Shown piece by piece: positions 1-64,000 of a stretch of DNA of 64,000 bases. The stretch lies in NCBI RefSeq assembly GCF_006715635.1, contig NZ_VFNP01000001.1, positions 1,922,001-1,986,000 of the forward strand. The letters are read 5' to 3'. The notes under the pieces are model-generated. The model did no database searches and had not been told where the DNA came from. It was given only the letters and a program-made list of their open reading frames with translations. Every line of letters starts with the position of its first letter. Position 1 is the stretch's first letter. Made by a program: the position numbers and the translations under genes. Origin of the DNA: Streptomyces sp. SLBN-118. GTDB taxonomy: Bacteria; Actinomycetota; Actinomycetes; Streptomycetales; Streptomycetaceae.

Positions 1-44
1 ACTGGTCCAAGGCCACCGGACGCCCGCTGGAGAAGACCGCGTGA
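1..44 (+). CDS. 3' end of an unidentified gene
   Basis: An open frame enters from the left edge and reads WSKATGRPLEKTA before a TGA at 42-44. Its stop overlaps the GTG of the following MFS gene (GTGA), the usual sign of translational coupling in this genome. Only 13 codons are visible, so no function can be given. Confidence 0.4.
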   Translation, partial: WSKATGRPLEKTA

Positions 45-1300
45 CGAGCCGGACCACCACCGACGGCATACGTCTTGGACTGCGTGCCAATCTGGCCCAG
101 TTCAGCCTGCTCGTCGTGGTCAACGCCCTGGTCGGCGGCATGCTCGGCCAGGAGCGCACGGTCCTGCCGCTGCTGGCCGACGATGTCTTCCACCTGTCCG
201 CCTACACCTCCGCGCTGACCTACATCCTTGCCTTCGGCGCCACCAAGGCCGTCACCAACTTCTTCGCCGGCACCTGGTCCGACCGCTACGGCCGCAAGCC
301 CGTACTGATCGCCGGGTGGCTGATCGCCATGCCGATACCCGCGATGCTCGCCTGGGGGCCAACCTGGAGCTGGATCATCGCCGCCAACATCCTGCTGGGC
401 ATCAGTCAGGGCCTGACCTGGTCCACCACGGTCATCATGAAGATCGACCTCGTCGGCCCGGAACGACGCGGCCTGGCCATGGGACTCAACGAAGCCGCCG
501 GGTATGGCGCCGTCGCCGCAACCGCCATGGCCACCGGCGCCATCGCCGAACACGCAGGACTGCGACCGGAGCCGTTCCTGCTCGGCGCCTCCTACGTCGT
601 CCTGGGAGTGGGCCTTTCCGCCTTCGTGGTACGCGAGACCCGCGGCCATGCCCGCTTCGAAGCCGCCCGCCACGTCACCCCTGTCGGCAGCGAGCACGAC
701 GGGGAACTGACCACGGGCCAGATCGCCCGCCTCACGAGCCTCAGCGACAAGGCGCTGTCCGCCGCCAGCCAGGCCGGCCTGGTCAACAACCTGAACGACG
801 CCCTGGCCTGGGGCATCTTCCCCCTGCTCTTCGCCGCCAACGGCCTGTCCGTCGCCCAGATCGGTGTCCTCGCCGCCCTCTATCCCGCCGTGTGGGGCGC
901 GGGGCAGATGCTCACCGGCTGGTGGTCCGACCACATCGGCCGCAAACACCTGATCACCGCCGGGATGCTGCTGCAGGCCGCCGCCATCGGGCTCGTGGCC
1001 GCCGGGACAACGTTCGGCGTCTGGGCCACCGCCCAAGTCCTCCTCGGCATCGGCACCGCTCTGGTCTACCCCACGCTGCTCGCCGTCATCGGCGACGTCG
1101 CCCACCCCGCCTGGCGCGCACGTGCCGTCGGCGTGTACCGCCTGTGGCGCGACGGAGGTTTCGCCGTCGGAGCCCTCCTCGCCGGAGTTCTCGCCGACGC
1201 TTACGGCCTGACCACCGCGATCTGGGCCATCGCCGCTCTCACCGCAGCCTCCGGCCTCCTCGTCGCGGTGCGTATGTACGAGACACACCCCCGCACGTGA
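41..1300 (+). CDS. MFS transporter
   Basis: A 419-residue, strongly hydrophobic protein of the major facilitator superfamily with about 12 predicted membrane helices. The loop motif of the family appears in both halves: WSDRYGRKP near residue 79 and WSDHIGRKH near residue 295, as expected for two homologous six-helix bundles. The length is normal for drug/proton antiporter-like members. It starts with GTG overlapping the stop of the upstream reading frame, so it is probably the last gene of an operon that lies mostly outside the window. The substrate cannot be told from sequence. The gene ends just before a degraded TPR-gene remnant on the other strand. Confidence 0.85.
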   Translation: MTSRTTTDGIRLGLRANLAQFSLLVVVNALVGGMLGQERTVLPLLADDVFHLSAYTSALTYILAFGATKAVTNFFAGTWSDRYGRKPVLIAGWLIAMPIPAMLAWGPTWSWIIAANILLGISQGLTWSTTVIMKIDLVGPERRGLAMGLNEAAGYGAVAATAMATGAIAEHAGLRPEPFLLGASYVVLGVGLSAFVVRETRGHARFEAARHVTPVGSEHDGELTTGQIARLTSLSDKALSAASQAGLVNNLNDALAWGIFPLLFAANGLSVAQIGVLAALYPAVWGAGQMLTGWWSDHIGRKHLITAGMLLQAAAIGLVAAGTTFGVWATAQVLLGIGTALVYPTLLAVIGDVAHPAWRARAVGVYRLWRDGGFAVGALLAGVLADAYGLTTAIWAIAALTAASGLLVAVRMYETHPRT

Positions 1301-1309
1301 TCACCGCCT

Positions 1310-1491
1310 GCCCAGCAGTGGGCCGGTGTGTGCTGGAAGGTCAAGGCGTACTCACCGGCGGACGGCTGGAGATCCACCATGTCCAGGATGGCCTGGAAGG
1401 ACTCCTTGCAGCGGCCGAGCGGGGTCAGCGCGTCCCCCAGCACTCCGTGTGCGGCCGCACTGTACGGGTTGGCGGCGAGTGCTACGACTCA
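1310..1491 (-). pseudogene. remnant of a tetratricopeptide-repeat protein gene
   Basis: Reading leftward from 1491 the frame gives NPYSAAAHGVLGDALTPLG, then about 20 residues ending DMVDLQPS. This matches one TPR unit as found in a common Streptomyces TPR lipoprotein family (sequence recalled from memory, not searched). A TGA lies immediately upstream (1494-1492) and homology fades after about 45 residues, so only an internal fragment survives. No start or RBS is present. The rest of 1301-1778 contains nothing recognisable. Confidence 0.5.
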
Positions 1492-1778
1492 CGAGACACG
1501 GCGGACCTCACCACCACCAAGGGCACGGACCTTGACCGGAAGTGATCACTCGTCTGCACAGCGGTCCGCCAGGATCCCCCGCCTGCACGCCATGGCGCCG
1601 CCACGGTCTCTCGCCGCCAGCGTCAAGTGAGATGACGATCCATCAGGGCGTGCGTCAGGTGTGCCGAATTTACGTCAGGGCGTCGCCCATTACGTCCACG
1701 ACTCGTGTCGCGCACAGCGACCTCGCCGCACCGACCGGCCAGCCGAAGCGTGTCCGCCCGCGCTTCCGATCCAGTTGA

Positions 1779-3467
1779 ATGAGACGCATGGGGACCACAC
1801 TTGGATTCGCCGAGGACGAGCTGCGACGACTTGCGGGATCGAAGTCGTTCGAGCGGGGTCTTGGTTATCTTTCCTCCGTGTCCACGCTGGAGATCGGAGA
1901 GTCGGAAATCACGGCGACCGTCGACGGCACCGACGCTTACGAGGTCGAACTGACGGAGCACGAGGACGGCCTCACCGGATGGTGCTCCTGCCCATACGGG
2001 CAGGAGGGCAACTTCTGCAAGCACTGCGTGGCGGTGGGCCTGACCGTCCTGCGACAAGCGGAGTCGGTGCCCCGGCAACGGGCTGCCGCCGCGTCCCGCG
2101 GTCGACAGCTCGACGCCTGGCTGGAATCGCTTACCCGGGACGAACTCCTTTCCCTGGTACGGGAGCACCTCGCAGGCGACCGCTGCGTGCGCCGCCGCCT
2201 CGAACTGCGGGCGGCGACCGCCGGGGGCGATCCCGGCGCGGTACGCGAGCGCGTCCTGGGCCTGCTCGACACCCGGCCCTTCGCCCGGTACGGCTACGTC
2301 GAATATGCGGACGCCCGTGCGTACGGGCTCCAGGCCGCGGAGGCCGTCGCCGCGCTGCGCACCTGGATGGGGACGGGCCGGGCGGCGGAGGCCGTGGAGG
2401 TGGCCCGGGAGGCCATCGCGGCCTTGGGCCGGACCTACGGCGAGATCGACGACTCGGACGGCGTCATCGGCGATGTGGCGACCGGACTGGCCGAGGTGCA
2501 CCTGGACGCCTGCCGGGCGGCCCGCCCCGACGTGGCGCGGACAGCCGAGTGGCTGGTGGACCACCTCCTGGGCGACCTGAACGACGCCACCGACATCGCC
2601 CTGTCGGACTACGAGGAGGTACTGGGCGAGGCGGGCATGACTCGGGCGCACGAACTGGTGGTCGCAGCCTGGCGCGCCAACCCGAAGGGCTGGGCGGAGA
2701 AGTACCTCATGGAGCAGCTGATGACGGCAGAAGGCAGCGTCGACGCGCTGATCGCCGTCCACGCGGCCGACCTCTCCCCGACCGGCGCCACGCACCTGCT
2801 GATCGCCCAGGAACTGGAGCGGGCTGACCGCCGGGCCGATGCCCTGGAATGGGCGGAGCGCGGTTTGCGAGAGGCCGATCTTGACCAAGGCCCGGACAGC
2901 CGCCTGGTGGATTTCGTCTGCGAGCGCTACACCCGGGCCGGCCGCCCGGCCGAAGTGGTCGCGGTCCGCCGCGACGTACTCCTGCGGCGCCGTTCCCTCG
3001 CCGCGTACCAGGATCTGCGTACGGCGGCCCGCGCGGCCAACTGCTGGGACGAGACCGAGCGGGTCCGCGCCCTGGACACGCTGCGAGCCGACGCCCGCCG
3101 AAAGAGCCTCGTCCATTCGGGCTCGGCCTTGGTCGACGCCCTGCTGGACGATGACGACCACGACGCGGCATGGGAGGCGGCGGCCGAAGGTTACGCCGAC
3201 GGCCACCAGTGGCTCACCCTCGCCGACCGCGTCCGCGACGGCCGCCCCGCCGACGCCCTGGCCGTGTACCTGCGCCGGATCGGCCCGCTGCTCACGCAGA
3301 CCGGCGACGCCGCGTACGAGCACTTGACCGAGCTTCTGCTCAGTGCCCGCGCCTGCCACCGCACCCTGGGCACACAGGACGCGTTCGCTGCCTACATGGC
3401 CGCCCTGCGCACCGACCAGAAACGCAAGCGCAAGCTGATGGCGCTGCTCGACCGGCACGGGTTGTAG
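1779..3467 (+). CDS. SWIM zinc-finger protein
   Basis: A 562-residue soluble protein. The N-terminus carries a SWIM-type zinc finger, pattern C-x-C-x(n)-C-x-H: C69, C71, C80 and H82 in WCSCPYGQEGNFCKHC. SWIM domains bind nucleic acid or protein. The remaining ~450 residues are Ala/Arg/Leu-rich helical repeats resembling a TPR-like solenoid, typical of bacterial SWIM proteins of unknown function. ATG at 1779 and ATG at 1788 are in the same frame and neither has a good RBS, so the start is uncertain by three codons. It stands alone between a TPR remnant and an IS607 element. The cellular role is unknown. Confidence 0.8.
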   Translation: MRRMGTTLGFAEDELRRLAGSKSFERGLGYLSSVSTLEIGESEITATVDGTDAYEVELTEHEDGLTGWCSCPYGQEGNFCKHCVAVGLTVLRQAESVPRQRAAAASRGRQLDAWLESLTRDELLSLVREHLAGDRCVRRRLELRAATAGGDPGAVRERVLGLLDTRPFARYGYVEYADARAYGLQAAEAVAALRTWMGTGRAAEAVEVAREAIAALGRTYGEIDDSDGVIGDVATGLAEVHLDACRAARPDVARTAEWLVDHLLGDLNDATDIALSDYEEVLGEAGMTRAHELVVAAWRANPKGWAEKYLMEQLMTAEGSVDALIAVHAADLSPTGATHLLIAQELERADRRADALEWAERGLREADLDQGPDSRLVDFVCERYTRAGRPAEVVAVRRDVLLRRRSLAAYQDLRTAARAANCWDETERVRALDTLRADARRKSLVHSGSALVDALLDDDDHDAAWEAAAEGYADGHQWLTLADRVRDGRPADALAVYLRRIGPLLTQTGDAAYEHLTELLLSARACHRTLGTQDAFAAYMAALRTDQKRKRKLMALLDRHGL

Positions 3468-3573
3468 CCCGCGATCTCCCCCAGAGCTGCACACCGCCGG
3501 ACGGCCTGGCCGGGCAGCTCTCCAGTGGTCCGCGCCCCACCGCTCCGCCGAGGAGGGGATGTCCGCACCGTTC

Positions 3574-5202
3574 CTAATCAGTGAGCAGGAGTGAGTCTTG
3601 GACCCATGACTGGTCACTGCGGCCATCCCGAACGGTTTTGGATGTCCTGCTCGCCCGCGTACTCGCCGCGTCCGGCAGCACGGATCGTGTCCGTGGTCCG
3701 GGGATGCGGGGGCGGGGTCCCTCACGCCCGGGGGCACGCCGGTCGGCCTGGACGGTCCGATGCCCGTGCACATCGCTCTGGTATGCACGGGGCGGTGTCG
3801 TCCGTCGCCGGATCGGGTGCCCCTGGGCGCGTCGTCCGATCGCGATGCTCGCCGCATCGTGCCGGGTGGTCTTACGGGTGGGGCCGGCCATCGGCTTTTG
3901 CCAGTGCTGGGCGCCCCACTTGCTGGTGTAGGCGGGGTCCACGGTGGTGATCGCGATACCTGTGGCGTCGGCCATGGAGGTCAGCCGGGCGCGGAGCCTG
4001 CCGGTCGGCATGCCGGAGATGAGCTGCCGGAATCGGCGCTTGCGTCCGTGCTTCTCTCTGGTTTTCTCGGCCTGGAAGTCGAGGTCTTCGACCGCGATGG
4101 CCTTGACGCCGCAGCTCTTGGCCCAGTTCAGCAGCCGGGTGAGGGCGTGCCGTACTTGGGCGTCGCGGTGCTGGGCGTTGCCGGACAGGTCGTAGGAGAA
4201 GCGGCGCGGCCGGCCCATCGGGTTGCCGTGAGTGTCCAAGCGCCATGCGGCGAGGTGGTCGGCGTTGGTGTCCACGCCGATCACGCCATCGGCGAGGGCG
4301 GCTTGGAGTGGGATGGTCTTGGCGGGTGGGATCTGCCAGGAGGCGTCCATGTACCAGCGCCCGCGCCCCGTGTCGTAGTGGATGCGGTAGGCCACGGCCC
4401 GGTTGGCCTCCACGCGGTCGGCCCACTCCTGCCCCCGGTGAGGGAAGCGTACCTGCGCAGTGAGTACGTACCGGCCGTGCTTGGCGTTCGCCAGGTCGGC
4501 GAGCGGGGCCGGGATCTTGATCGATACTTCGCCGTGGGGCGTGATGCGGATCGTCTCGTTGCCGAACCTTTTCCCCGACTCGCCGTCCGCCTGGAGGAAC
4601 CAGCGCTCGGCTTCCCACCGCCGGCGCCACTGGGTCTCGGTGAGCTGCGCCGTGTCGAGGTTGTGGCGGGTTCCCAGCAGACGTTTACCGCCACGCACGA
4701 CATGCACCCGGCCCGCTTCCCGGTCGGCCCGAACCTGTTCGAGGCGGTCCTCCAGTACATGCAGGCGGCGTGTTTTGTGGAACCACTCGTGCGCGGAGCG
4801 GTAGCCGCCCGGAGCCCGCTTGGTGCCTTTCTGTCCGACCGGCAGCGACAGCCGGTGACGGATCGTCGTGATACCGGCTTCGAGGGACTGCACGTGTGCG
4901 GCCTGGCCGCGCAGGGCGAGCGCCCACTGGTCATGCGTGGCCTTCGTGATCGACCCGGCCCACCTGGACGACGACTCGGCCGTCAGGTCCCTCTTACGGG
5001 CCGCCCATGACTCGGTGGAGTGCTCCGGGCCGTCCATGCAACGCGCTTTGAGGTCCTTCGAGGCGAGCGAGCCCAGGTGCACCCCCACCAAGCGCAGAAC
5101 CTTCTCATCCTCGGGCGTGAGGTCCTTCAGCCGGGTACGTACCGCCACACCGGACGGGCCGAGAGCGACGAACGGCGCGGCGATCGGGCGGAGGTCAGCC
5201 AC
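3574..5202 (-). CDS. tnpB: TnpB (RuvC-type RNA-guided nuclease of an IS607 element)
   Basis: 542 residues. TnpB proteins are compact RuvC-like nucleases guided by a transposon-encoded RNA and are ancestors of Cas12. The RuvC triad is visible: D311 in IGVDTNADH, E372 in AIAVEDLDF and D449 in RHDAASIAIGRR, preceded by the family motif DPAYTSKWG. The CxxC zinc ribbon usual between the last two motifs is absent; the segment reads SKWGAQHWQK. About 85 basic residues follow the last catalytic Asp, a region that in relatives overlaps the guide-RNA gene. The GTG start overlaps the tnpA stop by 8 bp. Catalytic residues are intact, so it may be active. Confidence 0.85.
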   Translation of the reverse strand: MADLRPIAAPFVALGPSGVAVRTRLKDLTPEDEKVLRLVGVHLGSLASKDLKARCMDGPEHSTESWAARKRDLTAESSSRWAGSITKATHDQWALALRGQAAHVQSLEAGITTIRHRLSLPVGQKGTKRAPGGYRSAHEWFHKTRRLHVLEDRLEQVRADREAGRVHVVRGGKRLLGTRHNLDTAQLTETQWRRRWEAERWFLQADGESGKRFGNETIRITPHGEVSIKIPAPLADLANAKHGRYVLTAQVRFPHRGQEWADRVEANRAVAYRIHYDTGRGRWYMDASWQIPPAKTIPLQAALADGVIGVDTNADHLAAWRLDTHGNPMGRPRRFSYDLSGNAQHRDAQVRHALTRLLNWAKSCGVKAIAVEDLDFQAEKTREKHGRKRRFRQLISGMPTGRLRARLTSMADATGIAITTVDPAYTSKWGAQHWQKPMAGPTRKTTRHDAASIAIGRRAQGHPIRRRTTPPRAYQSDVHGHRTVQADRRAPGREGPRPRIPGPRTRSVLPDAASTRASRTSKTVRDGRSDQSWVQDSLLLTD

Positions 5203-5794
5203 GCCTGGCGGCCTCCAGTGCCTTGCGGGCGCGGTTCTTCGCCGACCTGCGCCCGTACAGGCGGGCGCAGAACGAGGTCAGTACCTCCACCATGTCCCGC
5301 ACCAGGTCGTCTTCGACCTCGCCGTCGTCCAGGACCAGCAGGCGACGGCCCGTCGCGGACAAAGCGGCCTCGACAAGCTCGACGTTCATCCGGCCGAGCC
5401 TGTCCTTGTGCTCCACCACCACGCAGGTCACGTGCGGGTCGGCCAGCAGACGCCGGGCCTTGGAACGGCAGCCGTTCATCCCGGAAGCGATCTCCGCCTC
5501 GACACGAACAACTCGGTGACCGGCCTTCGCTGCCCACGCGCAGAGCCGAGCGACCTGGCGTTCCAGATCGGTCTTCTGATCGTGCGAGGACACACGGGCA
5601 TACAGGCCCAGCCCGCCGATGGCCTCGGACGTGGTGTTCGCGTCGATGTTCACCAGGACCGTGCGTGGCCCGACCCGCTGAGCCGGTACCGGCAACGTCC
5701 CCTCACGGAACCAGCGATACGCGGTCTGCGGATGCACGCCCTGCGTCTTCGCCCATTCCGTCAGATTCACGCTCCGACAACGACACTCACCCAT
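5195..5794 (-). CDS. tnpA: IS607-type serine recombinase (transposase)
   Basis: About 199 residues. The N-terminus is a MerR-like helix-turn-helix (WAKTQGVHPQTAYRWFREG), followed by a resolvase-type catalytic domain with YARVSSHDQ (catalytic Ser about residue 69) and EHKDRLGR. This reversed order, DNA-binding domain first, defines IS607 transposases. The open frame extends upstream to 5884, but the ATG at 5794 or the GTG at 5770 fits the family N-terminus. It overlaps tnpB. IS607 elements transpose through serine-recombinase chemistry with little target specificity, which is known for the family and not shown here. Confidence 0.85.
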   Translation of the reverse strand: MGECRCRSVNLTEWAKTQGVHPQTAYRWFREGTLPVPAQRVGPRTVLVNIDANTTSEAIGGLGLYARVSSHDQKTDLERQVARLCAWAAKAGHRVVRVEAEIASGMNGCRSKARRLLADPHVTCVVVEHKDRLGRMNVELVEAALSATGRRLLVLDDGEVEDDLVRDMVEVLTSFCARLYGRRSAKNRARKALEAARRG

Positions 5795-6118
5795 ACATGG
5801 TTTACGCTCACCTACCCGACTTCGAGGACCAGCAGGTAGAGACCCCTGCCCCCCGGACCCGACTGAGCGGCCTCGCCCGACCACGAGCCGGACATCATCC
5901 GACTACGCCGTCCTGGACCAAGATTGTGCACTGTGGTGAATTCAGTCGCTGCTCCTGCTGGTCGTAGTGATGGTGGCGATCGCCTTGATATCCGTCAGGA
6001 CGGCGGCCGGGCCGCGCACAACCGCGCTCGCGGAGCCGAATACAAATGGTGAGGTCCACAACTGGCCTACGGGTCGAGGCTGTTCCTGGACCACCGCCCT
6101 TCACTCTTTTCTTGGATT

Positions 6119-7177
6119 TCAGAGCATGATGAGAAGACGTGTCTGCGGCTTGAGCTTCCTGTTCACCGAACGACTCTGCACGTAAACCTCCAACTTGGGA
6201 TTGTTCCCCGCCTTCACGGAGACGGTCCCCCGGATACCCGTACCGAACAGAAGGCTGCGTGCCGCGTCGCCCGTATAGGCGCGATCGGTGTCCTTCTCGA
6301 CCACGATGACTTCCTTGTTGGGCTGAACTTGAGCCCGGGAGCCCAACTGGTAGTAACACGAACCGCGTTCGTACGTAACGCCCGGGTGCGAATCGACGAA
6401 GGGTCGAATCTCGATCTCCTTGTCGACCTTCAGGAGTCGATACTTGTCGGCCGCAATCGGTTCGAGGTTCGCCCGCACCTCGTCGACCGATATGTCCTGG
6501 CCGACGGCGAACAGGTTCTTCGTACCGCGCACGCCCTGCTCGCGGCCCCGGAGGAAACTGGTGGCGGCAGCGCGCACGGTGCCGATCGCCTCCTCGACAC
6601 CCTCCCGGGAATCCGCGTCCCAGATGGCGATGTTTCCGGCCGGGAAGCCGTAATTCTGGGCGGTGCGCTTCGCCAGGGAGTTCGGGACGAGGATCGCAGA
6701 CGTCCAGTGGCCGGGAAGCCCGCCCATCTTCGCCGCGATTTTGTCGAGCCAGTGGCCGAGGATGGCCATGTCGCCGTCGTGCCGCCTGTCGCCACCGGAG
6801 GCGTTCTCCTCGCCGTCCGTCACCACGATCTGAAGAAAGCTGTGCTCGCCGTATTCCTCCCAGATATGACCGAGGTCGTCCAGGGACTTCAGAGAGGCCT
6901 CGATAAGGGCCGTAGCGCCATTGTTGACCTTGTACAGACCCCGCATGGACGGCAGATGCTTCACGTCCATGTCCCAGACCAGGTTCTCCACCTTGTGGTC
7001 GAAGGAGTAGAGGCTGATCCGGGTCTCATGGCCGAGGCTGTCCGACTCGGCCTTCAGACCCGCGACGAACTCGTCCACGACGCGGATGAGTTGACTCTGG
7101 TGCTGACGCATGGAACCCGAACAGTCCACTACCAGCGCGACGTGATTCACCTTGTGCTGGATCTTGTTGGCGGACAC
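6119..7177 (-). CDS. VWA-domain protein
   Basis: 352 residues from a GTG with a good RBS (GAAGGAG, about 7 bp upstream). The N-terminal ~220 residues form a von Willebrand factor A domain with a complete metal-ion-dependent adhesion site: D18-C-S-G-S22, the Thr of NNGATAL, and the Asp of VTDGEEN. No signal peptide or membrane segment is seen, so it is probably cytoplasmic. The C-terminal ~130 residues are predicted to be beta-rich and are not recognised. Longer in-frame starts up to 7432 exist but lack an RBS and add Arg-rich sequence. It is divergent from the cellulase gene with 446 bp between. Role unknown. Confidence 0.75.
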   Translation of the reverse strand: MSANKIQHKVNHVALVVDCSGSMRQHQSQLIRVVDEFVAGLKAESDSLGHETRISLYSFDHKVENLVWDMDVKHLPSMRGLYKVNNGATALIEASLKSLDDLGHIWEEYGEHSFLQIVVTDGEENASGGDRRHDGDMAILGHWLDKIAAKMGGLPGHWTSAILVPNSLAKRTAQNYGFPAGNIAIWDADSREGVEEAIGTVRAAATSFLRGREQGVRGTKNLFAVGQDISVDEVRANLEPIAADKYRLLKVDKEIEIRPFVDSHPGVTYERGSCYYQLGSRAQVQPNKEVIVVEKDTDRAYTGDAARSLLFGTGIRGTVSVKAGNNPKLEVYVQSRSVNRKLKPQTRLLIML

Positions 7178-7534
7178 GTTTCTGCTCCTTCTCCGAGGCT
7201 CCCCAAGTGATGCTTGAACTCTATGTGCAGGCACTGACAACGGCGTTTGACGCACGATCACCCGCCTGCGCCCGGCGACGTGTTCGGCACCCAGGAGACG
7301 CCTGCCGACCGGGGGTCGGATCAGCGTGGTGAGGCCCGTCAACGCAGCAGCTGAGGGTCGTCGCACGGCTACGAACTGTCTTCGAGACTTCTTCGCCATG
7401 GCCATTGACGCGACGGCCGGTTGGCGCTTCATTGGTCACGGCAGCACGTCGACGGCCGGAGCAACACTCCGCACCCGTGAGCATCGTCGCGGAGTCCATC
7501 GAGTCGCCGCTTCCGGTCGATGTCAGCGCGCAAA

Positions 7535-7548
7535 TGGGAGCGCTCCCA
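7535..7548. promoter_or_regulatory. CebR box 1
   Basis: TGGGAGCGCTCCCA, a perfect 14-bp palindrome identical to the known Streptomyces CebR operator through which cellobiose-responsive CebR represses cellulase and cellobiose-uptake genes. It lies 76 bp before the cellulase start codon. Confidence 0.88.
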
Positions 7549-7586
7549 CGTTCGAAGAGTAAAGGTCAGGCGCACAAAACACTCAA

Positions 7587-7600
7587 TGGGAGCGCTCCCA
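7587..7600. promoter_or_regulatory. CebR box 2
   Basis: A second perfect TGGGAGCGCTCCCA, 52 bp downstream of the first and 23 bp before the cellulase ATG, probably overlapping the promoter or the transcript start. cebR itself is not in the window. Confidence 0.88.
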
Positions 7601-7623
7601 TTCGACTCGGAAGGGGAAGATTC

Positions 7624-10611
7624 ATGACATTCATCAGAAATAGCAGCACGCCTGCGGCAGCACTCGCTGCCGTAGCCGCCACGGGTGCGCTGCTGGTGAC
7701 TTCAGTGGCGGTGCCCTCGGCACCGCCAGCCGCCGCGGCCGAGGCCCATGTGGACAATCCGTTCGCCGGAGCCTCGGCGTACGTGAACCCGGACTATGCC
7801 GACCTGGTCGCTGCTTCGATCAGCAAGACGGCCGACGCATCCGTCAAGGCGAAGATGGAGACCGTCAAGACGTATCCCACCGCGGTGTGGCTGGACCGGA
7901 TCGCCGCGATCAACGGCGGCGAGGCCAACGCCGGCCGCAAGAGTCTGCGGGACCACCTCGACCTCGCCCTGGCACAGAAGAAGGACGGCCGGCCTCTCAC
8001 CGCCACGTTCGTCGTCTACGACTTACCCGGCCGTGACTGTGCCGCGCTTGCCTCCAACGGCGAGCTGCCGCTGACACAGGCCGGCCTGGACCGGTACAAG
8101 AGCGACTACATCGACGCGATCTCGGACGTCTTCAAGGACCCGAAGTACGCGGACATCCGCATCACCACCGTGATCGAACCCGACGGTCTGCCGAACCTGG
8201 TGACCAATGTGGCCGGCGACCCCGAATGCCAGCAGGCGAAGTCCAGCGGTATCCAGGTCAAGGCGGTCCAGCACGCCCTGGACAAGCTGCACGCCATCCC
8301 GAACGTCTACACCTACATGGACTTCGCCCACTCGGGCTGGCTCGGGTGGGACAACAACCTCAAGCAGTCCGTCCAGCTCTACACCGACGTCGCCAGGGGT
8401 ACGTCGGCGGGTCTGAGCAGTGTGGACGGATTGATCACCAACGTCGCGAACTACACGCCCCTGGCGGAGCCGTTCATCACGGACCCGGACAAGACGGTCG
8501 GCGGGCAGCAGGTCAAGGGAAGCAAGTACTACGAGTGGAACCCGAACTTCGACGAGTCGGACTTCACGAAGGACGTTCACAAGGAGCTGGTGACGCAGGG
8601 ATGGCCCACCTCGACGGGCATGGTCATCGACACCTCTCGCAACGGATGGGGCGGATCCGGCCGCCCGTCGGCCGCTAGCACCAGCACCACGCTCGACACC
8701 TGGGTGAGTGAGTCCAAGGTCGACAGGAGAGCCCACCGCGGACTGTGGTGCAACGTCGCCGGCGCGGGTATCGGCGCGCCTCCCCAGCCGAGTCCCGAGG
8801 GCAGCCCCGACTCGCATCTGGACGCCTACCTGTGGGTGAAGCCGCCGGGTGAGTCCGACGGAGCGAGCAAGGACATCCCGAACGAGGAGGGCAAGAAGCA
8901 GGACCCGATGTGCGATCCCGCGTATACGGCTCCGAACGCCGGCAACAACAAGACGGGCGCGCTCGCGGACGCCCCTCTCGCGGGTCACTGGTTCCATGAC
9001 CAGTTCGAGATGCTGGTGAAGAACGCCTACCCGGCAATCCGGGAGGCCGGAGCGGGTGACAGGGAGGCCCCCTCGGCGCCCGCAGATCTGAAATCCACCG
9101 GCAAGACCGCCACCAGCGTGTCCCTCGCGTGGAACGCGGCCACCGACAACGTCGGCGTGACCGGATACGACGTCTTCCGTAACGGCGTCAAGGTCAACTC
9201 GGCCTCGATCAGCGGCACGGTGTACACCGACAGCGGGCTGAAGGCATCGACAAAGTACGCCTACACGGTCAAGGCACTCGACGCCGCGGGCAATGTCTCC
9301 GACGCCTCCTCACAGATCACCGCTCGGACCGGGAAAGTCGCTACCGGCACCGGTAAGGACTGGCTGCACACCCAGGGCAACCAGATCGTCGACGAGAACG
9401 GCAACAAGGTCTGGATGACCGGCGCCAACTGGTTCGGTTTCAACACCGGCGAGCGGGTCTTCCACGGCCTGTGGTCCGCGAACATGGAGACCGTCACCAA
9501 GGAGATGTCCCAGCGCGGCATCAACACCCTGCGCGTGCCGATCTCAACGCAGCTGCTGCTGGAATGGAAGAACGGCCAGGCCGCCGTTCCCGGGGTCAAC
9601 TACTACGAGAACCCCGAACTGAAGGACAAGACGAGCCTGCAGATCTTCGACGCCTTCCTCGGCATGGCAGAGACGTACGGCATCAAGGTCATGCTCGACG
9701 TCCACAGCGCCGACGCGGACAACTCGGGTCACCTCTACCCCGTCTGGTGGAAGGGCTCCATCACCACCGAGCAGTTCCACACAGCCTGGGAATGGGTCAC
9801 CGACCGCTACAAGAGCAACGACACCATCGTGGCGATGGACATCAAGAACGAGCCGCACGGCAAGCACAGCGAGATCCCACGGGCGAAGTGGGACGACTCC
9901 ACCGACCAGGACAACTTCAAGTACGCCTGCCAGACCGCGGGCCGGCGGATCCTCGCCATCAACCCGAACGTCCTCGTCCTGTGCGAGGGCATTGAGATCT
10001 ACCCCAAGGACGGGGCCAATTGGACCTCCACGACGGAGGGTGACTACCACTTCGACTGGTGGGGCGGGAATCTCCGCGGCGCCAAGGACCACCCGGTCGG
10101 CCTCGGTAACCAGCAGGACCAGCTCGTGTACTCCCCCCACGACTACGGCCCCCTCGTCTACCAGCAGCCCTGGTTCAAGGGCGAATGGAATCGCACGACG
10201 CTGGAGCGGGACGTCTGGGACCCCAACTGGCTCTACCTGCACAAGTCGAACACGGCGCCGCTACTGATCGGTGAGTGGGGCGGCCTGCTCGACAACGGCC
10301 CCAACCAGAAGTGGATGACGGCCCTGCGGGACCTCATCGTGGAGAACAAGATCCACCAGACGTTCTGGTGCATCAACCCCAACTCCGGTGACACCGGTGG
10401 CCTCCTCAACAACGACTGGAAGACCTGGGACGAGGCCAAGTACACCCTGCTCAAGCCCGCTCTGTGGCAGGAGAGCGGAAAGTTCGTGAGCCTCGATCAC
10501 CAGGTCAGGCTCGGTGGTTTCTCCAGCACCACCGGGATCAGCCTGGCCGATCTCTACGGCGACGGGGTCCGGGGGACGACACTCAGCCTCCGAGCGTCCC
10601 GTCGGATGTGA
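7624..10611 (+). CDS. secreted GH6-FN3-GH5 cellulase, C-terminus frameshifted
   Basis: About 995 residues from an ATG behind GGAAGGGG. A signal peptide (residues 1 to about 37) ends at PAAAAEAHVD. Residues ~38-475 are a GH6 cellulase domain (VIEPDGLPN with the acid Asp, YMDFAHSGWLGW, AYLWVKPPGESDG). Residues ~481-573 are a fibronectin type III domain. Residues ~579-945 are a GH5 domain with acid/base Glu in DIKNEPHG and nucleophile Glu in LLIGEWGG. GH6 enzymes attack cellulose with inversion and GH5 with retention, so one chain would carry two cellulase activities. After YGDG the frame runs off into LRASRRM and stops; one missing G in the run 10564-10567 explains this. Both catalytic domains are complete. 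No cellulose-binding module remains. Confidence 0.85.
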   Translation: MTFIRNSSTPAAALAAVAATGALLVTSVAVPSAPPAAAAEAHVDNPFAGASAYVNPDYADLVAASISKTADASVKAKMETVKTYPTAVWLDRIAAINGGEANAGRKSLRDHLDLALAQKKDGRPLTATFVVYDLPGRDCAALASNGELPLTQAGLDRYKSDYIDAISDVFKDPKYADIRITTVIEPDGLPNLVTNVAGDPECQQAKSSGIQVKAVQHALDKLHAIPNVYTYMDFAHSGWLGWDNNLKQSVQLYTDVARGTSAGLSSVDGLITNVANYTPLAEPFITDPDKTVGGQQVKGSKYYEWNPNFDESDFTKDVHKELVTQGWPTSTGMVIDTSRNGWGGSGRPSAASTSTTLDTWVSESKVDRRAHRGLWCNVAGAGIGAPPQPSPEGSPDSHLDAYLWVKPPGESDGASKDIPNEEGKKQDPMCDPAYTAPNAGNNKTGALADAPLAGHWFHDQFEMLVKNAYPAIREAGAGDREAPSAPADLKSTGKTATSVSLAWNAATDNVGVTGYDVFRNGVKVNSASISGTVYTDSGLKASTKYAYTVKALDAAGNVSDASSQITARTGKVATGTGKDWLHTQGNQIVDENGNKVWMTGANWFGFNTGERVFHGLWSANMETVTKEMSQRGINTLRVPISTQLLLEWKNGQAAVPGVNYYENPELKDKTSLQIFDAFLGMAETYGIKVMLDVHSADADNSGHLYPVWWKGSITTEQFHTAWEWVTDRYKSNDTIVAMDIKNEPHGKHSEIPRAKWDDSTDQDNFKYACQTAGRRILAINPNVLVLCEGIEIYPKDGANWTSTTEGDYHFDWWGGNLRGAKDHPVGLGNQQDQLVYSPHDYGPLVYQQPWFKGEWNRTTLERDVWDPNWLYLHKSNTAPLLIGEWGGLLDNGPNQKWMTALRDLIVENKIHQTFWCINPNSGDTGGLLNNDWKTWDEAKYTLLKPALWQESGKFVSLDHQVRLGGFSSTTGISLADLYGDGVRGTTLSLRASRRM

Positions 10612-10723
10612 AGGTGTCGGCGAAGACCTCTACGACTGTGAGCCTGAGCTGGACGGCTTCGACCGCCGACACTGGTGTGACCGGCTACGACGTCTACCGC
10701 GACGGTGCGAAGGCGGGCTCCTC
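10568..10723 (+). pseudogene. out-of-frame second FN3 domain of the cellulase, truncated
   Basis: In the next frame the sequence continues DDTQPPSVPSDVKVSAKTST, then VSLSWTAS and GYDVYRDGAKAG, closely matching the first FN3 domain of the same cellulase. The match stops in mid-domain near 10723, where the sequence becomes the antisense of a PIG-L gene. The parent gene therefore once ran on, probably to a carbohydrate-binding module, and that part was deleted. Confidence 0.7.
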
Positions 10724-11023
10724 TGGGGCGCTGCTCGCCGATGAAGCGGGTCACCTCCGCGGCGAGCCGCGGCACGGGGACAGGGGCGAGAGCTCCGTCC
10801 GGGTGTCCGGTCAGCTCCACGCGATCGACGCCCAGTTCCCGTGCGGCGCAGGCGAGTTCGTCCGCCCGCACGGTGTGCAGGTCGCCGGGCCTGCCGTGCA
10901 GGGTGGACGACTCGCCATGGGTGAAGCAGAGGACGCCCGTGGGCACATCGGAGCCGGACTGCAGGGCGAGCAGGCCGCCCAGACCGAACGACTCGTCTCG
11001 GGGTGGGCGACCACCGCCGGCAC
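10724..11023 (-). pseudogene. truncated, frameshifted PIG-L (LmbE-like) deacetylase
   Basis: The minus strand encodes LCFTHGESSTLHGRPGDLHT, then RADELACAARELGV and ELTGHPDGAL, the core of zinc-dependent PIG-L/LmbE N-acetyl-sugar deacetylases. The N-terminal metal motif AHPDDES is recovered only if one base is restored near 10999, because the actual reading is AHPETSR. The gene starts at a GTG (11023) and stops being homologous after EVTRFIGEQRP at about 10724, so more than half is missing. It meets the truncated cellulase tail to tail. Confidence 0.7.
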
Positions 11024-11072
11024 TCGCCCTATCCTGTCCGGCAGGCCGTGCCCGGCACCTGTGCCGGTCATC

Positions 11073-11546
11073 TCAGGTGTAGATGATCTGACCGCCGGCC
11101 GCGTGCTCGTAGAACTCGCCGACCGTGATGACGCCCTGCACCTGCTCGACGAGGTCGTCCTTGTCGAGTTCGAAAAGGTCCACCGACGCCTTGCAGGCGT
11201 AGATGCCCGCGCCGGTGTCGACGATCATCTCGATGAACTCGGGGATCGGCGGGATGTCGAGCTTGTCCATCTTGCGTTCCATGTAGCGGGTGACCAGGTC
11301 GGGGACTCCCGGCATACCGCCCAGCAGGGTCGGCAGGTGCAGACCGGGGTTGCCGACCGTGGCCAGCTTGATGTGCTCCCAGCGCTTCTTCGTGATCGCG
11401 TCCAGGCCGAAGAAGGTGAAGAACAGATCGGCCTCGATGCCTTCGGCGCGAGCGCCGTTGGCCATGATCAAGGCTGGGTAGATCCCTTCCAGGGAACCCT
11501 TGGAAACGATGATCGAGACCTTCTCGATCGTGGTGGTGTCGGCCAT
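11073..11546 (-). CDS. DsrE/DsrF/DrsH-like sulfur-transfer protein
   Basis: 157 residues. It matches the DsrE-like family of small sulfur-relay proteins: an N-terminal strand (KVSIIVSKGSLE), a Rossmann-like alpha/beta fold and a C-terminal segment IYACKASVDLFEL with C118, the position of the persulfide-carrying Cys in the family. Such proteins take up or pass on sulfane sulfur from partners such as TusA or DsrC. It is the third gene of a minus-strand unit, 13 bp after the DsrC-like gene. No TusA is present in the window. An extra in-frame Met lies one codon upstream. The family assignment is firm; the partner and direction of sulfur flow are inferred. Confidence 0.82.
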   Translation of the reverse strand: MADTTTIEKVSIIVSKGSLEGIYPALIMANGARAEGIEADLFFTFFGLDAITKKRWEHIKLATVGNPGLHLPTLLGGMPGVPDLVTRYMERKMDKLDIPPIPEFIEMIVDTGAGIYACKASVDLFELDKDDLVEQVQGVITVGEFYEHAAGGQIIYT

Positions 11547-11559
11547 CACTGATCCCTTC

Positions 11560-11877
11560 TCAGATGCAGCCGCGCGGCGCGGGAATGCCGGCGACCTTCG
11601 CCGCGGTCTTCGCCGGGCCCTTGGGGAAGAGCTGGTACAGCTCCTTGACGCTCACTCCGGAGGTCTTGCCGAGCACGCGCACGGTCGGCCCAGTGCCCTT
11701 GGCGGCGTACTGCTCGCGCATGAAGCGGATGACGGTCCAGTGCCGGTCGGTCAGCGTGTCGATGCCGGCTTCCTTGGCGATCTGCTCGGCCATCTGCTCG
11801 GTCCAGCGGGCGGGGTCGGTGAAGAAACCCTCGTCGTCGACGGGGATGTCGGTGTTGTCATAGGTGGCAGTGGGCAT
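11560..11877 (-). CDS. TusE/DsrC/DsvC-family sulfur relay protein
   Basis: 105 residues, the normal family length. The C-terminal arm ends PRGCI with the strictly conserved penultimate Cys (C104). The second arm Cys of true DsrC, 11 residues earlier, is absent (AKTAAKVAG instead of a GxxxC pattern), so it resembles single-Cys TusE-like relay proteins and not the two-Cys DsrC that serves sulfite reductase. The N-terminus has the family pattern DEGFFTDPARWTEQMA. It sits between an SQR-like flavoprotein gene and a DsrE gene, suggesting a persulfide relay. No dsrAB is present. DsrC-like proteins are unusual in Streptomyces as far as I know. Confidence 0.85.
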   Translation of the reverse strand: MPTATYDNTDIPVDDEGFFTDPARWTEQMAEQIAKEAGIDTLTDRHWTVIRFMREQYAAKGTGPTVRVLGKTSGVSVKELYQLFPKGPAKTAAKVAGIPAPRGCI

Positions 11878-11928
11878 GACGGGGTCCTCTCCCCTTGGAC
11901 CACGTGGCCGCAGACGGACACGCGGTTC

Positions 11929-13170
11929 TCAGTCGGATGCGCGGTGCTTGCCGTGCTCGGGCATCGCCGAGCCGATGCCGGGCAGCTCCCGGCCGGGCAG
12001 CAGGCTGTGCCAGTACAGCCATTCGAAGGCGAGCTTGCCGAGATGGGCGGCGTGCGACTCCTTCAGCAGCGGCAGGCCGACCGGACCCGGGAAGTGGCCG
12101 GGCAGCGGTTCGGTGTCGTAGTTGAAGTCGATCAGCAGCGCCTTGTGGAAGCCGGTCTCGACGAAACAGTTGGCGTGCCCGTCGAAGGAGGCGTCCAGCG
12201 GCTGTCCGGCAAGGAAGCGGCCGATGTTGTGCACCAGCACCTCGCCTTCGAAGTGAGCCACCGAACCGGCCCTGGAGGCGGGCAGTCCGGCCGCATCCCC
12301 GATCGCGAACACCTCCGTACGATCCGGGTGTTGGAGGGTGTGCGGGTCGACCGGCACGAAGCCCAGTTCGTCGCCCAGGCCCTCGGAACGCTCCACGTAC
12401 TCGGCGCCGCCGTGCAGGGGCACCACGACCGCCAGGTCGAAGGCCACCTCCCGCTCGTCGTACGACACCAGCCGGCCACCCGCGCCGTCGACCTCGCCGA
12501 GCGTGAACTCCGTGACCAGCTCGACCTCCTTCTCCTTCAGCAGCCCGCTGAGCGCCTTGGCCGCGACCGGCTTGGTGAAGGCCGCGTCCAGCGGGGTGGC
12601 GTACGTCAGCTCGACCCGGTCGCGGATGCCTCGGTTCCGGAAGTACCAGTCGGCCAGAAAAGCGAACTCCAAAGGCGCTACGGGGCACTTGAGGGGCAGG
12701 TCGGCGACGTCGACCACCAGGCGGCCGCCGTCGAAGCGTTCCAGCGCTTCGTGCAGACCCACGGCTCCGGTCAGGTCGTAGAAGGTGAAGACCTTCTCGC
12801 CCCAGCCGGGGCCGGTGAGTCCCTCGGTCTCCTCCGGCAGCAGCCTGGCCCCGGTGGCGACCACGAGGACGTCGTAGCCGAGGCGGATGCCGCCGCCGAG
12901 GTGCACGGTCCGCGCGTCCAGGTCGACCCGCTCGATCAGTGCCTGCTTGTAGTCGACCGCCGGGTTCAGCTGCCGCGGGCGGGGGCGCACGAGGTGGTCG
13001 GGCGGAGCGAGCCCGAAGGACACGAACAGCAGGCCGGGCTGGTAGAGGTGGTCGTCGTTCTGGTCGACGACCGTGATCCGGCACTCACGTTGGTCGTACG
13101 TGCGGCACAGGCGGTTGGCCGTCATGGTGCCGGCGGTGCCGCCGCCAAGAATCACGATGTGTTTGCCCAT
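11929..13170 (-). CDS. SQR-like FAD-dependent oxidoreductase
   Basis: 413 residues from the ATG at 13170. The N-terminal FAD site reads IVILGGGTAGTMTANR, and a second dinucleotide-site signature, EVFAIGDAAGLP, lies near residues 286-297. Cys162 in LKCPVAPLEF and Cys335 in ANCFVETG are at the positions of the redox Cys pair of sulfide:quinone oxidoreductases, which oxidise sulfide to a protein-bound persulfide or polysulfide and reduce quinone. Amphipathic C-terminal helices (FEWLYWHSLLPG) could seat it on the membrane. It is the first gene of the unit leading to the DsrC and DsrE genes. Exact substrate is inferred. Confidence 0.8.
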   Translation of the reverse strand: MGKHIVILGGGTAGTMTANRLCRTYDQRECRITVVDQNDDHLYQPGLLFVSFGLAPPDHLVRPRPRQLNPAVDYKQALIERVDLDARTVHLGGGIRLGYDVLVVATGARLLPEETEGLTGPGWGEKVFTFYDLTGAVGLHEALERFDGGRLVVDVADLPLKCPVAPLEFAFLADWYFRNRGIRDRVELTYATPLDAAFTKPVAAKALSGLLKEKEVELVTEFTLGEVDGAGGRLVSYDEREVAFDLAVVVPLHGGAEYVERSEGLGDELGFVPVDPHTLQHPDRTEVFAIGDAAGLPASRAGSVAHFEGEVLVHNIGRFLAGQPLDASFDGHANCFVETGFHKALLIDFNYDTEPLPGHFPGPVGLPLLKESHAAHLGKLAFEWLYWHSLLPGRELPGIGSAMPEHGKHRASD

Positions 13171-13227
13171 GTCCCCACTGTCGTGCGGGAAACGGGAGCG
13201 GGGCATGGGCCGCTGGTCCCCACCCGA

Positions 13228-13243
13228 GTACCCACCCGGGTAT
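13228..13243. promoter_or_regulatory. CsoR/CstR-type operator, site 1
   Basis: GTACCCACCCGGGTAT is a near-palindrome of TACCC-N4-GGGTA form, 57 bp before the SQR-like gene. The pattern resembles operators of the CsoR/CstR family of copper- or persulfide-sensing repressors. It differs from sites 2 and 3 only in one outer base. Confidence 0.55.
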
Positions 13244-13304
13244 GTCTTCGGCCGGGCCCACCGGCCCCAGGACCCCACACGTCCGGCACGAACGCCCTGA
13301 TAAA

Positions 13305-13320
13305 ATACCCAGCAGGGTAT
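13305..13320. promoter_or_regulatory. CsoR/CstR-type operator, site 2
   Basis: ATACCCAGCAGGGTAT has perfect 6-bp arms around four bases. It lies in the divergent promoter region, 127 bp before osmC and 134 bp before the SQR-like gene, so it could control either direction. Confidence 0.65.
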
Positions 13321-13447
13321 ACCGGGGGCGAAATCAGGCACGAGGGCCGAACGGTCCCCGGCGCACCCCGTCGGCCCCTCGCCCCGCCCCCGCACTCAGT
13401 TGTCGACTGGAATCCGGAACAGTCGACACGGCGAGAAGGGCTCGGCC

Positions 13448-13900
13448 ATGACCGGCAGCACACCGCAGACCCTCGGCACGAACCGCACCCAGTCCGTGGA
13501 CGTGCATCGTCTGGAGGTCATCCACGTCGACGGCGACACCTACAACGTGGACGTCCGCGAACACCGCCTCCAGGTCGACCAGCCCCTGGAGGCGGGCGGC
13601 ACGGACACCGCGCCCACCCCCACCGAGCTGTTCGCGGCCTCGCTGGCCACCTGCGTGGCGTTCTACGCGGGCCGCTACCTGCACCGGCACGGCCTGCCCC
13701 GCGCCGGCCTGCGCGTCCGCACGGAGTTCACCATGGCCACCGACCGCCCGGCGCGTGTCACCGCCCTGCGCCTCGTGGTCGTCCCGCCGCCGGAGCTGCC
13801 CGAGGAGCGGCGGGCGGCCCTGTTGGCGGTGGTCTCGCACTGCCCGGTCCACAACACCCTCCACCAGCCTCCTGAGATCGACATCGAGCTGGAGCCATGA
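13448..13900 (+). CDS. OsmC family protein
   Basis: 150 residues from the ATG at 13448. It has the OsmC/Ohr fold signatures: PTELFAASLATCVAFYAGRY with the first Cys and SHCPVHNTL with the second. These paired Cys residues reduce organic hydroperoxides in Ohr/OsmC proteins, and some homologues act on persulfides. Its stop overlaps the next gene (ATGA, 13897-13900), so it is translationally coupled to the cysteine-desulfurase-like gene. It opens the right-hand unit of the sulfur block, downstream of operator site 2. Substrate class is inferred from the neighbours. Confidence 0.82.
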   Translation: MTGSTPQTLGTNRTQSVDVHRLEVIHVDGDTYNVDVREHRLQVDQPLEAGGTDTAPTPTELFAASLATCVAFYAGRYLHRHGLPRAGLRVRTEFTMATDRPARVTALRLVVVPPPELPEERRAALLAVVSHCPVHNTLHQPPEIDIELEP

Positions 13901-15585
13901 GTACGGCGCCGACCGTGTCGGCACTGCTGGACAGCATCCGGAGCGGCCTCATCGGCGACGACGAGGTAGTGGACGGGCCGTACGGCCCGAAGCGGATCGT
14001 CTACGCCGACTACACCGCATCCGGCCGCTCCCTCGACTTCGTCGAGGACTTCGTCCGCGAACACGTGCTCCCGCATTACGGCAACACCCACACCGAGAGC
14101 TCCAGCACCGGGGCGCAGACGACCCGACTGCGCGAGGACGCCCGCCGAATCATCCGGGACGCGGTCGGCGGCACCGGGGACGATCTGGTGATCTTCTGCG
14201 GCTCCGGGGCCACGGCCGCTGTCAACAAGCTGGTCGGCATCCTTCAGCTGCGCCGCCCGGACCCGCCGCCTCCGGACGAACGGCCCCTGGTGTTCGTGGG
14301 CCCCTACGAGCACCACTCCAACGAGCTGCCCTGGCGCGAGTCCATCGCCGACGTCGTAGTCGTCGACGAGGACGCCGACGGCCACATCGATCTCGCCGCA
14401 CTCGAAGCGGGGCTACGGCGGCACGCCGACCGTCCGCTGCTGATCGGCAGCTTCTCCGCCGCCTCCAACGTCACCGGCATCCTCACCGACACCGACCGCA
14501 TCGCCCGGCTGCTGCACGCGCACGGCGCCCTGTCCTTCTGGGACTACGCGGCCGCCGCCCCGTACATCCCGATCCGGATGACCGAGAGCGCTCCGGGCGC
14601 CGGGGACCACAAGGACGCGCTGTTCCTGTCCCCGCACAAGTTCGTCGGCGGACCACAGACCCCGGGCGTGCTCGTCGCACGGCGCGACCTGGTCCGCAAC
14701 CGAGTGCCGACCGCTCCGGGCGGCGGCACGGTAGCCTTCGTCGACCCGACCGGCCACCGCTATCTCGACGACCCGGTCGCCCGGGAGGAGGGCGGCACCC
14801 CGGCGATCGTCGAGTCCATCCGCGCCGGTCTGGTCTTCGCCCTCAAGCAGGCCGTCGGCACCGGCACCATCCAGGCCGCCGAGGAGCGGCACTGGAAACG
14901 TGCGCTCGCCCGGTGGGCCCGCGACTCCGGCATCGAGATCCTCGGCAACCACCACGCCCGGCGGCTGTCCATCGTCTCCTTCCGCATCCGCCACGGCGAG
15001 CACGCCTACCTGCACCACAACTACGTCGTCGCCCTGCTCAACGACCTCTTCGGCATCCAGGCCCGCGGCGGCTGCTCCTGCGCCGGGCCCTACGGGCACC
15101 GACTGCTCGCCATCGACGCCGCCACCTCCCACGCCCTGCTCGACGAGGTCACCCGCGGCTGTGACGGCATCAAACCCGGCTGGATCCGCATCAACTTCAA
15201 CTACTTCATCAGCGACACCGTCCGCGACTACCTCATCGACGCCGTCGGCCTGATCGCCGCGTACGGCCACCGGCTCCTGTCCGACTACCGCTTCGACCCG
15301 CACACCGGCCTGTGGCGCCACCGCACCGGCCCGGCCGATCCCCCGCTGCGGCTGACCGACGTACGTTTTGCCGCCGACGGACGGATCACCGCCCCGGCCG
15401 TGCGCCACCGCCGGCTTGGCGAGGAGGCACTGACCGGCCAACTCGACCGCGCCCGCGAGGTACTGGCCGCTCGTCCCGAGCGATTCGACGACGGCCCCAC
15501 CGGACTGCCGGCCGACTTCGAGCGCATGCGCTGGTTCCCGCTGCCGCCCGTCTGCCTGGAACAAACCCGGCCCGGCGCCGGTTGA
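13897..15585 (+). CDS. class V aminotransferase, cysteine desulfurase-like
   Basis: 562 residues, PLP-dependent, fold type I. The PLP Lys is K248 in LSPHKFVGGPQT, with upstream ligands HHSNELPW and SNVTGI. A Cys-rich loop, RGGCSCAGPYG (C393, C395), lies where cysteine desulfurases carry the persulfide-forming Cys. It is about 150 residues longer than typical SufS/CsdA, the extra length being a C-terminal extension without a recognised domain. It is coupled to osmC by a 4-bp overlap and followed by operator site 3 and thioredoxin. Desulfurase or persulfide-lyase activity is probable; the physiological substrate is unknown. Confidence 0.8.
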   Translation: MSTAPTVSALLDSIRSGLIGDDEVVDGPYGPKRIVYADYTASGRSLDFVEDFVREHVLPHYGNTHTESSSTGAQTTRLREDARRIIRDAVGGTGDDLVIFCGSGATAAVNKLVGILQLRRPDPPPPDERPLVFVGPYEHHSNELPWRESIADVVVVDEDADGHIDLAALEAGLRRHADRPLLIGSFSAASNVTGILTDTDRIARLLHAHGALSFWDYAAAAPYIPIRMTESAPGAGDHKDALFLSPHKFVGGPQTPGVLVARRDLVRNRVPTAPGGGTVAFVDPTGHRYLDDPVAREEGGTPAIVESIRAGLVFALKQAVGTGTIQAAEERHWKRALARWARDSGIEILGNHHARRLSIVSFRIRHGEHAYLHHNYVVALLNDLFGIQARGGCSCAGPYGHRLLAIDAATSHALLDEVTRGCDGIKPGWIRINFNYFISDTVRDYLIDAVGLIAAYGHRLLSDYRFDPHTGLWRHRTGPADPPLRLTDVRFAADGRITAPAVRHRRLGEEALTGQLDRAREVLAARPERFDDGPTGLPADFERMRWFPLPPVCLEQTRPGAG

Positions 15586-15598
15586 ACCGGACAGCAAA

Positions 15599-15614
15599 AT
15601 ACCCCACCGGGTAT
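15599..15614. promoter_or_regulatory. CsoR/CstR-type operator, site 3
   Basis: ATACCCCACCGGGTAT has perfect 6-bp arms around four bases, the same arms as site 2. It is 19 bp before the thioredoxin start, so thioredoxin probably also has its own regulated promoter or an internal control point. Confidence 0.65.
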
Positions 15615-15633
15615 AGCAGAGGAGAGGGAACCC

Positions 15634-16005
15634 ATGCCTACCGTGGAATTGACCAAAGACAACTTCGAGCAGACCGTCACCGGCTCCGAGATCCTGCTGA
15701 TCGACTTCTGGGCCGCCTGGTGCGGACCGTGCCGCATGTTCGGCCCCGTCTACGAGAAGGCCGCCGAGCGTCACCCGGACATCGCCTTCGGCAAGGTCGA
15801 CACCGAGGCGCAGCCCGAACTCGCCGGCGCCTTCCAGATCTCCTCCATCCCCACCCTGATGGCCGTCCGCGACCGGACTGTCCTGTACTCGCAGCCCGGC
15901 GCACTGCCACCGCAGGCACTGGAGGAACTCATCGGGAAGATCCGCGCCGTCGACATGGACGACGTGCGCCGGAAGGCCGCCGCGGGATCGACGAAAGCGA
16001 ACTGA
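15634..16005 (+). CDS. trxA: thioredoxin
   Basis: 123 residues, slightly longer than standard thioredoxin. The active site WCGPC (C30, C33) and the cis-Pro loop SSIPTLM are present. It starts at an ATG behind GAGAGGGA. It is the last gene of the right-hand sulfur unit, 48 bp after the desulfurase-like gene and preceded by its own operator-like palindrome. A plausible role is release of persulfide sulfur or reduction of disulfides made by the block. It is one of several thioredoxins expected in a Streptomyces genome. Confidence 0.88.
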   Translation: MPTVELTKDNFEQTVTGSEILLIDFWAAWCGPCRMFGPVYEKAAERHPDIAFGKVDTEAQPELAGAFQISSIPTLMAVRDRTVLYSQPGALPPQALEELIGKIRAVDMDDVRRKAAAGSTKAN

Positions 16006-16021
16006 CGCCCAGGGCGCCCAC

Positions 16022-16049
16022 GAAGCGTGAAGGGCGCCCCGGAACGTCG
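16022..16049. terminator. probable terminator after thioredoxin
   Basis: The self-complementary GGGCGCCC occurs twice (16022-16029 and 16042-16049) and can form an 8-bp GC stem with a 12-base loop, 17 bp after the thioredoxin stop. There is no T-run, as is usual in Streptomyces. Confidence 0.45.
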
Positions 16050-16274
16050 GGTTCAGCGGCCGCGAAGAGCGGCCTGGGGTGGCGTCGCGGTCGGCCGCGC
16101 GCGGGCGTCGACCTCAGCAGGCGCGGAAAAGTCCAGGTCAGGAACAGTTCCTCGGCTCGCTGCCCCGCGTGCGGGCGCCCAGAGCTTCAAACCCGGGGAT
16201 CCGCCCCTGCTCGCTCCCGACGCCAGCTCGCACATCATGACGTTCGCAACGTCTCCGGCGGCCATAATGGAGTC

Positions 16275-16667
16275 ATGCCCTCCAGCCCACAGCACCCCGC
16301 ATCCACCCCGAGGGACGTCTCGGGCGCCTACGCCGAGGACTTCGCGCTGTACCGGGAAAAGTTCCGCCGCCGTCTACCGGAATCGCTGGACGAGCTGCAA
16401 GGGCCGACCTACGGTGTCGTGGAGCTGCTGCTCCACATGGCCTGGTCCGGGATGACCTCATACGACCTGGGCAAGCCGCGCCAGCGTATGGGCCTGTACC
16501 GCACCGTCCTGCACGAGGGCCTGCACGACGACCTGCCCCGCTACCTCAACCAGGACCTGCTCCTCCAGCTGTGGCCGGTGCTGCGCACCCTCGTCGGCCG
16601 CACCGTGCGCGCCGTATGGGAAGACGCTTTCCCTCAGCTCGCCTCCCGCACCCGGGCAGCCGCGTGA
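16275..16667 (+). CDS. hypothetical protein, partner of a nucleotidyltransferase
   Basis: 130 residues, ATG at 16275. A mixed, mostly helical soluble protein with YGVVELLLHMAWSGM in the centre; no family is recognised with certainty. Its TGA overlaps the GTG of the next gene (GTGA). The tight coupling to an AbiEii-type nucleotidyltransferase looks like the antitoxin/toxin order of AbiE-like modules, but the N-terminus shows no clear winged helix, so an antitoxin role is only a guess from position. Confidence 0.6.
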   Translation: MPSSPQHPASTPRDVSGAYAEDFALYREKFRRRLPESLDELQGPTYGVVELLLHMAWSGMTSYDLGKPRQRMGLYRTVLHEGLHDDLPRYLNQDLLLQLWPVLRTLVGRTVRAVWEDAFPQLASRTRAAA

Positions 16668-17035
16668 CATACATGCCGGAGCTGCACACGCGGCTCCTGG
16701 CGGATGTGATCGCGCTCGGTTCCCCGTATCCACTGGTTCTCACCGGTGGATACGCCGTGCGGGCACACCGCCTCGTGAGCCGCCCCAGCCAGGACCTCGA
16801 TGTCGCCACCGAGAACCCGGCGCCCATGGCCGACATCGCCGCCACGCTCCACGTCGGCCTGGAAGCCCGCGGCTGGAAGGTGCACGCGCTGGAGACCGCC
16901 CCACTGTCCGCCCGATTCGCCGTGACCGACCCGGCCACCGGGCAGGAATGCGAAATCGACATCCTCAAGGAGATCTTCTGGCGGCCGGTCGCCCAGAGCC
17001 CGTACGGCCCCGTCCTCGCGGAGGAGGACGTTCGG
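16664..17035 (+). pseudogene. truncated AbiEii/AbiGii-type nucleotidyltransferase
   Basis: About 124 residues of homology from the GTG at 16664 (or ATG at 16673). The nucleotidyltransferase fold is clear: LVLTGGYAVRAHR, then SQDLDVAT with two metal-binding Asp residues, and CEIDILKE with the third. The usual Lys/Arg-rich helical C-terminal half is missing. After GPVLAEEDV near 17035 the reading turns into antisense of another gene, although the frame stays open to 17632. The family includes toxins of type IV abortive-infection systems. The protein is probably non-functional. Confidence 0.6.
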
Positions 17036-17225
17036 CGCTGTCGAAGACATCGCTCAGTGCGGTCAGCGGAGCCAGGTCCTCGTCCTGCGGAGGGCGGCCG
17101 TCCACGACAGCAGCGGTCACCTTCTCTGCGGCTTGCCGGGCCTCCGCGACGGCCGACGCCAGCTGCTGGCAGACCACCTCCGGATGCGTCATTTTCTCCG
17201 CCCGGGAGTCTTCGGGCATCGTCAC
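17036..17225 (-). pseudogene. truncated hypothetical gene
   Basis: A frame beginning at the GTG at 17225, which overlaps the stop of the gene before it (GTGA), reads about 60 residues of soluble helical sequence (MTHPEVVCQQLASAVAEARQ, then DLAPLTALSDVFDS). It then enters the antisense of the nucleotidyltransferase at about 17036. Codon use before the junction is gene-like. Family unknown. It appears to have lost its 3' part in the same event that cut the nucleotidyltransferase. Confidence 0.4.
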
Positions 17226-18690
17226 GGGCATGTCGTTCGAGGTGGCAGGGTCCGATAAGGGCCCAGTCGCAGGCGCGCCCGCCAGACGATCTCGTTCGCG
17301 TCGGTCACCAGAAGCTCGCTGGGGCCGAGTGCGGCATCGTCGGCGAGGGGCAGGTCGACCGGCTCCACCTCGCTTTCCGGCTCCGGCCCCGGATCCGACG
17401 GTGCGCATATCATGGATGTCCAGCCGCATCCGGACGGGGCCAGAGGATCTCCGATGGTTTCCGCGTTACCGGGATGGTGGGATCGCCAGACGCCTCCGCC
17501 CTCGAAGGCGTCGTCAAGCGTGATCCGGGAGCCGTTCTCGAACAGGCCCTGGTCGCTGTCCCGTCGGACGACGTCGGCGAGCGCCACATTCGCCCGGCAC
17601 ACCACCGCGGCGTATCCCACTCCCTTGAGTAGTTCCGTCGCCCCGGGGAACCCGCGAAGCCGCGGGCCGACCGCTGTGTACGCGGTGCCGGGAGAGGTCA
17701 GGCCGTAGCGCCGCCTCGCTGGGGTGGCTGCGTGTTCCACCGCTGCCGCGAGGGACCTGAGGTCGTCGCCGCCAAGCGGTCCGGTGTCGCGCCGGCCGTC
17801 CGCGAGGGAGGTCCGGGTCATCGCGTAGTGACCCCATGTGCGCAGCGTGTCGCTAGAGTTGAGGGTCCCCCGCACGGTGTCGAGGAGTCCGAGCAGACCC
17901 GCCCGCAGGTCGTCGTCGCGTGTGCCGCCCACCAGTTCGGCGAGGGAAACGGGAACGAAGGGACTGAGCAGCTGCTCCCGCGCTGTCGTAAGGAGATAGT
18001 CCGCATAGGCCGTCAGGTCGTCGCGCCGTGCCGCTTCCGGGGCGGGTAGCAAACGTCGACGACGACATGGCCGTCCTCGTTGATCCAGCGTCGGCGCGTG
18101 CGTAAGCGGTGGAGCTGGGCCGGTGACAGGGCCGGGCCGAAGGCGTAGACGTCGGGGACCAGTAGCTCCCTTCGCCGTGGAGCGGCGCCGTTCCCCGGTC
18201 TGCCCGGCCCCTCGGCGCCCGCGGGCGCCCCCGACACCCATGCAGGTACGTCACCGAGGGCGCCCACCTCCGGGTGGGCACCCTCGCGGTAGACGATCTC
18301 GGCGTAGAGAGGGTCCGAGCCGGTGGCGACGCATACCATGGCACCGACCGGGAGCACGGGGGCGCACTCGCCGAAGGTGATCACGGGGAAGTCGTCGAGG
18401 CTCAGCGGGCTGCCGCCGTAGCCGTCGCCACCAAGGTCGTAACCGAAGTACACAGCGTTGAAGGCGACGGTGGTGTGCACCGGCGCCGGGCGGGCCGTGA
18501 TCACCGCTTCGAGATAACGCAGCAGCCGATCCCGTTCCTGGCCGGGTACGGCGTCGTAGCCCCGTGTCATGGCTGAGGTCAGAAGAGCCAAGTCTCCGTA
18601 CGGGTCAGGCACCTCCGTCCCGTCGCTACGCGCCGATGACGCCTCCGGTCGTTCGCCGACCGCTCCTGACGCATACGTGTCCCCACCCAT
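17222..18690 (-). pseudogene. hypothetical protein gene, probably split by a frameshift
   Basis: Translation starts at the ATG at 18690 with an excellent RBS (GGAGG, 5 bp upstream). It reads about 225 residues (MGGDTYASGAVGERPEASS to VVVDVCYPP), then hits a TGA at 18013. The next frame continues without a start codon as APEAARRDDLTAYADYLLT for about 270 more residues to 17222. Restoring one base near 18041-18046 joins the two. No domain is recognised; the second half has Asp-rich helices and a Glu/Asp-rich tail. It could instead be two overlapping genes, but the second half lacks a plausible start. Confidence 0.5.
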
Positions 18691-19319
18691 GGCACCTCCG
18701 CCGCAACTCCAGGCCGCCCAGCCTGGCGTGCGGTTATTCCCGCAGAATATGTCTGCGCATGGCACTCTGGGGGCACTTTCGTCACTTTGCGGTGGTTGGC
18801 AGCGGCTCGCGCCGAACACACCCCCGCGCCGAGGTCAGACGGCGCTCGCATGGCACGGGTCTGAGCAGGCGAGGGCATCGGATTATGGGTCACCGTCGGC
18901 TGGCGCTGTCCAGGCAGACCGGCTACACCTAGCGCTGCGGAAGCCGAGTTAGCCAGACCGGTGGCAAGCGAAGCGCTGCAACCAGACCCGGCAACTCACA
19001 GAGCGCAGCCATCGCCTCAGCGCCAAGGACAAAATGGCCTCGTGATTCTCAACGCGCACGGCACCGATACAGGGAGTGATGAATCAACCGCTGTGCCGAT
19101 GCAGTCTCACCTGACGGCCCACAGAAGCAGCGTCGAACAAGTGTCACGAATGACCAGCTCCTCGCCCGAAATCAAAACAACGGACGCATGCTTGCGTTAC
19201 CCCTTGGCAAAGCCACAGATCAGCAACTCCAAGTAGCAGGCATAGGAGAGCACAGCTCGCTCGACCCCACGATGACTCGGAAACAAGTGGAACGAGGTGC
19301 CACCTCGAAGAACTGCAGG
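18691..19319. other. 629-bp region without a recognisable gene, edge of the accessory segment
   Basis: No convincing coding frame, tRNA or repeat. The part from about 18,990 to 19,300 is visibly less GC-rich than its surroundings and uses short AT-containing words (ATCAAAACAACGG), unlike the core genes that begin at 19,320. It may be the scar or boundary of acquired DNA. No duplicated att-like sequence was found. Confidence 0.4.
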
Positions 19320-20648
19320 TCAGCGACCCTCCTTGGCAGGCTCCAGAATTGCCACGCACTCAACGTGGTGCGTCATCGGAAACAGGTCGAACGCCCGCAG
19401 CGTCCGCGGCTTGTAGCCCGTGTCCCGGAAGTACGCCAAGTCCCGTGCCAGTGCCGCCGGGTCGCACGCCACGTACGCGATTCGCCGCGCGCCCAGGCCC
19501 GCCAGGTGGTGCACCGTCTGCTTGCCCGCCCCCGCGCGAGGCGGGTCGAGCACGATCAGGTCCACCTCGGTGATCTTGGTGCGTGGGAGGACCTGGTCGA
19601 CCTTGCCGTGTTCGATGCGTACGCGCTCGAAGTCCTGGAGGTTGTGGCGGGCGTCCTCGACGGCGCGCTTGGTCGACTCGATGCCCAGTACCGCGCCCTT
19701 CTCGCCCACCCGGTCGGCGATCGCGCCCGCGAACAGGCCCACGCCGCAGTACAGATCGAGCGCCATGTCGCCCTTGCGCGGCAGCAGGCCCTGCATCACG
19801 GCCTTGACCAGGATGTCCGCGGCCTGCGGGTGGACCTGCCAGAAGCCGCCCATGCCGACTCGGTACGTCCGGTCGTCGGCCCGTTCCCTCACGAAGGCTC
19901 GGCCGTGCACCCGGTGCACTCCGCCGTCGTGCTCGTCGACCCGCAACACCGATACCGGCTTGTCCAGTTCGACGAGCGGCAGCCGGCCGCCCGGGCGTGG
20001 AGTGAGGATGACCTGGCGGTCGTTCGACCCACTCGCCGCGATCGCCTCGACCGTGGCCATCTGTGGCCAGTCCTGCTTCTCGATACCGAGCTCGGTGACG
20101 CCGGGCGCGGCAATCATGCAGTGGTCGATCGGCTGGACGTCGTGCGAGCGGTGCTTGCGCAGTCCCGCCCGGCCCTCCGTGTCGATCGCGTACTGCACGC
20201 GCGTGCGCCACGCGGGCACTTCGCCCGGGGGCACCTTGTCCCCCGGCGCCGGCATGACCGTGCCGTCCCAGCCGACCTCCTCGGGCGTGAGACCCGCGAG
20301 GCGCTGCAGTTGCTCGGCGATCACCTCGCCCTTGAACCGCCGCTGCGCGCCCGGCTTGGCGTGCTGCCAGTCGCAGCCACCGCAGTTGCCCGGACCCGAG
20401 TAGGGGCAGGGGGCCTCGACGCGGTCCTTGGATGCCTCGATGATCCGTACGGCGTCGGCGCGCAGGAAGCGGGAGTCCTCTTCGCCTTCGGTGATGCGGG
20501 CGACGACCTTCTCACCGGGAAGCGTGTGCCGTACGAACAGCACCCGCCCCTCCTCGGTGCGGGCGATGCAGTGGCCGCCGTGTGCGACGGGGCCCACCTC
20601 GACCTCGTACTCCTCCCCGACCAGCGACGAATCGGATGCGTTCTGCAT
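19320..20648 (-). CDS. class I SAM-dependent RNA methyltransferase with TRAM domain (TrmA/RlmD-like)
   Basis: 442 residues. A TRAM-type N-terminus (GPVAHGGHCIAR) is followed by a Cys cluster (CPYSGPGNCGGCDW) of the kind that holds the Fe-S cluster of RlmD. The methyltransferase domain has the SAM motif LDLYCGVGLFAGA, LDPPRAGAG, and the catalytic-Cys motif VACDPAALARDL. The family methylates C5 of uridine in rRNA or tRNA; the exact site cannot be read from sequence. ATG at 20648 is chosen because TRAM homology starts directly after it. It is the first gene of the conserved part and lies 83 bp downstream of the permease gene on the same strand. Confidence 0.88.
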   Translation of the reverse strand: MQNASDSSLVGEEYEVEVGPVAHGGHCIARTEEGRVLFVRHTLPGEKVVARITEGEEDSRFLRADAVRIIEASKDRVEAPCPYSGPGNCGGCDWQHAKPGAQRRFKGEVIAEQLQRLAGLTPEEVGWDGTVMPAPGDKVPPGEVPAWRTRVQYAIDTEGRAGLRKHRSHDVQPIDHCMIAAPGVTELGIEKQDWPQMATVEAIAASGSNDRQVILTPRPGGRLPLVELDKPVSVLRVDEHDGGVHRVHGRAFVRERADDRTYRVGMGGFWQVHPQAADILVKAVMQGLLPRKGDMALDLYCGVGLFAGAIADRVGEKGAVLGIESTKRAVEDARHNLQDFERVRIEHGKVDQVLPRTKITEVDLIVLDPPRAGAGKQTVHHLAGLGARRIAYVACDPAALARDLAYFRDTGYKPRTLRAFDLFPMTHHVECVAILEPAKEGR

Positions 20649-20731
20649 GACGGGGTGACTCCAGGGATATGAGGGGGCCGCCGTCCGTGTGCGGACGACA
20701 GCCCCCCAGTCTACGTGGGTGCATGGACCCC

Positions 20732-22768
20732 TCAGGACTCCCTGGGGCGCTCGTCCACGGGGCCGCGCCGCACCGAGCCGGGCGCGTTCCATTCCTGGCG
20801 CTTCCTCGCCCGGAGCTTCGCGGCCTCGGAGGACTGCAGCTGGTAGGGCACCGACGTGACCATCACTCCGGGCGTGAACAGCAGCCGTCCCTTGAGCCGC
20901 AGGGCGCTCTGGTTGTGCAGCAGATGCTCGTACCAGCGCCCCACCACGTACTCGGGGATGATGACGCTGACCACGTCCCGCGGGCTTTCGCGGCGCAGCC
21001 CCTTGACGTACTCGATGACCGGCCGGGTGATCTCGCGGTACGGGGAGTCGAGGATCTTCAGCGGCACATTGATGCCACGGCGCTCCCACTCGTCCTTGAG
21101 CGCCTTGGTCTCGGCCGCGTCGACGCTGATACTGAGCGCTTCGAGCCGGTCGGAGCGCATCAGCTTGGCGTATGCGAGGGCGCGCAGCGTCGGCTTGTGG
21201 ATCTTGGAAACCAGCACGATGGAGTGCACGCGCGAGGGCCGCACATAGTCGTCGGGACGCTCTTCTTCGGCAGCGATCTCTTCGGAGACCCCGTCGTAGT
21301 GCCTGCGGATCGCGGTCATGGTCCCGTAGAAGATCACCATGCCGAGCAGCGCCACCCACGCGCCGTGCGTGAACTTGGTGGCGAGGACGACGACCAGCAC
21401 CAGGCCCGTGAAGAAGGCACCGAAGGTGTTGATCGCCCTGGAGCGGATCATGTGCCGGCGTTTGGCCTGGTCCTTCTCGGTCCTCAGATGGCGGTTCCAG
21501 TGCCGCACCATGCCCGTCTGGCTGAGCGTGAAGGAGACGAACACGCCGACGATGTAGAGCTGGATCAGCTTCGTCGAGTCCGCCCCGTAGATCCAGACCA
21601 GCAGGATGGCCGCACCTGCCAGCAGCACGATGCCGTTGGAGAAGGCGAGCCGGTCGCCTCGCGTGTGCAGCTGGCGTGGCAGATAGCGGTCCTGCGCGAG
21701 GATCGAGCCGAGGAGCGGGAATCCGTTGTACGCGGTGTTGGCGGCCAGGAAGAGAACCAGCGCGGTGGCTGCGGCGAGCAGCACGAAGAAGAAGGTGCCG
21801 TCACCGAAGACGGCGGCCGCGACCTGGGAGATCACAGGGTTCTGGACATAGTCGCTGCCGACCGGCGTGCCATTGTGCAGCAGGTCGTCGGCGGGCGACT
21901 CGGCCATCTTCACGTCGGTGGCCATGGCCAGGCCGATGATGCCGCAGAACATGGTGACGGCCAGGCCGCCCATGAGGGCCAGGGTGGTCGCGGCGTTCTT
22001 GCTCTTCGGCTTGCGGAAGGCGGGGACGCCATTGCTGATCGCTTCGACGCCGGTGAGCGCGGCACAGCCGGAGGAGAAGGCCCGCAGCAGCAGGAAGACC
22101 AGCGCGAAGCCGGCAAGGCCCTGGTGCTCGGCCTTGATCTCGAAGCCTGCGGTCGGGGCCTCCATGGTGTCGTCGAGGACGAAGCCCCTGAAGGCACCCC
22201 ACGCGATCATGATGAAGACGCCTGCGACGAAGACATACGTCGGGATGGCGAAGAGCTTGCCCGATTCCTTCACGCCACGCAGATTCATCAGCGTGAGGAG
22301 GATGATGATCGCGATGGCGCAGAGGACCTTGTTCTCGACCACGAAGGGGATCGCGGAGCCGAGGTTCTCCACGCCGGAGGCGATCGACACGGCCACGGTG
22401 AGGACGTAGTCGACGAGCAGGGCGCTGGCGACGGTGAGCCCGGCCCTGGGGCCGAGGTTGGTGTTGGCGACCTCGTAGTCACCGCCGCCACTCGGATACG
22501 CATGGACGTTCTGGCGGTAGGAGGCCACCACCGTGAACATCAGGACCACGACGGCCACGGCGATCCACGGGCTGAAGTGATACGCCGACACGCCCGCGAT
22601 GGAGAGCACCAGAAGGACTTCTCCCGGTGCGTACGCCACCGAGGACAGCGGGTCGGAGGCGAAGACGGGAAGTGCGATGCGCTTGGGCAGGAGCGTTTCT
22701 CCCAGCCTGTCGCTGCGCAGCGCCCTTCCGATCAGGATCCGTTTGGGGAGGTCGGTCAGTTTGGACAC
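20732..22768 (-). CDS. APC-superfamily permease, KimA (YdaO)-like potassium transporter
   Basis: 678 residues from the GTG at 22768. An N-terminal cytosolic segment leads into about 12 membrane helices (residues ~30-460) with the family start LPVFASDPLSSVAYAPGE and SYRQNVHAYPSGGGDY. A soluble C-terminal domain of about 180 residues follows. This architecture is that of KimA, a proton-coupled potassium importer controlled by c-di-AMP in Firmicutes. It is divergently arranged with two trkA-type genes, which supports a potassium role. Annotation tools usually name it only an amino-acid permease. Potassium specificity is inferred from family and context. Confidence 0.8.
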   Translation of the reverse strand: MSKLTDLPKRILIGRALRSDRLGETLLPKRIALPVFASDPLSSVAYAPGEVLLVLSIAGVSAYHFSPWIAVAVVVLMFTVVASYRQNVHAYPSGGGDYEVANTNLGPRAGLTVASALLVDYVLTVAVSIASGVENLGSAIPFVVENKVLCAIAIIILLTLMNLRGVKESGKLFAIPTYVFVAGVFIMIAWGAFRGFVLDDTMEAPTAGFEIKAEHQGLAGFALVFLLLRAFSSGCAALTGVEAISNGVPAFRKPKSKNAATTLALMGGLAVTMFCGIIGLAMATDVKMAESPADDLLHNGTPVGSDYVQNPVISQVAAAVFGDGTFFFVLLAAATALVLFLAANTAYNGFPLLGSILAQDRYLPRQLHTRGDRLAFSNGIVLLAGAAILLVWIYGADSTKLIQLYIVGVFVSFTLSQTGMVRHWNRHLRTEKDQAKRRHMIRSRAINTFGAFFTGLVLVVVLATKFTHGAWVALLGMVIFYGTMTAIRRHYDGVSEEIAAEEERPDDYVRPSRVHSIVLVSKIHKPTLRALAYAKLMRSDRLEALSISVDAAETKALKDEWERRGINVPLKILDSPYREITRPVIEYVKGLRRESPRDVVSVIIPEYVVGRWYEHLLHNQSALRLKGRLLFTPGVMVTSVPYQLQSSEAAKLRARKRQEWNAPGSVRRGPVDERPRES

Positions 22769-22967
22769 GCAGAGGATCGTATGGCTTCCGCATGAACGAG
22801 GCCCACCCAGTACCCCCCCCAGCGTCTCCCTCTGCTCGGAATCTCCCCCTCCCATCTCACAGAGGGACCCTGGGCGGACCGCGCGTGTGTAGGTTGAGCC
22901 GCGGTCTGAGACCCTGTTAAGCCTGAGCCAAGAACAGCTGGGCCCATTGACAGCCGGAAGGACGGTC

Positions 22968-23636
22968 GTGCACATCGTCATCATGGGATGCGGGCGAGTG
23001 GGAGCCGCACTCGCGCAGACCCTGGAGCAGCGGGGGCACACGGTCGCCATCGTCGACCAGGACCCCACGGCCTTCCGCCGCTTGGGCTCCGGGTTCGGCG
23101 GCCGCCGCGTCACCGGAGTCGGGTTCGACCAGGACACCCTGCGTGAAGCGGGTATCGAGGAAGCCGGCGCCTTCGCAGCCGTCAGCAGCGGCGACAACTC
23201 CAACATCATCGCCGCGCGGGTCGCCCGCGAGATGTTCGGCATCGAGAACGTCGCGGCCCGTATCTACGACCCCCGGCGCGCCGAGGTCTACCAGCGGCTC
23301 GGCATCCCCACGGTCGCCACGGTCCGCTGGACGGCCGACCAGATGCTGCGGCGGCTGCTGCCGTCGGGCGCGGAGCCGCTGTGGCGTGACCCGAGCGGCG
23401 GAGTGCAGCTCGCCGAGGTGCACACGTCGGCCTCCTGGGTGGGCCACAAGGTCAGCAAACTGCAGGAGGAGACCGGGGTACGGGTCGCCTTCCTCACTCG
23501 GCTGGGCGAGGCGGTCCTGCCGACCGCGCAGACGGTTCTGCAGGAGGGCGATCTCGTCCACGTGATGATGCGTACGGACGAGGTCGAGAAGGTCGAGGCG
23601 GCGTTCGCCGAGGGCCCTGAGGAGGGCGGTCACTGA
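22968..23636 (+). CDS. TrkA-type potassium uptake regulatory protein (CeoB-like)
   Basis: 222 residues, GTG behind GGAAGGAC. An N-terminal RCK/TrkA-N Rossmann fold (VIMGCGRVGAALAQTLEQRG) binds NAD(H) or nucleotide; a C-terminal RCK_C domain follows (from about residue 135). Such subunits gate potassium channels and transporters. Its stop overlaps the ATG of the second trkA gene (TGATG). No TrkH/G membrane subunit is nearby; the divergent KimA-like permease is the only membrane transporter next to it. As remembered, M. tuberculosis has the same pair as ceoB-ceoC at the same place. Confidence 0.88.
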   Translation: MHIVIMGCGRVGAALAQTLEQRGHTVAIVDQDPTAFRRLGSGFGGRRVTGVGFDQDTLREAGIEEAGAFAAVSSGDNSNIIAARVAREMFGIENVAARIYDPRRAEVYQRLGIPTVATVRWTADQMLRRLLPSGAEPLWRDPSGGVQLAEVHTSASWVGHKVSKLQEETGVRVAFLTRLGEAVLPTAQTVLQEGDLVHVMMRTDEVEKVEAAFAEGPEEGGH

Positions 23637-24304
23637 TGCGGGTCGCTATTGCGGGCGCCGGAGCGGTGGGCCGTTCCATCGCCGGTGAGCTGCTGGAGAA
23701 CGGGCACGAAGTGCTCCTGATCGACAAGGCGCCGACCGCCATCTCCGTGGAGCGGGTGCCCCAGGCGGAGTGGTTGCTGGCCGACGCCTGCGAGATCACG
23801 TCGCTGGACGAGGCGGCGCTGCAGCGGTGCAACGTCGCGATCGCGGCGACCGGCGACGACAAGGTGAATCTGGTCATCTCGCTGCTCGCGAAGACGGAGT
23901 ACGGCGTGCCGAGGGTGGTCGCGCGTGTCAACAACCCCAAGAACGAGTGGCTCTTCAACGAGTCCTGGGGCGTCGATGTCGCGGTCTCCACGCCGCGTCT
24001 GATGTCGGCACTGGTGGAGGAAGCGGTGAGCGTCGGCGACCTCGTCCGGCTGCTGCGCTTCAGCCACGGCGACGCGAACCTGGTCGAACTGACGCTGCCG
24101 CCGGAGTCGGCGCTGGCCGGTACGCAGGTCAGCGATGTGGCCTGGCCCGAGGACACCTCGCTGGTCACGATCATCCGCGGCTCGCGGGTGCTCACTCCGG
24201 GTGCAGAGGAAACGCTGGAGGCGGGCGACGAGCTGCTGTTCGTGGCCGCGCAGGCGCGCGAGGAACAGCTGGAGGACCTGCTGTCGGTACGTCGCGCCTC
24301 GTGA
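23636..24304 (+). CDS. TrkA-type potassium uptake regulatory protein (CeoC-like)
   Basis: 222 residues. RCK_N starts RVAIAGAGAVGRSIAGELLE, with the acidic residue of the nucleotide site in LLIDKAPTA; RCK_C follows and ends ELLFVAAQAREEQLEDLL. ATG overlaps the stop of the first trkA gene by one base. The two proteins are paralogues and probably form a heteromeric ring. The gene is followed by two strong hairpins that separate it from the convergent DUF3159 gene. Confidence 0.88.
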   Translation: MRVAIAGAGAVGRSIAGELLENGHEVLLIDKAPTAISVERVPQAEWLLADACEITSLDEAALQRCNVAIAATGDDKVNLVISLLAKTEYGVPRVVARVNNPKNEWLFNESWGVDVAVSTPRLMSALVEEAVSVGDLVRLLRFSHGDANLVELTLPPESALAGTQVSDVAWPEDTSLVTIIRGSRVLTPGAEETLEAGDELLFVAAQAREEQLEDLLSVRRAS

Positions 24305-24310
24305 CCCTTT

Positions 24311-24383
24311 CCGGGGCGGGCACCGCCCCGGACCCCGGTCGTCACGACGCCGGACGGGCTCGGAATCCGAGCCCGTCCGGCGT
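24311..24383. terminator. double hairpin between convergent genes
   Basis: Two stem-loops: CCGGGGCGG/CCGCCCCGG (24311-24331) and an 18-bp perfect stem, ACGCCGGACGGGCTCGGA with its complement, spanning 24347-24383, followed by TTGCGTT. It probably terminates transcription from both sides (trkA pair and DUF3159). Confidence 0.75.
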
Positions 24384-24403
24384 TTGCGTTCGAGGCCCGC
24401 GGA

Positions 24404-25141
24404 CTACAGCTCGGGCGAGGCCGCGGCGCGGTTGCGCTCCTTCTCGGCCTGCTCCTCCGCCTCCATCTCCGCGAAGACGTCGATGGGCGGCGGTGCCTTC
24501 GCCAGGAAGACCCAGGTCAGATACACGGCCAGCAGGAACGGCGGAATCTTCAGGGCGACCAGAACCCAGCCGAGCTGGGCGGTGTCCGCCCACCAGTACA
24601 GCGGGAAGAGAATCGCGCACTTGGCCAGCAGGATCAGGCCCCACGCCCAGCTCGCCTTGGCGTACGCCGTCTTGCGGCCCGGGTTACGCGTCCGCCAGGA
24701 GAGGTTCTCCTTGAAGACCGGTCCCAGGATCAGACCGATCAGCGGGACGCCCGCGATGGTCGTGACGATGTACGCGACGGCCAGGCCCAGGGTGTAGAGC
24801 ATGCCCGGCAGATAGAAGTCCTTGGCATTGCCGGTCATCATCGCGAAGACGACGCCGAAGGCCACCCCGAAGACGCCGCTGAAGGCGTGCTTGACGGTGT
24901 CCCTGCGGATCAGCCGGACCACGACGAGCATCAGCGAGAGGGCGAGTGCCGCGATCGCCGAGACGTGCAGGTTCTTGTTGACCGTGAAGATCGTGACGAA
25001 CAGCAGTCCGGGCAGGACCGTCTCCACCATGCCGCGCACGCCGCCGAAGGCCTCGAACAGCGCCGCCTCCGTGACTGCTTTGGCGTCGCTGTCCTGCTGC
25101 TGGTCGTTCGTCTTGGTGGTCGGCTTGTCGAGAGACGTCAC
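24404..25141 (-). CDS. DUF3159 membrane protein
   Basis: 245 residues with about five to six membrane helices between residues ~40 and ~225 and charged ends (EMEAEEQAEKERNR at the C-terminus). The N-terminal motif EAFGGVRGMVETVLPGLLF is typical of the actinobacterial DUF3159 family, whose function is not known. GTG start 3 bp after the stop of the OB-fold gene, so the two are co-translated. The family sits at this place next to dut and trkA in other Actinobacteria. Confidence 0.85.
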   Translation of the reverse strand: MTSLDKPTTKTNDQQQDSDAKAVTEAALFEAFGGVRGMVETVLPGLLFVTIFTVNKNLHVSAIAALALSLMLVVVRLIRRDTVKHAFSGVFGVAFGVVFAMMTGNAKDFYLPGMLYTLGLAVAYIVTTIAGVPLIGLILGPVFKENLSWRTRNPGRKTAYAKASWAWGLILLAKCAILFPLYWWADTAQLGWVLVALKIPPFLLAVYLTWVFLAKAPPPIDVFAEMEAEEQAEKERNRAAASPEL

Positions 25142-25144
25142 CGG

Positions 25145-25552
25145 CTACTCCTGTCCGAGTGGTCGGAGTTCGTATTTGGGATTGAACAGCACCCGGCGGC
25201 CGTGGCTCATGGAGATCCGCCCCGAGGCGATGAGCCTGCGGCCCGGTTCGATGCCCACGATGGACCTGCGGCCGAGCCAGACGACGTCCAGCGGGGCCGT
25301 ACCGTCGAAGAGCTCCGCCTCCAGCGCGGGCACGCCGGCCCGCGGACGCAGGGTGACGGTGCGCAAGGTACCAGTCACCCGGACTATCTGGCGGTCGTGG
25401 CACTCAGCGATACGGGTACACCCCGATGCCTGGGCATCCTCCTGAAGCTCCTCGGACTCGAGGTCCTGCTGAGAGCTGGACAGCCGGTCGAGCATGCGGC
25501 GGAAGCGGCCGGCCGGCTTCTCGGCCTTGTCGGAACGGGGTACGGCGCTCAT
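25145..25552 (-). CDS. OB-fold nucleic-acid-binding protein
   Basis: 135 residues. The C-terminal ~90 residues form an OB fold of the RecG-wedge/tRNA-anticodon type (IVRVTGTLRTVTLRP, AELFDGTAPLDVVWLGRR, GRRLIASGRI). The N-terminal ~40 residues are charged. It is a small protein conserved in Actinobacteria, of unknown role, directly upstream of DUF3159 in the same unit and 33 bp downstream of kdpE. Confidence 0.8.
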   Translation of the reverse strand: MSAVPRSDKAEKPAGRFRRMLDRLSSSQQDLESEELQEDAQASGCTRIAECHDRQIVRVTGTLRTVTLRPRAGVPALEAELFDGTAPLDVVWLGRRSIVGIEPGRRLIASGRISMSHGRRVLFNPKYELRPLGQE

Positions 25553-25585
25553 GCATCAAGCCTACCGGCCGGCCCCGACACCGAA

Positions 25586-26272
25586 TCAGCGCTCGAAGCG
25601 GTATCCCATGCCCGGCTCGGTGACGAAGTGTTCGGGGTGCGAGGGGTCCCTCTCCAGCTTGCGCCGCAGCTGCGCCATGTAGACCCGGAGATAGTTCGTC
25701 TCGGTGCCGTAGGAGGGGCCCCAGACCTCCTGGAGCAGCTGCCTCTGGCTGACCAGTCGGCCGGTGTTGCGTACGAGGACCTCCAACAGATGCCACTCGG
25801 TCGGCGTGAGCCGCACATCGCGCCCGTCCCGGTGGACCTTCTTCGCCGCGAGATCGACGGTGAAGCCGTCCGTCTCGACGATCACCAGCTCGTCGTCCCC
25901 GCCGCCGACCGGCTCGGCCCTGCGGACCGCGGCCCGCAGCCGGGCCAGCAGCTCGTCCATGCCGAACGGCTTGGTGACATAGTCGTCGGCCCCGGCGTCC
26001 AGCGCCTCGACCTTCTCGTCGGAGGTGTGACGGGCCGAGAGGACCAGGATCGGGACGCGCGTCCAGCCGCGCAGGCCCTTGATCACCTCGACGCCGTCCA
26101 TGTCGGGCAGCCCGAGGTCGAGTACGACGACATCGGGGTGGCGGGCCGCGGCCAGCTCAAGGGCTGTCGCACCGTCGGGAGCCGCGTCCACCTCGTACGT
26201 GCGCGCCTTCAGGTTGATCACGAGGGCGCGTACGATCTGCGGCTCGTCTTCGACCACGAGCACCCGGGTCAT
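25586..26272 (-). CDS. kdpE: response regulator KdpE
   Basis: 228 residues of the OmpR/PhoB class. The receiver has the acid pocket VEDE, phospho-acceptor D52 (VVLDLGLPDMDG) and the conserved Lys in YVTKPF. The C-terminal winged helix ends YLRVYMAQLRRKLERDP and GMGYRFE, close to KdpE. ATG at 26272 is preferred over the TTG one codon earlier. It lies 49 bp downstream of kdpD. KdpDE responds to potassium limitation or turgor and classically activates kdpFABC; those genes are not in this window. Confidence 0.9.
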   Translation of the reverse strand: MTRVLVVEDEPQIVRALVINLKARTYEVDAAPDGATALELAAARHPDVVVLDLGLPDMDGVEVIKGLRGWTRVPILVLSARHTSDEKVEALDAGADDYVTKPFGMDELLARLRAAVRRAEPVGGGDDELVIVETDGFTVDLAAKKVHRDGRDVRLTPTEWHLLEVLVRNTGRLVSQRQLLQEVWGPSYGTETNYLRVYMAQLRRKLERDPSHPEHFVTEPGMGYRFER

Positions 26273-26321
26273 CAAGGCCTGCCTTTCTGCACTGTCACTG
26301 GCGTCTGCACGGCTGTCCCCC

Positions 26322-28865
26322 TCATGAGGCGACCCCGGCGGGAAGATCGGGGGCGACCGGGGCGGATCCCGGCGCCGCCCGGAGGGTGAGGACCATCGTC
26401 ATTCCGCCGCCGGGTGTGTCCTCGGCGGTGAGGGTGCCGCCCATGGACTCGACGAAGCCCCGTGCGACCGCGAGGCCGAGGCCCACTCCCGTTCCGCGCG
26501 GCGCGTCACCGTGACGCTGGAACGGCTCGAAGATCCGGTCCTTCGCGTCATCGGGGACGCCGGGGCCGCGGTCGGCGACGCGCACCTCGACCCGGTCGCC
26601 GAGGGCGCTCGCCGCCACAGAGACGGGCACCGCGTCGGGGCTGTACTTGACGGCGTTCTCGACGATGTTGGCGACGGCGCGCTCCAGGAGTCCGCGGTCG
26701 ACGGCCACCATCGGCAGCGTCTCGGTTATGTCCAGCTCCACGCTCTGGACGGGCACCCCCACGAGCGCCATCGGAACGACCTCGTCGAGATCGGTCTCCC
26801 GGATCAGCGGGGTGACGGTGCCGGTCCTCAGGCGCGACATGTCGAGGAGATTGTCCACGAGATGGTCGAGCCGGTCGGCGCCGTCCTCGATGCCTTCGAG
26901 CAGCGCCGCCTCGTCCTCCTCGGACCAGGCGACGTCGTCGGACCTGAGCGAGGAGACGGCGGCCTTGATGGCGGCGAGCGGTGTGCGCAGATCGTGGCTT
27001 ACCGCGGCGAGCAAGGCGGTGCGGATGCGGTTGCCCTCGGCCAGCCGGCGGGCCTCCTCCGTCTGTCCGACCAGGCGCTGGCGCTCCAGTACGACGGCCG
27101 CCTGCGCGGCGAACGCGGCAAGCACCCTGCGGTCCTCGGCGGGCAGCACCCGGCCCGAGAGCGCGAGCGCCATGTGGTCGCCGACCGGGATGTCCACGTC
27201 CGCGTCCTCGGGGCGTACGACTGAGCTTTTGCCGACGCTGCCCGCGCAGGTCCACGGATCGACGTCGCTGTGCCGCTCCAGCAGCGCCACGGACTCCATG
27301 GAGAAGGTCTCGCGGACCCGTTCGAGCAGGGCGTCGAGCGTGGTCTCGCCCCGGAGCACGCTTCCGGCGAGAAAGGAGAGGATCTCGGACTCGGCGCGCA
27401 GCCGGGCGGCCTGCTGGGTGCGGCGGGCGGCCAGGTCCACCACGGAGGCCACCGCGACGGCCACCGCGAAGAAGATCGCGATGGCGACGATGTTCTTCGG
27501 GTCGCTGATGGTCAGGGTGTGGGTGGGCGGCGTGAAGTAGTAGTTCAGCAGCAGCGAGCCCACGGCCGCCGAGGCGAGCGCCGGGAGCAGCCCGCCGAGG
27601 AGCGCGGACACGACGGTCAGGAAGAGGAAGAGCAGGACGTCATTGGCGAGGCCGAGGCTGTCGTCGAGGCTGGTGAGCAGCAGCGACAGCAGAACGGGAC
27701 CGGCGACGCCGGCAAGCCAGCCGGCGATGATCCGGGAGCGGCCGAGGCGGGCGCCGCGGGCCATCGGCAGTCCTTGGCCCTTGCCCGCCTCGTCGTGCGT
27801 GACGATGTGGACGTCGAGGTCGGGACCGGAGTCGCGGGCGACGGTCGCACTGACGCCGGGGCCGAACATGTACTGCCACACCCGGCGGCGGCTGGCGCCG
27901 AGCACGATCTGGGTGGCGTTCACCCCGCGCGCGAACTCCAGCAGGCCGGAGGGGACATCGTCGCCAATGACGTGGTGGAAGGTGCCGCCGAGGTCCTCGA
28001 CGAGGGTGCGCTGGACGGCGAGGTTCTTGGGCGATGCGGAGGTCAGTCCGTCGCTGCGGGCTATGCAGACCGCCAGCACTTCGCCGCCGGCGCCCTTCTC
28101 GGCCAGCCGGGCGGCGCGGCGGATGAGGGTGCTTCCCTCGGGGCCGCCGGTGAGGCCGACGACGATGCGCTCGCGGGCCTGCCATGTCGTACGGATGTTG
28201 TGCTCGCCGCGGTACTGCTGGAGGTATGCGTCAACGCGGTCGGCGACCCAGAGCAGGGCCAGTTCGCGCAGTGCGGTCAGATTGCCGGGGCGGAAGTAGT
28301 TCGACAGAGCCGCGTCGACCTTGTCCGACGTGTAGATGTTGCCGTGGGCCATGCGGCGGCGCAGCGCCTGGGGTGACATGTCGACCAGTTCGAGCTGGTC
28401 GGCCCGGCGCACCACCTCGTCGGGGACGGTCTCCCGCTGCCGTACGCCGGTTATCGACTCGACGACATCGCCCAGCGACTCGAAGTGCTGGATGTTGACG
28501 GTCGATATGACGTCGATACCGGCCGCGAGCAGTTCCTCGACGTCCTGCCAGCGCTTGGCGTTGCGCGAGCCCGGCACATTGGTGTGCGCCAGCTCGTCCA
28601 CCAGGGCCACGGCGGGACGGCGTTCCAGGACCGCGTCGACGTCCATCTCGGTGAAGACCGTGCCGCGGTACTCGATCTCACGCCGCCGCACCTGTTCCAG
28701 GCCGTGCAGCATCATGTCGGTGCGGGCGCGTCCGTGGTGCTCGGCGAAGGCCACGACGCAGTCGGTGCCGCGCTCCAGGCGCCGGTGCGCCTCGGACAGC
28801 ATGGCGTGCGTCTTGCCTACGCCCGGCGCCGCGCCGAGGTAGATCCGTAGCCTGCCGCGTCCCAT
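26322..28865 (-). CDS. kdpD: potassium sensor histidine kinase KdpD
   Basis: 847 residues with the full KdpD order: N-terminal KdpD ATPase-like domain (Walker A GAAPGVGKT, LVDELAHTN; residues 1 to ~210), a universal-stress-protein domain (~225-350), four closely spaced membrane helices (~375-475), a GAF-like domain (~490-610), HisKA with H624 in VSHDLRTPL, and HATPase_c (DRGPGVPDD, GTGVGLGLAVARG; ~735-840). All catalytic motifs are intact. In Gram-positive KdpD the USP domain can bind c-di-AMP; the classical short binding motif was not identified here. It precedes kdpE. Confidence 0.92.
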   Translation of the reverse strand: MGRGRLRIYLGAAPGVGKTHAMLSEAHRRLERGTDCVVAFAEHHGRARTDMMLHGLEQVRRREIEYRGTVFTEMDVDAVLERRPAVALVDELAHTNVPGSRNAKRWQDVEELLAAGIDVISTVNIQHFESLGDVVESITGVRQRETVPDEVVRRADQLELVDMSPQALRRRMAHGNIYTSDKVDAALSNYFRPGNLTALRELALLWVADRVDAYLQQYRGEHNIRTTWQARERIVVGLTGGPEGSTLIRRAARLAEKGAGGEVLAVCIARSDGLTSASPKNLAVQRTLVEDLGGTFHHVIGDDVPSGLLEFARGVNATQIVLGASRRRVWQYMFGPGVSATVARDSGPDLDVHIVTHDEAGKGQGLPMARGARLGRSRIIAGWLAGVAGPVLLSLLLTSLDDSLGLANDVLLFLFLTVVSALLGGLLPALASAAVGSLLLNYYFTPPTHTLTISDPKNIVAIAIFFAVAVAVASVVDLAARRTQQAARLRAESEILSFLAGSVLRGETTLDALLERVRETFSMESVALLERHSDVDPWTCAGSVGKSSVVRPEDADVDIPVGDHMALALSGRVLPAEDRRVLAAFAAQAAVVLERQRLVGQTEEARRLAEGNRIRTALLAAVSHDLRTPLAAIKAAVSSLRSDDVAWSEEDEAALLEGIEDGADRLDHLVDNLLDMSRLRTGTVTPLIRETDLDEVVPMALVGVPVQSVELDITETLPMVAVDRGLLERAVANIVENAVKYSPDAVPVSVAASALGDRVEVRVADRGPGVPDDAKDRIFEPFQRHGDAPRGTGVGLGLAVARGFVESMGGTLTAEDTPGGGMTMVLTLRAAPGSAPVAPDLPAGVAS

Positions 28866-29069
28866 GGCCCCATTGTCTTTCAGTCTCAGCTGCGTACGCC
28901 TGCGTCGAGCCTACGGCCGGAGATTCGGACATCCGGGGCATGAGACAGCCCTCACGTGCGAATTTGACGCGATTCTGACGCGCCGGGCAGCACGACGGCC
29001 CGCGGCGGTCCGGAAGGCCGGAACCACCGCGGGCCACGGGCGGATTGCCAGTGAGTCCCCGGTAAGGGG

Positions 29070-29846
29070 TCAGCGCACCTCGGTGATCTCGGGGCCGCGC
29101 TGCAGTTGCCCCATACCACCGGAGAAGCGGGAGCTCTCCTGGTCCTCCTGCTGGACACCCTCGGGCACCATCTGGGCGTCGTCCGGCAGCTTGAGGACGA
29201 TCGGGTCGCGAGGCGCCATGGGGCCCTCGCCCCGTACGACCACGGTGTCCCGGAAGATCTGCTCCAGCAGACCGGCGGCCTCGGGCTGCACCGCGCCCTG
29301 CCCGGAGATTACTCCGCGCAGGAACCAGCGCGGCCCGTCGACGCCGACGAAGCGCACCAGCTGCACACCGCCGGTGCCGTCGGGCAGCTGTACGGGCACC
29401 TGCGCGCGCAGCTCCCAGCCGAGCGGGCCCTCGACCTCGTCGATGATGCCGCCCTGCTGCGTGATGCCGGAGGCGATCTCCTCGCGGACCTCGCCCCAGA
29501 TGCCTTCCTTCTTGGGCGCCGCGAAGGCCTGCAGCTGTACGGCGCTGTCGCGCAGCACGACGGTGGCGGCGACGATTGCGTCGCCCGCGACCTCGACGCG
29601 CAGTTCCATTCCCTCGACTCCGGGCACGAACAGACCGCCCAGATCGACCCGGCCCTCGCCGGGCCTGGATACCTCGGACACGTCCCAGGGGCCGTCGGGC
29701 CGGGGCGCCGGCGGAAGGTTCACCCGGCGGGGCGCCCCTTCTTCGTCGGAGTACTCCGTGTCGCGCTCGTCGACGACCTGCTCGGCCTCGGCCGCTGCGT
29801 CCGCCGCGTCCCCGGCGGAACCACTCTTCTTGCGACGTCCGAACAC
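29070..29846 (-). CDS. DUF3710 family protein
   Basis: 258 residues from the GTG at 29846, with GGAAGGAC upstream. The N-terminus is low-complexity and acidic (FGRRKKSGSAGDAADAAAE). From about residue 65 there is a beta-rich domain of the DUF3710 family (RVDLGGLFVPG, VQLQAFAAPKKEGIWGEVR, GPRWFLRGVISG). The function is unknown. It is always found next to dut in Actinobacteria, and here its start follows the dut stop by one base. Confidence 0.85.
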   Translation of the reverse strand: MFGRRKKSGSAGDAADAAAEAEQVVDERDTEYSDEEGAPRRVNLPPAPRPDGPWDVSEVSRPGEGRVDLGGLFVPGVEGMELRVEVAGDAIVAATVVLRDSAVQLQAFAAPKKEGIWGEVREEIASGITQQGGIIDEVEGPLGWELRAQVPVQLPDGTGGVQLVRFVGVDGPRWFLRGVISGQGAVQPEAAGLLEQIFRDTVVVRGEGPMAPRDPIVLKLPDDAQMVPEGVQQEDQESSRFSGGMGQLQRGPEITEVR

Positions 29847-29847
29847 G

Positions 29848-30360
29848 TCACTGTCCTTCCCGGTCGGATACGACCGAAGCGTATCGATTCCCACCCGTTG
29901 AGCCGTCCACGGCGGCGTGACCGCCGGTGGACCCGAAGCCCCCCTCGGCCCGCGCCGAGCCGGGAAGCTCCGCCACCTCGTGGAAGCGCACCTTCTCGAC
30001 CTGCTGGACAACCAATTGAGCAATCCGGTCGAACCGATCGAACCGCACACTCTCGCGCGGGTCGAGATTGACCACGATCACCTTGATCTCCCCACGGTAC
30101 CCGGCATCCACCGTCCCCGGGGCATTCACGAGGGCGACTCCGCAGCGGGCGGCGAGACCCGAGCGCGGGTGCACGAACGCGGCGTATCCGTCGGGCAGCG
30201 CGATGGACACTCCGGTGGGCAGAACGACCCGCTCGCCGGGCGCGATCTCGACGGCCTCACAGGTCACCAGATCGGCGCCGGCGTCGCCCGGGTGCGCGTA
30301 CGACGGGAGCGGCACCTCCGGATCCACACGGCGGATCAGCACATCGACAGGGTTACGCAT
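29848..30360 (-). CDS. dut: dUTP diphosphatase
   Basis: 170 residues. All five trimeric-dUTPase motifs are present: DAGADL, PRSGLA, NAPGTVDAGYRGEI with the catalytic Asp, RFDRIAQLVVQ, and RAEGGFGSTG. The enzyme hydrolyses dUTP to dUMP and PPi, which keeps uracil out of DNA and supplies thymidylate synthesis. ATG overlaps the stop of the thioesterase gene (TGATG). Confidence 0.95.
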   Translation of the reverse strand: MRNPVDVLIRRVDPEVPLPSYAHPGDAGADLVTCEAVEIAPGERVVLPTGVSIALPDGYAAFVHPRSGLAARCGVALVNAPGTVDAGYRGEIKVIVVNLDPRESVRFDRFDRIAQLVVQQVEKVRFHEVAELPGSARAEGGFGSTGGHAAVDGSTGGNRYASVVSDREGQ

Positions 30361-30980
30361 CAGGGGTTCACCTCGAAGGCGCGGGCGCGCCTGATCTGGT
30401 CGGGGTCCGCCATGGCTGCCTGGATCTCCTCCGGGCGGCCGTTGTCGATGAAGTGGTCGACCTGGACCTCGATGAAGAGAGCGTTGGCGCGCACGGCGAC
30501 GGGTCCTTCGGGGCCACCGATCCGGCCCACGGCGGTGGAGTAGATCTTCCGCCGGGCGACGGCGGTGACCTCGGCCTGCAGATGCAGCACGGTGTCCACG
30601 GGCACGGGGCGTACGAAGTCGGTCTCGAGCCGACCGGTGACCGCGATCGTCCGCAGCAGCCAGTTGAGCGAGCCGAGCGTCTCGTCCAGCGCCGTGGCCA
30701 GCACGCCGCCGTGCGCGAGGCCCGGTGCGCCCTGGTGGGCGGGCTTGACGGTGAACTCCGCCGTGATGCTCACACCTTCACCGGCCCGCGCCTGGAGGTG
30801 CAGTCCGTGGGGCTGTCCCCCGCCGCAGCCGAAGCAGTGTTCGTAGTGCGCGCCGAGGAGTTCACCGGGGGCCGGGGCGTCAGGATGCCGAACAGGCTTT
30901 GTGGCGTCGGCCGGAGGGGTCAGAGCCGAGGGCCGCGCCGAGGGTCCGGGGGTCGCCCCCCGGGAGTTCGCAGTACTCAC
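30360..30980 (-). CDS. PaaI-type hotdog thioesterase
   Basis: 206 residues from the GTG at 30980. After a Pro/Ala-rich N-terminus of about 40 residues comes a hotdog fold with HYEHCFGCGGGQPHGL, PGLAHGGVLATALDETLG and FVRPVPVDTV, the pattern of PaaI/YiiD-like acyl-CoA thioesterases. The Cys-rich FGCG element is common in this actinobacterial subgroup. Substrate unknown. It is divergent from the DUF3093 gene and coupled to dut. Confidence 0.85.
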   Translation of the reverse strand: MSTANSRGATPGPSARPSALTPPADATKPVRHPDAPAPGELLGAHYEHCFGCGGGQPHGLHLQARAGEGVSITAEFTVKPAHQGAPGLAHGGVLATALDETLGSLNWLLRTIAVTGRLETDFVRPVPVDTVLHLQAEVTAVARRKIYSTAVGRIGGPEGPVAVRANALFIEVQVDHFIDNGRPEEIQAAMADPDQIRRARAFEVNP

Positions 30981-31038
30981 GGGCCCAGACCTTACCCGCG
31001 CGGATACCGCCAGGTCGCACCGTGCCAAGCTTGGTTTC

Positions 31039-31497
31039 ATGCAGCCTTCCGCCCCGCACTACGAAGAACGTCTGACCGCGCCCCGTTCGTGGTGGGCCAT
31101 CGCCGCCCTGATGGGCGTCGCGGGCGGCCTCGTCCTGCTGCCGCTCGGCACACTGCCGATGCTCGGCGGGCTGATCGGCGCCGCCGCGGTGGCCGCTGTA
31201 GTGGTGAGTTCCTACGGCTCGGTCCGTATCCGGGTGGTGGCCGGCTCGCTGGTCGCGGGCGAGGCCCGGATTCCGCTCACGGCTCTCGGTGAGGCCGAGA
31301 TCCTGGATGCGGAAGAAGCGCGCGCCTGGCGCTCGTACAAGGCCGACCCCCAGGCCTTCATGCTGCTGCGCAGCTACGTGCCGACGGCCCTGAGGATCGA
31401 GGTCACGGACCCGGCCGACCCGACTCCGTACGTCTATCTGTCGACCCGGAACCCGAAGGAACTCGCCGCCGCGCTGGCGGCTGTGCGCGCGGACTGA
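31039..31497 (+). CDS. DUF3093 membrane protein
   Basis: 152 residues. Two membrane helices near the N-terminus (residues ~19-57: WWAIAALMGVAGGLVLL, then GGLIGAAAVAAVVVSS) and a beta-rich cytoplasmic part (ALRIEVTDPADPTPYVYLST). The N-terminal YEERLTAPRSWW is the family signature. Function unknown. In M. tuberculosis the homologue (Rv2698, from memory) also lies beside dut. Confidence 0.85.
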   Translation: MQPSAPHYEERLTAPRSWWAIAALMGVAGGLVLLPLGTLPMLGGLIGAAAVAAVVVSSYGSVRIRVVAGSLVAGEARIPLTALGEAEILDAEEARAWRSYKADPQAFMLLRSYVPTALRIEVTDPADPTPYVYLSTRNPKELAAALAAVRAD

Positions 31498-31514
31498 GAG
31501 GCGCGCCGAGCCGG

Positions 31515-32429
31515 TCAGCGGTCCAGTTCGGGCGGGGCCGAGACGTCCAGCGGGTCCTTGGGCTGTTCCAGTGGCGGGAGCGCGGGCAGCGCGTCCCAGG
31601 GGATCTGTCTCCTGCGCAGGTCCTTGCGGATGTGGCCGGCGAGCTTCATGGTGTCCCGGCGGTTGATCGCCGCACCGAGGGCCGCGCCGACCATGAACGG
31701 AATCAGGTTCGGCAGATTGCGGACAGTGCGCTTCATGACCTGCTGCCGCAGCTCGCGCTTGAACCGGCCGCCCAGCGCGGCGTTGATCGTCACCGGTTTG
31801 GTGACGTCGATCCCGCGCTCCTCCGTCCACGAGGTCAGATACGCGACGCTGCGCTCCTTGAGGCCGCCCCGCGGCCGCACGCCGTAGACCTCATGGAGCT
31901 CGGCGATGAGCTTCAGCTCGATGGCGGCGACTGAGATGATCTCCGTGGCCAGCTCGGCCGGCATCGCCGGAGGGACCGGCAGCATCGCGGCCGCGCCGAT
32001 ACCCGCACCCACAGTGGAGGTGCCGTTCGCCGCGCCCGCGACCAGTTTGTCCGCGAGCTCTTCCGGACCGAGCCCGGGGAACTGTTTGCGCAGGGTCGCC
32101 AGATCGCGCACCGGCACGCGTGGTGCGTTCTCGATGATCCGGTCGGCCACGAACGCGAGCGCCGCACCGACGCCCGCACGGCCCCTCCGCATCCCCTGCC
32201 GCACGGCGGCCAGGCGTGGTGCCCTTGGTGTGGGCCCCGCCTGACCGGCTGCTTCGAGCGAGGCCCCGCGGCCCCGCCCGTCGACCTCTGCTGCGCCGTG
32301 GGGCAGCAGGGCGGCCGAGTGCTCGGCAGACGCCTTGGCGTCCTGCGCCGGGCCTGGACCGCCCGAGTGCGTCTCCGGCGGCTTCTGGCGCCGGAGACGC
32401 AGCTTCCTGGACGGTTTCTCGCCTGCCAC
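31515..32429 (-). CDS. conserved hypothetical protein with glycine-zipper segments
   Basis: 304 residues. A basic, Pro/Ala-rich first 80 residues precede a helical region with two glycine-zipper stretches, ANGTSTVGAGIGAAAM and FMVGAALGAAINRRDT, that could insert in or bind membranes; it resembles EcsC-like proteins, but this is not certain. The C-terminus is acidic and Pro-rich. It is 13 bp downstream of the DUF4193 gene and probably cotranscribed with it. Confidence 0.7.
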   Translation of the reverse strand: MAGEKPSRKLRLRRQKPPETHSGGPGPAQDAKASAEHSAALLPHGAAEVDGRGRGASLEAAGQAGPTPRAPRLAAVRQGMRRGRAGVGAALAFVADRIIENAPRVPVRDLATLRKQFPGLGPEELADKLVAGAANGTSTVGAGIGAAAMLPVPPAMPAELATEIISVAAIELKLIAELHEVYGVRPRGGLKERSVAYLTSWTEERGIDVTKPVTINAALGGRFKRELRQQVMKRTVRNLPNLIPFMVGAALGAAINRRDTMKLAGHIRKDLRRRQIPWDALPALPPLEQPKDPLDVSAPPELDR

Positions 32430-32442
32430 GGCCGACCGGACC

Positions 32443-32739
32443 TCAGTCGCAGTCGCGGCAGATCGGCTGACCGTTCTTCTCGCGGGCGAGCTGGCTCCTG
32501 TGGTGCACCAGGAAGCAGCTCATGCAGGTGAACTCGTCCGCCTGCCGGGGCAGCACGCGAACGGACAGTTCCTCGTTGGAAAGGTCCGCTCCGGGCAGCT
32601 CCAGGCCCTCAGCCTGCTCGAATTCGTCTACGTCGACGGACGACGTCGTCTTGTCGTTCCGGCGGGCCTTCAATTCCTCAAGGCTGTCCGAATCGACGTC
32701 GTCGTCGGTCTTGCGTGGGGTGTCGTAGTCCGTTGCCAT
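32443..32739 (-). CDS. DUF4193 zinc-ribbon-like protein
   Basis: 98 residues. A small acidic protein with two CxxC knuckles near the C-terminus, CMSCFLVHHRSQL and CRDCD, likely binding one zinc. The N-terminus (MATDYDTPRK) is almost invariant in actinobacterial DUF4193. Function unknown. It is well conserved and placed here beside dut in many Actinobacteria. ATG at 32739 has AGGGGGAGAG upstream. Confidence 0.88.
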   Translation of the reverse strand: MATDYDTPRKTDDDVDSDSLEELKARRNDKTTSSVDVDEFEQAEGLELPGADLSNEELSVRVLPRQADEFTCMSCFLVHHRSQLAREKNGQPICRDCD

Positions 32740-33143
32740 GTCGCTCTCCCCCTCTGGGTGTCTGCGGTGTCTCCAGCGCACGTAACGCGTGAGAGGCCGG
32801 ACTTGTGCCCGACCCGAGGCGGAGATTTTGCCTCACATCAAGGTCTGTTACTCAATCGACACCCAACCGGATCCCCCGAGAGTGATCGGGTTGGATGGCG
32901 ATCGGGACCGTACACGGTCCGAATGTCGCACTTCACGGGCGCCACCCCGTGTACTTCCCGTGATCTCGACCCCCGGAAACCAGGACTTTTCCCGGCTTTC
33001 CGGCAAGAGTCTTGATCACTGAGAGTAGATGGCCTGAAATTCGCCTTTGTGATCGATCCCACACGGTCGCACACGGTGTTCTCGGTCACGGATCCCGAAA
33101 ATTCCGCGTAAAGCGAACGAAGCGATTCGCGTCGGTCAGCATC
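32740..33143. other. 404-bp upstream region of the DUF4193 gene
   Basis: No gene is seen. It must hold the DUF4193 promoter and the end of the cutRS transcript. A short palindrome GGACCG-TACA-CGGTCC lies at 32905-32920 and is a possible operator, without a known matching regulator. Confidence 0.35.
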
Positions 33144-34379
33144 TCAGACCGGGAAGGTGACTCGCATCACGAGGCCACCGCCCTCACGAGGCTCCGCGAT
33201 GATACGGCCTCCGTGGGCCCGGGCGACCGACCGGGCGATCGAAAGCCCCAGGCCGACGCCCTTGTCGCTGCCCGTGCGCTCCTGACGCAGCCGTCTGAAG
33301 GGCTCGAAGAGGTTGTCGATCTCGTAGGCGGGAACCACCGGCCCCGTGTTCGAGACCACCAGAACCGCCTGGCCGTGCTGGACGTCCGTCGTGACCTCCA
33401 CCCAGCCCCCTTCCAGGACGTTGTAGCGCACGCCGTTCTGCACGAGGTTCAGGGCGATCCGCTCCAGCAGGACGCCATTGCCCTGGACGACGGCGGGCGC
33501 GCACTCCGCGCGGATCTCCACGTCCTTGGCATCGGCCTCGGCACGGGCCTGGTCCACCGCGCGCGTGGCCACCTCGGCCAGGTCCACCGGCTTACGCTCG
33601 ACGATCTGGTTGTCGCTGCGGGCGAGCAGCAGCAGACCCTCCACGAGCTGCTCGCTGCGCTCGTTGGTGGCCAGCAGCGTCTTGCCGAGCTGGTGGAGCT
33701 CCGTGGGCACTTCCGGGTCGGAGAGGTGGACCTCCAGCAGCGTGCGGTTGATCGCGAGGGGTGTACGCAGTTCGTGCGAGGCGTTCGCGACGAAGCGCTG
33801 CTGGGCGCTGAACGCGCGCTCCAGGCGGTCCAGCATCTCGTCGAAGGTGTCCGCGAGCTCCTTCAGCTCGTCGTCCGGCCCGTCCAGCTCGATCCGCCGC
33901 GAGAGGTCGGAGCCGGCCACCTGGCGCGCGGTGCGGGTGATCTTGCCGAGCGGCGAGAGGACCCGGCCGGCCATGGCGTAGCCGAAGGCGAAGGCGATGA
34001 CGCTGAGGCCGAGCAGGGCGAAGAGCGAGCGGCGCAGCAGGTCGTCCAGGGCCATCTCGCGCTGGTGCTGCAGACAGCTGGCGACGGCCTGGTTGAACTG
34101 CTCGCCGGTCCCCGTCTCGGGCAGCTGGCACCACGAGGTGGTGGGCTGCACCCGGCCCGTCTCGATCTTGAACGGCAGGTCACCGACGCTCACGTGCAGT
34201 GCCTGAGCGGTGAGCAGATAGATGATCGAAAGCAGCAGAATGCCCGCGATCAGGAACATGCCGCCGTACAGCAGCGTGAGGCGTATCCGGATCGTGGGAC
34301 GCAGCAGCGGGCGGACCGGGTCGCGGGGGTCCCAGGTCGGTTTAGGAGGCGCCTCGGGAGGTGCGGGGGTCGCGGTCAC
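33144..34379 (-). CDS. cutS: sensor histidine kinase CutS
   Basis: 411 residues from the GTG at 34379, 5 bp after the cutR stop. Two membrane helices (about 40-62 and 118-138) flank an extracytoplasmic loop of about 55 residues with two Cys, C84 (TTSWCQLP) and C102 (AVASCLQHQ). HAMP, HisKA with H202 (NASHELRTPL) and HATPase_c (VSNTGPVVPAYE, GVGLGLSIARS) follow. In Streptomyces, CutRS has been linked to extracytoplasmic redox and secretion stress, with the paired Cys residues as the likely sensor. Identity rests on this layout and on the position near dut. Confidence 0.82.
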   Translation of the reverse strand: MTATPAPPEAPPKPTWDPRDPVRPLLRPTIRIRLTLLYGGMFLIAGILLLSIIYLLTAQALHVSVGDLPFKIETGRVQPTTSWCQLPETGTGEQFNQAVASCLQHQREMALDDLLRRSLFALLGLSVIAFAFGYAMAGRVLSPLGKITRTARQVAGSDLSRRIELDGPDDELKELADTFDEMLDRLERAFSAQQRFVANASHELRTPLAINRTLLEVHLSDPEVPTELHQLGKTLLATNERSEQLVEGLLLLARSDNQIVERKPVDLAEVATRAVDQARAEADAKDVEIRAECAPAVVQGNGVLLERIALNLVQNGVRYNVLEGGWVEVTTDVQHGQAVLVVSNTGPVVPAYEIDNLFEPFRRLRQERTGSDKGVGLGLSIARSVARAHGGRIIAEPREGGGLVMRVTFPV

Positions 34380-34384
34380 CTGGA

Positions 34385-35038
34385 TCAGATCCGGTAACCG
34401 GAGCCGGGCACGGTGACGATCACGGGAGGCTCGCCGAGCTTGCGGCGCAAGGTCATCACCGTCACCCGGACGACATTGGTGAAGGGGTCGGTGTTCTCGT
34501 CCCACGCCTTCTCCAGCAGCTGCTCGGCCGAGACCACCGCGCCCTCGCTGCGCATCAGAACCTCCAGGACCGCGAACTCCTTGGGCGCGAGCTGGATCTC
34601 CTTGCCGTCGCGGAAGACCTCGCGGCGGTTCGGGTCGAGCTTGATCCCGGCGCGCTCCAGGACGGGCGGCAGCGGCACGGTCGTACGCCGGCCGAGGGCG
34701 CGCACGCGCGCGGTGAGCTCGCTGAAGGCGAAGGGCTTGGGGAGATAGTCGTCCGCGCCCAGTTCGAGGCCTTCGACGCGGTCGCTGACGTCCCCGGACG
34801 CGGTCAGCATGAGCACGCGGGTGGGCATGCCCAGCTCGACGATCTTGCGGCATACGTCGTCCCCGTGGACCAGCGGGAGGTCGCGGTCCAGGACGACCAC
34901 GTCGTAGTCGTTGACCCCGATGCGCTCCAGGGCAGCGGCGCCGTCGTACACGACGTCGACGGCCATGGCCTCCCGGCGCAGTCCGGTGGCCACCGCATCG
35001 GCGAGCAGCTGCTCGTCCTCGACGACGAGTACGCGCAC
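34385..35038 (-). CDS. cutR: response regulator CutR
   Basis: 217 residues of the OmpR class. The receiver has VEDEQ, phospho-acceptor D51 (VVLDRDLPLVHGDD) and YLPKPF. The winged helix ends VVRVTVMTLRRKLGEPP and VPGSGYRI. GTG start with AGGAAGG upstream. It is the first gene of the pair and overlaps the cutS ribosome-binding region, so both proteins are made together. Confidence 0.85.
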   Translation of the reverse strand: MRVLVVEDEQLLADAVATGLRREAMAVDVVYDGAAALERIGVNDYDVVVLDRDLPLVHGDDVCRKIVELGMPTRVLMLTASGDVSDRVEGLELGADDYLPKPFAFSELTARVRALGRRTTVPLPPVLERAGIKLDPNRREVFRDGKEIQLAPKEFAVLEVLMRSEGAVVSAEQLLEKAWDENTDPFTNVVRVTVMTLRRKLGEPPVIVTVPGSGYRI

Positions 35039-35373
35039 GTCGTGATCCTTCCTCTGGGCCCGTCACCCATGATCGGGGCAGGTGTGTGAGCACTGGCTGT
35101 GCGCATCCATCCTGCCCGTTACGCGCGTAAACCGGATGTAAGGCGGAGCAGGCCGCCCGCGGCCGACCTGGGCGGAAAGGAATTCATCGGATTCCCGGGC
35201 CAGTTGAGGTTTCCTTGAGGAAGGGCCGGGGGAGGACGACTAAACACCCGCGATCACGCCCTGTATGTGGCACACCACGACCTGTTCCAGGGTTGATCAC
35301 CCCGTCCTCTGCCTGCGGCAGGGGAAACCCCAGGCACACCCCCGTGCCACCGACCCACGACGAGGGGGCGCAC

Positions 35374-35541
35374 ATGGACGCATTCACCGCAGGACTGTTG
35401 CAGCGCATAAAAGCCGCCGAGACCGACCTCACCCTGGCACGCGAGACGGGTGACGACTTCCTTGCGGATGTTGAGCAGGCTGAGCTTGACGACCTGCGCC
35501 GGCTTGCCGCGGAGCACGGCGTGGAGGTCAGCGCCGCGTAG
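35374..35541 (+). CDS. small conserved hypothetical protein
   Basis: 55 residues: MDAFTAGLLQRIKAAETDLT through LRRLAAEHGVEVSAA. ATG follows CGAGGGGGCGC. It is predicted to form two amphipathic helices with acidic surfaces. Similar 50-60-residue proteins are common in Streptomyces; no function is known. The coding character (third-position GC) and the strong hairpin directly after it support a real gene. Confidence 0.65.
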   Translation: MDAFTAGLLQRIKAAETDLTLARETGDDFLADVEQAELDDLRRLAAEHGVEVSAA

Positions 35542-35569
35542 CGCCGGGCCGCGCAGGTACCGGACATGA

Positions 35570-35606
35570 GAGGGCCCCGACGCCGAAAGACGGCGCCGGG
35601 GCCCCT
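35570..35606. terminator. hairpin between convergent genes
   Basis: GGGCCCCGACGCCG pairs with CGGCGCCGGGGCCC around the loop AAAGA, with one mismatch. It lies between the small plus-strand gene and the convergent inositol-phosphatase gene and could terminate both. Confidence 0.7.
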
Positions 35607-35649
35607 GTGTGTCCTCGTCGCCGGACGGGCTGAATGCCCCCGACACCTC

Positions 35650-36450
35650 CTAGTCGTGCCAGGCGCCGAAATCCTCCAGCAGGGACTGCAGCGGGCCGAA
35701 TACGCCCGGGCTCGCAGCCACCGCCAGGTCGCCGTCCGGGGGACCGCCGGGGCGGCCGCCCGTCAGGGCTCCTGCCTCCCGGGCGATCAGGTCGCCCGCC
35801 GCGAGGTCCCACGGGTTGAGCCCTCGCTCGTAGAAGCCGTCCAGGCGCCCCGCGGCCACGTCGCAGAGGTCCACCGCCGCCGAGCCGCTGCGGCGGATGT
35901 CACGAAGGCGCGGGATCAGTCGCTGGGCCACGTCCGCCTGGTGGCTCCGTACGGCCGCGACGTAGTTGAAGCCGGTGGAGACCAGCGCCTGGTCCAGCGG
36001 CGGCGCAGGGCGGCAGCGCAGCGGCTTGTCACCGGCGTACGCGCCGCCCCCCAGGACCGCCCGGTACGTCTCGCGGCGCATCGGGGCCTCCACGACGCCC
36101 ACGACCCGCTCGCCGTCCCGTTCCGCGGCGATCGAGACCGCCCAGGTCGGCAGTCCGTAGAGGTAGTTGACGGTGCCGTCGAGCGGGTCGATGACCCAGC
36201 GGACGCCGCTCGTGCCGGTCGTGGAGGCGCCCTCCTCGCCGAGGAAGCCGTCGTCGGGTCGGCGCTCGGCCAGGAAGCCGGTGATCAGCTTCTCGGCCGC
36301 GATGTCCATCTCCGTGACGACGTCGATCGGGCTGGACTTGGTCGCCGCGACACCGAGGTCGGCGGGGCGGCCGTCGCGCAGCAGCTCCCCCGCCCGGCGG
36401 GCGGCCTCCAGGGCGAGGTCGAGCAGTTCGGACAGGAGAGGGTCGCTCAC
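35650..36450 (-). CDS. inositol monophosphatase family protein
   Basis: 266 residues. Lithium-sensitive Mg-dependent phosphatase fold with the metal motif FLGEEGAS (Glu), the signature WVIDPLDGTVNYLYG, and the second motif LNPWDLAAGDLIAREAG. Likely hydrolyses inositol-1-phosphate or a related sugar phosphate; in M. tuberculosis the homologue near dut is suhB (from memory). GTG start 9 bp after the hemH stop, so it is cotranscribed with hemH. Confidence 0.9.
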   Translation of the reverse strand: MSDPLLSELLDLALEAARRAGELLRDGRPADLGVAATKSSPIDVVTEMDIAAEKLITGFLAERRPDDGFLGEEGASTTGTSGVRWVIDPLDGTVNYLYGLPTWAVSIAAERDGERVVGVVEAPMRRETYRAVLGGGAYAGDKPLRCRPAPPLDQALVSTGFNYVAAVRSHQADVAQRLIPRLRDIRRSGSAAVDLCDVAAGRLDGFYERGLNPWDLAAGDLIAREAGALTGGRPGGPPDGDLAVAASPGVFGPLQSLLEDFGAWHD

Positions 36451-36459
36451 AGGGCTTCC

Positions 36460-37599
36460 TTAGGGCGTACGGGTGGCGTACGGGCTGTCGGCACCGGCGG
36501 CCGCGGGCTTGGGTGCCCGGGCCGGACAGCAGCCGACCGGGCAGAGGTCGTGCGAGGGGCCGAGCGAGCCGAGCGCGCACCGCTCCGCTTTCGCGCCCCG
36601 CTCGCTCGCGGCGCGCTCCAGGACGAGATCCCGTACGGCCGCGGCGAACCGCGCGTCGGCGCCCACCGTCGCTGAGCGCCGCACCGGCAGCCCGAGCTCG
36701 GCGGCCTTCGCGGTTGCCTCCGTGTCGAGGTCGTAGAGCACTTCCATGTGGTCGGAGACAAAGCCGATGGGGATCATCACGGCCGCGGGGACGCCGGAGC
36801 CGTGCAGCTCCTCCAGGTGGTCGCAGATGTCGGGCTCCAGCCACGGGATGTGCGGGGCTCCGCTGCGTGACTGGTAGACGAGCTGCCAGGGGTGCTCGAT
36901 GCCCGTCTCCTCGCGTACGGCGTCGGCGATCAGCCGGGCCACGTCCAGGTGCTGGCCTACATAGGCGCCGCCCTCGCCGTGCTCGCCGGCCGGGCCCGAC
37001 GTATCGGCCGCGGCGACCGGGATCGAATGGGTGGTGAAGGCGAGATGGGCCCCCGCCCGTACGTCCTCGGGGAGGTCCGCCAGGGACTGCAGGACGCCGT
37101 CGATCATGGGGCGTACGAAACCGGGGTGGTTGAAGTAGTGCCGCAGCTTGTCGACGCGCGGCAGCTCAAGTCCCTCGCCCTCGAGCGTGGCCAGCGCGTC
37201 CGCGAGGTTCTCGCGATACTGGCGGCAGCCCGAGTACGAGGCGTACGCGCTGGTGGCGAGGACGGCGATACGGCGGTGGCCGTCGGCGGCCATCTCGCGC
37301 AGCGTGTCGGTCAGATACGGCGCCCAGTTGCGGTTGCCCCAGTGGACGGGCAGGTCCAGCCCGTGCTCGGCGAAGTCCTTGCGCAGGGCGTCCAGCAGGG
37401 CGCGGTTCTGGTCGTTGATCGGGCTGACCCCGCCGAACAGGAAGTAGTGCTGACCCACCTCCTTGAGCCGTTCCTTGGGGATACCGCGGCCGCGCGTCAC
37501 GTTCTCCAGGAACGGGACGACATCGTCCGGGCCCTCCGGGCCGCCGAAGGAGAGCAGCAGCAGGGCGTCGTAGGGGGCTGGGTCACGCTGATCCGACAT
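36460..37599 (-). CDS. hemH: ferrochelatase (actinobacterial coproporphyrin type)
   Basis: 379 residues. Ferrochelatase fold with [14 protein letters not shown] at the N-terminus, the catalytic His in FTTHSIP, and the metal-site region [16 protein letters not shown]. The C-terminal tail carries four Cys (C341, C353, C357, C358 in [19 protein letters not shown]), as in actinobacterial enzymes with a [2Fe-2S] cluster. In this group the enzyme inserts Fe(II) into coproporphyrin III in the coproporphyrin-dependent heme pathway; that refinement is family knowledge. Confidence 0.93.
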
Positions 37600-37745
37600 G
37601 GCAACGATCCTGCCACCAGCCTTGGACGGCGGGAAAACCGCGGTGCGCCGCAGGGCCCCAGGGCGTAAGCTGCCACCGCCTTCATGTGCCTTACTTGGCG
37701 CACACCACGTCCACGACGGCCCCGGTGCGCCTTACGGAGCTCTCC

Positions 37746-38981
37746 TTGCCCAGTCCGTACCGCGCCATATTCGCCGCCCCCGGCGCCAAGGCGTTCTCCG
37801 CCGCCGGCTTCATCGGCCGGCTTCCCCTGTCGATGATGGGCATCGGCATCGTCACGATGATCTCCCAGCTCACCGGGCGCTACGGCCTCGCGGGCGCGCT
37901 GTCGGCCACCGTGGCGCTCTCCGCCGCGGCACTGGGCCCGCAGATATCCCGGCTGGTGGACCGGCACGGGCAGCGCCGGGTTCTGCGTCCCGCCACCCTG
38001 GTCTCCGCCGCGGCGGCATCCGGACTGCTGCTCTGCGCACATCAAGGCTGGCCGGACTGGACCCTGTTCGTCTTCTCGGCCGGAATCGGCTGTGTGCCGA
38101 GCGTCGGCTCGATGGTCCGGGCCCGCTGGGCGGAGATCTACCGGGGCTCGGCCCGCGAACTGCACACCGCGTACGCCTTCGAGTCCGTCGTCGACGAGGC
38201 CTGCTTCATCTTCGGGCCGATCGCCGCGATCGGTCTCTCCACGGTCTGGTTTCCCGAGGCGGGCCCGTCGGTCGCCGGCCTCTTTCTGCTGACCGGCGTC
38301 TTCCTTCTGACCGCGCAGCGGTCCACCGAGCCGGTGCCGCAGCCGAAGGAAGACCACACGGGGGGCTCGGCTCTGCGCTCCGGCGGCCTTCAGGTCCTTG
38401 TGGGCACGTTCGTCGCGACCGGCGCGATCTTCGGCTCCGTCGACGTGGTGACGGTTGCCTTCGCTGAGGAGCAGGGTCACAAGGCGGCGGCAAGCGTGGT
38501 GCTGGCCGTGTACGCACTGGGCTCGTGCCTCGCCGGAGTGGTCTTCGGCCTGTTGCATCTCAAGAGTCCGGGCGAGCGGACCTGGCTGGTGGGCATCTGT
38601 GCGATGGCCGTGAGTATGATCCCCCTCCAACTGGCCGGGAGCCTGCCGTTCCTGGCCGTGGCGCTCTTTGTCGCGGGCCTTGCCATCGCACCGACGATGG
38701 TGACCACCATGGCCCTGATCGAGCAGCACGTACCACGCGCGAATCTGACCGAGGGCATGACCTGGGTGGGCACCGGGCTCGCGGTCGGGATCGCGCTCGG
38801 CTCGTCGGTCGCCGGCTGGGTGATCGACGCCGCCGGGGCGGACGCCGGGTACCTGGTCTCGAACGCGGCGGGAGCGATCGCGGCCGCGGTGGCGTTCTTG
38901 GGGTACCGCCGGCTACGGAAGCCGGTGCCGACGCGGGAGGGGCAGCGTGAGCAGCACGACCGGGAGCACCACGTGGCGTAA
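37746..38981 (+). CDS. MFS transporter
   Basis: 411 residues, about 12 membrane helices, with motif-A-like sequences ISRLVDRHGQRRVLRP near residue 76 and a weaker one in the second half. TTG at 37746 is chosen because GGAG lies 6 bp upstream and the sequence after it (LPSPYRAIFAAPG) is the usual start of this family; a GTG at 37686 would add 20 residues without an RBS. It overlaps the following oxidase gene by 35 bp. Substrate unknown. Confidence 0.85.
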   Translation: MPSPYRAIFAAPGAKAFSAAGFIGRLPLSMMGIGIVTMISQLTGRYGLAGALSATVALSAAALGPQISRLVDRHGQRRVLRPATLVSAAAASGLLLCAHQGWPDWTLFVFSAGIGCVPSVGSMVRARWAEIYRGSARELHTAYAFESVVDEACFIFGPIAAIGLSTVWFPEAGPSVAGLFLLTGVFLLTAQRSTEPVPQPKEDHTGGSALRSGGLQVLVGTFVATGAIFGSVDVVTVAFAEEQGHKAAASVVLAVYALGSCLAGVVFGLLHLKSPGERTWLVGICAMAVSMIPLQLAGSLPFLAVALFVAGLAIAPTMVTTMALIEQHVPRANLTEGMTWVGTGLAVGIALGSSVAGWVIDAAGADAGYLVSNAAGAIAAAVAFLGYRRLRKPVPTREGQREQHDREHHVA

Positions 38982-40260
38982 CTGGGCGGGCAATGTCACC
39001 GCCCGTCCCGTACGGGAGATATCACCCGCCTCCACCGAGGAACTGGCCGAGGCCGTCCGCAAGGCGGCCGAGGACGGCCTGAAGGTGAAGGCCGTCGGCA
39101 CAGGCCACTCGTTCACAGCCGCCGCGGCCACCGACGGAGTGCTGATCAGGCCCGAACTGCTCACCGGGATCCGGGAGATCGATCGTGCGGCCATGACCGT
39201 GACTGTCGAGGCGGGCACCCCGCTCAAACGACTGAACGCCGCGCTCGCCCGTGAGGGCCTTTCGCTCACGAACATGGGCGACATCATGGATCAGACGGTC
39301 GCCGGTGCAGCCTCCACCGGCACCCATGGCACGGGCCGCGACTCGGCATCGATCGCCGCGCAGATCAAGGCACTTGAGCTGGTCACCGCGGACAGCTCGG
39401 TGCTGACCTGCTCCGAGAAGGAGAATCCGGACGTCTTCGCGGCGGCACGGATCGGCCTCGGCGCGCTCGGTGTCGTCACCGCGATCACCTTCGCCGTGGA
39501 GCCGGTCTTCCTGCTGACGGCCCGCGAGGAGCCGATGGCTTTCGACAAGGTCACGGCCGAGTTCGACGAACTCTTCGCCGAGAACGAGCACTTCGAGTTC
39601 TACTGGTTCCCGCACACGGGCAACTGCAACACCAAGCGCAACAACCGCAGTGCGGGCCCTGCCGCCCCTCCCGGGCGGATCAGTGGCTGGATCGAGGACG
39701 AACTGCTGTCCAACGGCGTTTTCCAGCTGATGGTTTCGCTCGGCCGGGCCGTCCCCGCGACCATCCCGGCGATCGCCAAGATCTCCAGCCGCGCCCTCTC
39801 GGCCCGCACCTACACGGACATCCCCTACAAGGTCTTCACATCTCCGCGCCGGGTGCGGTTCGTGGAGATGGAGTACGCCCTTGAGCGGGAGGCGGCGGTC
39901 GGCGCACTGCGCGAAGTGAAGGCCATGATCGACCGCTCGCCGCTGCGGGTCAGCTTCCCGGTGGAAGTGCGTACGGCCCCGGCGGACGACATCGCCCTCT
40001 CCACGGCATCGGGCCGTGAGAGCGCGTACATCGCCGTGCATCTCTACCGGGGCACTCCGTACCAGTCGTACTTCACCGCGGTGGAGCGGATCATGACCGC
40101 GCACGGCGGGCGGCCGCACTGGGGCAAGGTGCACACGCGGGACGCGGAGTACTTCGCCGAGGTGTATCCACGTTTCGGTGAATTCACCGCGCTGCGCGAC
40201 CGGCTGGACCCGCAGCGGCTGTTCGGCAACGACTATCTGCGGCGGGTCCTGGGCGACTGA
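38947..40260 (+). CDS. D-arabinono-1,4-lactone oxidase family FAD enzyme
   Basis: 437 residues. VAO-type FAD domain with VGTGHSFTAA, where H54 is at the place of the His that covalently holds FAD in alditol/aldonolactone oxidases, and MGDIMDQTVAGAASTGTHGT. The C-terminal ALO domain contains RPHWGKVHTRDAEYF. The family oxidises aldonolactones or alditols with oxygen. GTG start lies inside the 3' end of the MFS gene, so the two are coupled; the transporter may import or export the substrate or product. Confidence 0.87.
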   Translation: MSSTTGSTTWRNWAGNVTARPVREISPASTEELAEAVRKAAEDGLKVKAVGTGHSFTAAAATDGVLIRPELLTGIREIDRAAMTVTVEAGTPLKRLNAALAREGLSLTNMGDIMDQTVAGAASTGTHGTGRDSASIAAQIKALELVTADSSVLTCSEKENPDVFAAARIGLGALGVVTAITFAVEPVFLLTAREEPMAFDKVTAEFDELFAENEHFEFYWFPHTGNCNTKRNNRSAGPAAPPGRISGWIEDELLSNGVFQLMVSLGRAVPATIPAIAKISSRALSARTYTDIPYKVFTSPRRVRFVEMEYALEREAAVGALREVKAMIDRSPLRVSFPVEVRTAPADDIALSTASGRESAYIAVHLYRGTPYQSYFTAVERIMTAHGGRPHWGKVHTRDAEYFAEVYPRFGEFTALRDRLDPQRLFGNDYLRRVLGD

Positions 40261-40759
40261 GCGCTGCCGCCCTTCTTCTCCCCACTCTTCTGCCTCCGCC
40301 GGTCCGCACCGAATAGGGACATGCGAACGAAGCGAATAGTTCCCTTTGAGAAGATTCTGTAAATCTGGACGCCTGGTCACCCATGTCACGGACGCCCAAC
40401 TCCCCTACCCTGCGAGAAGTTCGGCGGCGCGGCGGTCCACCCCCGTGGCCCGAATGGAGTACTGTGGCGAGCCCTGGGTCCGGCCTCCCTCATGGGCGTT
40501 CGGACCCCAGGTAGGGGGCCGAAAGCGGCGCTCGATCCGGCGGCGCCGCGGCACCGCACGGGCACCTGATGCGGAGAGTGACAGGCCAGTCACTCAGAGT
40601 GGCAAACAGGTAACCGTGCCATAACGGCGATCCAGGGCCTGTGCCCGACACGCCGGGCAACTCGGCAAGGTTGTGGCAGGCTGCACCCGGGCAGGCCACA
40701 CTCGACTAGCGGAAGCAGCGACGCACGTGACGTCGGCAGGCACCACCCGGGAGGTCCCC
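40261..40759. promoter_or_regulatory. 499-bp leader of sepH
   Basis: No gene is seen. Two structures stand out. A stem-loop CCTGGGTCCG/CGGACCCCAGG spans 40473-40511 with a one-base bulge. A near-perfect 20-bp palindrome GAGTGAC-N6-GTCACTC lies at 40576-40595 and could be an operator or promoter element. The sepH RBS GGGAGG is at 40749-40754. Confidence 0.4.
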
Positions 40760-41809
40760 ATGCCCGAACTGCGTGTCGTGGCCGTCTCCAACGACGGCAC
40801 ACGACTGGTGCTCAAGGCTGCGGACAGCACGGAATACACGCTTCCGATTGATGAGCGGCTGCGCGCAGCCGTGCGCAATGACCGCGCTCGCCTCGGCCAG
40901 ATCGAGATCGAGGTGGAGAGCCACCTCCGTCCCCGCGACATCCAGGCACGTATACGCGCCGGAGCCTCCGCGGAAGAGGTCGCACAGCTCGCCGGAATTC
41001 CGGTCGACCGTGTGCGGCGCTTCGAGGGACCCGTGCTCGCCGAGCGCGCCTTCATGGCGGAGCGGGCCCGTAAGACTCCCGTACGCCGTCCCGGGGAGAA
41101 CACCGGACCGCAGCTCGGCGAGGCGGTGCAGGAGCGGCTGACGCTGCGCGGCGCCGAGAAGGACACCGTGCTGTGGGACTCCTGGCGCCGCGACGACGGC
41201 ACTTGGGAGGTCCTGCTGGTCTACCGGGTCGCGGGCGAGCCACACTCGGCGAGCTGGACGTACGATCCGCCCCGGCGGCTCGTACAGGCCGTCGACGACG
41301 AGGCGCGCGCGCTGATCGGCGAGACGGACGACACGATCGCCTCCTCGCAGGAGCCGAGCTTTCCGTTCGTACCGCGCATCGCGCGGCTGCCACGGGACCG
41401 GCCGCTCGACCGGGCACTCGACCGCCAGATGGACCGCACGGCCGCGCCGTCGGCCGAGCCGGAGGAGAACGGCGGGGAGAGGGACTCCCTGACGAGTCTC
41501 CTGGAGGCGGTACCCAACTTCCGTGGCGACATGGTCGTGCCGGAGCGGCCCGCTCCGCCCGAGCCCGCATCCACGGAGCCGGCCGAGGAGCCCGAGGCCG
41601 AGGAACCGGTGGCTCCGGCCGCATCGGCCGGCGCCGGCTCGGCGTACGCGGACGTGCTGATGCCCCGCTCGGTTGCGGGTCACCGCGACCGCCTGACGGG
41701 GACGACGGACCGCCAGGCGGAGGCGGACGGGGTGCGCCCCGGCCGCAGGGCCGCGGTGCCGAGCTGGGACGAGATCGTTTTCGGCACACGCCGCAAGAAG
41801 CAGGAGTAG
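40760..41809 (+). CDS. sepH: septation protein SepH
   Basis: 349 residues. The N-terminal ~170 residues are the conserved DUF3071 domain with a helix-turn-helix-like part (RIRAGASAEEVAQLAGIPVD). A long disordered, Pro/Glu-rich linker follows, ending in the conserved C-terminal motif SWDEIVFGTRRKKQE. SepH binds FtsZ and promotes septum formation during Streptomyces growth and sporulation (established for the family). It is a single-gene unit with a long leader and a strong terminator. Confidence 0.92.
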   Translation: MPELRVVAVSNDGTRLVLKAADSTEYTLPIDERLRAAVRNDRARLGQIEIEVESHLRPRDIQARIRAGASAEEVAQLAGIPVDRVRRFEGPVLAERAFMAERARKTPVRRPGENTGPQLGEAVQERLTLRGAEKDTVLWDSWRRDDGTWEVLLVYRVAGEPHSASWTYDPPRRLVQAVDDEARALIGETDDTIASSQEPSFPFVPRIARLPRDRPLDRALDRQMDRTAAPSAEPEENGGERDSLTSLLEAVPNFRGDMVVPERPAPPEPASTEPAEEPEAEEPVAPAASAGAGSAYADVLMPRSVAGHRDRLTGTTDRQAEADGVRPGRRAAVPSWDEIVFGTRRKKQE

Positions 41810-41815
41810 CGGTAC

Positions 41816-41856
41816 GCGAAGGGCCCGGCGCGAGCGGTTGGCGCCGGGCCCTTCGC
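41816..41856. terminator. terminator after sepH
   Basis: A perfect 16-bp stem: GCGAAGGGCCCGGCGC (41816-41831) pairs with 41841-41856 around a 9-base loop. It lies between the convergent sepH and rhodanese genes and probably serves both. Confidence 0.85.
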
Positions 41857-41869
41857 GTATCCGCGCGCG

Positions 41870-42700
41870 TCAGCCCGGAAGGGGGCCCGTTGCCACCGGG
41901 CGGTTCACGTCGCGCGACCACTCCGACCAGGAACCCGCGTACAGCGCGGGTTCGAAACCCGCGATCTCCAGGGCGATGACCTCTTGCGCGGCCGAGACGC
42001 CCGAACCGCAGTAGACGCCGACGGCCGTGGAGGCGTCCTTCGCGCCGAGGGCGGCGAAGCGGGAAGCGAGTTGACCGGCCGCAAGGAAGCGGCCGTCCTT
42101 GTCGAGGTTCTCCGAAGTCGGGGCCGAGACCGCGCCGGGGACATGGCCGGCCACCGGGTCGAAGGGCTCGACCTCGCCGCGATAGCGCTCCCCGGCGCGG
42201 GCGTCCAGCAGCAGGCCGGAGCGGGCCAGAGCGGCCGCACCGTCGGCGTCCAGAACCGCGAACGCGCCCGGTGCGGGCGTGAAGGTGCCCTCGGCGGGCG
42301 CGGGGATCTTGGTCTCCAACGGGCCCGTCCACGCGGCGAGGCCGCCGTCCAAGACCCGTACGTCCCGGTGCCCCGTCCAGCGCAGCAGCCACCACGCGCG
42401 CGCCGCTCCCCAGCCCTTGTCGGCGTCGTAGGCGACTACCGGAGTGTCCGGTGAGACGCCCGCCCGGCGCATCGCCGCGCCGAAGGCCTCCGGGTCCGGC
42501 AACGGGTGACGGCCGCCCGCGCCGGGCGGCCCGGCCAGTTCCGCATCGAGGTCGACGAAGACCGCTCCGGGGATGTGCCCGGCCTCGTAGTCGGGCCGCC
42601 CGTGCTGCCCACCCAGTTGATAGCGGATGTCCAGAAGCACTGGAGGCCGGGTCGAGGACAGCTCGCCGGCGAGTTCGGTCGCGGAGATGATGGGGTTCAT
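41870..42700 (-). CDS. thiosulfate/3-mercaptopyruvate sulfurtransferase (two-domain rhodanese)
   Basis: 276 residues. Two rhodanese domains: the first is structural (VLLDIRYQLGG, no catalytic Cys), the second has the active-site loop VYCGSGVSAAQ. It transfers sulfane sulfur from thiosulfate or 3-mercaptopyruvate to acceptors such as cyanide or thiols; the loop composition does not settle which donor is preferred. ATG at 42700 has AAGGAT upstream; another ATG at 42709 is in frame. Monocistronic, convergent with sepH and divergent from the VOC gene. Confidence 0.88.
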   Translation of the reverse strand: MNPIISATELAGELSSTRPPVLLDIRYQLGGQHGRPDYEAGHIPGAVFVDLDAELAGPPGAGGRHPLPDPEAFGAAMRRAGVSPDTPVVAYDADKGWGAARAWWLLRWTGHRDVRVLDGGLAAWTGPLETKIPAPAEGTFTPAPGAFAVLDADGAAALARSGLLLDARAGERYRGEVEPFDPVAGHVPGAVSAPTSENLDKDGRFLAAGQLASRFAALGAKDASTAVGVYCGSGVSAAQEVIALEIAGFEPALYAGSWSEWSRDVNRPVATGPLPG

Positions 42701-42925
42701 AAGGGCCATCCTTGCGCAGTGCCCGGCCGCACTGTAACGGCGGGGATACGGATGGGAAATGCCAAAGCGGGCATCCTCCATCGGGAACCCGCCAAATCCG
42801 GCGCGGCCGGGGCGCGCCGGATGCCCGGTGGTGGAACCATCTGCACGGGGCGCCACCGTTCCGCACAACGGCGCGTACCCGGTCCCCCCGCACGGCCACC
42901 ACGATGGTCCGAGGAGAGAGTGACG

Positions 42926-43702
42926 ATGACCGAGGCAACTCGGCACACACCCGGCACACCCTGCTGGGTGAGCTTGATGGTGCACGGCCTTGACACGACC
43001 CAGACGTTCTACGGCGACCTGTTCGGCTGGGAATTCTCCCCCGGCCCGCAACAGCTCGGCCCGTATGTCAGGGCGCTGCTCGACGGCAAGGAGGTGGCCG
43101 GTATCGGCATCCTCCCTGCGGAGCGGCAGCTGCCGATCGCCTGGACGCCCTATCTGGCAACCGACGACGCGGACACGACCGCGGAGACGATCAGGAGTTG
43201 TGGAGGCACCGTCGGAGTCGGCCCGCTGGACGCCGAGGACGCAGGCCGGATGGCCGTGGTGACCGACCCGGCGGGCGCGGTCTTCGGCATCTGGCAGGCG
43301 AGCAACCACGGCGGCACCGCGGTGTACGGCACACATGGAACACCTGTCTGGAACGAACTGCTGACCGCGGAGACCTCGTCGGTCGGCAAGTTCTACCAAG
43401 CGGTGTTCGGCTACGAGTTGGAGGCGGTCGTCCCGGCGGACCTGGACTACGTGACGCTGCTCCTGGACGGGCGCCCGGTGGCTTCGCTGCACGGCGTGGG
43501 CCATGCCCTTCCCCGCGACCGGGGCACCCACTGGATGACGTACTTCGAGGTGGAGGACCCCGACGAGGCCGCGGGACGGGTGGTGGAACTCGGCGGGCAC
43601 GTGGTGCAGCCGCCTCGCGAGGCGTCCAGCGGACGGCTCGCGGTTGTCGCGGACCCGGAGGGCGCGGTGTTCACGATCGTACGGTCGAAGACCGCTAGCT
43701 GA
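42926..43702 (+). CDS. VOC family protein (tandem glyoxalase-like)
   Basis: 258 residues with two vicinal-oxygen-chelate halves: GTPCWVSLMVHGLDTTQTFY, then FYGDLFGWEF, and GTPVWNELLTAETSSVGKFY. It resembles the actinobacterial CFP32/CFP30 group, whose reaction is unknown. A GTG at 42920 is also in frame and nearer the AGGAG. Its 3' end overlaps that of the convergent thymidine kinase gene by 8 bp. Confidence 0.83.
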   Translation: MTEATRHTPGTPCWVSLMVHGLDTTQTFYGDLFGWEFSPGPQQLGPYVRALLDGKEVAGIGILPAERQLPIAWTPYLATDDADTTAETIRSCGGTVGVGPLDAEDAGRMAVVTDPAGAVFGIWQASNHGGTAVYGTHGTPVWNELLTAETSSVGKFYQAVFGYELEAVVPADLDYVTLLLDGRPVASLHGVGHALPRDRGTHWMTYFEVEDPDEAAGRVVELGGHVVQPPREASSGRLAVVADPEGAVFTIVRSKTAS

Positions 43703-44345
43703 CTTCCACCGGCAGGACGTCCGGCGAGAGGGCGGCGGCACGAGCGGTTGCCGCCGTCATCCGCCGCCGGTGGTGGCGTCGGCACAGCACCTCGTAACCG
43801 ATCTCGTCCGGTGACTGGTTGACGTCCCCCACCACGACCTGGGCGCCTTCGACGACCATCACCCCGCCGGCCGTACGGGCGTTGTGCGTGGCCCGTGCGC
43901 CGCACCAGCACAGCGCCTCGACCTGGAGCACTTCGACCCGGTCGGCGAGCTCGACGAGCCGCTGCGAGCCGGGAAAGAGTTTGGAGCGGAAGTCGGTGGT
44001 GATACCGAACGCGAAGACGTCCAGTTCGAGGTCGTCGACGACGCGGGCGAGCTGGTCGATCTGCTCGGGCGCGAGGAACTGCGCCTCGTCGGCGATCACA
44101 TAGTCGCAGCGGCCGCCCTGCGAGAGATGGGCGACGAGATACGCGTAGAAGTCGAACCCCTCCGCGGCCTCGACCGCGTCGGTGACCAGGCCGAGCCGGG
44201 AGGAGAGCTTGCCCTCGCCCGCGCGGTCGTCGCGCGTGAAGATCATGCCCTGGAGTCCGCGCGTGGACCGGTTGTGCTCGATCTGAAGAGCGAGGGTGCT
44301 CTTCCCGCAGTCCATCGTTCCGGAGAAGAACACCAGCTCGGGCAT
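43695..44345 (-). CDS. tdk: thymidine kinase
   Basis: 216 residues, type II thymidine kinase. Walker A FSGTMDCGKST at the N-terminus, the Mg/catalytic motif VIADEAQFL, and a zinc-binding part with CWCGARATHNAR and a later CRRHH. It phosphorylates thymidine in the salvage pathway. ATG at 44345, 44 bp downstream of the phosphatase-family gene with which it may be cotranscribed. Confidence 0.92.
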   Translation of the reverse strand: MPELVFFSGTMDCGKSTLALQIEHNRSTRGLQGMIFTRDDRAGEGKLSSRLGLVTDAVEAAEGFDFYAYLVAHLSQGGRCDYVIADEAQFLAPEQIDQLARVVDDLELDVFAFGITTDFRSKLFPGSQRLVELADRVEVLQVEALCWCGARATHNARTAGGVMVVEGAQVVVGDVNQSPDEIGYEVLCRRHHRRRMTAATARAAALSPDVLPVEVS

Positions 44346-44389
44346 GGGGAGTTGAGGACCTTTCGGGTCTGTGCCAGGGGGTGGGGCGG

Positions 44390-45595
44390 TCAGGAGCGTA
44401 CTTCGATGAGCGGTACGAGCTGCTCGACGGGGGTCAGGGAGCCGTGCATCCCGACCATCGCCGACTCGTGGGGCTCGTTGACGGATGCGGTGATCACCAC
44501 GTCGTCGTGGGCCGCCGCGACGACGTCGCCGATCCGCCCGTACACCCGCTCGTCGATCGTGGCGCCGAACCAGCCTGCCGCGATCGCCTCGTCCCGGCTC
44601 GCCACCCAGAACTGCTCGCCGAGCACCTCGCGCCAGACGGCGAGCACGTCGGACTCGGCACCGGGGACGGCGTAGACATGGCGGGCCCGGCCCTCGCCGC
44701 CCAGCAGGGCGACTCCGGCGCGCAGCTCCCAGTCCTCGTCGAAGTCGATGCGCGACTGCTCGTCGAAGGGGATGTCGATCATGCCGTGGTCGGCGGTGAC
44801 ATACAGGGCGGCGCGGGGCGGCAGTTGCTCGACGAGGCGCTCCACCAGGCGGTCGACGCACATCAGCTGGCCGCGCCAGGCGTCGGAGTCGACACCGAAG
44901 CGATGGCCCTTGCCGTCGACTTCGCTGTAGTACGTGTAGACCAACGAGCGGTCCCCCATGGCCAGTTGCTCGGCCGCGAGGTCCATGCGCTCCTCGCCGG
45001 TGAGCCGGCCGAGAAAGCTGCCGCCGCTGAGCGCGATCTTGGTGAGCGGGGTGTGCTCGAAGGTCGGCGAGGACACCTGGGCGGTGTGGACACCCGCTTC
45101 GTCGGCGAGTTGGAAGACGGTGGGGTACGGCTGCCAGACCCGCGGCTGCGTCCACGGCTTCCAGCGCAGCTGGTTCATCAGCTCGCCGGTCTCCGGATTG
45201 CGCGCGGTGTAGCCGGGCAGGCCGTGCGATCCCGGCGGCAGACCGGTGCCGACGGAGGCCAGCGAGGTGGCGGTGGTGGCGGGGAAGCCGACGGTGATGG
45301 GCCGTCCCGTGCCGCCGCGCGAGGTGCCGAGCAGCGAGGTGAGGTAGGGGGCCTCGTCAGGGTGGTTCTTGATCTGCTGCCAGCCGAGTCCGTCGATCAG
45401 GAAGACGCAATTCCGGTCGGCGGGGGTGAGCTCGGAGATCCTGTGGGCGAGTCCCGGTACGCCCTGGCCCGCCGCGAGCGTCGGCAGCAGATCGGCGAGG
45501 GAGCCGGTGCCGTACTCGGGCACGGGTGCGGTGTCGATGGCCAGCCGTACCGGGTCGTCGGGCCAGATCGCGGACTGGGCTGCGGACTGGGGCAT
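44390..45595 (-). CDS. alkaline phosphatase family / nucleotide pyrophosphatase-like protein
   Basis: 401 residues. Metal-binding motifs of the phosphodiesterase/alkaline phosphatase superfamily: CVFLIDGLGW, the nucleophile Thr in GFPATTATSLASVG, YYSEVDGKGHRFG and VTADHGMIDIP. No signal peptide is seen, so it is probably cytoplasmic. Substrate unknown. ATG overlaps the DUF5998 stop (TGATG). Confidence 0.85.
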   Translation of the reverse strand: MPQSAAQSAIWPDDPVRLAIDTAPVPEYGTGSLADLLPTLAAGQGVPGLAHRISELTPADRNCVFLIDGLGWQQIKNHPDEAPYLTSLLGTSRGGTGRPITVGFPATTATSLASVGTGLPPGSHGLPGYTARNPETGELMNQLRWKPWTQPRVWQPYPTVFQLADEAGVHTAQVSSPTFEHTPLTKIALSGGSFLGRLTGEERMDLAAEQLAMGDRSLVYTYYSEVDGKGHRFGVDSDAWRGQLMCVDRLVERLVEQLPPRAALYVTADHGMIDIPFDEQSRIDFDEDWELRAGVALLGGEGRARHVYAVPGAESDVLAVWREVLGEQFWVASRDEAIAAGWFGATIDERVYGRIGDVVAAAHDDVVITASVNEPHESAMVGMHGSLTPVEQLVPLIEVRS

Positions 45596-46179
45596 CAGCG
45601 CGTGGCTGCCGTGGCTTCGGAGAGCGCCTGGGCGAAGGCGAGCGTCTGGCGGACCGCGTCCGGGCCGTCGCCGGCCTCGCTGACGCGCAGGCTCAGGTCG
45701 TCGGCGGTGGAGTTGCCGGTGTAGCCGTGGTCCGCGTCGCAGTTCGGGTCGCCGCAGGCGGCGGGCTCCAGGTCGATCCGGGAAACGGCGCCCCAGCCGA
45801 TGGTGAGGACGACCTCGCGGGGCAGGGTGCCCGCGGTGTACGACTCGGGATTGGCGACGACGCGGCTCACCACGACCGACGAGATCCGGCCGAGCTTGAC
45901 CGATTCGGTCGAGGTCGTGGCGTAGGGCGTCGGAGAGCTGGAGTCGGCGGCCTGCTCGTCGGTATGGCTGACGATGAAGCGGTTGGCCGTCAGGACCAGG
46001 ACGGTGACATGGCGACGCACCTCGTTGGCGTCGAACGTCGTCTCCTGGTGCACCAGGTACGACGCGATCTGCTCGCCACCGACAGCGGCCTCCACCGCCT
46101 CGGCCACGAGGGCCGGGTAATAGCCGCTGCGCTCGATCGCCGCGCGCAGCCCCTGGGTCGTCGTACCGGTCTTCGCCAT
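45595..46179 (-). CDS. DUF5998 family protein
   Basis: 194 residues. A conserved actinobacterial family of unknown function; recognisable by TYLVHQ-like ASYLVHQETTFDANEVRRHVT and the Cys-containing ACGDPNCDADHGYTG. It could bind a metal through the Cys/His/Asp-rich loop. It is coupled by overlap to the phosphatase-family gene and is 37 bp downstream of the acetyltransferase fusion gene. Confidence 0.78.
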   Translation of the reverse strand: MAKTGTTTQGLRAAIERSGYYPALVAEAVEAAVGGEQIASYLVHQETTFDANEVRRHVTVLVLTANRFIVSHTDEQAADSSSPTPYATTSTESVKLGRISSVVVSRVVANPESYTAGTLPREVVLTIGWGAVSRIDLEPAACGDPNCDADHGYTGNSTADDLSLRVSEAGDGPDAVRQTLAFAQALSEATAATR

Positions 46180-46216
46180 GCGGTCCATCCTACGGGCCCG
46201 TGGGGGAGGTGAGCGC

Positions 46217-49087
46217 TCAGTAGCTGGGGAGTCGCCGGGGGCCCAGGTCGGTGCGGGCGGGGGGTGGCGCGAGGCGTACGGAGGCGTCGAGCACGGAGAG
46301 GCCGCGCTGAGCGACGACGACCGGTTCAAGGCTGATTCCGACCACTTCCGGGTGGTCGTCGACCAGCCGTGACACCCGGAGCAGCAGCTCTTCCAAGACG
46401 GGCGTGTCGACGGGCGCGGAGCCGCGCCAGCCGAAGAGGACGGGCGCGGTCCGGATGGTCCTGATCAACTCGGCCGCGTCGCGGTCGGTGGCGGGAACGA
46501 GCCGGTGCGCGGTGTCACCGAGGAGCTCGGAAGCCGCGCCGGCGAGCCCGAAGGAGAGGACGGCGCCGACGGCGGGGTCGATGGCGGCACGGACGACGGT
46601 GTCCACCCCTCGGGGTGCCATCGCCTGGACGACGGGCCGCAGCTCTTCCGGCTTACCGAAAGCCTCGGTCAACTCCGCGTATGCCTGGCGCAGTTGGTCC
46701 TCATTGGCCAGATCGAGCCGTACGCCGCCGAGGTCGGCGCGGTGGCGCAGGTGCGGGGCGGTGGTCTTGAGGGCCACGGGATAGCCGAGCTGCCCGGCGG
46801 CGTGGACGGCGGGGTCCGGTCCCGGCGCCGGGAAGGTGGGCCGGACGTCGATGCCGTACCGGCCCAGCAGCGCGCGGGCGTCGTCCGGGGCGAGCGTGAG
46901 ACCGCGGGGGTCCTCGCTACCCCCGAGGAGCGCCTCGATCCGGCGGGCCGCACCGGGCTCGTCGATGTCCTCGAACACGGGGACCTTGCCGGGGTCGGCG
47001 GCGTTGCGGCGCCACTGGGCGTACTTCACGGCCTCGGAGAGCGCGCGGACGGCACGTTCGGCGGCCGGGTAGGCGGGGATGCGGTAGTCGTGCGGGGCGG
47101 TCGCGGGGGCGGGGGCCCCGTAGCGGGCGGCCGCGGACACGGGTGGCGCGGGCGCCGGGGGCCGGGCGGGAGGGGGCGGCGCGGTGGGCGGCACGGGGGC
47201 GGACGGCACCGGCGCTTCCCTCGTACGTGTGCTCGACGCCACCGCCAGTGCGTCCGCCAGGCCGCCCATCTCCACATGGACCACCGCCACCGGCTTGGCC
47301 GGGGACGATGCCGCTGCCTCGCGCAAGGCAGCGGCCAGTACCTCGCCGTCGCCCGATTCCGTGATGCCGTTCTCGCCGACCCACGGGATCGCGGTCACCA
47401 CCACCGCGTCGCACGCGTCGTCCTTCAGCGCCTCGGCCAGGGCCGCGCGGAAGTCGGCGGGCGTCGCCGCCGTCGTCAGGTCGAGCGGCGACTGCGGGCG
47501 CAGGCCGTCGGTCAGGCAGGCGTCGTACGTGAGGAGCCCCAGGGACTCGGAGTTGCCGAGGATCGCCACGCGCGGCCCCGCGGGCAGCGGCTGCCCGGCC
47601 AGCAGCAGGCCCACGTCGACGAGCTCGGTGACGGTGTCGACGCGGATCACGCCCGCCTGGCTCATCAGCGCACCGACCGTGGCATCCGGGATCCGGGTCA
47701 CCGGCACCGCGTGCCCCGGCGGCTCGCTGCCGCTGTGACGGGCGCCCTTGACCACGACCACCGGTTTCACCGCCGCCGTACGCCGTGCGAGCCGGGTGAA
47801 CTTGCGGGGGTTGCCGATCGATTCGAGGTACAGCAGGACGACATCGGTCTCCGCGTCCTCGTACCAGTACTGGAGAAAGTCGTTGCCCGACACATCCGCG
47901 CGGTTGCCCGAGGAGATGAAGGAGGAGAGCCCCGCGCCGCGCCGGTGGAGGCCGGCCAGCAGCGCGATGCCGATGGCGCCCGACTGGGTGAACAGGCCGA
48001 TCCGCCCGGGAGCCGGAGACTCCGGCGCCAGCGAGGCATTGAGCCGGACGGCGTCCGCGGTGCTGATGATGCCGAAGGAGTTCGGGCCGATGATGCGCAT
48101 GCCGTACGAGCGGGCCTGCCGGACCAGCTCGAATTGCCGCTCACGTCCGGCCACACCGCTCTCGGCATATCCGGCGGTGAGGACGACCAGACCCTGGACA
48201 CCGTGCTCTCCGCAGTCGGCGACCACATCCGGCACGCGCTCGGCGGGGACCGCGACGACCGCCAGGTCGACCGGTTCGCCGATCTCGCCCACGGACCGGA
48301 AGGCCGGGACGCCGTCGATCTCCCGCTGGTCCTCGGCGAACGCGCGGTTCACGGCGTACGTACGGCCCGTGAACCCGGCCTCCAGGAGGTTGCGCAGCAC
48401 GGTGCGCCCCACGCCACCCGGCGCGCGGCCGGTGCCGACGACGGCAACCGACCCGGGCGCGAGCAGACGCTGCACGGAGCGCGCCTCGGCGCGCTGCTCG
48501 CGGCCGCGCTGGACGGCGAGGGACTCGGCGGTCGGTTCGAGGTCGAGGGTCAGATGGACGGAGCCGTCCTCGAAGCTGCGCTTCTGCGTGTACCCGGCGT
48601 CCCGGAAGACCTTGATCATTTTGTTGTTCGCAGGCAGCACCTCGGCGGCGAACCGGCGGATGCCCCTCTCACGGGCGACCGCCGCGATGTGCTCGAGGAG
48701 GGCGGAGGCGACACCGCGCCCCTGGTGCGCGTCCTGTACGAGGAAGGCGACCTCCGCCTCGTCGGCCGGGGCACTCGCGGGGCGGCCCTCCTCGTCGATG
48801 CGGTCGTAGCGGACGGTGGCGATGAACTCGCCGCCGACCGTGACCGCCAGACCCACCCGGTCCACATAGTCGTGATGGGTGAAGCGGTGGACGTCCTTGG
48901 CGGACAGCCGCGGGTACGGCGCGAAGAACCGGTAGTACTTCGACTCGTCGGAGACCTGCTCGTAGAAGCTGACCAGACGCTCGGCGTCCTCGGTGGTGAT
49001 GGGCCTGATGCGCGCGGTACCGCCGTCACGCAGCACCACGTCCGCCTCCCAGTGATCGGGATAGTCGTGGTCCGGCTGGGTCTGCAT
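46217..49087 (-). CDS. GNAT acetyltransferase fused to an NDP-forming acyl-CoA synthetase (Pat-like)
   Basis: 956 residues. The N-terminal GNAT domain (residues ~20-195) has the acetyl-CoA loop DAHQGRGVASALL. A CoA-binding/succinyl-CoA-ligase-like part (~215-620) follows, then a Pro/Ala-rich linker (~630-690) and an ATP-grasp domain (~740-940). The order GNAT first is that of Streptomyces PatA, a lysine acetyltransferase acting on acyl-CoA synthetases; enteric Pat has the reverse order. In the stretch where active ADP-forming synthetases have SHTG the reading is GHAVPVTRIPDATVG, so the synthetase part may be a sensor only. Start at 49087 is the first Met; no clear RBS. Confidence 0.85.
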   Translation of the reverse strand: MQTQPDHDYPDHWEADVVLRDGGTARIRPITTEDAERLVSFYEQVSDESKYYRFFAPYPRLSAKDVHRFTHHDYVDRVGLAVTVGGEFIATVRYDRIDEEGRPASAPADEAEVAFLVQDAHQGRGVASALLEHIAAVARERGIRRFAAEVLPANNKMIKVFRDAGYTQKRSFEDGSVHLTLDLEPTAESLAVQRGREQRAEARSVQRLLAPGSVAVVGTGRAPGGVGRTVLRNLLEAGFTGRTYAVNRAFAEDQREIDGVPAFRSVGEIGEPVDLAVVAVPAERVPDVVADCGEHGVQGLVVLTAGYAESGVAGRERQFELVRQARSYGMRIIGPNSFGIISTADAVRLNASLAPESPAPGRIGLFTQSGAIGIALLAGLHRRGAGLSSFISSGNRADVSGNDFLQYWYEDAETDVVLLYLESIGNPRKFTRLARRTAAVKPVVVVKGARHSGSEPPGHAVPVTRIPDATVGALMSQAGVIRVDTVTELVDVGLLLAGQPLPAGPRVAILGNSESLGLLTYDACLTDGLRPQSPLDLTTAATPADFRAALAEALKDDACDAVVVTAIPWVGENGITESGDGEVLAAALREAAASSPAKPVAVVHVEMGGLADALAVASSTRTREAPVPSAPVPPTAPPPPARPPAPAPPVSAAARYGAPAPATAPHDYRIPAYPAAERAVRALSEAVKYAQWRRNAADPGKVPVFEDIDEPGAARRIEALLGGSEDPRGLTLAPDDARALLGRYGIDVRPTFPAPGPDPAVHAAGQLGYPVALKTTAPHLRHRADLGGVRLDLANEDQLRQAYAELTEAFGKPEELRPVVQAMAPRGVDTVVRAAIDPAVGAVLSFGLAGAASELLGDTAHRLVPATDRDAAELIRTIRTAPVLFGWRGSAPVDTPVLEELLLRVSRLVDDHPEVVGISLEPVVVAQRGLSVLDASVRLAPPPARTDLGPRRLPSY

Positions 49088-49154
49088 GAGTGAAAGCGTA
49101 CGGCTCACCCACCGGTCGCGGGGCGATGCGAGAGCCCGCCACGACACATGAGAG

Positions 49155-49170
49155 ACTGGTCTAGACAACC
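49155..49170. promoter_or_regulatory. DasR-type operator (dre)
   Basis: ACTGGTCTAGACAACC matches the dre consensus ACTGGTCTAGACCACT except near its right end. It lies 23 bp before the HPr start codon. DasR, released by phosphorylated aminosugars, is known to control pts genes in Streptomyces. Confidence 0.8.
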
Positions 49171-49193
49171 GCTAAGACTTGAAGGGCAACACC

Positions 49194-49475
49194 ATGGCTG
49201 AGCGCCGCGTCAATGTCGGCTGGGCCGAGGGCCTTCACGCCCGCCCCGCTTCCATCTTCGTCCGTGCCGCCACGGCTGCCGGCGTCCCCATCACGATCGC
49301 CAAGGCCGACGGCAACCCGGTCAACGCCGGCTCCATGCTCGCCGTGCTCGGCCTGGGCGCGCAGGGCGGCGAGGAGATCGTCCTCGCTTCCGAGGCGGAC
49401 GGCGCCGAGGCGGCACTGGACCGGCTGGCCAAGCTGGTCACCGAAGGGCTCGAGGAGCTTCCCGAGACGGTCTGA
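49194..49475 (+). CDS. ptsH: phosphocarrier protein HPr
   Basis: 93 residues. H15 in EGLHARPAS is the phospho-acceptor from enzyme I. S47 in NAGSMLAVLGLGA is at the regulatory-Ser position, though Streptomyces is not thought to use HPr kinase. HPr passes phosphate to the EIIA components of the sugar PTS, including the N-acetylglucosamine system. Monocistronic, with a DasR-type site in front and a terminator behind. ATG follows GAAGGGC. Confidence 0.95.
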   Translation: MAERRVNVGWAEGLHARPASIFVRAATAAGVPITIAKADGNPVNAGSMLAVLGLGAQGGEEIVLASEADGAEAALDRLAKLVTEGLEELPETV

Positions 49476-49513
49476 GCGGCTGAGCGGCTGAGCGAATTCT
49501 GTCCGACGGCACC

Positions 49514-49549
49514 CAGCCGCGTTCTCCCGAATAAGACAGAACGCGGCTG
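49514..49549. terminator. terminator after ptsH
   Basis: CAGCCGCGTTCT (49514-49525) pairs perfectly with AGAACGCGGCTG (49538-49549) over 12 bp with a 12-base loop. It lies between the convergent ptsH and gntR-type genes. Confidence 0.8.
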
Positions 49550-49653
49550 TGTGCATTCCCGGGCCCGGCGTGGATTTCCGCACCCGGCTCCATGAATTAG
49601 GGCAGCAGAAAAGAAGCCCCGCAAATGTCTTCCCTTTGTATACGGCGCGCCTG

Positions 49654-50331
49654 TTAATGGCGGACGCTTGTGGTGTTTACGGCATGTTGCGAAGTCCTCA
49701 CCCGCTCGGGGCGCCGCAGCCGGTGCGCCGCTGCGGCCCGCTCCGCGTGCAGGGCGGTCAGCGCGCGGGCCCTCTCCCCGTCGCCGCGCGCCACCGCGTC
49801 CACGATCGCGCCGTGCTCCGCCCAGGAGTCCATGGGCTTGGCGGGCTGTTCGACGGCGTACATCCAGGCGATCTTGTGCCGCAGCTGGGTGAGCAGGGCG
49901 ATCAGTCCCGGGCTGCCGGAGGCCTGCGCGAGGGTCTCGTGGAACCAGCCGCCCAGCGAGCGCAGGTCCTCGCCCTGGCCGCGGCGCGCGCGCTCCTGAC
50001 CCAGCCTCACCAGGCCGCGCAGGACCTTCAGGTGCGCATCCGTACGCCGCTGGGCCGCGCGGGCCGCACCGAGGGGCTCCAGAAGCATCCGGACCTCCAG
50101 CAGGTCGGCCGCCTCCTGCTCGGTGGGTTCGGCGACACAGGCACCCGCGTGCCGCCGCGTGGTGACGAAGCCCTCGGACTCCAGGGTGCGCAGGGCTTCG
50201 CGCACCGGGACCCGGGAGACGCCGTAGCGGCGCGCCAACTGCTCCTCGGTGAGCCGGCTGCCGCGCTCGAATACACCGGAGACGATGTCGTCGCGGATCG
50301 CCGTGCATACCGAGTGCGCGGGAATGCGCAT
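49654..50331 (-). CDS. GntR-family transcriptional regulator (FadR/FCD type)
   Basis: 225 residues. A winged helix at the N-terminus (RRYGVSRVPVREALRTLESEG) and an FCD all-helical effector domain (VRMLLEPLGAARAA, GWFHETLAQASGSPGL, EHGAIVDAVARGD), where acidic and His residues could hold a metal-bound carboxylate ligand. Not DasR, which is of the HutC type. ATG at 50331 is preferred; one eight codons earlier is possible. Target and ligand unknown. Confidence 0.87.
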   Translation of the reverse strand: MRIPAHSVCTAIRDDIVSGVFERGSRLTEEQLARRYGVSRVPVREALRTLESEGFVTTRRHAGACVAEPTEQEAADLLEVRMLLEPLGAARAAQRRTDAHLKVLRGLVRLGQERARRGQGEDLRSLGGWFHETLAQASGSPGLIALLTQLRHKIAWMYAVEQPAKPMDSWAEHGAIVDAVARGDGERARALTALHAERAAAAHRLRRPERVRTSQHAVNTTSVRH

Positions 50332-50462
50332 ACCGAACCTCCGCTTAATCCGCACGAAACGCAGCCGATTGACGTCTGTTCAGTGACTCTATTGCAGCGG
50401 GCCGGGATTTCCGACGGCACTCGGGATTCCAGGGATATCTTTTGGCCAGGGATCCAAACGCC

Positions 50463-50491
50463 GAAGGCCCCGGCAGGAAGCCGGGGCCTTC
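50463..50491. terminator. terminator after the M23 peptidase gene
   Basis: GAAGGCCCCGGC (50463-50474) pairs with GCCGGGGCCTTC (50480-50491) around AGGAA. A 12-bp perfect stem, 28 bp beyond the peptidase stop codon on the minus strand. Confidence 0.85.
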
Positions 50492-50518
50492 TCGCGGTAC
50501 GCGCTCGGGCGCGCGTGC

Positions 50519-51277
50519 TCAGACGGCGACGCCGTGCGCACGCAGGTACGCGACCGGGTCGATGTCGGAGCCGTACTCGGAGCCGGTGCGCGCCTCGAAG
50601 TGGAGGTGGGGCCCGGTGGTGTTGCCGGTCGCGCCGGAGAGACCTATCTGGGCGCCCGGGGTGACGCTCTGGCCCACCGAGACCGTGATCGAGGAGAGGT
50701 GGCCGTACTGCGTGTACGAGCCGTCCCTCATCTTGATCACGACGTTGTTGCCGTAGGCGCCGCCCCAGCCGGCCTCGACGACGGTGCCGGATCCGACCGC
50801 GTGCACGGTGGTGCCGGAGGCGGCGTGGAAGTCGATGCCGGTGTGGCTGCCGGAGGACCAGACGGCGCCGCCGGTCTTGTAGCCCGTGGAGATGTACGAG
50901 CCGCTGATCGGCGCGACGAAGGAGTTGAGGCGCTTGCGCTCGGCCTCCCGTGCGGCGCGCTCCTTGGCTTCGCGGGCGGCCTTGACGCGGGCCTCGGCCT
51001 TGCGCTTCGCCGCCGCCTCGGCCTTCGCCTCGGCGGCCTCCTGCTTCTGGGCGGCAGCCTGGTCGGCGATCTGGTCCGCGAGGGTGTCGTCGGTGACCAG
51101 CTGGGTCATCCCGGTGTCCTCGACAGGAGTCATGCCCGGGGTGGCGGCGAGCGCCGGGGAAGCGAGGGTTCCGATGACGCCGGTCGTGGCAAGGGCCGCT
51201 GCGCCCGCCATGCTCGCGCTCTTGCGCGAAAGGCGGCTCGGGGCACGGTGCTTCCCGGTGGCACGGGTGAACGCCAT
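50519..51277 (-). CDS. secreted M23 family metallopeptidase
   Basis: 252 residues. A signal peptide (residues 1 to ~44, ending LASPALA) is followed by a long Ala/Glu/Lys coiled coil (~65-115) and a lysostaphin-type M23 domain with the zinc ligands of SHTGIDFHA (H and D) and GPHLHFEAR (H-x-H). Such enzymes cut peptidoglycan cross-bridges or stems. Expression is probably set by the c-di-AMP riboswitch in its leader, a feature shared by many Streptomyces cell-wall hydrolase genes. Confidence 0.9.
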   Translation of the reverse strand: MAFTRATGKHRAPSRLSRKSASMAGAAALATTGVIGTLASPALAATPGMTPVEDTGMTQLVTDDTLADQIADQAAAQKQEAAEAKAEAAAKRKAEARVKAAREAKERAAREAERKRLNSFVAPISGSYISTGYKTGGAVWSSGSHTGIDFHAASGTTVHAVGSGTVVEAGWGGAYGNNVVIKMRDGSYTQYGHLSSITVSVGQSVTPGAQIGLSGATGNTTGPHLHFEARTGSEYGSDIDPVAYLRAHGVAV

Positions 51278-51302
51278 GAAGTGGCTGGTCCTTTCCTTCC
51301 TT

Positions 51303-51450
51303 CTCGCCTACCGGGTTAGCTGACGGGTTCGGAGCAGGAAGGTCTCCTACGGGCCCCTCCGTACGGATACGAAGGCGTCCGATTCACCCCAGGGACTGAG
51401 TGGGTCCCCGGCTCCCCAGGCTCGCGCCTGACGGGGACTCGGCGATGGCT
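51303..51450 (-). ncRNA. ydaO-yuaA (c-di-AMP) riboswitch in the M23 leader
   Basis: Read on the minus strand, the leader contains CTGGGGAGCCGGGGACCCA, then CTGGGGTGAATCGGACG, and near its 3' end TCCGAACCCGTCAGCTAACC followed by CGGTAGGCG. These are the conserved blocks of ydaO-class riboswitches as they occur before rpf and other cell-wall hydrolase genes in Streptomyces. It ends about 25 bp before the start codon. High c-di-AMP would be expected to lower expression. Exact ends are approximate. Confidence 0.85.
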
Positions 51451-51595
51451 GTCCGATGCCGCGGCTGCGGCGGGCTACTGGCGAACAGCCGGACCGACGC
51501 TAGGCGGGCCGACTTTCAATCGCCAAACAGACAGGCCCTTTTGTAGTGCATGCCACAGGGCAGAGCGGCAGCCTCCACAACAAAGCGGACAAGAC

Positions 51596-51632
51596 GCGGA
51601 ACCCCGACATCGCTTGGATGCCGGGGTTCCGC
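51596..51632. terminator. terminator after the M16 operon
   Basis: GCGGAACCCCG (51596-51606) pairs with CGGGGTTCCGC (51622-51632) around a 15-base loop. It lies 64 bp beyond the stop of the second M16 gene. Between this hairpin and the riboswitch region (51450-51595) only the M23 promoter is expected; nothing else is recognised. Confidence 0.8.
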
Positions 51633-51695
51633 TTGCCTGTTGCGCCGGGTTCGGCCGGAGTTGTCCGGACCGTGCTCCGGCACCCCGAGAGCTGG

Positions 51696-53084
51696 TCAGC
51701 CGGTGACCACGGTCACGTCGCCGATGCCCAGCGCCCTGACCGGCTCCTCGATCTCCGAAGCGTCCCCGACGAGCACCGTGACCAGACGGTCCACCGGGAA
51801 GGCGCTGACGGCCGCTGCCGTCGCCTCCACGGTGCCGGTCTCGGCCAGCCGCACGTACAACTGCGCCTGGTAGTCGTCCGGGAGGAACTGCTCGACCTGG
51901 TCGGCGAGCGTGCCCGCGACGGACGCGGCCGTCTCGAACTTCAGCGGAGCGACACCCACCAGGTTCTGCACCGCCACGTCACGCTCGGCGTCGGTGAGCC
52001 CCTCGGCGGCGAGCGTCCGCAGCACCTTCCACAGGTCGTCCAGCGCCGGTCCCGTGTTGGGGGTGTCCACCGAGCCGCTGATCGCCAGCATCGAGGCGCC
52101 CGAGCCGTCGGGGGCGGACCTCAGCACCTGGCCGAAGGCCCGTACGCCGTAGGTGTAGCCCTTCTCCTCGCGCAGCACACGGTCCAGACGCGAGGTGAGA
52201 GTGCCGCCGAGGCAGTACGTCCCGAGCACCTGCGCGGGCCAGACGCGGTCGTGCCGGTCAGCGCCGATCCGGCCGATCAGCAGCTGCGTCTGCACGGCGC
52301 CCGGCCGGTCCACGATGACCACGCGGCCAGTGTCGTCGGCGGTGACCGGCGGGACGGGACGGGGCTTGGCGCTGTCGCCCGTCCAGGTGCCGAAGGTCTC
52401 GGCGAGCACGGCATCCAGGTCGACTCCGGTGAGGTCGCCGACGATCACCGCGGTGGCGGTGGCGGGCCGGACATGCGCCTCGTAGAAGGCGCGCACGGCG
52501 GCGGAATCGATCCGGGCCACGGTCTCCTCGGTGCCCTGGCGGGGGCGTGACATACGGGCGACGGCCGGGAAAAGCTCCTTGGAGAGCTCCTTGGCCGCGC
52601 GGCGGGCCGGGTTGGCCGTCTCGTGCGGGATCTCGTCGAGACGGTTGCGTACCAGCCGCTCCACCTCGCTGTCGGCGAAGGCGGGCGCACGCAGCGCCTC
52701 GGCCAGCAGGCCCAGCGCCTTGGGGAGCCGGGAGACCGGGACCTCCAGGGAGACGCGGACCCCGGCGTGGTCGGCGTGCGCGTCGAGGGTCGCGCCGCAG
52801 CGCTCCAGCTCGGCTGCGAACTCCTCGGCCGTGTGCTTGTCGGTGCCCTCCGACAGGGCGCGCGCCATGATCGTGGCGACACCGTCGATACCCTCGGGCT
52901 CGGCGTCCAGCGGGGCGTCGAGGGAGAGCTCGACGGCCACCACCTGCTGGCCGGGACGGTGGCAGCGCAGCACGGTCAGACCGTTGTCCAGCGTGCCGCG
53001 CTCGGGGGCGGGAAAGGCCCAGGGCCGGGCGACGCCCGCCGTCGGCTGCGGGTGGTACGTCATCGTCACGGCAGCGTCGCTCAC
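51696..53084 (-). CDS. M16 family peptidase-like protein, probably the non-catalytic partner
   Basis: 462 residues. Two M16 domains as in mitochondrial-processing-peptidase subunits. The zinc motif HxxEH is absent: at the expected place it reads TIMARALSEGTDK. The C-terminal half keeps the substrate-binding R-Y signature LREEKGYTYGVRAF. This is the pattern of the regulatory or substrate-binding subunit. GTG overlaps the stop of the catalytic partner (GTGA), so equal amounts are likely made. Substrate unknown. Confidence 0.87.
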   Translation of the reverse strand: MSDAAVTMTYHPQPTAGVARPWAFPAPERGTLDNGLTVLRCHRPGQQVVAVELSLDAPLDAEPEGIDGVATIMARALSEGTDKHTAEEFAAELERCGATLDAHADHAGVRVSLEVPVSRLPKALGLLAEALRAPAFADSEVERLVRNRLDEIPHETANPARRAAKELSKELFPAVARMSRPRQGTEETVARIDSAAVRAFYEAHVRPATATAVIVGDLTGVDLDAVLAETFGTWTGDSAKPRPVPPVTADDTGRVVIVDRPGAVQTQLLIGRIGADRHDRVWPAQVLGTYCLGGTLTSRLDRVLREEKGYTYGVRAFGQVLRSAPDGSGASMLAISGSVDTPNTGPALDDLWKVLRTLAAEGLTDAERDVAVQNLVGVAPLKFETAASVAGTLADQVEQFLPDDYQAQLYVRLAETGTVEATAAAVSAFPVDRLVTVLVGDASEIEEPVRALGIGDVTVVTG

Positions 53085-54424
53085 TGGTCCGCCTCTTCCT
53101 CTTCGTTGCTTCCCTCGGGCGCCGAGACGGGTTCGTACACCAGCACCGCCCGGTTGTCGGGGCGCAGCCGGGCCTTGGCGACCGCCTGCACCTCCTCGGC
53201 GGTGACATCGAGCACCCTCTGCACCGCGGTCAGCGCCAGCTGCGGGTCGCCGAACAGCACGGCGTACCTGCACAGTTCGTCGGCGCGGCCCGCGACCGTG
53301 CCGAGCCGGTCCAGCCACTCACGCTCCAACTGGGCCTGCGCGCGCTCCATCTCCTCCGCCGTGGGACCCTCGGCGGCGAACCGCGCCAGCTCCTCGTCGA
53401 CCGCGGCCTCGATCTCCGGGACCTCGACGCCGCCGGACGTCTTGACGTCCAGCCAGCCGAGGGAGGGAGCGCCGGCGAGACGCAGCAGACCGAACCCGGC
53501 GGCGACGGCCGTCTGGTCGCGACGTACCAGACGGTTGTGCAGCCGGGACGACTCGCCGCCGCCGAGGACGGTGAGCGCGAGATCGGCGGCGTCGCACTCG
53601 CGCGTGCCGTCGTGCGGCACCCGGTAGGCGGCCATCAGCGCGCGCGCCGGGACCTCCTCGCGGATCTCCTCGCGCAGCTGCCGGCCGATGACCTCGGGGA
53701 GCGAGCCGTCGCGCGGCGGCTGCTTGCCGTCGTGGGAGGGGATGGAGCCGAAATACCTCTCGACCCAGGCGAGCGTCTGTGCCGGGTCGATGTCGCCGAC
53801 GACCGACAGCACGGCGTTGTTCGGCGCGTAGTACGTACGGAAGAAGGCGCGGGCGTCCTCGAGCGTCGCCGCGTCCAGGTCGGCCATCGAGCCGATCGGG
53901 GTGTGGTGGTACGGGTGGCCCTCGGGGTAGGCGAGAGCGGTCAGCCTCTCGAATGCCGTGCCGTAGGGGACGTTGTCGTAGCGCTGGCGGCGCTCGTTCT
54001 TGACGACGTCGCGCTGGTTCTCCATCGACTCGTCGTCGAGCGCGGCGAGCAGCGAGCCCATCCGGTCGGCCTCCAGCCAGAGCGCCAGCTCCAGCTGGTG
54101 GGTGGGCATGGTCTCGAAGTAGTTGGTGCGCTCGAAGCTGGTGGTGCCGTTCAGCGAGCCGCCGGCCCCCTGCACCAGCTCGAAGTGACCGTTGCCCCTG
54201 ACCTGCCCCGAGCCCTGGAACATCAGGTGCTCGAAGAGGTGGGCCAGGCCGGTACGGCCCGAGACCTCGTGGCGCGAACCGACGTCGTACCAGAGGCAGA
54301 CCGCGGCGACCGGGGTCAGATGGTCCTCGGAGAGCACCACGCGCAGGCCGTTGGCCAGCCGGTGCTCTGTCGCTGTCAGGCCGCCGGATTCGGCCTGCGC
54401 TGTGGCCGTGTGACCCATGGGCAT
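53081..54424 (-). CDS. M16 family zinc metallopeptidase, catalytic subunit
   Basis: 447 residues. Inverted zinc motif HLFEH (H62, E65, H66) with a downstream Glu in ESMENQRDVVKNERRQ, the catalytic arrangement of M16 peptidases such as MPP-beta and PqqF relatives. Two M16 domains. ATG at 54424 has GAAGGGA upstream; a second Met is two codons later. It forms a two-gene unit with the inactive partner and is divergent from parC. Confidence 0.9.
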   Translation of the reverse strand: MPMGHTATAQAESGGLTATEHRLANGLRVVLSEDHLTPVAAVCLWYDVGSRHEVSGRTGLAHLFEHLMFQGSGQVRGNGHFELVQGAGGSLNGTTSFERTNYFETMPTHQLELALWLEADRMGSLLAALDDESMENQRDVVKNERRQRYDNVPYGTAFERLTALAYPEGHPYHHTPIGSMADLDAATLEDARAFFRTYYAPNNAVLSVVGDIDPAQTLAWVERYFGSIPSHDGKQPPRDGSLPEVIGRQLREEIREEVPARALMAAYRVPHDGTRECDAADLALTVLGGGESSRLHNRLVRRDQTAVAAGFGLLRLAGAPSLGWLDVKTSGGVEVPEIEAAVDEELARFAAEGPTAEEMERAQAQLEREWLDRLGTVAGRADELCRYAVLFGDPQLALTAVQRVLDVTAEEVQAVAKARLRPDNRAVLVYEPVSAPEGSNEEEEADQ

Positions 54425-54592
54425 GTACGTCCCTTCGATCGCGATGCTGCTTGTCTTTGTCAGCTCTGCCACTGTATGCAAGCGCGCTCACACCTGGCGA
54501 AGTTCCCGGGTCGCGGTCGGCGTTGTCAGTGGGACGGTCCACAATGGTCGGCGTCAGTTCCAGACCTGGTACGTGAAGGAGCAGCAGCCGCG

Positions 54593-57043
54593 ATGGCCCG
54601 CCGCAGCACGAAGACCCCGCCTCCGGACGATTTCGAGGAGAAGATCCTCGACATCGACGTCGTGGACGAAATGCAGGGCTCCTTCCTCGAGTACGCCTAC
54701 TCGGTGATCTACTCCCGGGCCCTGCCGGACGCACGTGACGGCATGAAGCCGGTACACCGCCGGATCGTGTACCAGATGAACGAAATGGGCCTGCGCCCCG
54801 ACCGCGGCTATGTGAAGTGCGCCCGTGTCGTGGGCGAGGTCATGGGCAAGCTGCATCCGCACGGCGACGCGTCGATCTACGACGCCCTCGTACGGATGGC
54901 ACAGCCGTTCTCCATGCGCCTGCCGCTCGTCGACGGGCACGGCAACTTCGGCTCGCTCGGCAATGACGACCCGCCCGCCGCGATGCGGTACACCGAGTGC
55001 CGGATGGCCGATGCCACCAGCTTGATGACCGAGTCGATCGACGAGGACACCGTCGCTTTCGAGTCGAACTACGACGGCCAGGAGCGCGAGCCCGCCGTCC
55101 TCCCCGCCGCCTACCCGAACTTGCTGGTCAACGGCGCGTCCGGGATCGCGGTCGGCATGGCGACGAACATGCCGCCGCACAATCTGGGCGAGGTCATCGC
55201 AGCGGCGCGCCATCTCATCAGGCACCCCGGCGCCGACCTCGAGACGCTCATGCGCTTCGTTCCCGGTCCCGACCTGCCGACCGGCGGCCGGATCGTGGGC
55301 CTGAGCGGCATCAAGGACGCGTACGAGTCGGGCCGCGGCACGTTCAAGATCCGCGCGACGGCCTCCGTGGAGGACGTCACGGCCCGCCGCAAGGGCCTGG
55401 TCGTCACCGAGCTGCCCTTCACAGTCGGCCCCGAGAAGGTCATCGCGAAGATCAAGGACCTGGTCTCGTCGAAGAAGCTCCAGGGCATCGCCGACGTCAA
55501 GGACCTCACCGACCGCTCGCACGGACTGCGCCTGGTCATCGAGGTCAAGAACGGCTTCGTGCCCGAGGCCGTCCTCGAACAGCTCTACAAGCTGACACCG
55601 ATGGAGGAGTCCTTCGGCATCAACAATGTGGCGCTGGTGGACGGCCAGCCTCTGACGCTGGGGCTCAAGGAACTGCTCGAGGTCTATCTCGACCACCGCT
55701 TCGACGTCGTACGCCGCCGCAGCGAGTTCCGGCGCACCAAGCGGCGCGACCGGCTGCATCTGGTCGAGGGCCTGCTCGTCGCCCTGCTCGACATCGACGA
55801 GGTCATCCGTCTCATCCGCTCCAGCGAGAACTCCGCGCAGGCGAAGCAGCGCCTGATCGAGCACTTCTCGCTCAGCGAGGTCCAGACGCAGTACATCCTG
55901 GACACTCCGCTGCGCCGCCTCACCAAGTTCGACCGGATCGAGCTGGAGAGCGAGCGCGACCGGCTGAACGCCGAGATCGAGGAGCTCACCGGGATCCTGG
56001 AGTCGGACAACGAGCTGCGCAAGCTGGTCTCTTCCGAACTGGCCGCGGTGGCCAAGAAGTTCGGCACGGAGCGGCGGACCGTGCTGCTGGAGTCGGCGGG
56101 CACGCCCGTCGCCGCGGTGGCGCTGGAGGTCGCGGACGACCCGTGCCGGGTGCTGCTGTCCTCGACAGGTCTGCTGGCGCGCACGGCCACCGGAGAGCCG
56201 CTCGCCGACGACGGCGGCAAGCGCACCAAGCACGACGTGATCGTCTCTGCGGTCCCGGCGACCGCGCGCGGCGATGTGGGAGCGGTGACCTCGGCAGGGC
56301 GGCTGCTGCGTCTTGCGGTGATCGATCTGCCACAGCTGCCGCACACGGCGTCCGCGCCGAATCTCTCGGGCGGCGCGCCGCTCGCGGAGTTCCTGTCCCT
56401 GGAGGCGGACGAGCAGATCGTCTGCCTCACCACGCTCGACGAGTCCTCGCCGGGCCTGGCGCTCGGCACCCTGCAGGGTGTCGTCAAGCGCGTGGTGCCC
56501 GACTACCCCGCCAACAAGGACGAGTTGGAGGTCATCACGCTCAAGGACGGCGACCGGATCGTCGGCGGCGCCGAGCTGCGCACGGGCGAGGAGGACCTGG
56601 TCTTCATCACCTCCGACGCCCAGCTGCTGCGCTACCAGGCAGGGCAGGTCCGGCCGCAGGGGCGGGCAGCGGGCGGCATGGCCGGAATCAAGCTGTCGGA
56701 GGGCGCCGAGGTGATCTCGTTCACGGCGGTGGACCCGGCCGGGGACGCGGTGGTGTTCACGGTCGCGGGCTCGCACGGCACGCTGGACGACTCGGTGATG
56801 ACGGCGAAGCTCACGCCGTTCGACCAGTACCCCCGCAAGGGGCGGGCCACGGGCGGTGTGCGCTGCCAGCGCTTCCTCAAGGGCGAGGACGTACTCGTAC
56901 TGGCGTGGGCCGGAGCGGCCCCGGCCCGGGCGGCACAGAAGAACGGCGCGCCGGCCGTGCTCCCGGACCTGGATCCGCGCCGCGACGGCTCGGGCACACC
57001 GCTGACCTCGCCGGTGGCGGTGCTGGCGGGCCCGGCCAGCTAG
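54593..57043 (+). CDS. parC: DNA topoisomerase IV subunit A
   Basis: 816 residues. GyrA/ParC family: N-terminal breakage-reunion domain with the active-site Tyr Y133 (AAMRYTECRMADA), a coiled coil around residues 430-490, and a C-terminal beta-propeller (~510-800). The classical GyrA box QRRGGKG is not seen, which with the neighbourhood favours ParC over GyrA. At the residue matching E. coli GyrA Ser83 there is Ala (A93 in HPHGDASIYD). Its stop shares the 4-bp CTAG with the convergent CobW gene. The subunit partner ParE is outside the window. Confidence 0.9.
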   Translation: MARRSTKTPPPDDFEEKILDIDVVDEMQGSFLEYAYSVIYSRALPDARDGMKPVHRRIVYQMNEMGLRPDRGYVKCARVVGEVMGKLHPHGDASIYDALVRMAQPFSMRLPLVDGHGNFGSLGNDDPPAAMRYTECRMADATSLMTESIDEDTVAFESNYDGQEREPAVLPAAYPNLLVNGASGIAVGMATNMPPHNLGEVIAAARHLIRHPGADLETLMRFVPGPDLPTGGRIVGLSGIKDAYESGRGTFKIRATASVEDVTARRKGLVVTELPFTVGPEKVIAKIKDLVSSKKLQGIADVKDLTDRSHGLRLVIEVKNGFVPEAVLEQLYKLTPMEESFGINNVALVDGQPLTLGLKELLEVYLDHRFDVVRRRSEFRRTKRRDRLHLVEGLLVALLDIDEVIRLIRSSENSAQAKQRLIEHFSLSEVQTQYILDTPLRRLTKFDRIELESERDRLNAEIEELTGILESDNELRKLVSSELAAVAKKFGTERRTVLLESAGTPVAAVALEVADDPCRVLLSSTGLLARTATGEPLADDGGKRTKHDVIVSAVPATARGDVGAVTSAGRLLRLAVIDLPQLPHTASAPNLSGGAPLAEFLSLEADEQIVCLTTLDESSPGLALGTLQGVVKRVVPDYPANKDELEVITLKDGDRIVGGAELRTGEEDLVFITSDAQLLRYQAGQVRPQGRAAGGMAGIKLSEGAEVISFTAVDPAGDAVVFTVAGSHGTLDDSVMTAKLTPFDQYPRKGRATGGVRCQRFLKGEDVLVLAWAGAAPARAAQKNGAPAVLPDLDPRRDGSGTPLTSPVAVLAGPAS

Positions 57044-58134
57044 CGGTCCACCTCTTCTGCCTGTTCTGCCTGGACGAACCGCAGGACGCCCCACATGCTG
57101 TGCTCGTCGGGGGCGTCCTGCGGTCCTGCCGTGCGGCACTCGTCCAGTGCTTCGCGCAGCTTGTCCGCGTCGACGCCTGAGCCGATGAGCACCAGCTGAG
57201 TGAGGCGTTCCGTCCCGCGCGGCCAGGGCTCGGGGTAGAAGCGCAGAAACCGGCCGACCGCGTGCACGGCGTACCGATTGCGCAGGTCGGCCTCACCGAA
57301 GTCGACGAAACCCTTGATCCTGTACAGCCCTTCGGGCCGGGAATCGAGGAAGTCCATCAGCCGGCGCGGGTGCATGGGCTCCTGCGCGGTGAAGCCGACG
57401 CTCTCGTACGCGGCGTGCAGATGCCCAGCATGATCGCCCTCGCACTCGTCGTCGTCCGCGTACAGGTCCTCGAAGGAGAGCTGGCGTGCCTTCTCCTCGC
57501 GCTCGGGCCTGGCGGCCGGGTCGAAAAGGACTTCGTGGCCGACCCGGCCGTGGACGACGGGGATGACGGGCGCGGCGCCGCTGAGCTCGCCGAGCGTCCC
57601 GCGCACCCGGTCGAGACCCGTCTGCCCCACCCGGTCCGTCTTGTTCAGGACCACCAGATCGGCGATGGCGAGATGCCGGTCGATCTCCGGGTGCCGCGAG
57701 CGCGTCGCATCGAACTCGGCGGCGTCGACGACCTCGACCAGTCCCCCGTACACGATCCGCGGATTGTCGCTTGCCAGCAGCATCCGCATCAGTTCCTGCG
57801 GCTCCGCGAGCCCGCTCGCCTCGATGACGATGATGTCGATGCGGGCGGCGGGCCGGGTGAGCAGCTCCAGGTAGTCGTCCAGTTCGGTTGCGTCGACGGC
57901 GCAGCACAGACAGCCGTTGCCCAGCGAAACGGAGGAGCCCACCTGTCCGGCGACGGTCATGGCGTCGATCTCGATGGAGCCGAAGTCATTGACGATCACG
58001 CCGATGCGGTTGCCACCGTTGCGCCGCAGCAGATGGTTGAGCACGGTGGTTTTGCCGGATCCCAGAAAGCCCGCGAGGACGACAACAGGGATCTGCGGCG
58101 TGGTCACCGGGCTCAAGAGGCGGCCTTTCTTCAC
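57040..58134 (-). CDS. CobW/COG0523 family GTP-binding protein
   Basis: About 364 residues. P-loop GFLGSGKTT, the GTPase-metallochaperone signature GNGCLCCAV (CxCC, C75/C77/C78), and NKTD for guanine binding. The C-terminal CobW_C domain runs from about residue 250 (PMHPRRLMDFLDS). A His/Asp/Glu-rich stretch, YADDDECEGDHAGHLHA, could bind zinc. Such proteins insert or deliver metals, often under zinc limitation, but no Zur box was seen. Start is uncertain: GTG 58134 overlaps the citrate synthase stop, TTG 58116 has GAAAGG upstream, and GTG 58107 is also possible. Confidence 0.85.
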   Translation of the reverse strand: MKKGRLLSPVTTPQIPVVVLAGFLGSGKTTVLNHLLRRNGGNRIGVIVNDFGSIEIDAMTVAGQVGSSVSLGNGCLCCAVDATELDDYLELLTRPAARIDIIVIEASGLAEPQELMRMLLASDNPRIVYGGLVEVVDAAEFDATRSRHPEIDRHLAIADLVVLNKTDRVGQTGLDRVRGTLGELSGAAPVIPVVHGRVGHEVLFDPAARPEREEKARQLSFEDLYADDDECEGDHAGHLHAAYESVGFTAQEPMHPRRLMDFLDSRPEGLYRIKGFVDFGEADLRNRYAVHAVGRFLRFYPEPWPRGTERLTQLVLIGSGVDADKLREALDECRTAGPQDAPDEHSMWGVLRFVQAEQAEEVDR

Positions 58135-59291
58135 ATGTGCGGCACGGGCTGGGGCGGCGGCTGTCCGATGTAGCGGGCCGCCGGGCGGATGATCTTGGAG
58201 TCTTCCGCCTGCTCCAGGATATTGGCGCTCCAGCCGACGACCCTGGCCGCGCAGAACGTCGGCGTGAACATCTCGCGCGGCAGGCCGCACAGTTCCATGA
58301 CCACCCCGGCGTAGAACTCCACGTTGGTGTGCAGCTCACGGCCCGGCTTGAGTTCGGCGAGAATCGCCTCGACGCGCGCCTCCACCTGGACCGCGAAGTC
58401 CACCAGCGGTCCGCCGAAGCTCTCGGCGATCCCCCGCAGCATCCGCGAGCGCGGGTCCTCGGTGCGGTAGACGGGGTGGCCAAAGCCCATGATGCGGTCG
58501 CCCGCCAGGACCCGTTCCCTGATCCAGGGGTCGATCCGCTCCGGCGTGCCGATCGCGTCGAGGGTGTCGAGGGCCCGGCTCGGAGCGCCGCCGTGCAGCG
58601 GACCCGAGAGAGCCCCGATCGCTCCGACCAGGCAGGCGGCCACATCGGCTCCGGTGGAGGTGATCACGCGGGCGGTGAAGGTCGAGGCGTTGAAGCCGTG
58701 GTCGACGGTGGAGACGAGGTACTGCTCGATCGCCCGGGCCCGCGCCGGCTCGGGTTCGCAACCGGTCAGCATGTAGAGGTAGTTGGCGGCATACGGCAGG
58801 TCGTCGCGCGGTTCGACGGGCTCCAGCCCCTGACCCAGCCGGTGCAGCGCGGTGAGCAGTGTCGGCACGGCCGCGCACGCGGCGAGCGCGTCCGTGCGGC
58901 GGCGGTCGGTGTCGAGGTCGTACACCGGGCGCAGCCCAGCGGATGCTCCCAGCAGGGAGAGCGCGGTGCGCAGTCCGGCGAGCGGCCCCGACAGCGCGCA
59001 CGAGCGGGCTATCGAGGGCAGCGCGGCGCGGACGTCGTCGGGCAGGCGGCGCAGGGACGCGGTGTGCTCGACGAAGGCCGCACGCTGTGTCGCGTCCGGC
59101 AGTTCGCCGTGGAACATCAGATGCCAGACGTCCTCGAATCCACGCCGCTGGGCGAGTTCGACGGCCGAGTACTGGCGGTAGTGGTAGAAGCCCTCCCGCC
59201 CTCTGACGTCGCCCAGCGCGGTGTCGGTGACGACGACGCCCGCCAGTCCGCGCGGTACGTCGACGGGTGCGGTGGTCCCGGTGCTCTGCAT
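58131..59291 (-). CDS. citrate synthase 2-type enzyme
   Basis: 386 residues, about 50 fewer than the main bacterial citrate synthase. Catalytic His regions GPLHGGAPSRAL and MGFGHPVYRTEDPR are present. The third catalytic position, normally Asp in NVDFY, is Glu here (TNVEFYAGVVMEL); I recall this as usual for the short citA-type subfamily. It may make citrate or 2-methylcitrate. It is divergent from a DNA-binding citrate synthase-like gene across an 89-bp region with a perfect palindrome, and is coupled to the CobW gene. Confidence 0.87.
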   Translation of the reverse strand: MQSTGTTAPVDVPRGLAGVVVTDTALGDVRGREGFYHYRQYSAVELAQRRGFEDVWHLMFHGELPDATQRAAFVEHTASLRRLPDDVRAALPSIARSCALSGPLAGLRTALSLLGASAGLRPVYDLDTDRRRTDALAACAAVPTLLTALHRLGQGLEPVEPRDDLPYAANYLYMLTGCEPEPARARAIEQYLVSTVDHGFNASTFTARVITSTGADVAACLVGAIGALSGPLHGGAPSRALDTLDAIGTPERIDPWIRERVLAGDRIMGFGHPVYRTEDPRSRMLRGIAESFGGPLVDFAVQVEARVEAILAELKPGRELHTNVEFYAGVVMELCGLPREMFTPTFCAARVVGWSANILEQAEDSKIIRPAARYIGQPPPQPVPHM

Positions 59292-59345
59292 GAGTGTCCT
59301 CCCTGAACTTGATTCGACTGTCCATGCTTGATGGGATCACTGTCA

Positions 59346-59364
59346 ATATTGATTGAATCAATAT
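59346..59364. promoter_or_regulatory. 19-bp perfect palindrome between the divergent citrate synthase genes
   Basis: ATATTGATTGAATCAATAT is perfectly symmetrical around G59355 and AT-rich in a very GC-rich region. It is 54 bp before the left gene's ATG and just upstream of the right gene's ATG (59381). A likely operator for the helix-turn-helix carried by the right gene's own product. Confidence 0.65.
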
Positions 59365-59380
59365 GTGTACGGTGACTGGC

Positions 59381-60616
59381 ATGACGCACCATGCAGCGGA
59401 CGGCGAGCGGCTGACCACCAGGGAGGCGGCCGCACGGCTCGGTGTGAAACCCGAGACGGTGTACGCGTATGTCAGCCGCGGCCAGCTCTCCAGCAGGCGC
59501 GACCCCACCGGCCGAGGCAGCACCTTCGACGCCAAGGAGGTCGACGCGCTCGTCCGCAGGGGCCGGCGCGAGCCCTCCGCCGGCAGCGACGTCACCCAGC
59601 GGATCCGCACCCGCATCACCCTGATCGACAAGGACCGCTACTACTTCCGGGGCGTCGACGCGACCGAACTCGCCCACCGCTACGGCTACGAGGAGATCGC
59701 CGACTGGCTCTGGACCGGCACTCTGCGGCCCGGCGTACGGTTCACGTCTCCCGCCGAGACGCTCGCCGCGGCCCGTTGCGCGGTCGATGCGCTGCCCGCG
59801 CACAGCGGCTCCACGGACCGGCTGCGGGTGGCCGCCATTGCGGCCGCCGTCGCGGATCCGCTGCGCTTCGACCTCGACCGGGACGCCGTGCTCGGCAGCG
59901 CACGGACGCTGATCCCCACCCTGGTCGATGCCCTGCCGACGGTCGGCAGGCCGCACCGGGGCGAGGGCCGGGTCGCCTGGCGGCTCTGGTCACGGCTCAC
60001 CGCCGAGCGCCCGGACGAGAAGTCCGTACGAGCCCTGGACATGGCGCTCTCGCTGCTCATCGACCACGATCTCGCCGCATCGACGCTCGCCGTGCGCGTT
60101 GCGGCCTCGGCGCGTGCCCATCCGTACGCCGCTGTCTCCGCGGGTCTCGGCGCCCTGGAGGGTCCGCTGCACGGGGCGGCCAGCGGTCTCGCGCACCGGA
60201 TGCTCGCCGAGGTCCTGGAACGGGGAAGCGCCGCGCCGGTGGTGGCGGACCATCTGCGGGCGGGCCGTCGTGTGCCGGGGCTCGGCCACCGGCTCTACCC
60301 GGGCAAGGACCCGCGCGCCGAGGCGCTGTTCGGCGTACTGGTAGAGCTGCCCGCGGCCCGTCCCGCGCTGGAGGCGGCGCGAGAGGTGGAGGTGACGACG
60401 GCGCGCCATGTGGAGCTGCACGCCAATGTCGATCTGGCGCTGGCGGTCCTCTCGGTGGCGTCCGGGATGGCGGCCGAGGCGGGCGAGACGGTCTTCGCCG
60501 TGGCACGTACGGCAGGCTGGATCGCGCACGCGCTGGAGGAGTACGAGGAGCGCCCGCTGCGGATGCGTCCGAGCGGGCAGTACGACGGCCCCCGCCCGCC
60601 CAGGCCGCTGCCGTGA
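59381..60616 (+). CDS. citrate synthase-like protein with N-terminal DNA-binding domain
   Basis: 411 residues. Residues ~11-60 form a MerR/excisionase-like winged helix (TTREAAARLGVKPETVYAYV, then STFDAKEVDALVRR). A citrate synthase domain follows with GPLHGAASGLAH, GLGHRLYPGKDPRA and HANVDLALAV, keeping both His and the Asp. ATG at 59381 is chosen because the ATG at 59363 lies inside the palindrome; the mRNA may be nearly leaderless. The fusion suggests a metabolite-sensing transcription factor built on a citrate synthase scaffold, perhaps still catalytic. It probably controls itself and the divergent gene. Confidence 0.85.
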   Translation: MTHHAADGERLTTREAAARLGVKPETVYAYVSRGQLSSRRDPTGRGSTFDAKEVDALVRRGRREPSAGSDVTQRIRTRITLIDKDRYYFRGVDATELAHRYGYEEIADWLWTGTLRPGVRFTSPAETLAAARCAVDALPAHSGSTDRLRVAAIAAAVADPLRFDLDRDAVLGSARTLIPTLVDALPTVGRPHRGEGRVAWRLWSRLTAERPDEKSVRALDMALSLLIDHDLAASTLAVRVAASARAHPYAAVSAGLGALEGPLHGAASGLAHRMLAEVLERGSAAPVVADHLRAGRRVPGLGHRLYPGKDPRAEALFGVLVELPAARPALEAAREVEVTTARHVELHANVDLALAVLSVASGMAAEAGETVFAVARTAGWIAHALEEYEERPLRMRPSGQYDGPRPPRPLP

Positions 60617-60992
60617 CCGGGCCGACGGCTACCTGTGTCACGGGCGTCGGGACCGCAGCGGCCGCCGTGTCCCGCGGCAGCAGGCCCTCGTCCAGACGGC
60701 TTCACCGCCAGTGATGTCGGGCTCGTCCAGGTGCTGTTGGCCCCGCAGCCAGTGCACCGATCTGCGCCGATGCCTCCTTGGTGCCGCCGAGCCGGCGGGC
60801 CACCGCACTTGCCGGCCCATGCGAGAGGACGCTGTTGCGCACGGTGACCGACGGGGATTCCGGAAAGGGCCGCACGCCCCTTACCGTTCCTGGGCATGCG
60901 CCCCGTACCGACTCGCTGCGCCGCACCCTGGACTGCGGCGGCGAGGACCACCGCCGAGGTGATCCGCCAGGCGCTGCCGGGCGCCCCCGGAT
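60617..60992. other. 376-bp region between convergent genes
   Basis: Lies between the ends of the citrate synthase-like gene and the symporter gene. No convincing reading frame with an RBS, tRNA or strong hairpin is seen. It may contain worn remains of a gene, but no homology is recognised. Confidence 0.4.
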
Positions 60993-62585
60993 TCACACCG
61001 CTCCCGCGCCCGTCAGCGCCCGTACCTCTGTCTCCGCGTGCTTCGCCTCATCCGGCCGCTCCGTCGACGTCTTCGTACCGATCCAGCCCGCCAGGAAGCC
61101 CAGTGGAATGGAGACCAGGCCCGGGTTCTGCAGCGGGAAGACATGGAAGTCCACCCCCGGGAACAGCGCTTCCGGGCTGCCCGAGACGACCGGCGAAAAC
61201 ACCACGAGCAGCACCGCCGGAATGAGTCCTCCGTACATCGCCCAGACCGCCCCGCGCGTGGTGAAGTTCCGCCAGAACAGCGAGTAGAGCAGCACGGGCA
61301 GATTGGCCGATGCGGCGACGGCAAAGGCCAGGCCCACCAGGAACGCGACATTCAGGTCGCGGGCGAGCAGGCCCAGCGCGATCGCGGCCACGCCGATCCC
61401 TGCCGCCGCGACCCGCGCCACGGCCACCTCGCTGTGCTGCTTGGCACGGCGGCGCCTGAGCGAGGCGTACAGATCGTGCGCGACAGAGGCCGACGAGGCG
61501 AGCGTGATCCCGGCGACGACGGCGAGGATGGTCGCGAAGGCCACCGCCGCGACCACCGCGAAGAGGACCGTACCGCCCGTGGATCCCGCACCTCCACCGA
61601 GGTCCAGAGCCAGTAGCGGGACCGCGGTGTTCCCGGCCGCGTTCGACTTGCGTACCTCGTCCGAGCCGAGCACGGCGGCTGCACCGAAGCCGAGCACGAT
61701 CGTCATCAGATAGAAGCTGCCGATGAGGCCGATCGACCAGACGACCGAGCGGCGGGCGGCCCGCGCGGTCGGCACGGTGTAGAAGCGCGACAGGATGTGC
61801 GGCAGACCCGCCGTGCCCAGTACGAGCGCCAGGCCGAGGCTGATGAAGTCGAAGCGCGCGGTCCAGCCTCCGCCGTACTTGAGGCCCGGTGCGAGGAAGT
61901 CTTTGCCGTGACCGCTTCGTTCGGCTGCGGAGGTGAGCAACTGGTTGAAGTCGCAGTGGAAGCGTGCGAGGACGAGGACGGTCATCGCGATGGCGCCCGC
62001 CATCAGCAGCACAGCCTTCACGATCTGGATCCAGGTGGTGGCTCGCATCCCTCCCAACGACACATAGATGACCATCAGTGCACCCACGCCGACGACGGTC
62101 CACGAGCGTGCGGCTTCGCTCGTACCGCCCAGCAGCAGCGCGACCAGGCTGCCGGCCCCCACCATCTGCGCCACCAGATAGAGAACGGACACGGTGACCG
62201 AAGAAGTTCCCGCGGCGATACGCACGGGGCGTTCGCTCATCCTGGAGGCAAGGACGTCCGCGAGCGTGAACCGGCCGCAGTTGCGGACGAGTTCGGCCAC
62301 CAGCAGCAGGACGACCAGCCAGGCGACCAGGAAGCCGACGGAGTAGAGCATTCCGTCGTAGCCGTAGAGGGCGATGAGCCCGGAGATACCAAGGAAAGAG
62401 GCGGCGGACATGTAGTCGCCTGCAATGGCGAACCCGTTCTCCAGGGGGGAGAACAGCCGCCCGCCCGCGTAGAACTCCTCAGCCGAGCCACGCCTGTTCC
62501 GGCTCACCCAGGTGGTGATACCGAGCGTGACCGCGATGAACGCGCTGAACAGCAGCAGCGCCAGAGTCTGGTGGTGGCCGCTCAA
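60993..62585 (-). CDS. cation/acetate symporter (SSS family)
   Basis: 530 residues, about 13 membrane helices. Sodium:solute symporter family, ActP-like: FYAGGRLFSPLENGFAIAGD, SAASFLGISGLIALYGYDG, LGTAGLPHILSRFYTV. It takes up acetate or a related short carboxylate with a cation. It starts with TTG overlapping the stop of the DUF485 gene (TTGA), strong coupling that fixes this rare start. The DUF485 partner upstream is the usual companion (YjcH-like) of ActP. A NarL-type two-component system lies just upstream and may control it. Confidence 0.88.
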   Translation of the reverse strand: MSGHHQTLALLLFSAFIAVTLGITTWVSRNRRGSAEEFYAGGRLFSPLENGFAIAGDYMSAASFLGISGLIALYGYDGMLYSVGFLVAWLVVLLLVAELVRNCGRFTLADVLASRMSERPVRIAAGTSSVTVSVLYLVAQMVGAGSLVALLLGGTSEAARSWTVVGVGALMVIYVSLGGMRATTWIQIVKAVLLMAGAIAMTVLVLARFHCDFNQLLTSAAERSGHGKDFLAPGLKYGGGWTARFDFISLGLALVLGTAGLPHILSRFYTVPTARAARRSVVWSIGLIGSFYLMTIVLGFGAAAVLGSDEVRKSNAAGNTAVPLLALDLGGGAGSTGGTVLFAVVAAVAFATILAVVAGITLASSASVAHDLYASLRRRRAKQHSEVAVARVAAAGIGVAAIALGLLARDLNVAFLVGLAFAVAASANLPVLLYSLFWRNFTTRGAVWAMYGGLIPAVLLVVFSPVVSGSPEALFPGVDFHVFPLQNPGLVSIPLGFLAGWIGTKTSTERPDEAKHAETEVRALTGAGAV

Positions 62586-63058
62586 CGCCCGGCCCCCCGC
62601 GTCAACTCCTGTGTGTCCCAGCGCAGATCGAGGGCCGCCCGGTCCCGGTGCAGGCGCGCATGCCGTGCGTACGCCCAGGTCAACAGGAAGGTGGTGAGGA
62701 ACTGACCGAGCCCGGCGACCATCGCCGTATTCACCGCTCCCGCCACCGGCCTTGCCATCAGCTCCGGCGCGGTCGTCGCTGCGACGACATACGCCAAGTA
62801 CCAGGCGACAAAGGCGAGGACGGCTGGAATCACGAACCTGCGGTAGCGGCGGCGCACCTCCTGGAAGGCGGCGCTGCGCTGCACGTCCAGATAGATGTCG
62901 GCGGCGCTCGGTCCACGCTCGGGGAGTGCGGGTCCGGCCGACGCGACGGGGGCTGGGGCGCCCGTGCCGTCCAACTCCCCCCAGCCGGAAGCCAGGGCGT
63001 CGTACCACGGGTCCTCAAGCCGTACCGTCGCGGCGTCCCGCCGTTCGGGCTTCTCCAC
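62582..63058 (-). CDS. DUF485 membrane protein, partner of the symporter
   Basis: 158 residues. Pro/Ala-rich N-terminal ~60 residues, then the DUF485 domain with two membrane helices (~75-95 and ~110-130; RRRYRRFVIPAVLAFVAWYL). The family is nearly always encoded before actP-type symporters. GTG start. The stop overlaps the symporter start. Confidence 0.85.
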   Translation of the reverse strand: MEKPERRDAATVRLEDPWYDALASGWGELDGTGAPAPVASAGPALPERGPSAADIYLDVQRSAAFQEVRRRYRRFVIPAVLAFVAWYLAYVVAATTAPELMARPVAGAVNTAMVAGLGQFLTTFLLTWAYARHARLHRDRAALDLRWDTQELTRGAGR

Positions 63059-63159
63059 CTGTCAGCTCTCCTTACACACAGCGAACCGTTTCGGCCGCAT
63101 GCACAAGGATGGACAGAGCGGGAAGATCCCGGACTCTTCTCCCGCCGGTCTTCACCCCA

Positions 63160-63834
63160 TCAGGTGATGCCCGACCCGGGTGGCTGCGCAAGACCTTCCC
63201 GGTAGGCGTACCGCACCGCCTGAGCGCGGTCGTGGATACCGGTCTTCGAGAAGAGATTGTTGATGTGGGTCTTCACGGTGGCCGTGGAAATGTGCAGCTT
63301 GCGCGCGATGTCGGCGTTGGTGAGCCCCTCCGCGATCAGGGTCAGCACCTCGCCCTCCCTCGCGGTCAGTCCGTCGGGCAGCCTCGGCCCGGCCGGTTCG
63401 GGCGCGGATGTGACCTGCTCGAGCAGCCGCTGCTGGACGACCGGTGAGAGCCCGGCGCGACCTGCCATGACGTCCTGGATGGCCCGGACGATCTCGTCAC
63501 CGCCGGCGTCCTTGGTGAGATAGCCGCGCGCTCCCGCCCGCAGCGCGGGGAACAGCGAGTCGTCGTCGGCATAGGTGGTGAGCACGACGATCTGGGTGCC
63601 CGGGTGTTCGCTGCGGATGCGGCGGGTCGCCTCGACGCCGTCGCAACGGGGCATCCGAAGATCCATCAGAGCGACGTCGGGGGCGAGTTCGGCGACGAGG
63701 GCGACCGCCTCCTCGCCATCCTTGGCCGAGCCGACGACCTCGATGCCGGGCAGCAGCCCGAGGAGCATCACAATCCCCTCGCGCACGACCGCCTGGTCGT
63801 CGACGACGATCACTCTGGCGTTCTGCGCCGTCAC
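63160..63834 (-). CDS. NarL/LuxR-type response regulator
   Basis: 224 residues. Receiver with VDDQ, phospho-acceptor D58 (VALMDLRMPRCDG) and YLTKDAGGDE. LuxR-type helix-turn-helix LTAREGEVLTLIAEGLTNAD, then TVKTHINNLFSKTG. GTG overlaps the stop of the sensor kinase gene (GTGA). It is upstream of the DUF485/symporter pair on the same strand, with 101 bp between, and may activate it. Confidence 0.9.
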   Translation of the reverse strand: MTAQNARVIVVDDQAVVREGIVMLLGLLPGIEVVGSAKDGEEAVALVAELAPDVALMDLRMPRCDGVEATRRIRSEHPGTQIVVLTTYADDDSLFPALRAGARGYLTKDAGGDEIVRAIQDVMAGRAGLSPVVQQRLLEQVTSAPEPAGPRLPDGLTAREGEVLTLIAEGLTNADIARKLHISTATVKTHINNLFSKTGIHDRAQAVRYAYREGLAQPPGSGIT

Positions 63835-64000
63835 GCCGGCACCCGCAGCCGCACTACGAAGCCCTCTCTCTCGGGTCGTGCTTCCAGGGTGCCGCCGAGC
63901 AGTTCGGCCCGTTCGCGCATCCCCAGCAGACCGTACCCGCCACCGGATGCCGCGAGTTCACCGCCGTGCGTGCCGGCGCCCGAGTCCCGTACTTCCAGGG
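63831..64000 (-). CDS. sensor histidine kinase, C-terminal end only
   Basis: The last ~55 codons of a kinase that continues beyond the right edge. The HATPase_c signature is visible: EVRDSGAG and GGGYGLLGMRERAELLGGTL, typical of NarX/DesK-type (HisKA_3) kinases. Its stop overlaps the response regulator start, so the two form a two-component pair. Confidence 0.85.
   Translation of the reverse strand, partial: LEVRDSGAGTHGGELAASGGGYGLLGMRERAELLGGTLEARPEREGFVVRLRVPA

Follow-up and report, generated by a model that had tools for sequence, protein, structure and literature searches.

A predicted sulfane-sulfur regulon in Streptomyces sp. SLBN-118 and a candidate one-base-pair spacer code that may keep it apart from copper control

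The sulfane-sulfur circuit of Streptomyces coelicolor comprises four genes, SCO0618-SCO0621, under the repressor ScCsoR, whose 16-bp site, ATACCn6GGTAT, corresponds to the form with a four-base spacer between ATACCC and GGGTAT arms (N4); persulfidation of its Cys37, binding to the site and release by polysulfide have been reported in S. coelicolor, and the circuit has been tied to antibiotic production and sporulation and contrasted with H2S-oxidising circuits that have both a sulfide:quinone reductase (SQR) and a persulfide dioxygenase (PDO) (PMC7533328, in the sections used here). Staphylococcus aureus CstR is likewise a CsoR-family persulfide sensor, but it is said to make tri- and tetrasulfide links, unlike ScCsoR (parts of PMC7533328 and PMC10318464). 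In Thermus thermophilus, the binding of the CsoR-family sulfur regulator TTHA1953 becomes about 10- to 15-fold weaker with one spacer base more or fewer, and each of the two Thermus paralogues binds the other's sites barely or not at all, though those sites differ beyond spacing (PMC10318464, in part).

We analysed 64,000 nucleotides of Streptomyces sp. SLBN-118 (the window), in which the first-pass annotation had described three ATACCC-N4-GGGTAT palindromes at promoter-like positions before SQR-like, osmC and thioredoxin (trx) genes. The features of this region are as follows.

11073..11549, minus strand: DsrE2-like sulfur carrier (Pfam PF13686; conserved Cys119, numbering from the GTG start)
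11560..11877, minus strand: DsrC/TusE-family protein, single-cysteine type (Pfam PF04358, TIGR03342; penultimate Cys only)
11929..13170, minus strand: SQR-like gene, predicted type III sulfide:quinone reductase (NCBIfam NF049943; catalytic-type Cys162 and Cys335)
13228..13243, no strand: predicted operator O1, GTACCCACCCGGGTAT, GTACCC-N4-GGGTAT with one arm mismatch, before the SQR-like operon
13305..13320, no strand: predicted operator O2, ATACCCAGCAGGGTAT, perfect ATACCC-N4-GGGTAT, before osmC
13343..13358, no strand: candidate OsdR/DevR-type box, AGGGCCGAACGGTCCC, between O2 and osmC
13448..13900, plus strand: OsmC-like protein (Pfam PF02566)
13897..15585, plus strand: class V aminotransferase fold, SufS/cysteine-desulfurase-like (SPHK lysine motif, CSCA cysteines)
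15599..15614, no strand: predicted operator O3, ATACCCCACCGGGTAT, perfect ATACCC-N4-GGGTAT, before trx
15634..16005, plus strand: thioredoxin (WCGPC; Pfam PF00085, TIGR01068)

All three palindromes were recovered where they had been described, two of them perfect, and their placement is indeed promoter-like: O1 is 57 bp from the SQR-like start codon (ATG at 13170, minus strand), O2 127 bp from that of osmC (13448) and O3 19 bp from that of trx (15634), with the stop of the preceding gene 13 bp before O3. A scan of the 7.79-Mb genome found O2 and O3 to be the sole perfect matches, where the base composition of the window predicts 0.0014 in 64 kb and 0.17 in the whole genome. With at most one mismatch, three sites were seen in the window against 0.06 (independent bases) or 0.02 (Markov-1, a value resting on 2 events in 6 Mb simulated) expected per 64 kb, and with at most three mismatches 17 were seen against 8.4, a number reached by 0/100 shuffles. 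The palindromes might nevertheless belong to some other regulator, or be GC-rich chance palindromes without function, given that the whole genome holds nine sites with at most one mismatch (reversed-pattern control, two), little above the approximately 2.6 to 7.8 expected by scaling from the per-64-kb figures, so that the genome-wide number by itself is indecisive; sites with up to two mismatches are plentiful (71 vs 47 in the control), and at that level the scan is too noisy for use. We consider this explanation extremely improbable, because both perfect sites fall in the window cluster, the sites show footprint-like conservation in relatives, and the same site form stands ahead of the ScCsoR-type circuit. 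Where the sites lie is decisive: six of the nine precede sulfur genes, which supports the reactive-sulfur regulon predicted from the letters alone, and the other three (C2:23242, 2539740, 3006652) lie within called ORFs (L023, L022, L021) unrelated to sulfur or copper.

Conservation in relatives is a stronger argument for O1-O3 than the site count. In 13/13 aligned loci (window included) O1 is kept as an N4 site whose arms have no more than one mismatch, all 11 named Streptomyces loci carry an N4 site 56-58 bp ahead of SQR, and the operators form islands of conservation in the alignment of 13 SQR/osmC intergenic regions. O2 has one arm change in L078, L194 and L197 and is lost in L198, L196 and L081, so that control of osmC is not universal (absent from 3 of the 13 aligned loci). 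O3 is present in 14/14 aligned trx upstream regions (window included), a biased sample, drawn from loci already known to carry such a site. The candidate OsdR/DevR-type box, with 3 mismatches to the 16-nt OsdR consensus given in part of PMC5069765, falls in a conserved block of the same intergenic alignment.

The six genes of the cluster belong to sulfur/thiol families, and no copper efflux or chaperone gene lies alongside, which does not fit a copper regulon. The SQR-like protein scores 555.8 bits against NF049943 (cut-off 525) and matches PDB 8dhk and the mitochondrial SQR 6oi5 (E ~1e-38), both cysteines aligning; Cys162 is found in 79/80 relatives and Cys335 in 80/80, and the score above the curated cut-off together with the two catalytic cysteines points to a type III SQR. 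The selenoprotein subtype in the name of NF049943 does not apply, the 413-codon frame being free of internal stops. Selenocysteine was also considered for a distant second SQR (~30-35% identity), for which in-frame stops had been reported, and was rejected on the strength of the three copies inspected (L075, L080 and L058), where the stop is the natural C-terminus. A two-cysteine, dissimilatory DsrC, which we take to have its second C-terminal cysteine 11 residues ahead of the penultimate one, was rejected for the window protein, which has Ala93 and hence is of the single-cysteine, TusE-like type; this position is A, S, T or P, and never Cys, in 79/79 relatives, and Cys104 is kept in 75/76 of those covered. 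The DsrE2-like protein matches NF047629 with E=1e-25, yet its 90.6 bits are far below the 210-bit cut-off; Cys119 is present in 75/75 covered relatives. Since the aminotransferase-fold protein reaches 119 bits where the NCBIfam sufS cut-off is 475, a desulfurase-like activity is only presumed. The thioredoxin passes TIGR01068 with 97.7 bits (cut-off 96.8).

A repressor encoded outside the window had been proposed, and a gene of this kind, which we call sCsoR, lies ~77 kb from the window sites in the same genome (C1:1858651-1858935; L018:6651-6935), adjoining rhodanese, TauE and PDO genes. It encodes one of the two PF02583 proteins found in the genome, a protein with only two cysteines (spaced by 29 residues) and with Gly at the position of the copper-ligand His, which suggests a persulfide sensor. 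Counted from the GTG start at L018:6651 the cysteines are Cys37 and Cys66, coinciding with the positions published for ScCsoR (PMC7533328, in part); counted from another possible GTG start, 6 bp further upstream, each number would move by 2. No NCBIfam model scored above its cut-off for sCsoR, the best weak match being copper-sensing RicR (48 vs 175 bits), and its closest solved relatives bear CsoR-type names. N4 sites with one mismatch each (C1:1858621, 1861561, 1861596) stand ahead of the repressor/rhodanese and PDO-TauE genes; the genome scan suggested by the first-pass annotation has thus placed the motif before a gene of the csoR/cstR type, before a rhodanese gene and before a PDO-TauE cluster. 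The published operator form therefore occurs at all of these genes and, conserved in relatives, at the sulfur genes of the window. In some relatives (L072, L075, L076, L078) the SQR, osmC and sCsoR-PDO genes are contiguous, and an N4 site still precedes SQR in the genomes where SQR and sCsoR lie far apart or on different contigs (this genome, G080, G104, G217).

sCsoR thus resembles ScCsoR as a predicted two-cysteine, CsoR-like repressor of its own gene, PDO-TauE and rhodanese, with a 16-bp site, two such sites before PDO and the same gene arrangement in L018 (parts of PMC7533328), a likeness that rests on the cysteines, the site form and the gene arrangement; unlike in the ScCsoR circuit, the site class here extends to SQR-DsrC-DsrE2, osmC-desulfurase and trx. 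With S. aureus CstR it would share persulfide sensing within the CsoR family, but the targets of CstR are mostly near cstR (PMC7533328, PMC10318464, both in part). TTHA1953 is similar as a CsoR-family sulfur regulator with scattered targets and a 4-bp inverted-repeat spacer, and differs from it as follows: its targets are of the Sox type, its palindrome is longer and lacks a continuous G-tract, and NaHS leaves its DNA binding intact (parts of PMC10318464).

The second CsoR-family protein of the genome matches S. lividans CsoR (4adz, E=6.7e-59), whose orthologue it is and with which family and half-sites are shared, but in the portions of PMC3902906 used here the S. lividans copper sensor has a 5-bp spacer (N5), a His ligand and copZA/csoR as targets, the window genes not among them. 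Six N5 sites exist in the SLBN-118 genome, all away from the window sites, and csoR, copZ, copA and a DUF4396 gene have N5 sites in front. Copper stress harms thiols and Fe-S clusters, and O1-O3 might accordingly be operators of this copper CsoR, the six genes serving thiol and Fe-S protection, a reading to which the identical half-sites lend weight and which the first-pass annotation had named as its main alternative. It is very unlikely, because the copper genes of this genome carry N5 and not N4, the window sites are N4 and not 17-bp operators with a 5-bp spacer, and, one exception aside, the same holds in the genus.

Across 12 genomes, a search for the arm pairs with spacers of 0-12 gave 110 sites, of which 57 are N4 and 42 N5 (together 99), the other eleven spacings accounting for 11. 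With the neighbours of this genome's own sites as reference genes, and with homologous sites of related genomes included, so that the counts are not independent, N4 sites were assigned 49 times to sulfur, never to copper and 8 times to neither, and the 41 N5 sites examined 38 times to copper, never to sulfur and 3 times to neither. By eye, two of these eight N4 sites stand ahead of a rhodanese or a second SQR (L076:16413, L079:14574), three are upstream of a small ORF of unknown identity within the sulfur island, no gene is called at L080:10351, and those in L156 and L157 are outside sulfur loci. A separate draw (41 genomes, 46 loci) agrees: 29/31 N5 sites stand before copper genes, none stands before a sulfur gene, and 7/21 N4 sites are without a sulfur gene by script assignment. 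Its one exception is an N4 site ahead of copZ (L280, genome G005), which shows that the spacer code is not absolute and which also speaks for the copper CsoR. The 80 named SQR loci hold 64 N4 sites and no N5 site, against 9 for all remaining spacings of 0-12 taken together. The split follows the repressors as well, with N4 in the own promoter of 15/15 fetched repressors lacking the copper-ligand His and N5 in that of 12/12 copper-CsoR orthologues, again contrary to copper control of O1-O3. This paralogue-spacer correlation is, like the sites, the repressor gene and the conservation, observed directly; that the spacer causes the specificity is what we infer. Both repressors might instead bind O1-O3, with joint copper and sulfur control and the spacer a mere preference, as the identical arms, the 1-bp difference and the L280 site would allow; this is improbable in view of the near-complete separation of N4 and N5 by genes and by repressor type, and of the spacer sensitivity of TTHA1953 and the weak cross-binding of the Thermus paralogues, whose sites differ in more than spacing (PMC10318464, in part).

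We therefore regard it as highly probable that O1-O3 are operators of sCsoR, a persulfide/polysulfide sensor of the ScCsoR/CstR type encoded ~77 kb away, and that the spacer insulates them from copper. Binding by sCsoR, its inducer and the order of the sulfur pathway we infer as follows. Without reactive sulfur, sCsoR would occupy N4 operators overlapping or flanking the promoters of SQR-DsrC-DsrE2, osmC-desulfurase and trx in the window and, beyond the window, of its own gene/rhodanese and PDO-TauE. With rising sulfane sulfur, Cys37 would be persulfidated, by analogy with ScCsoR of S. coelicolor, sCsoR would leave the DNA, and a sulfide-to-sulfite line would be produced: SQR may oxidise H2S and load sulfane sulfur, DsrE2/DsrC may carry it, PDO and rhodanese may convert it to sulfite/thiosulfate for export by TauE, and thioredoxin and OsmC may reduce or clear persulfides. 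Spacers of 4 bp for sulfur and 5 bp for copper would keep sCsoR and its copper paralogue apart at equal half-sites.

It is somewhat more probable than the opposite that in Streptomyces this 1-bp spacing insulates two paralogous repressors, and that the code was kept as sulfur genes became scattered along the chromosome and new modules gained N4 sites; with similar, modest confidence we name type III SQR-DsrC-DsrE2, osmC-desulfurase, trx and second SQR/PDO sets as the modules so recruited. Our literature searches turned up no printed account of the spacer contrast or of the regulon extension, and the literature on CstR/CsoR paralogues may treat operator spacing. As judged from sequence, the regulon would widen the published ScCsoR circuit to the SQR-DsrC-DsrE2 operon, OsmC, a desulfurase-like enzyme and thioredoxin, thereby linking the S. 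coelicolor sulfane-sulfur circuit to sulfide oxidation, and the promoters point to sulfur-stress roles for OsmC, the desulfurase-like enzyme and a dedicated thioredoxin. The general question addressed is how duplicated repressors avoid each other's regulons, and because one spacer base pair is the consistent sequence difference seen between otherwise matching half-site pairs, a one-base insertion or deletion tests the idea directly.

All three palindromes claimed in the first-pass annotation are present, at 13228-13243, 13305-13320 and 15599-15614, and they lie 57 bp before the start codon of the SQR-like gene, 127 bp before that of osmC and 19 bp before that of trx, respectively. The second and third are the sole perfect matches to ATACCC-N4-GGGTAT (N4) in the whole genome (7.79 Mb, two contigs), where 0.17 would be expected (0.0014 per window), and the first has one mismatch. 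The window genes concerned are as follows.

SQR operon, minus strand: SQR-like gene, a type III sulfide:quinone reductase (NF049943, 555.8 bits, cut-off 525)
SQR operon, minus strand: TusE/DsrC-family protein
SQR operon, minus strand: DsrE2-like protein
Plus strand: OsmC
Plus strand: SufS-like class V enzyme (score under the sufS cut-off)
Plus strand: thioredoxin

Both catalytic-type cysteines of the SQR align with those of mitochondrial SQR (6oi5). With up to one mismatch, N4 occurs nine times genome-wide: three sites are in the window, three lie inside ORFs without relation to sulfur, and three are found 74-77 kb from the window in the cluster of sCsoR, a two-cysteine CsoR-like repressor.

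C1:1858621-1858636: N4 site between two divergent genes, 14 bp upstream of the CsoR-like one (95 aa) and 49 bp upstream of the rhodanese one
C1:1861561 and C1:1861596: N4 sites between a gene of persulfide dioxygenase (PDO) type and a divergent DUF302-like gene

The genome-wide scan thus places the motif also before a CsoR-like, a rhodanese and a PDO-type gene, and the repressor, proposed earlier to be encoded outside the window, is found there behind an N4 site of its own. The gene layout of the cluster (rhodanese, CsoR-like, the exporter TauE, rhodanese-like, PDO) is that of the ScCsoR circuit of S. coelicolor, where the sequence bound by ScCsoR is ATACCn6GGTAT, the PDO gene has two sites in front of it, and the polysulfide response requires Cys37 and Cys66 (PMC7533328). 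sCsoR has exactly two cysteines, 37 and 66 given the GTG start at L018:6651 (39 and 68 from an alternative GTG 6 bp upstream, their distance of 29 residues being the same either way). The genome search for PF02583 gave two proteins, sCsoR and one that matches the S. lividans copper sensor CsoR (PDB 4adz, E=6.7e-59).

The published copper sites of S. lividans have a 5-bp spacer (PMC3902906). In our genome ATACCC-N5-GGGTAT (N5) is represented by four perfect sites, preceding csoR, copZ, copA and a DUF4396 gene, and by two sites with one mismatch, both overlapping other predicted ORFs: in one case a second copA-like gene follows after about 0.2 kb, in the other a multicopper-oxidase gene after about 0.5 kb. 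Across 12 genomes of the genus with SQR at 83-100% identity, our own included, the arm pairs with any spacer of 0-12 bp occurred 110 times (reversed control, 6): 57 were N4 (55 plus 2 in our genome), 42 were N5 (38 plus 4) and 11 were shared by the eleven remaining spacings. We classified 98 of the 99 N4 and N5 sites (for N5, 41 of 42; apparently, two csoR promoters sharing one N5 sequence were collapsed as duplicates) by a sulfur or copper reference-gene homologue starting within 450 bp downstream, the reference genes being taken from the site neighbours in our genome. N4 sites were assigned 49 to sulfur, 0 to copper and 8 to neither, and N5 sites 0, 38 and 3, counts which come from related and hence non-independent genomes. 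A second set of 41 genomes (our own and 40 others, none among the other 11), drawn separately, had N4 in 18 and N5 in all 41; classification of 52 sites on 46 fetched loci outside our genome, part of the places listed, gave 13 sulfur, 1 copper and 7 neither for N4, and 0, 29 and 2 for N5. The single exception seen is a lone N4 site before copZ-copA (L280; G005:C1:2337517-2337532).

The paralogues divide in the same way. The 12 genomes gave 35 PF02583 matches. Among the 30 that were fetched, N5 lies upstream of 12/12 copper-CsoR orthologues, in which the fourth residue ahead of the second Cys is His, and N4 (within one mismatch) accompanies 15/15 sCsoR proteins, with Gly at that position; three further His-type proteins (L098, L099 and L112, the His being visible in the sequence of L112) have neither. 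That the spacer is a cause of the split, beyond a mere correlate, is plausible because a 1-bp spacer change lowers the affinity of the Thermus homologue TTHA1953 about 10- to 15-fold (PMC10318464).

A second sCsoR-type repressor with an N4 site occurs in L162 (81% identical) and L160, adjoining an ABC-transporter-like and a zinc alcohol dehydrogenase-like gene (named by eye). DUF4396 genes stand repeatedly behind N5 copper operators (L025, L170, L173 and other N5 loci); our copy, with a His-rich N-terminus, is a candidate copper-response membrane protein.

The SQR, osmC and sCsoR-PDO genes are neighbours in some relatives (L072, L075, L076, L078), so that a rearrangement probably separated SQR from sCsoR in our genome. 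N4 stands in front of SQR even where sCsoR is distant or on a different contig (our genome, G080, G104, G217), and several relatives have more N4 sites before a second SQR, a second PDO or rhodanese genes. In 13 aligned intergenic regions chosen for adjoining SQR and osmC, the SQR-side site is kept in all 13 and the osmC-side site is lost in L198, L196 and L081; the trx site is kept in 14/14 aligned regions, chosen from loci already known to carry it. In the best 80 of 553 confirmed SQR loci from a contig search of genomes (this sample and the genome sample overlap, L195 being apparently the same record as G079), TACCC/GGGTA arms with spacers of 0-12 bp gave N4 64 times, N5-N7 never and all others 9 times. 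N4 lies within 70 bp before SQR in 11/11 Streptomyces loci and 4/69 others (L201, L210, L214, L260), therefore most SQR loci outside Streptomyces in this set are without the site; in one more locus, L203, N4 is about 170 bp away.

Two further conserved blocks of the SQR/osmC intergenic region, 13343-13358 and 13207-13220, resemble OsdR/DevR (DosR-type) boxes. The former, before osmC, differs from the OsdR consensus AGGGCCGATCGGCCCT (PMC5069765) at 3 of 16 positions (2 in L072, L196 and L197). A related pattern with two mismatches is equally common in the window and in shuffles (113 vs 100), so conservation is the one feature that points to such boxes.

In the same best 80 of 553 loci, DsrC follows SQR in 79 and DsrE2 in 77, which carry the full triad, and the gene order is kept far outside Streptomyces; of the three without DsrE2, L215 (Amycolatopsis) is without DsrC too, and in L205 and L232 the locus ends at that point. 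The penultimate DsrC cysteine is present in 75/76 covered relatives and the second absent in 79/79. The triad of type III SQR, single-cysteine DsrC and DsrE2 extends from Streptomyces to Gemmatimonadota, Myxococcota, Bacteroidota and Planctomycetota (L190-L269, e.g., L221, L225, L240, L252); the deltaproteobacterial L240 has a fusion in which DsrC follows a DUF1641 domain. At 10725-11003 (minus strand) the window holds a remnant of a PIG-L-family deacetylase gene, a single local match of 93 residues (72% identity) to the intact 226-aa gene L080:9322-9999, which sits behind DsrE2 in that relative; membership of this family suggests a possible connection with mycothiol metabolism.

The most likely mechanism is that sCsoR in its reduced form sits on N4 sites overlapping the promoters and is released by persulfidation; judging from the published PDO transcription start (PMC7533328), the GGGTAT half at trx and PDO would lie near the -10 region. 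We infer the order of the sulfur steps as follows: SQR would convert H2S to sulfane sulfur, which would be borne by the single cysteines of DsrE2 and DsrC and converted by PDO and rhodanese, the sulfite leaving via TauE, while thioredoxin and OsmC would clear persulfides; a role in recycling the sulfur of cysteine is possible for the desulfurase-like enzyme.

A CsoR-family persulfide regulon is of a known kind; for its extension and for the clean N4/N5 division we found no match in the literature searched, whose coverage of relevant papers is incomplete. PMC7533328 contrasts the ScCsoR circuit with H2S-oxidising circuits, where SQR and PDO both occur. In our genome the SQR half and the PDO half have operators of one class.
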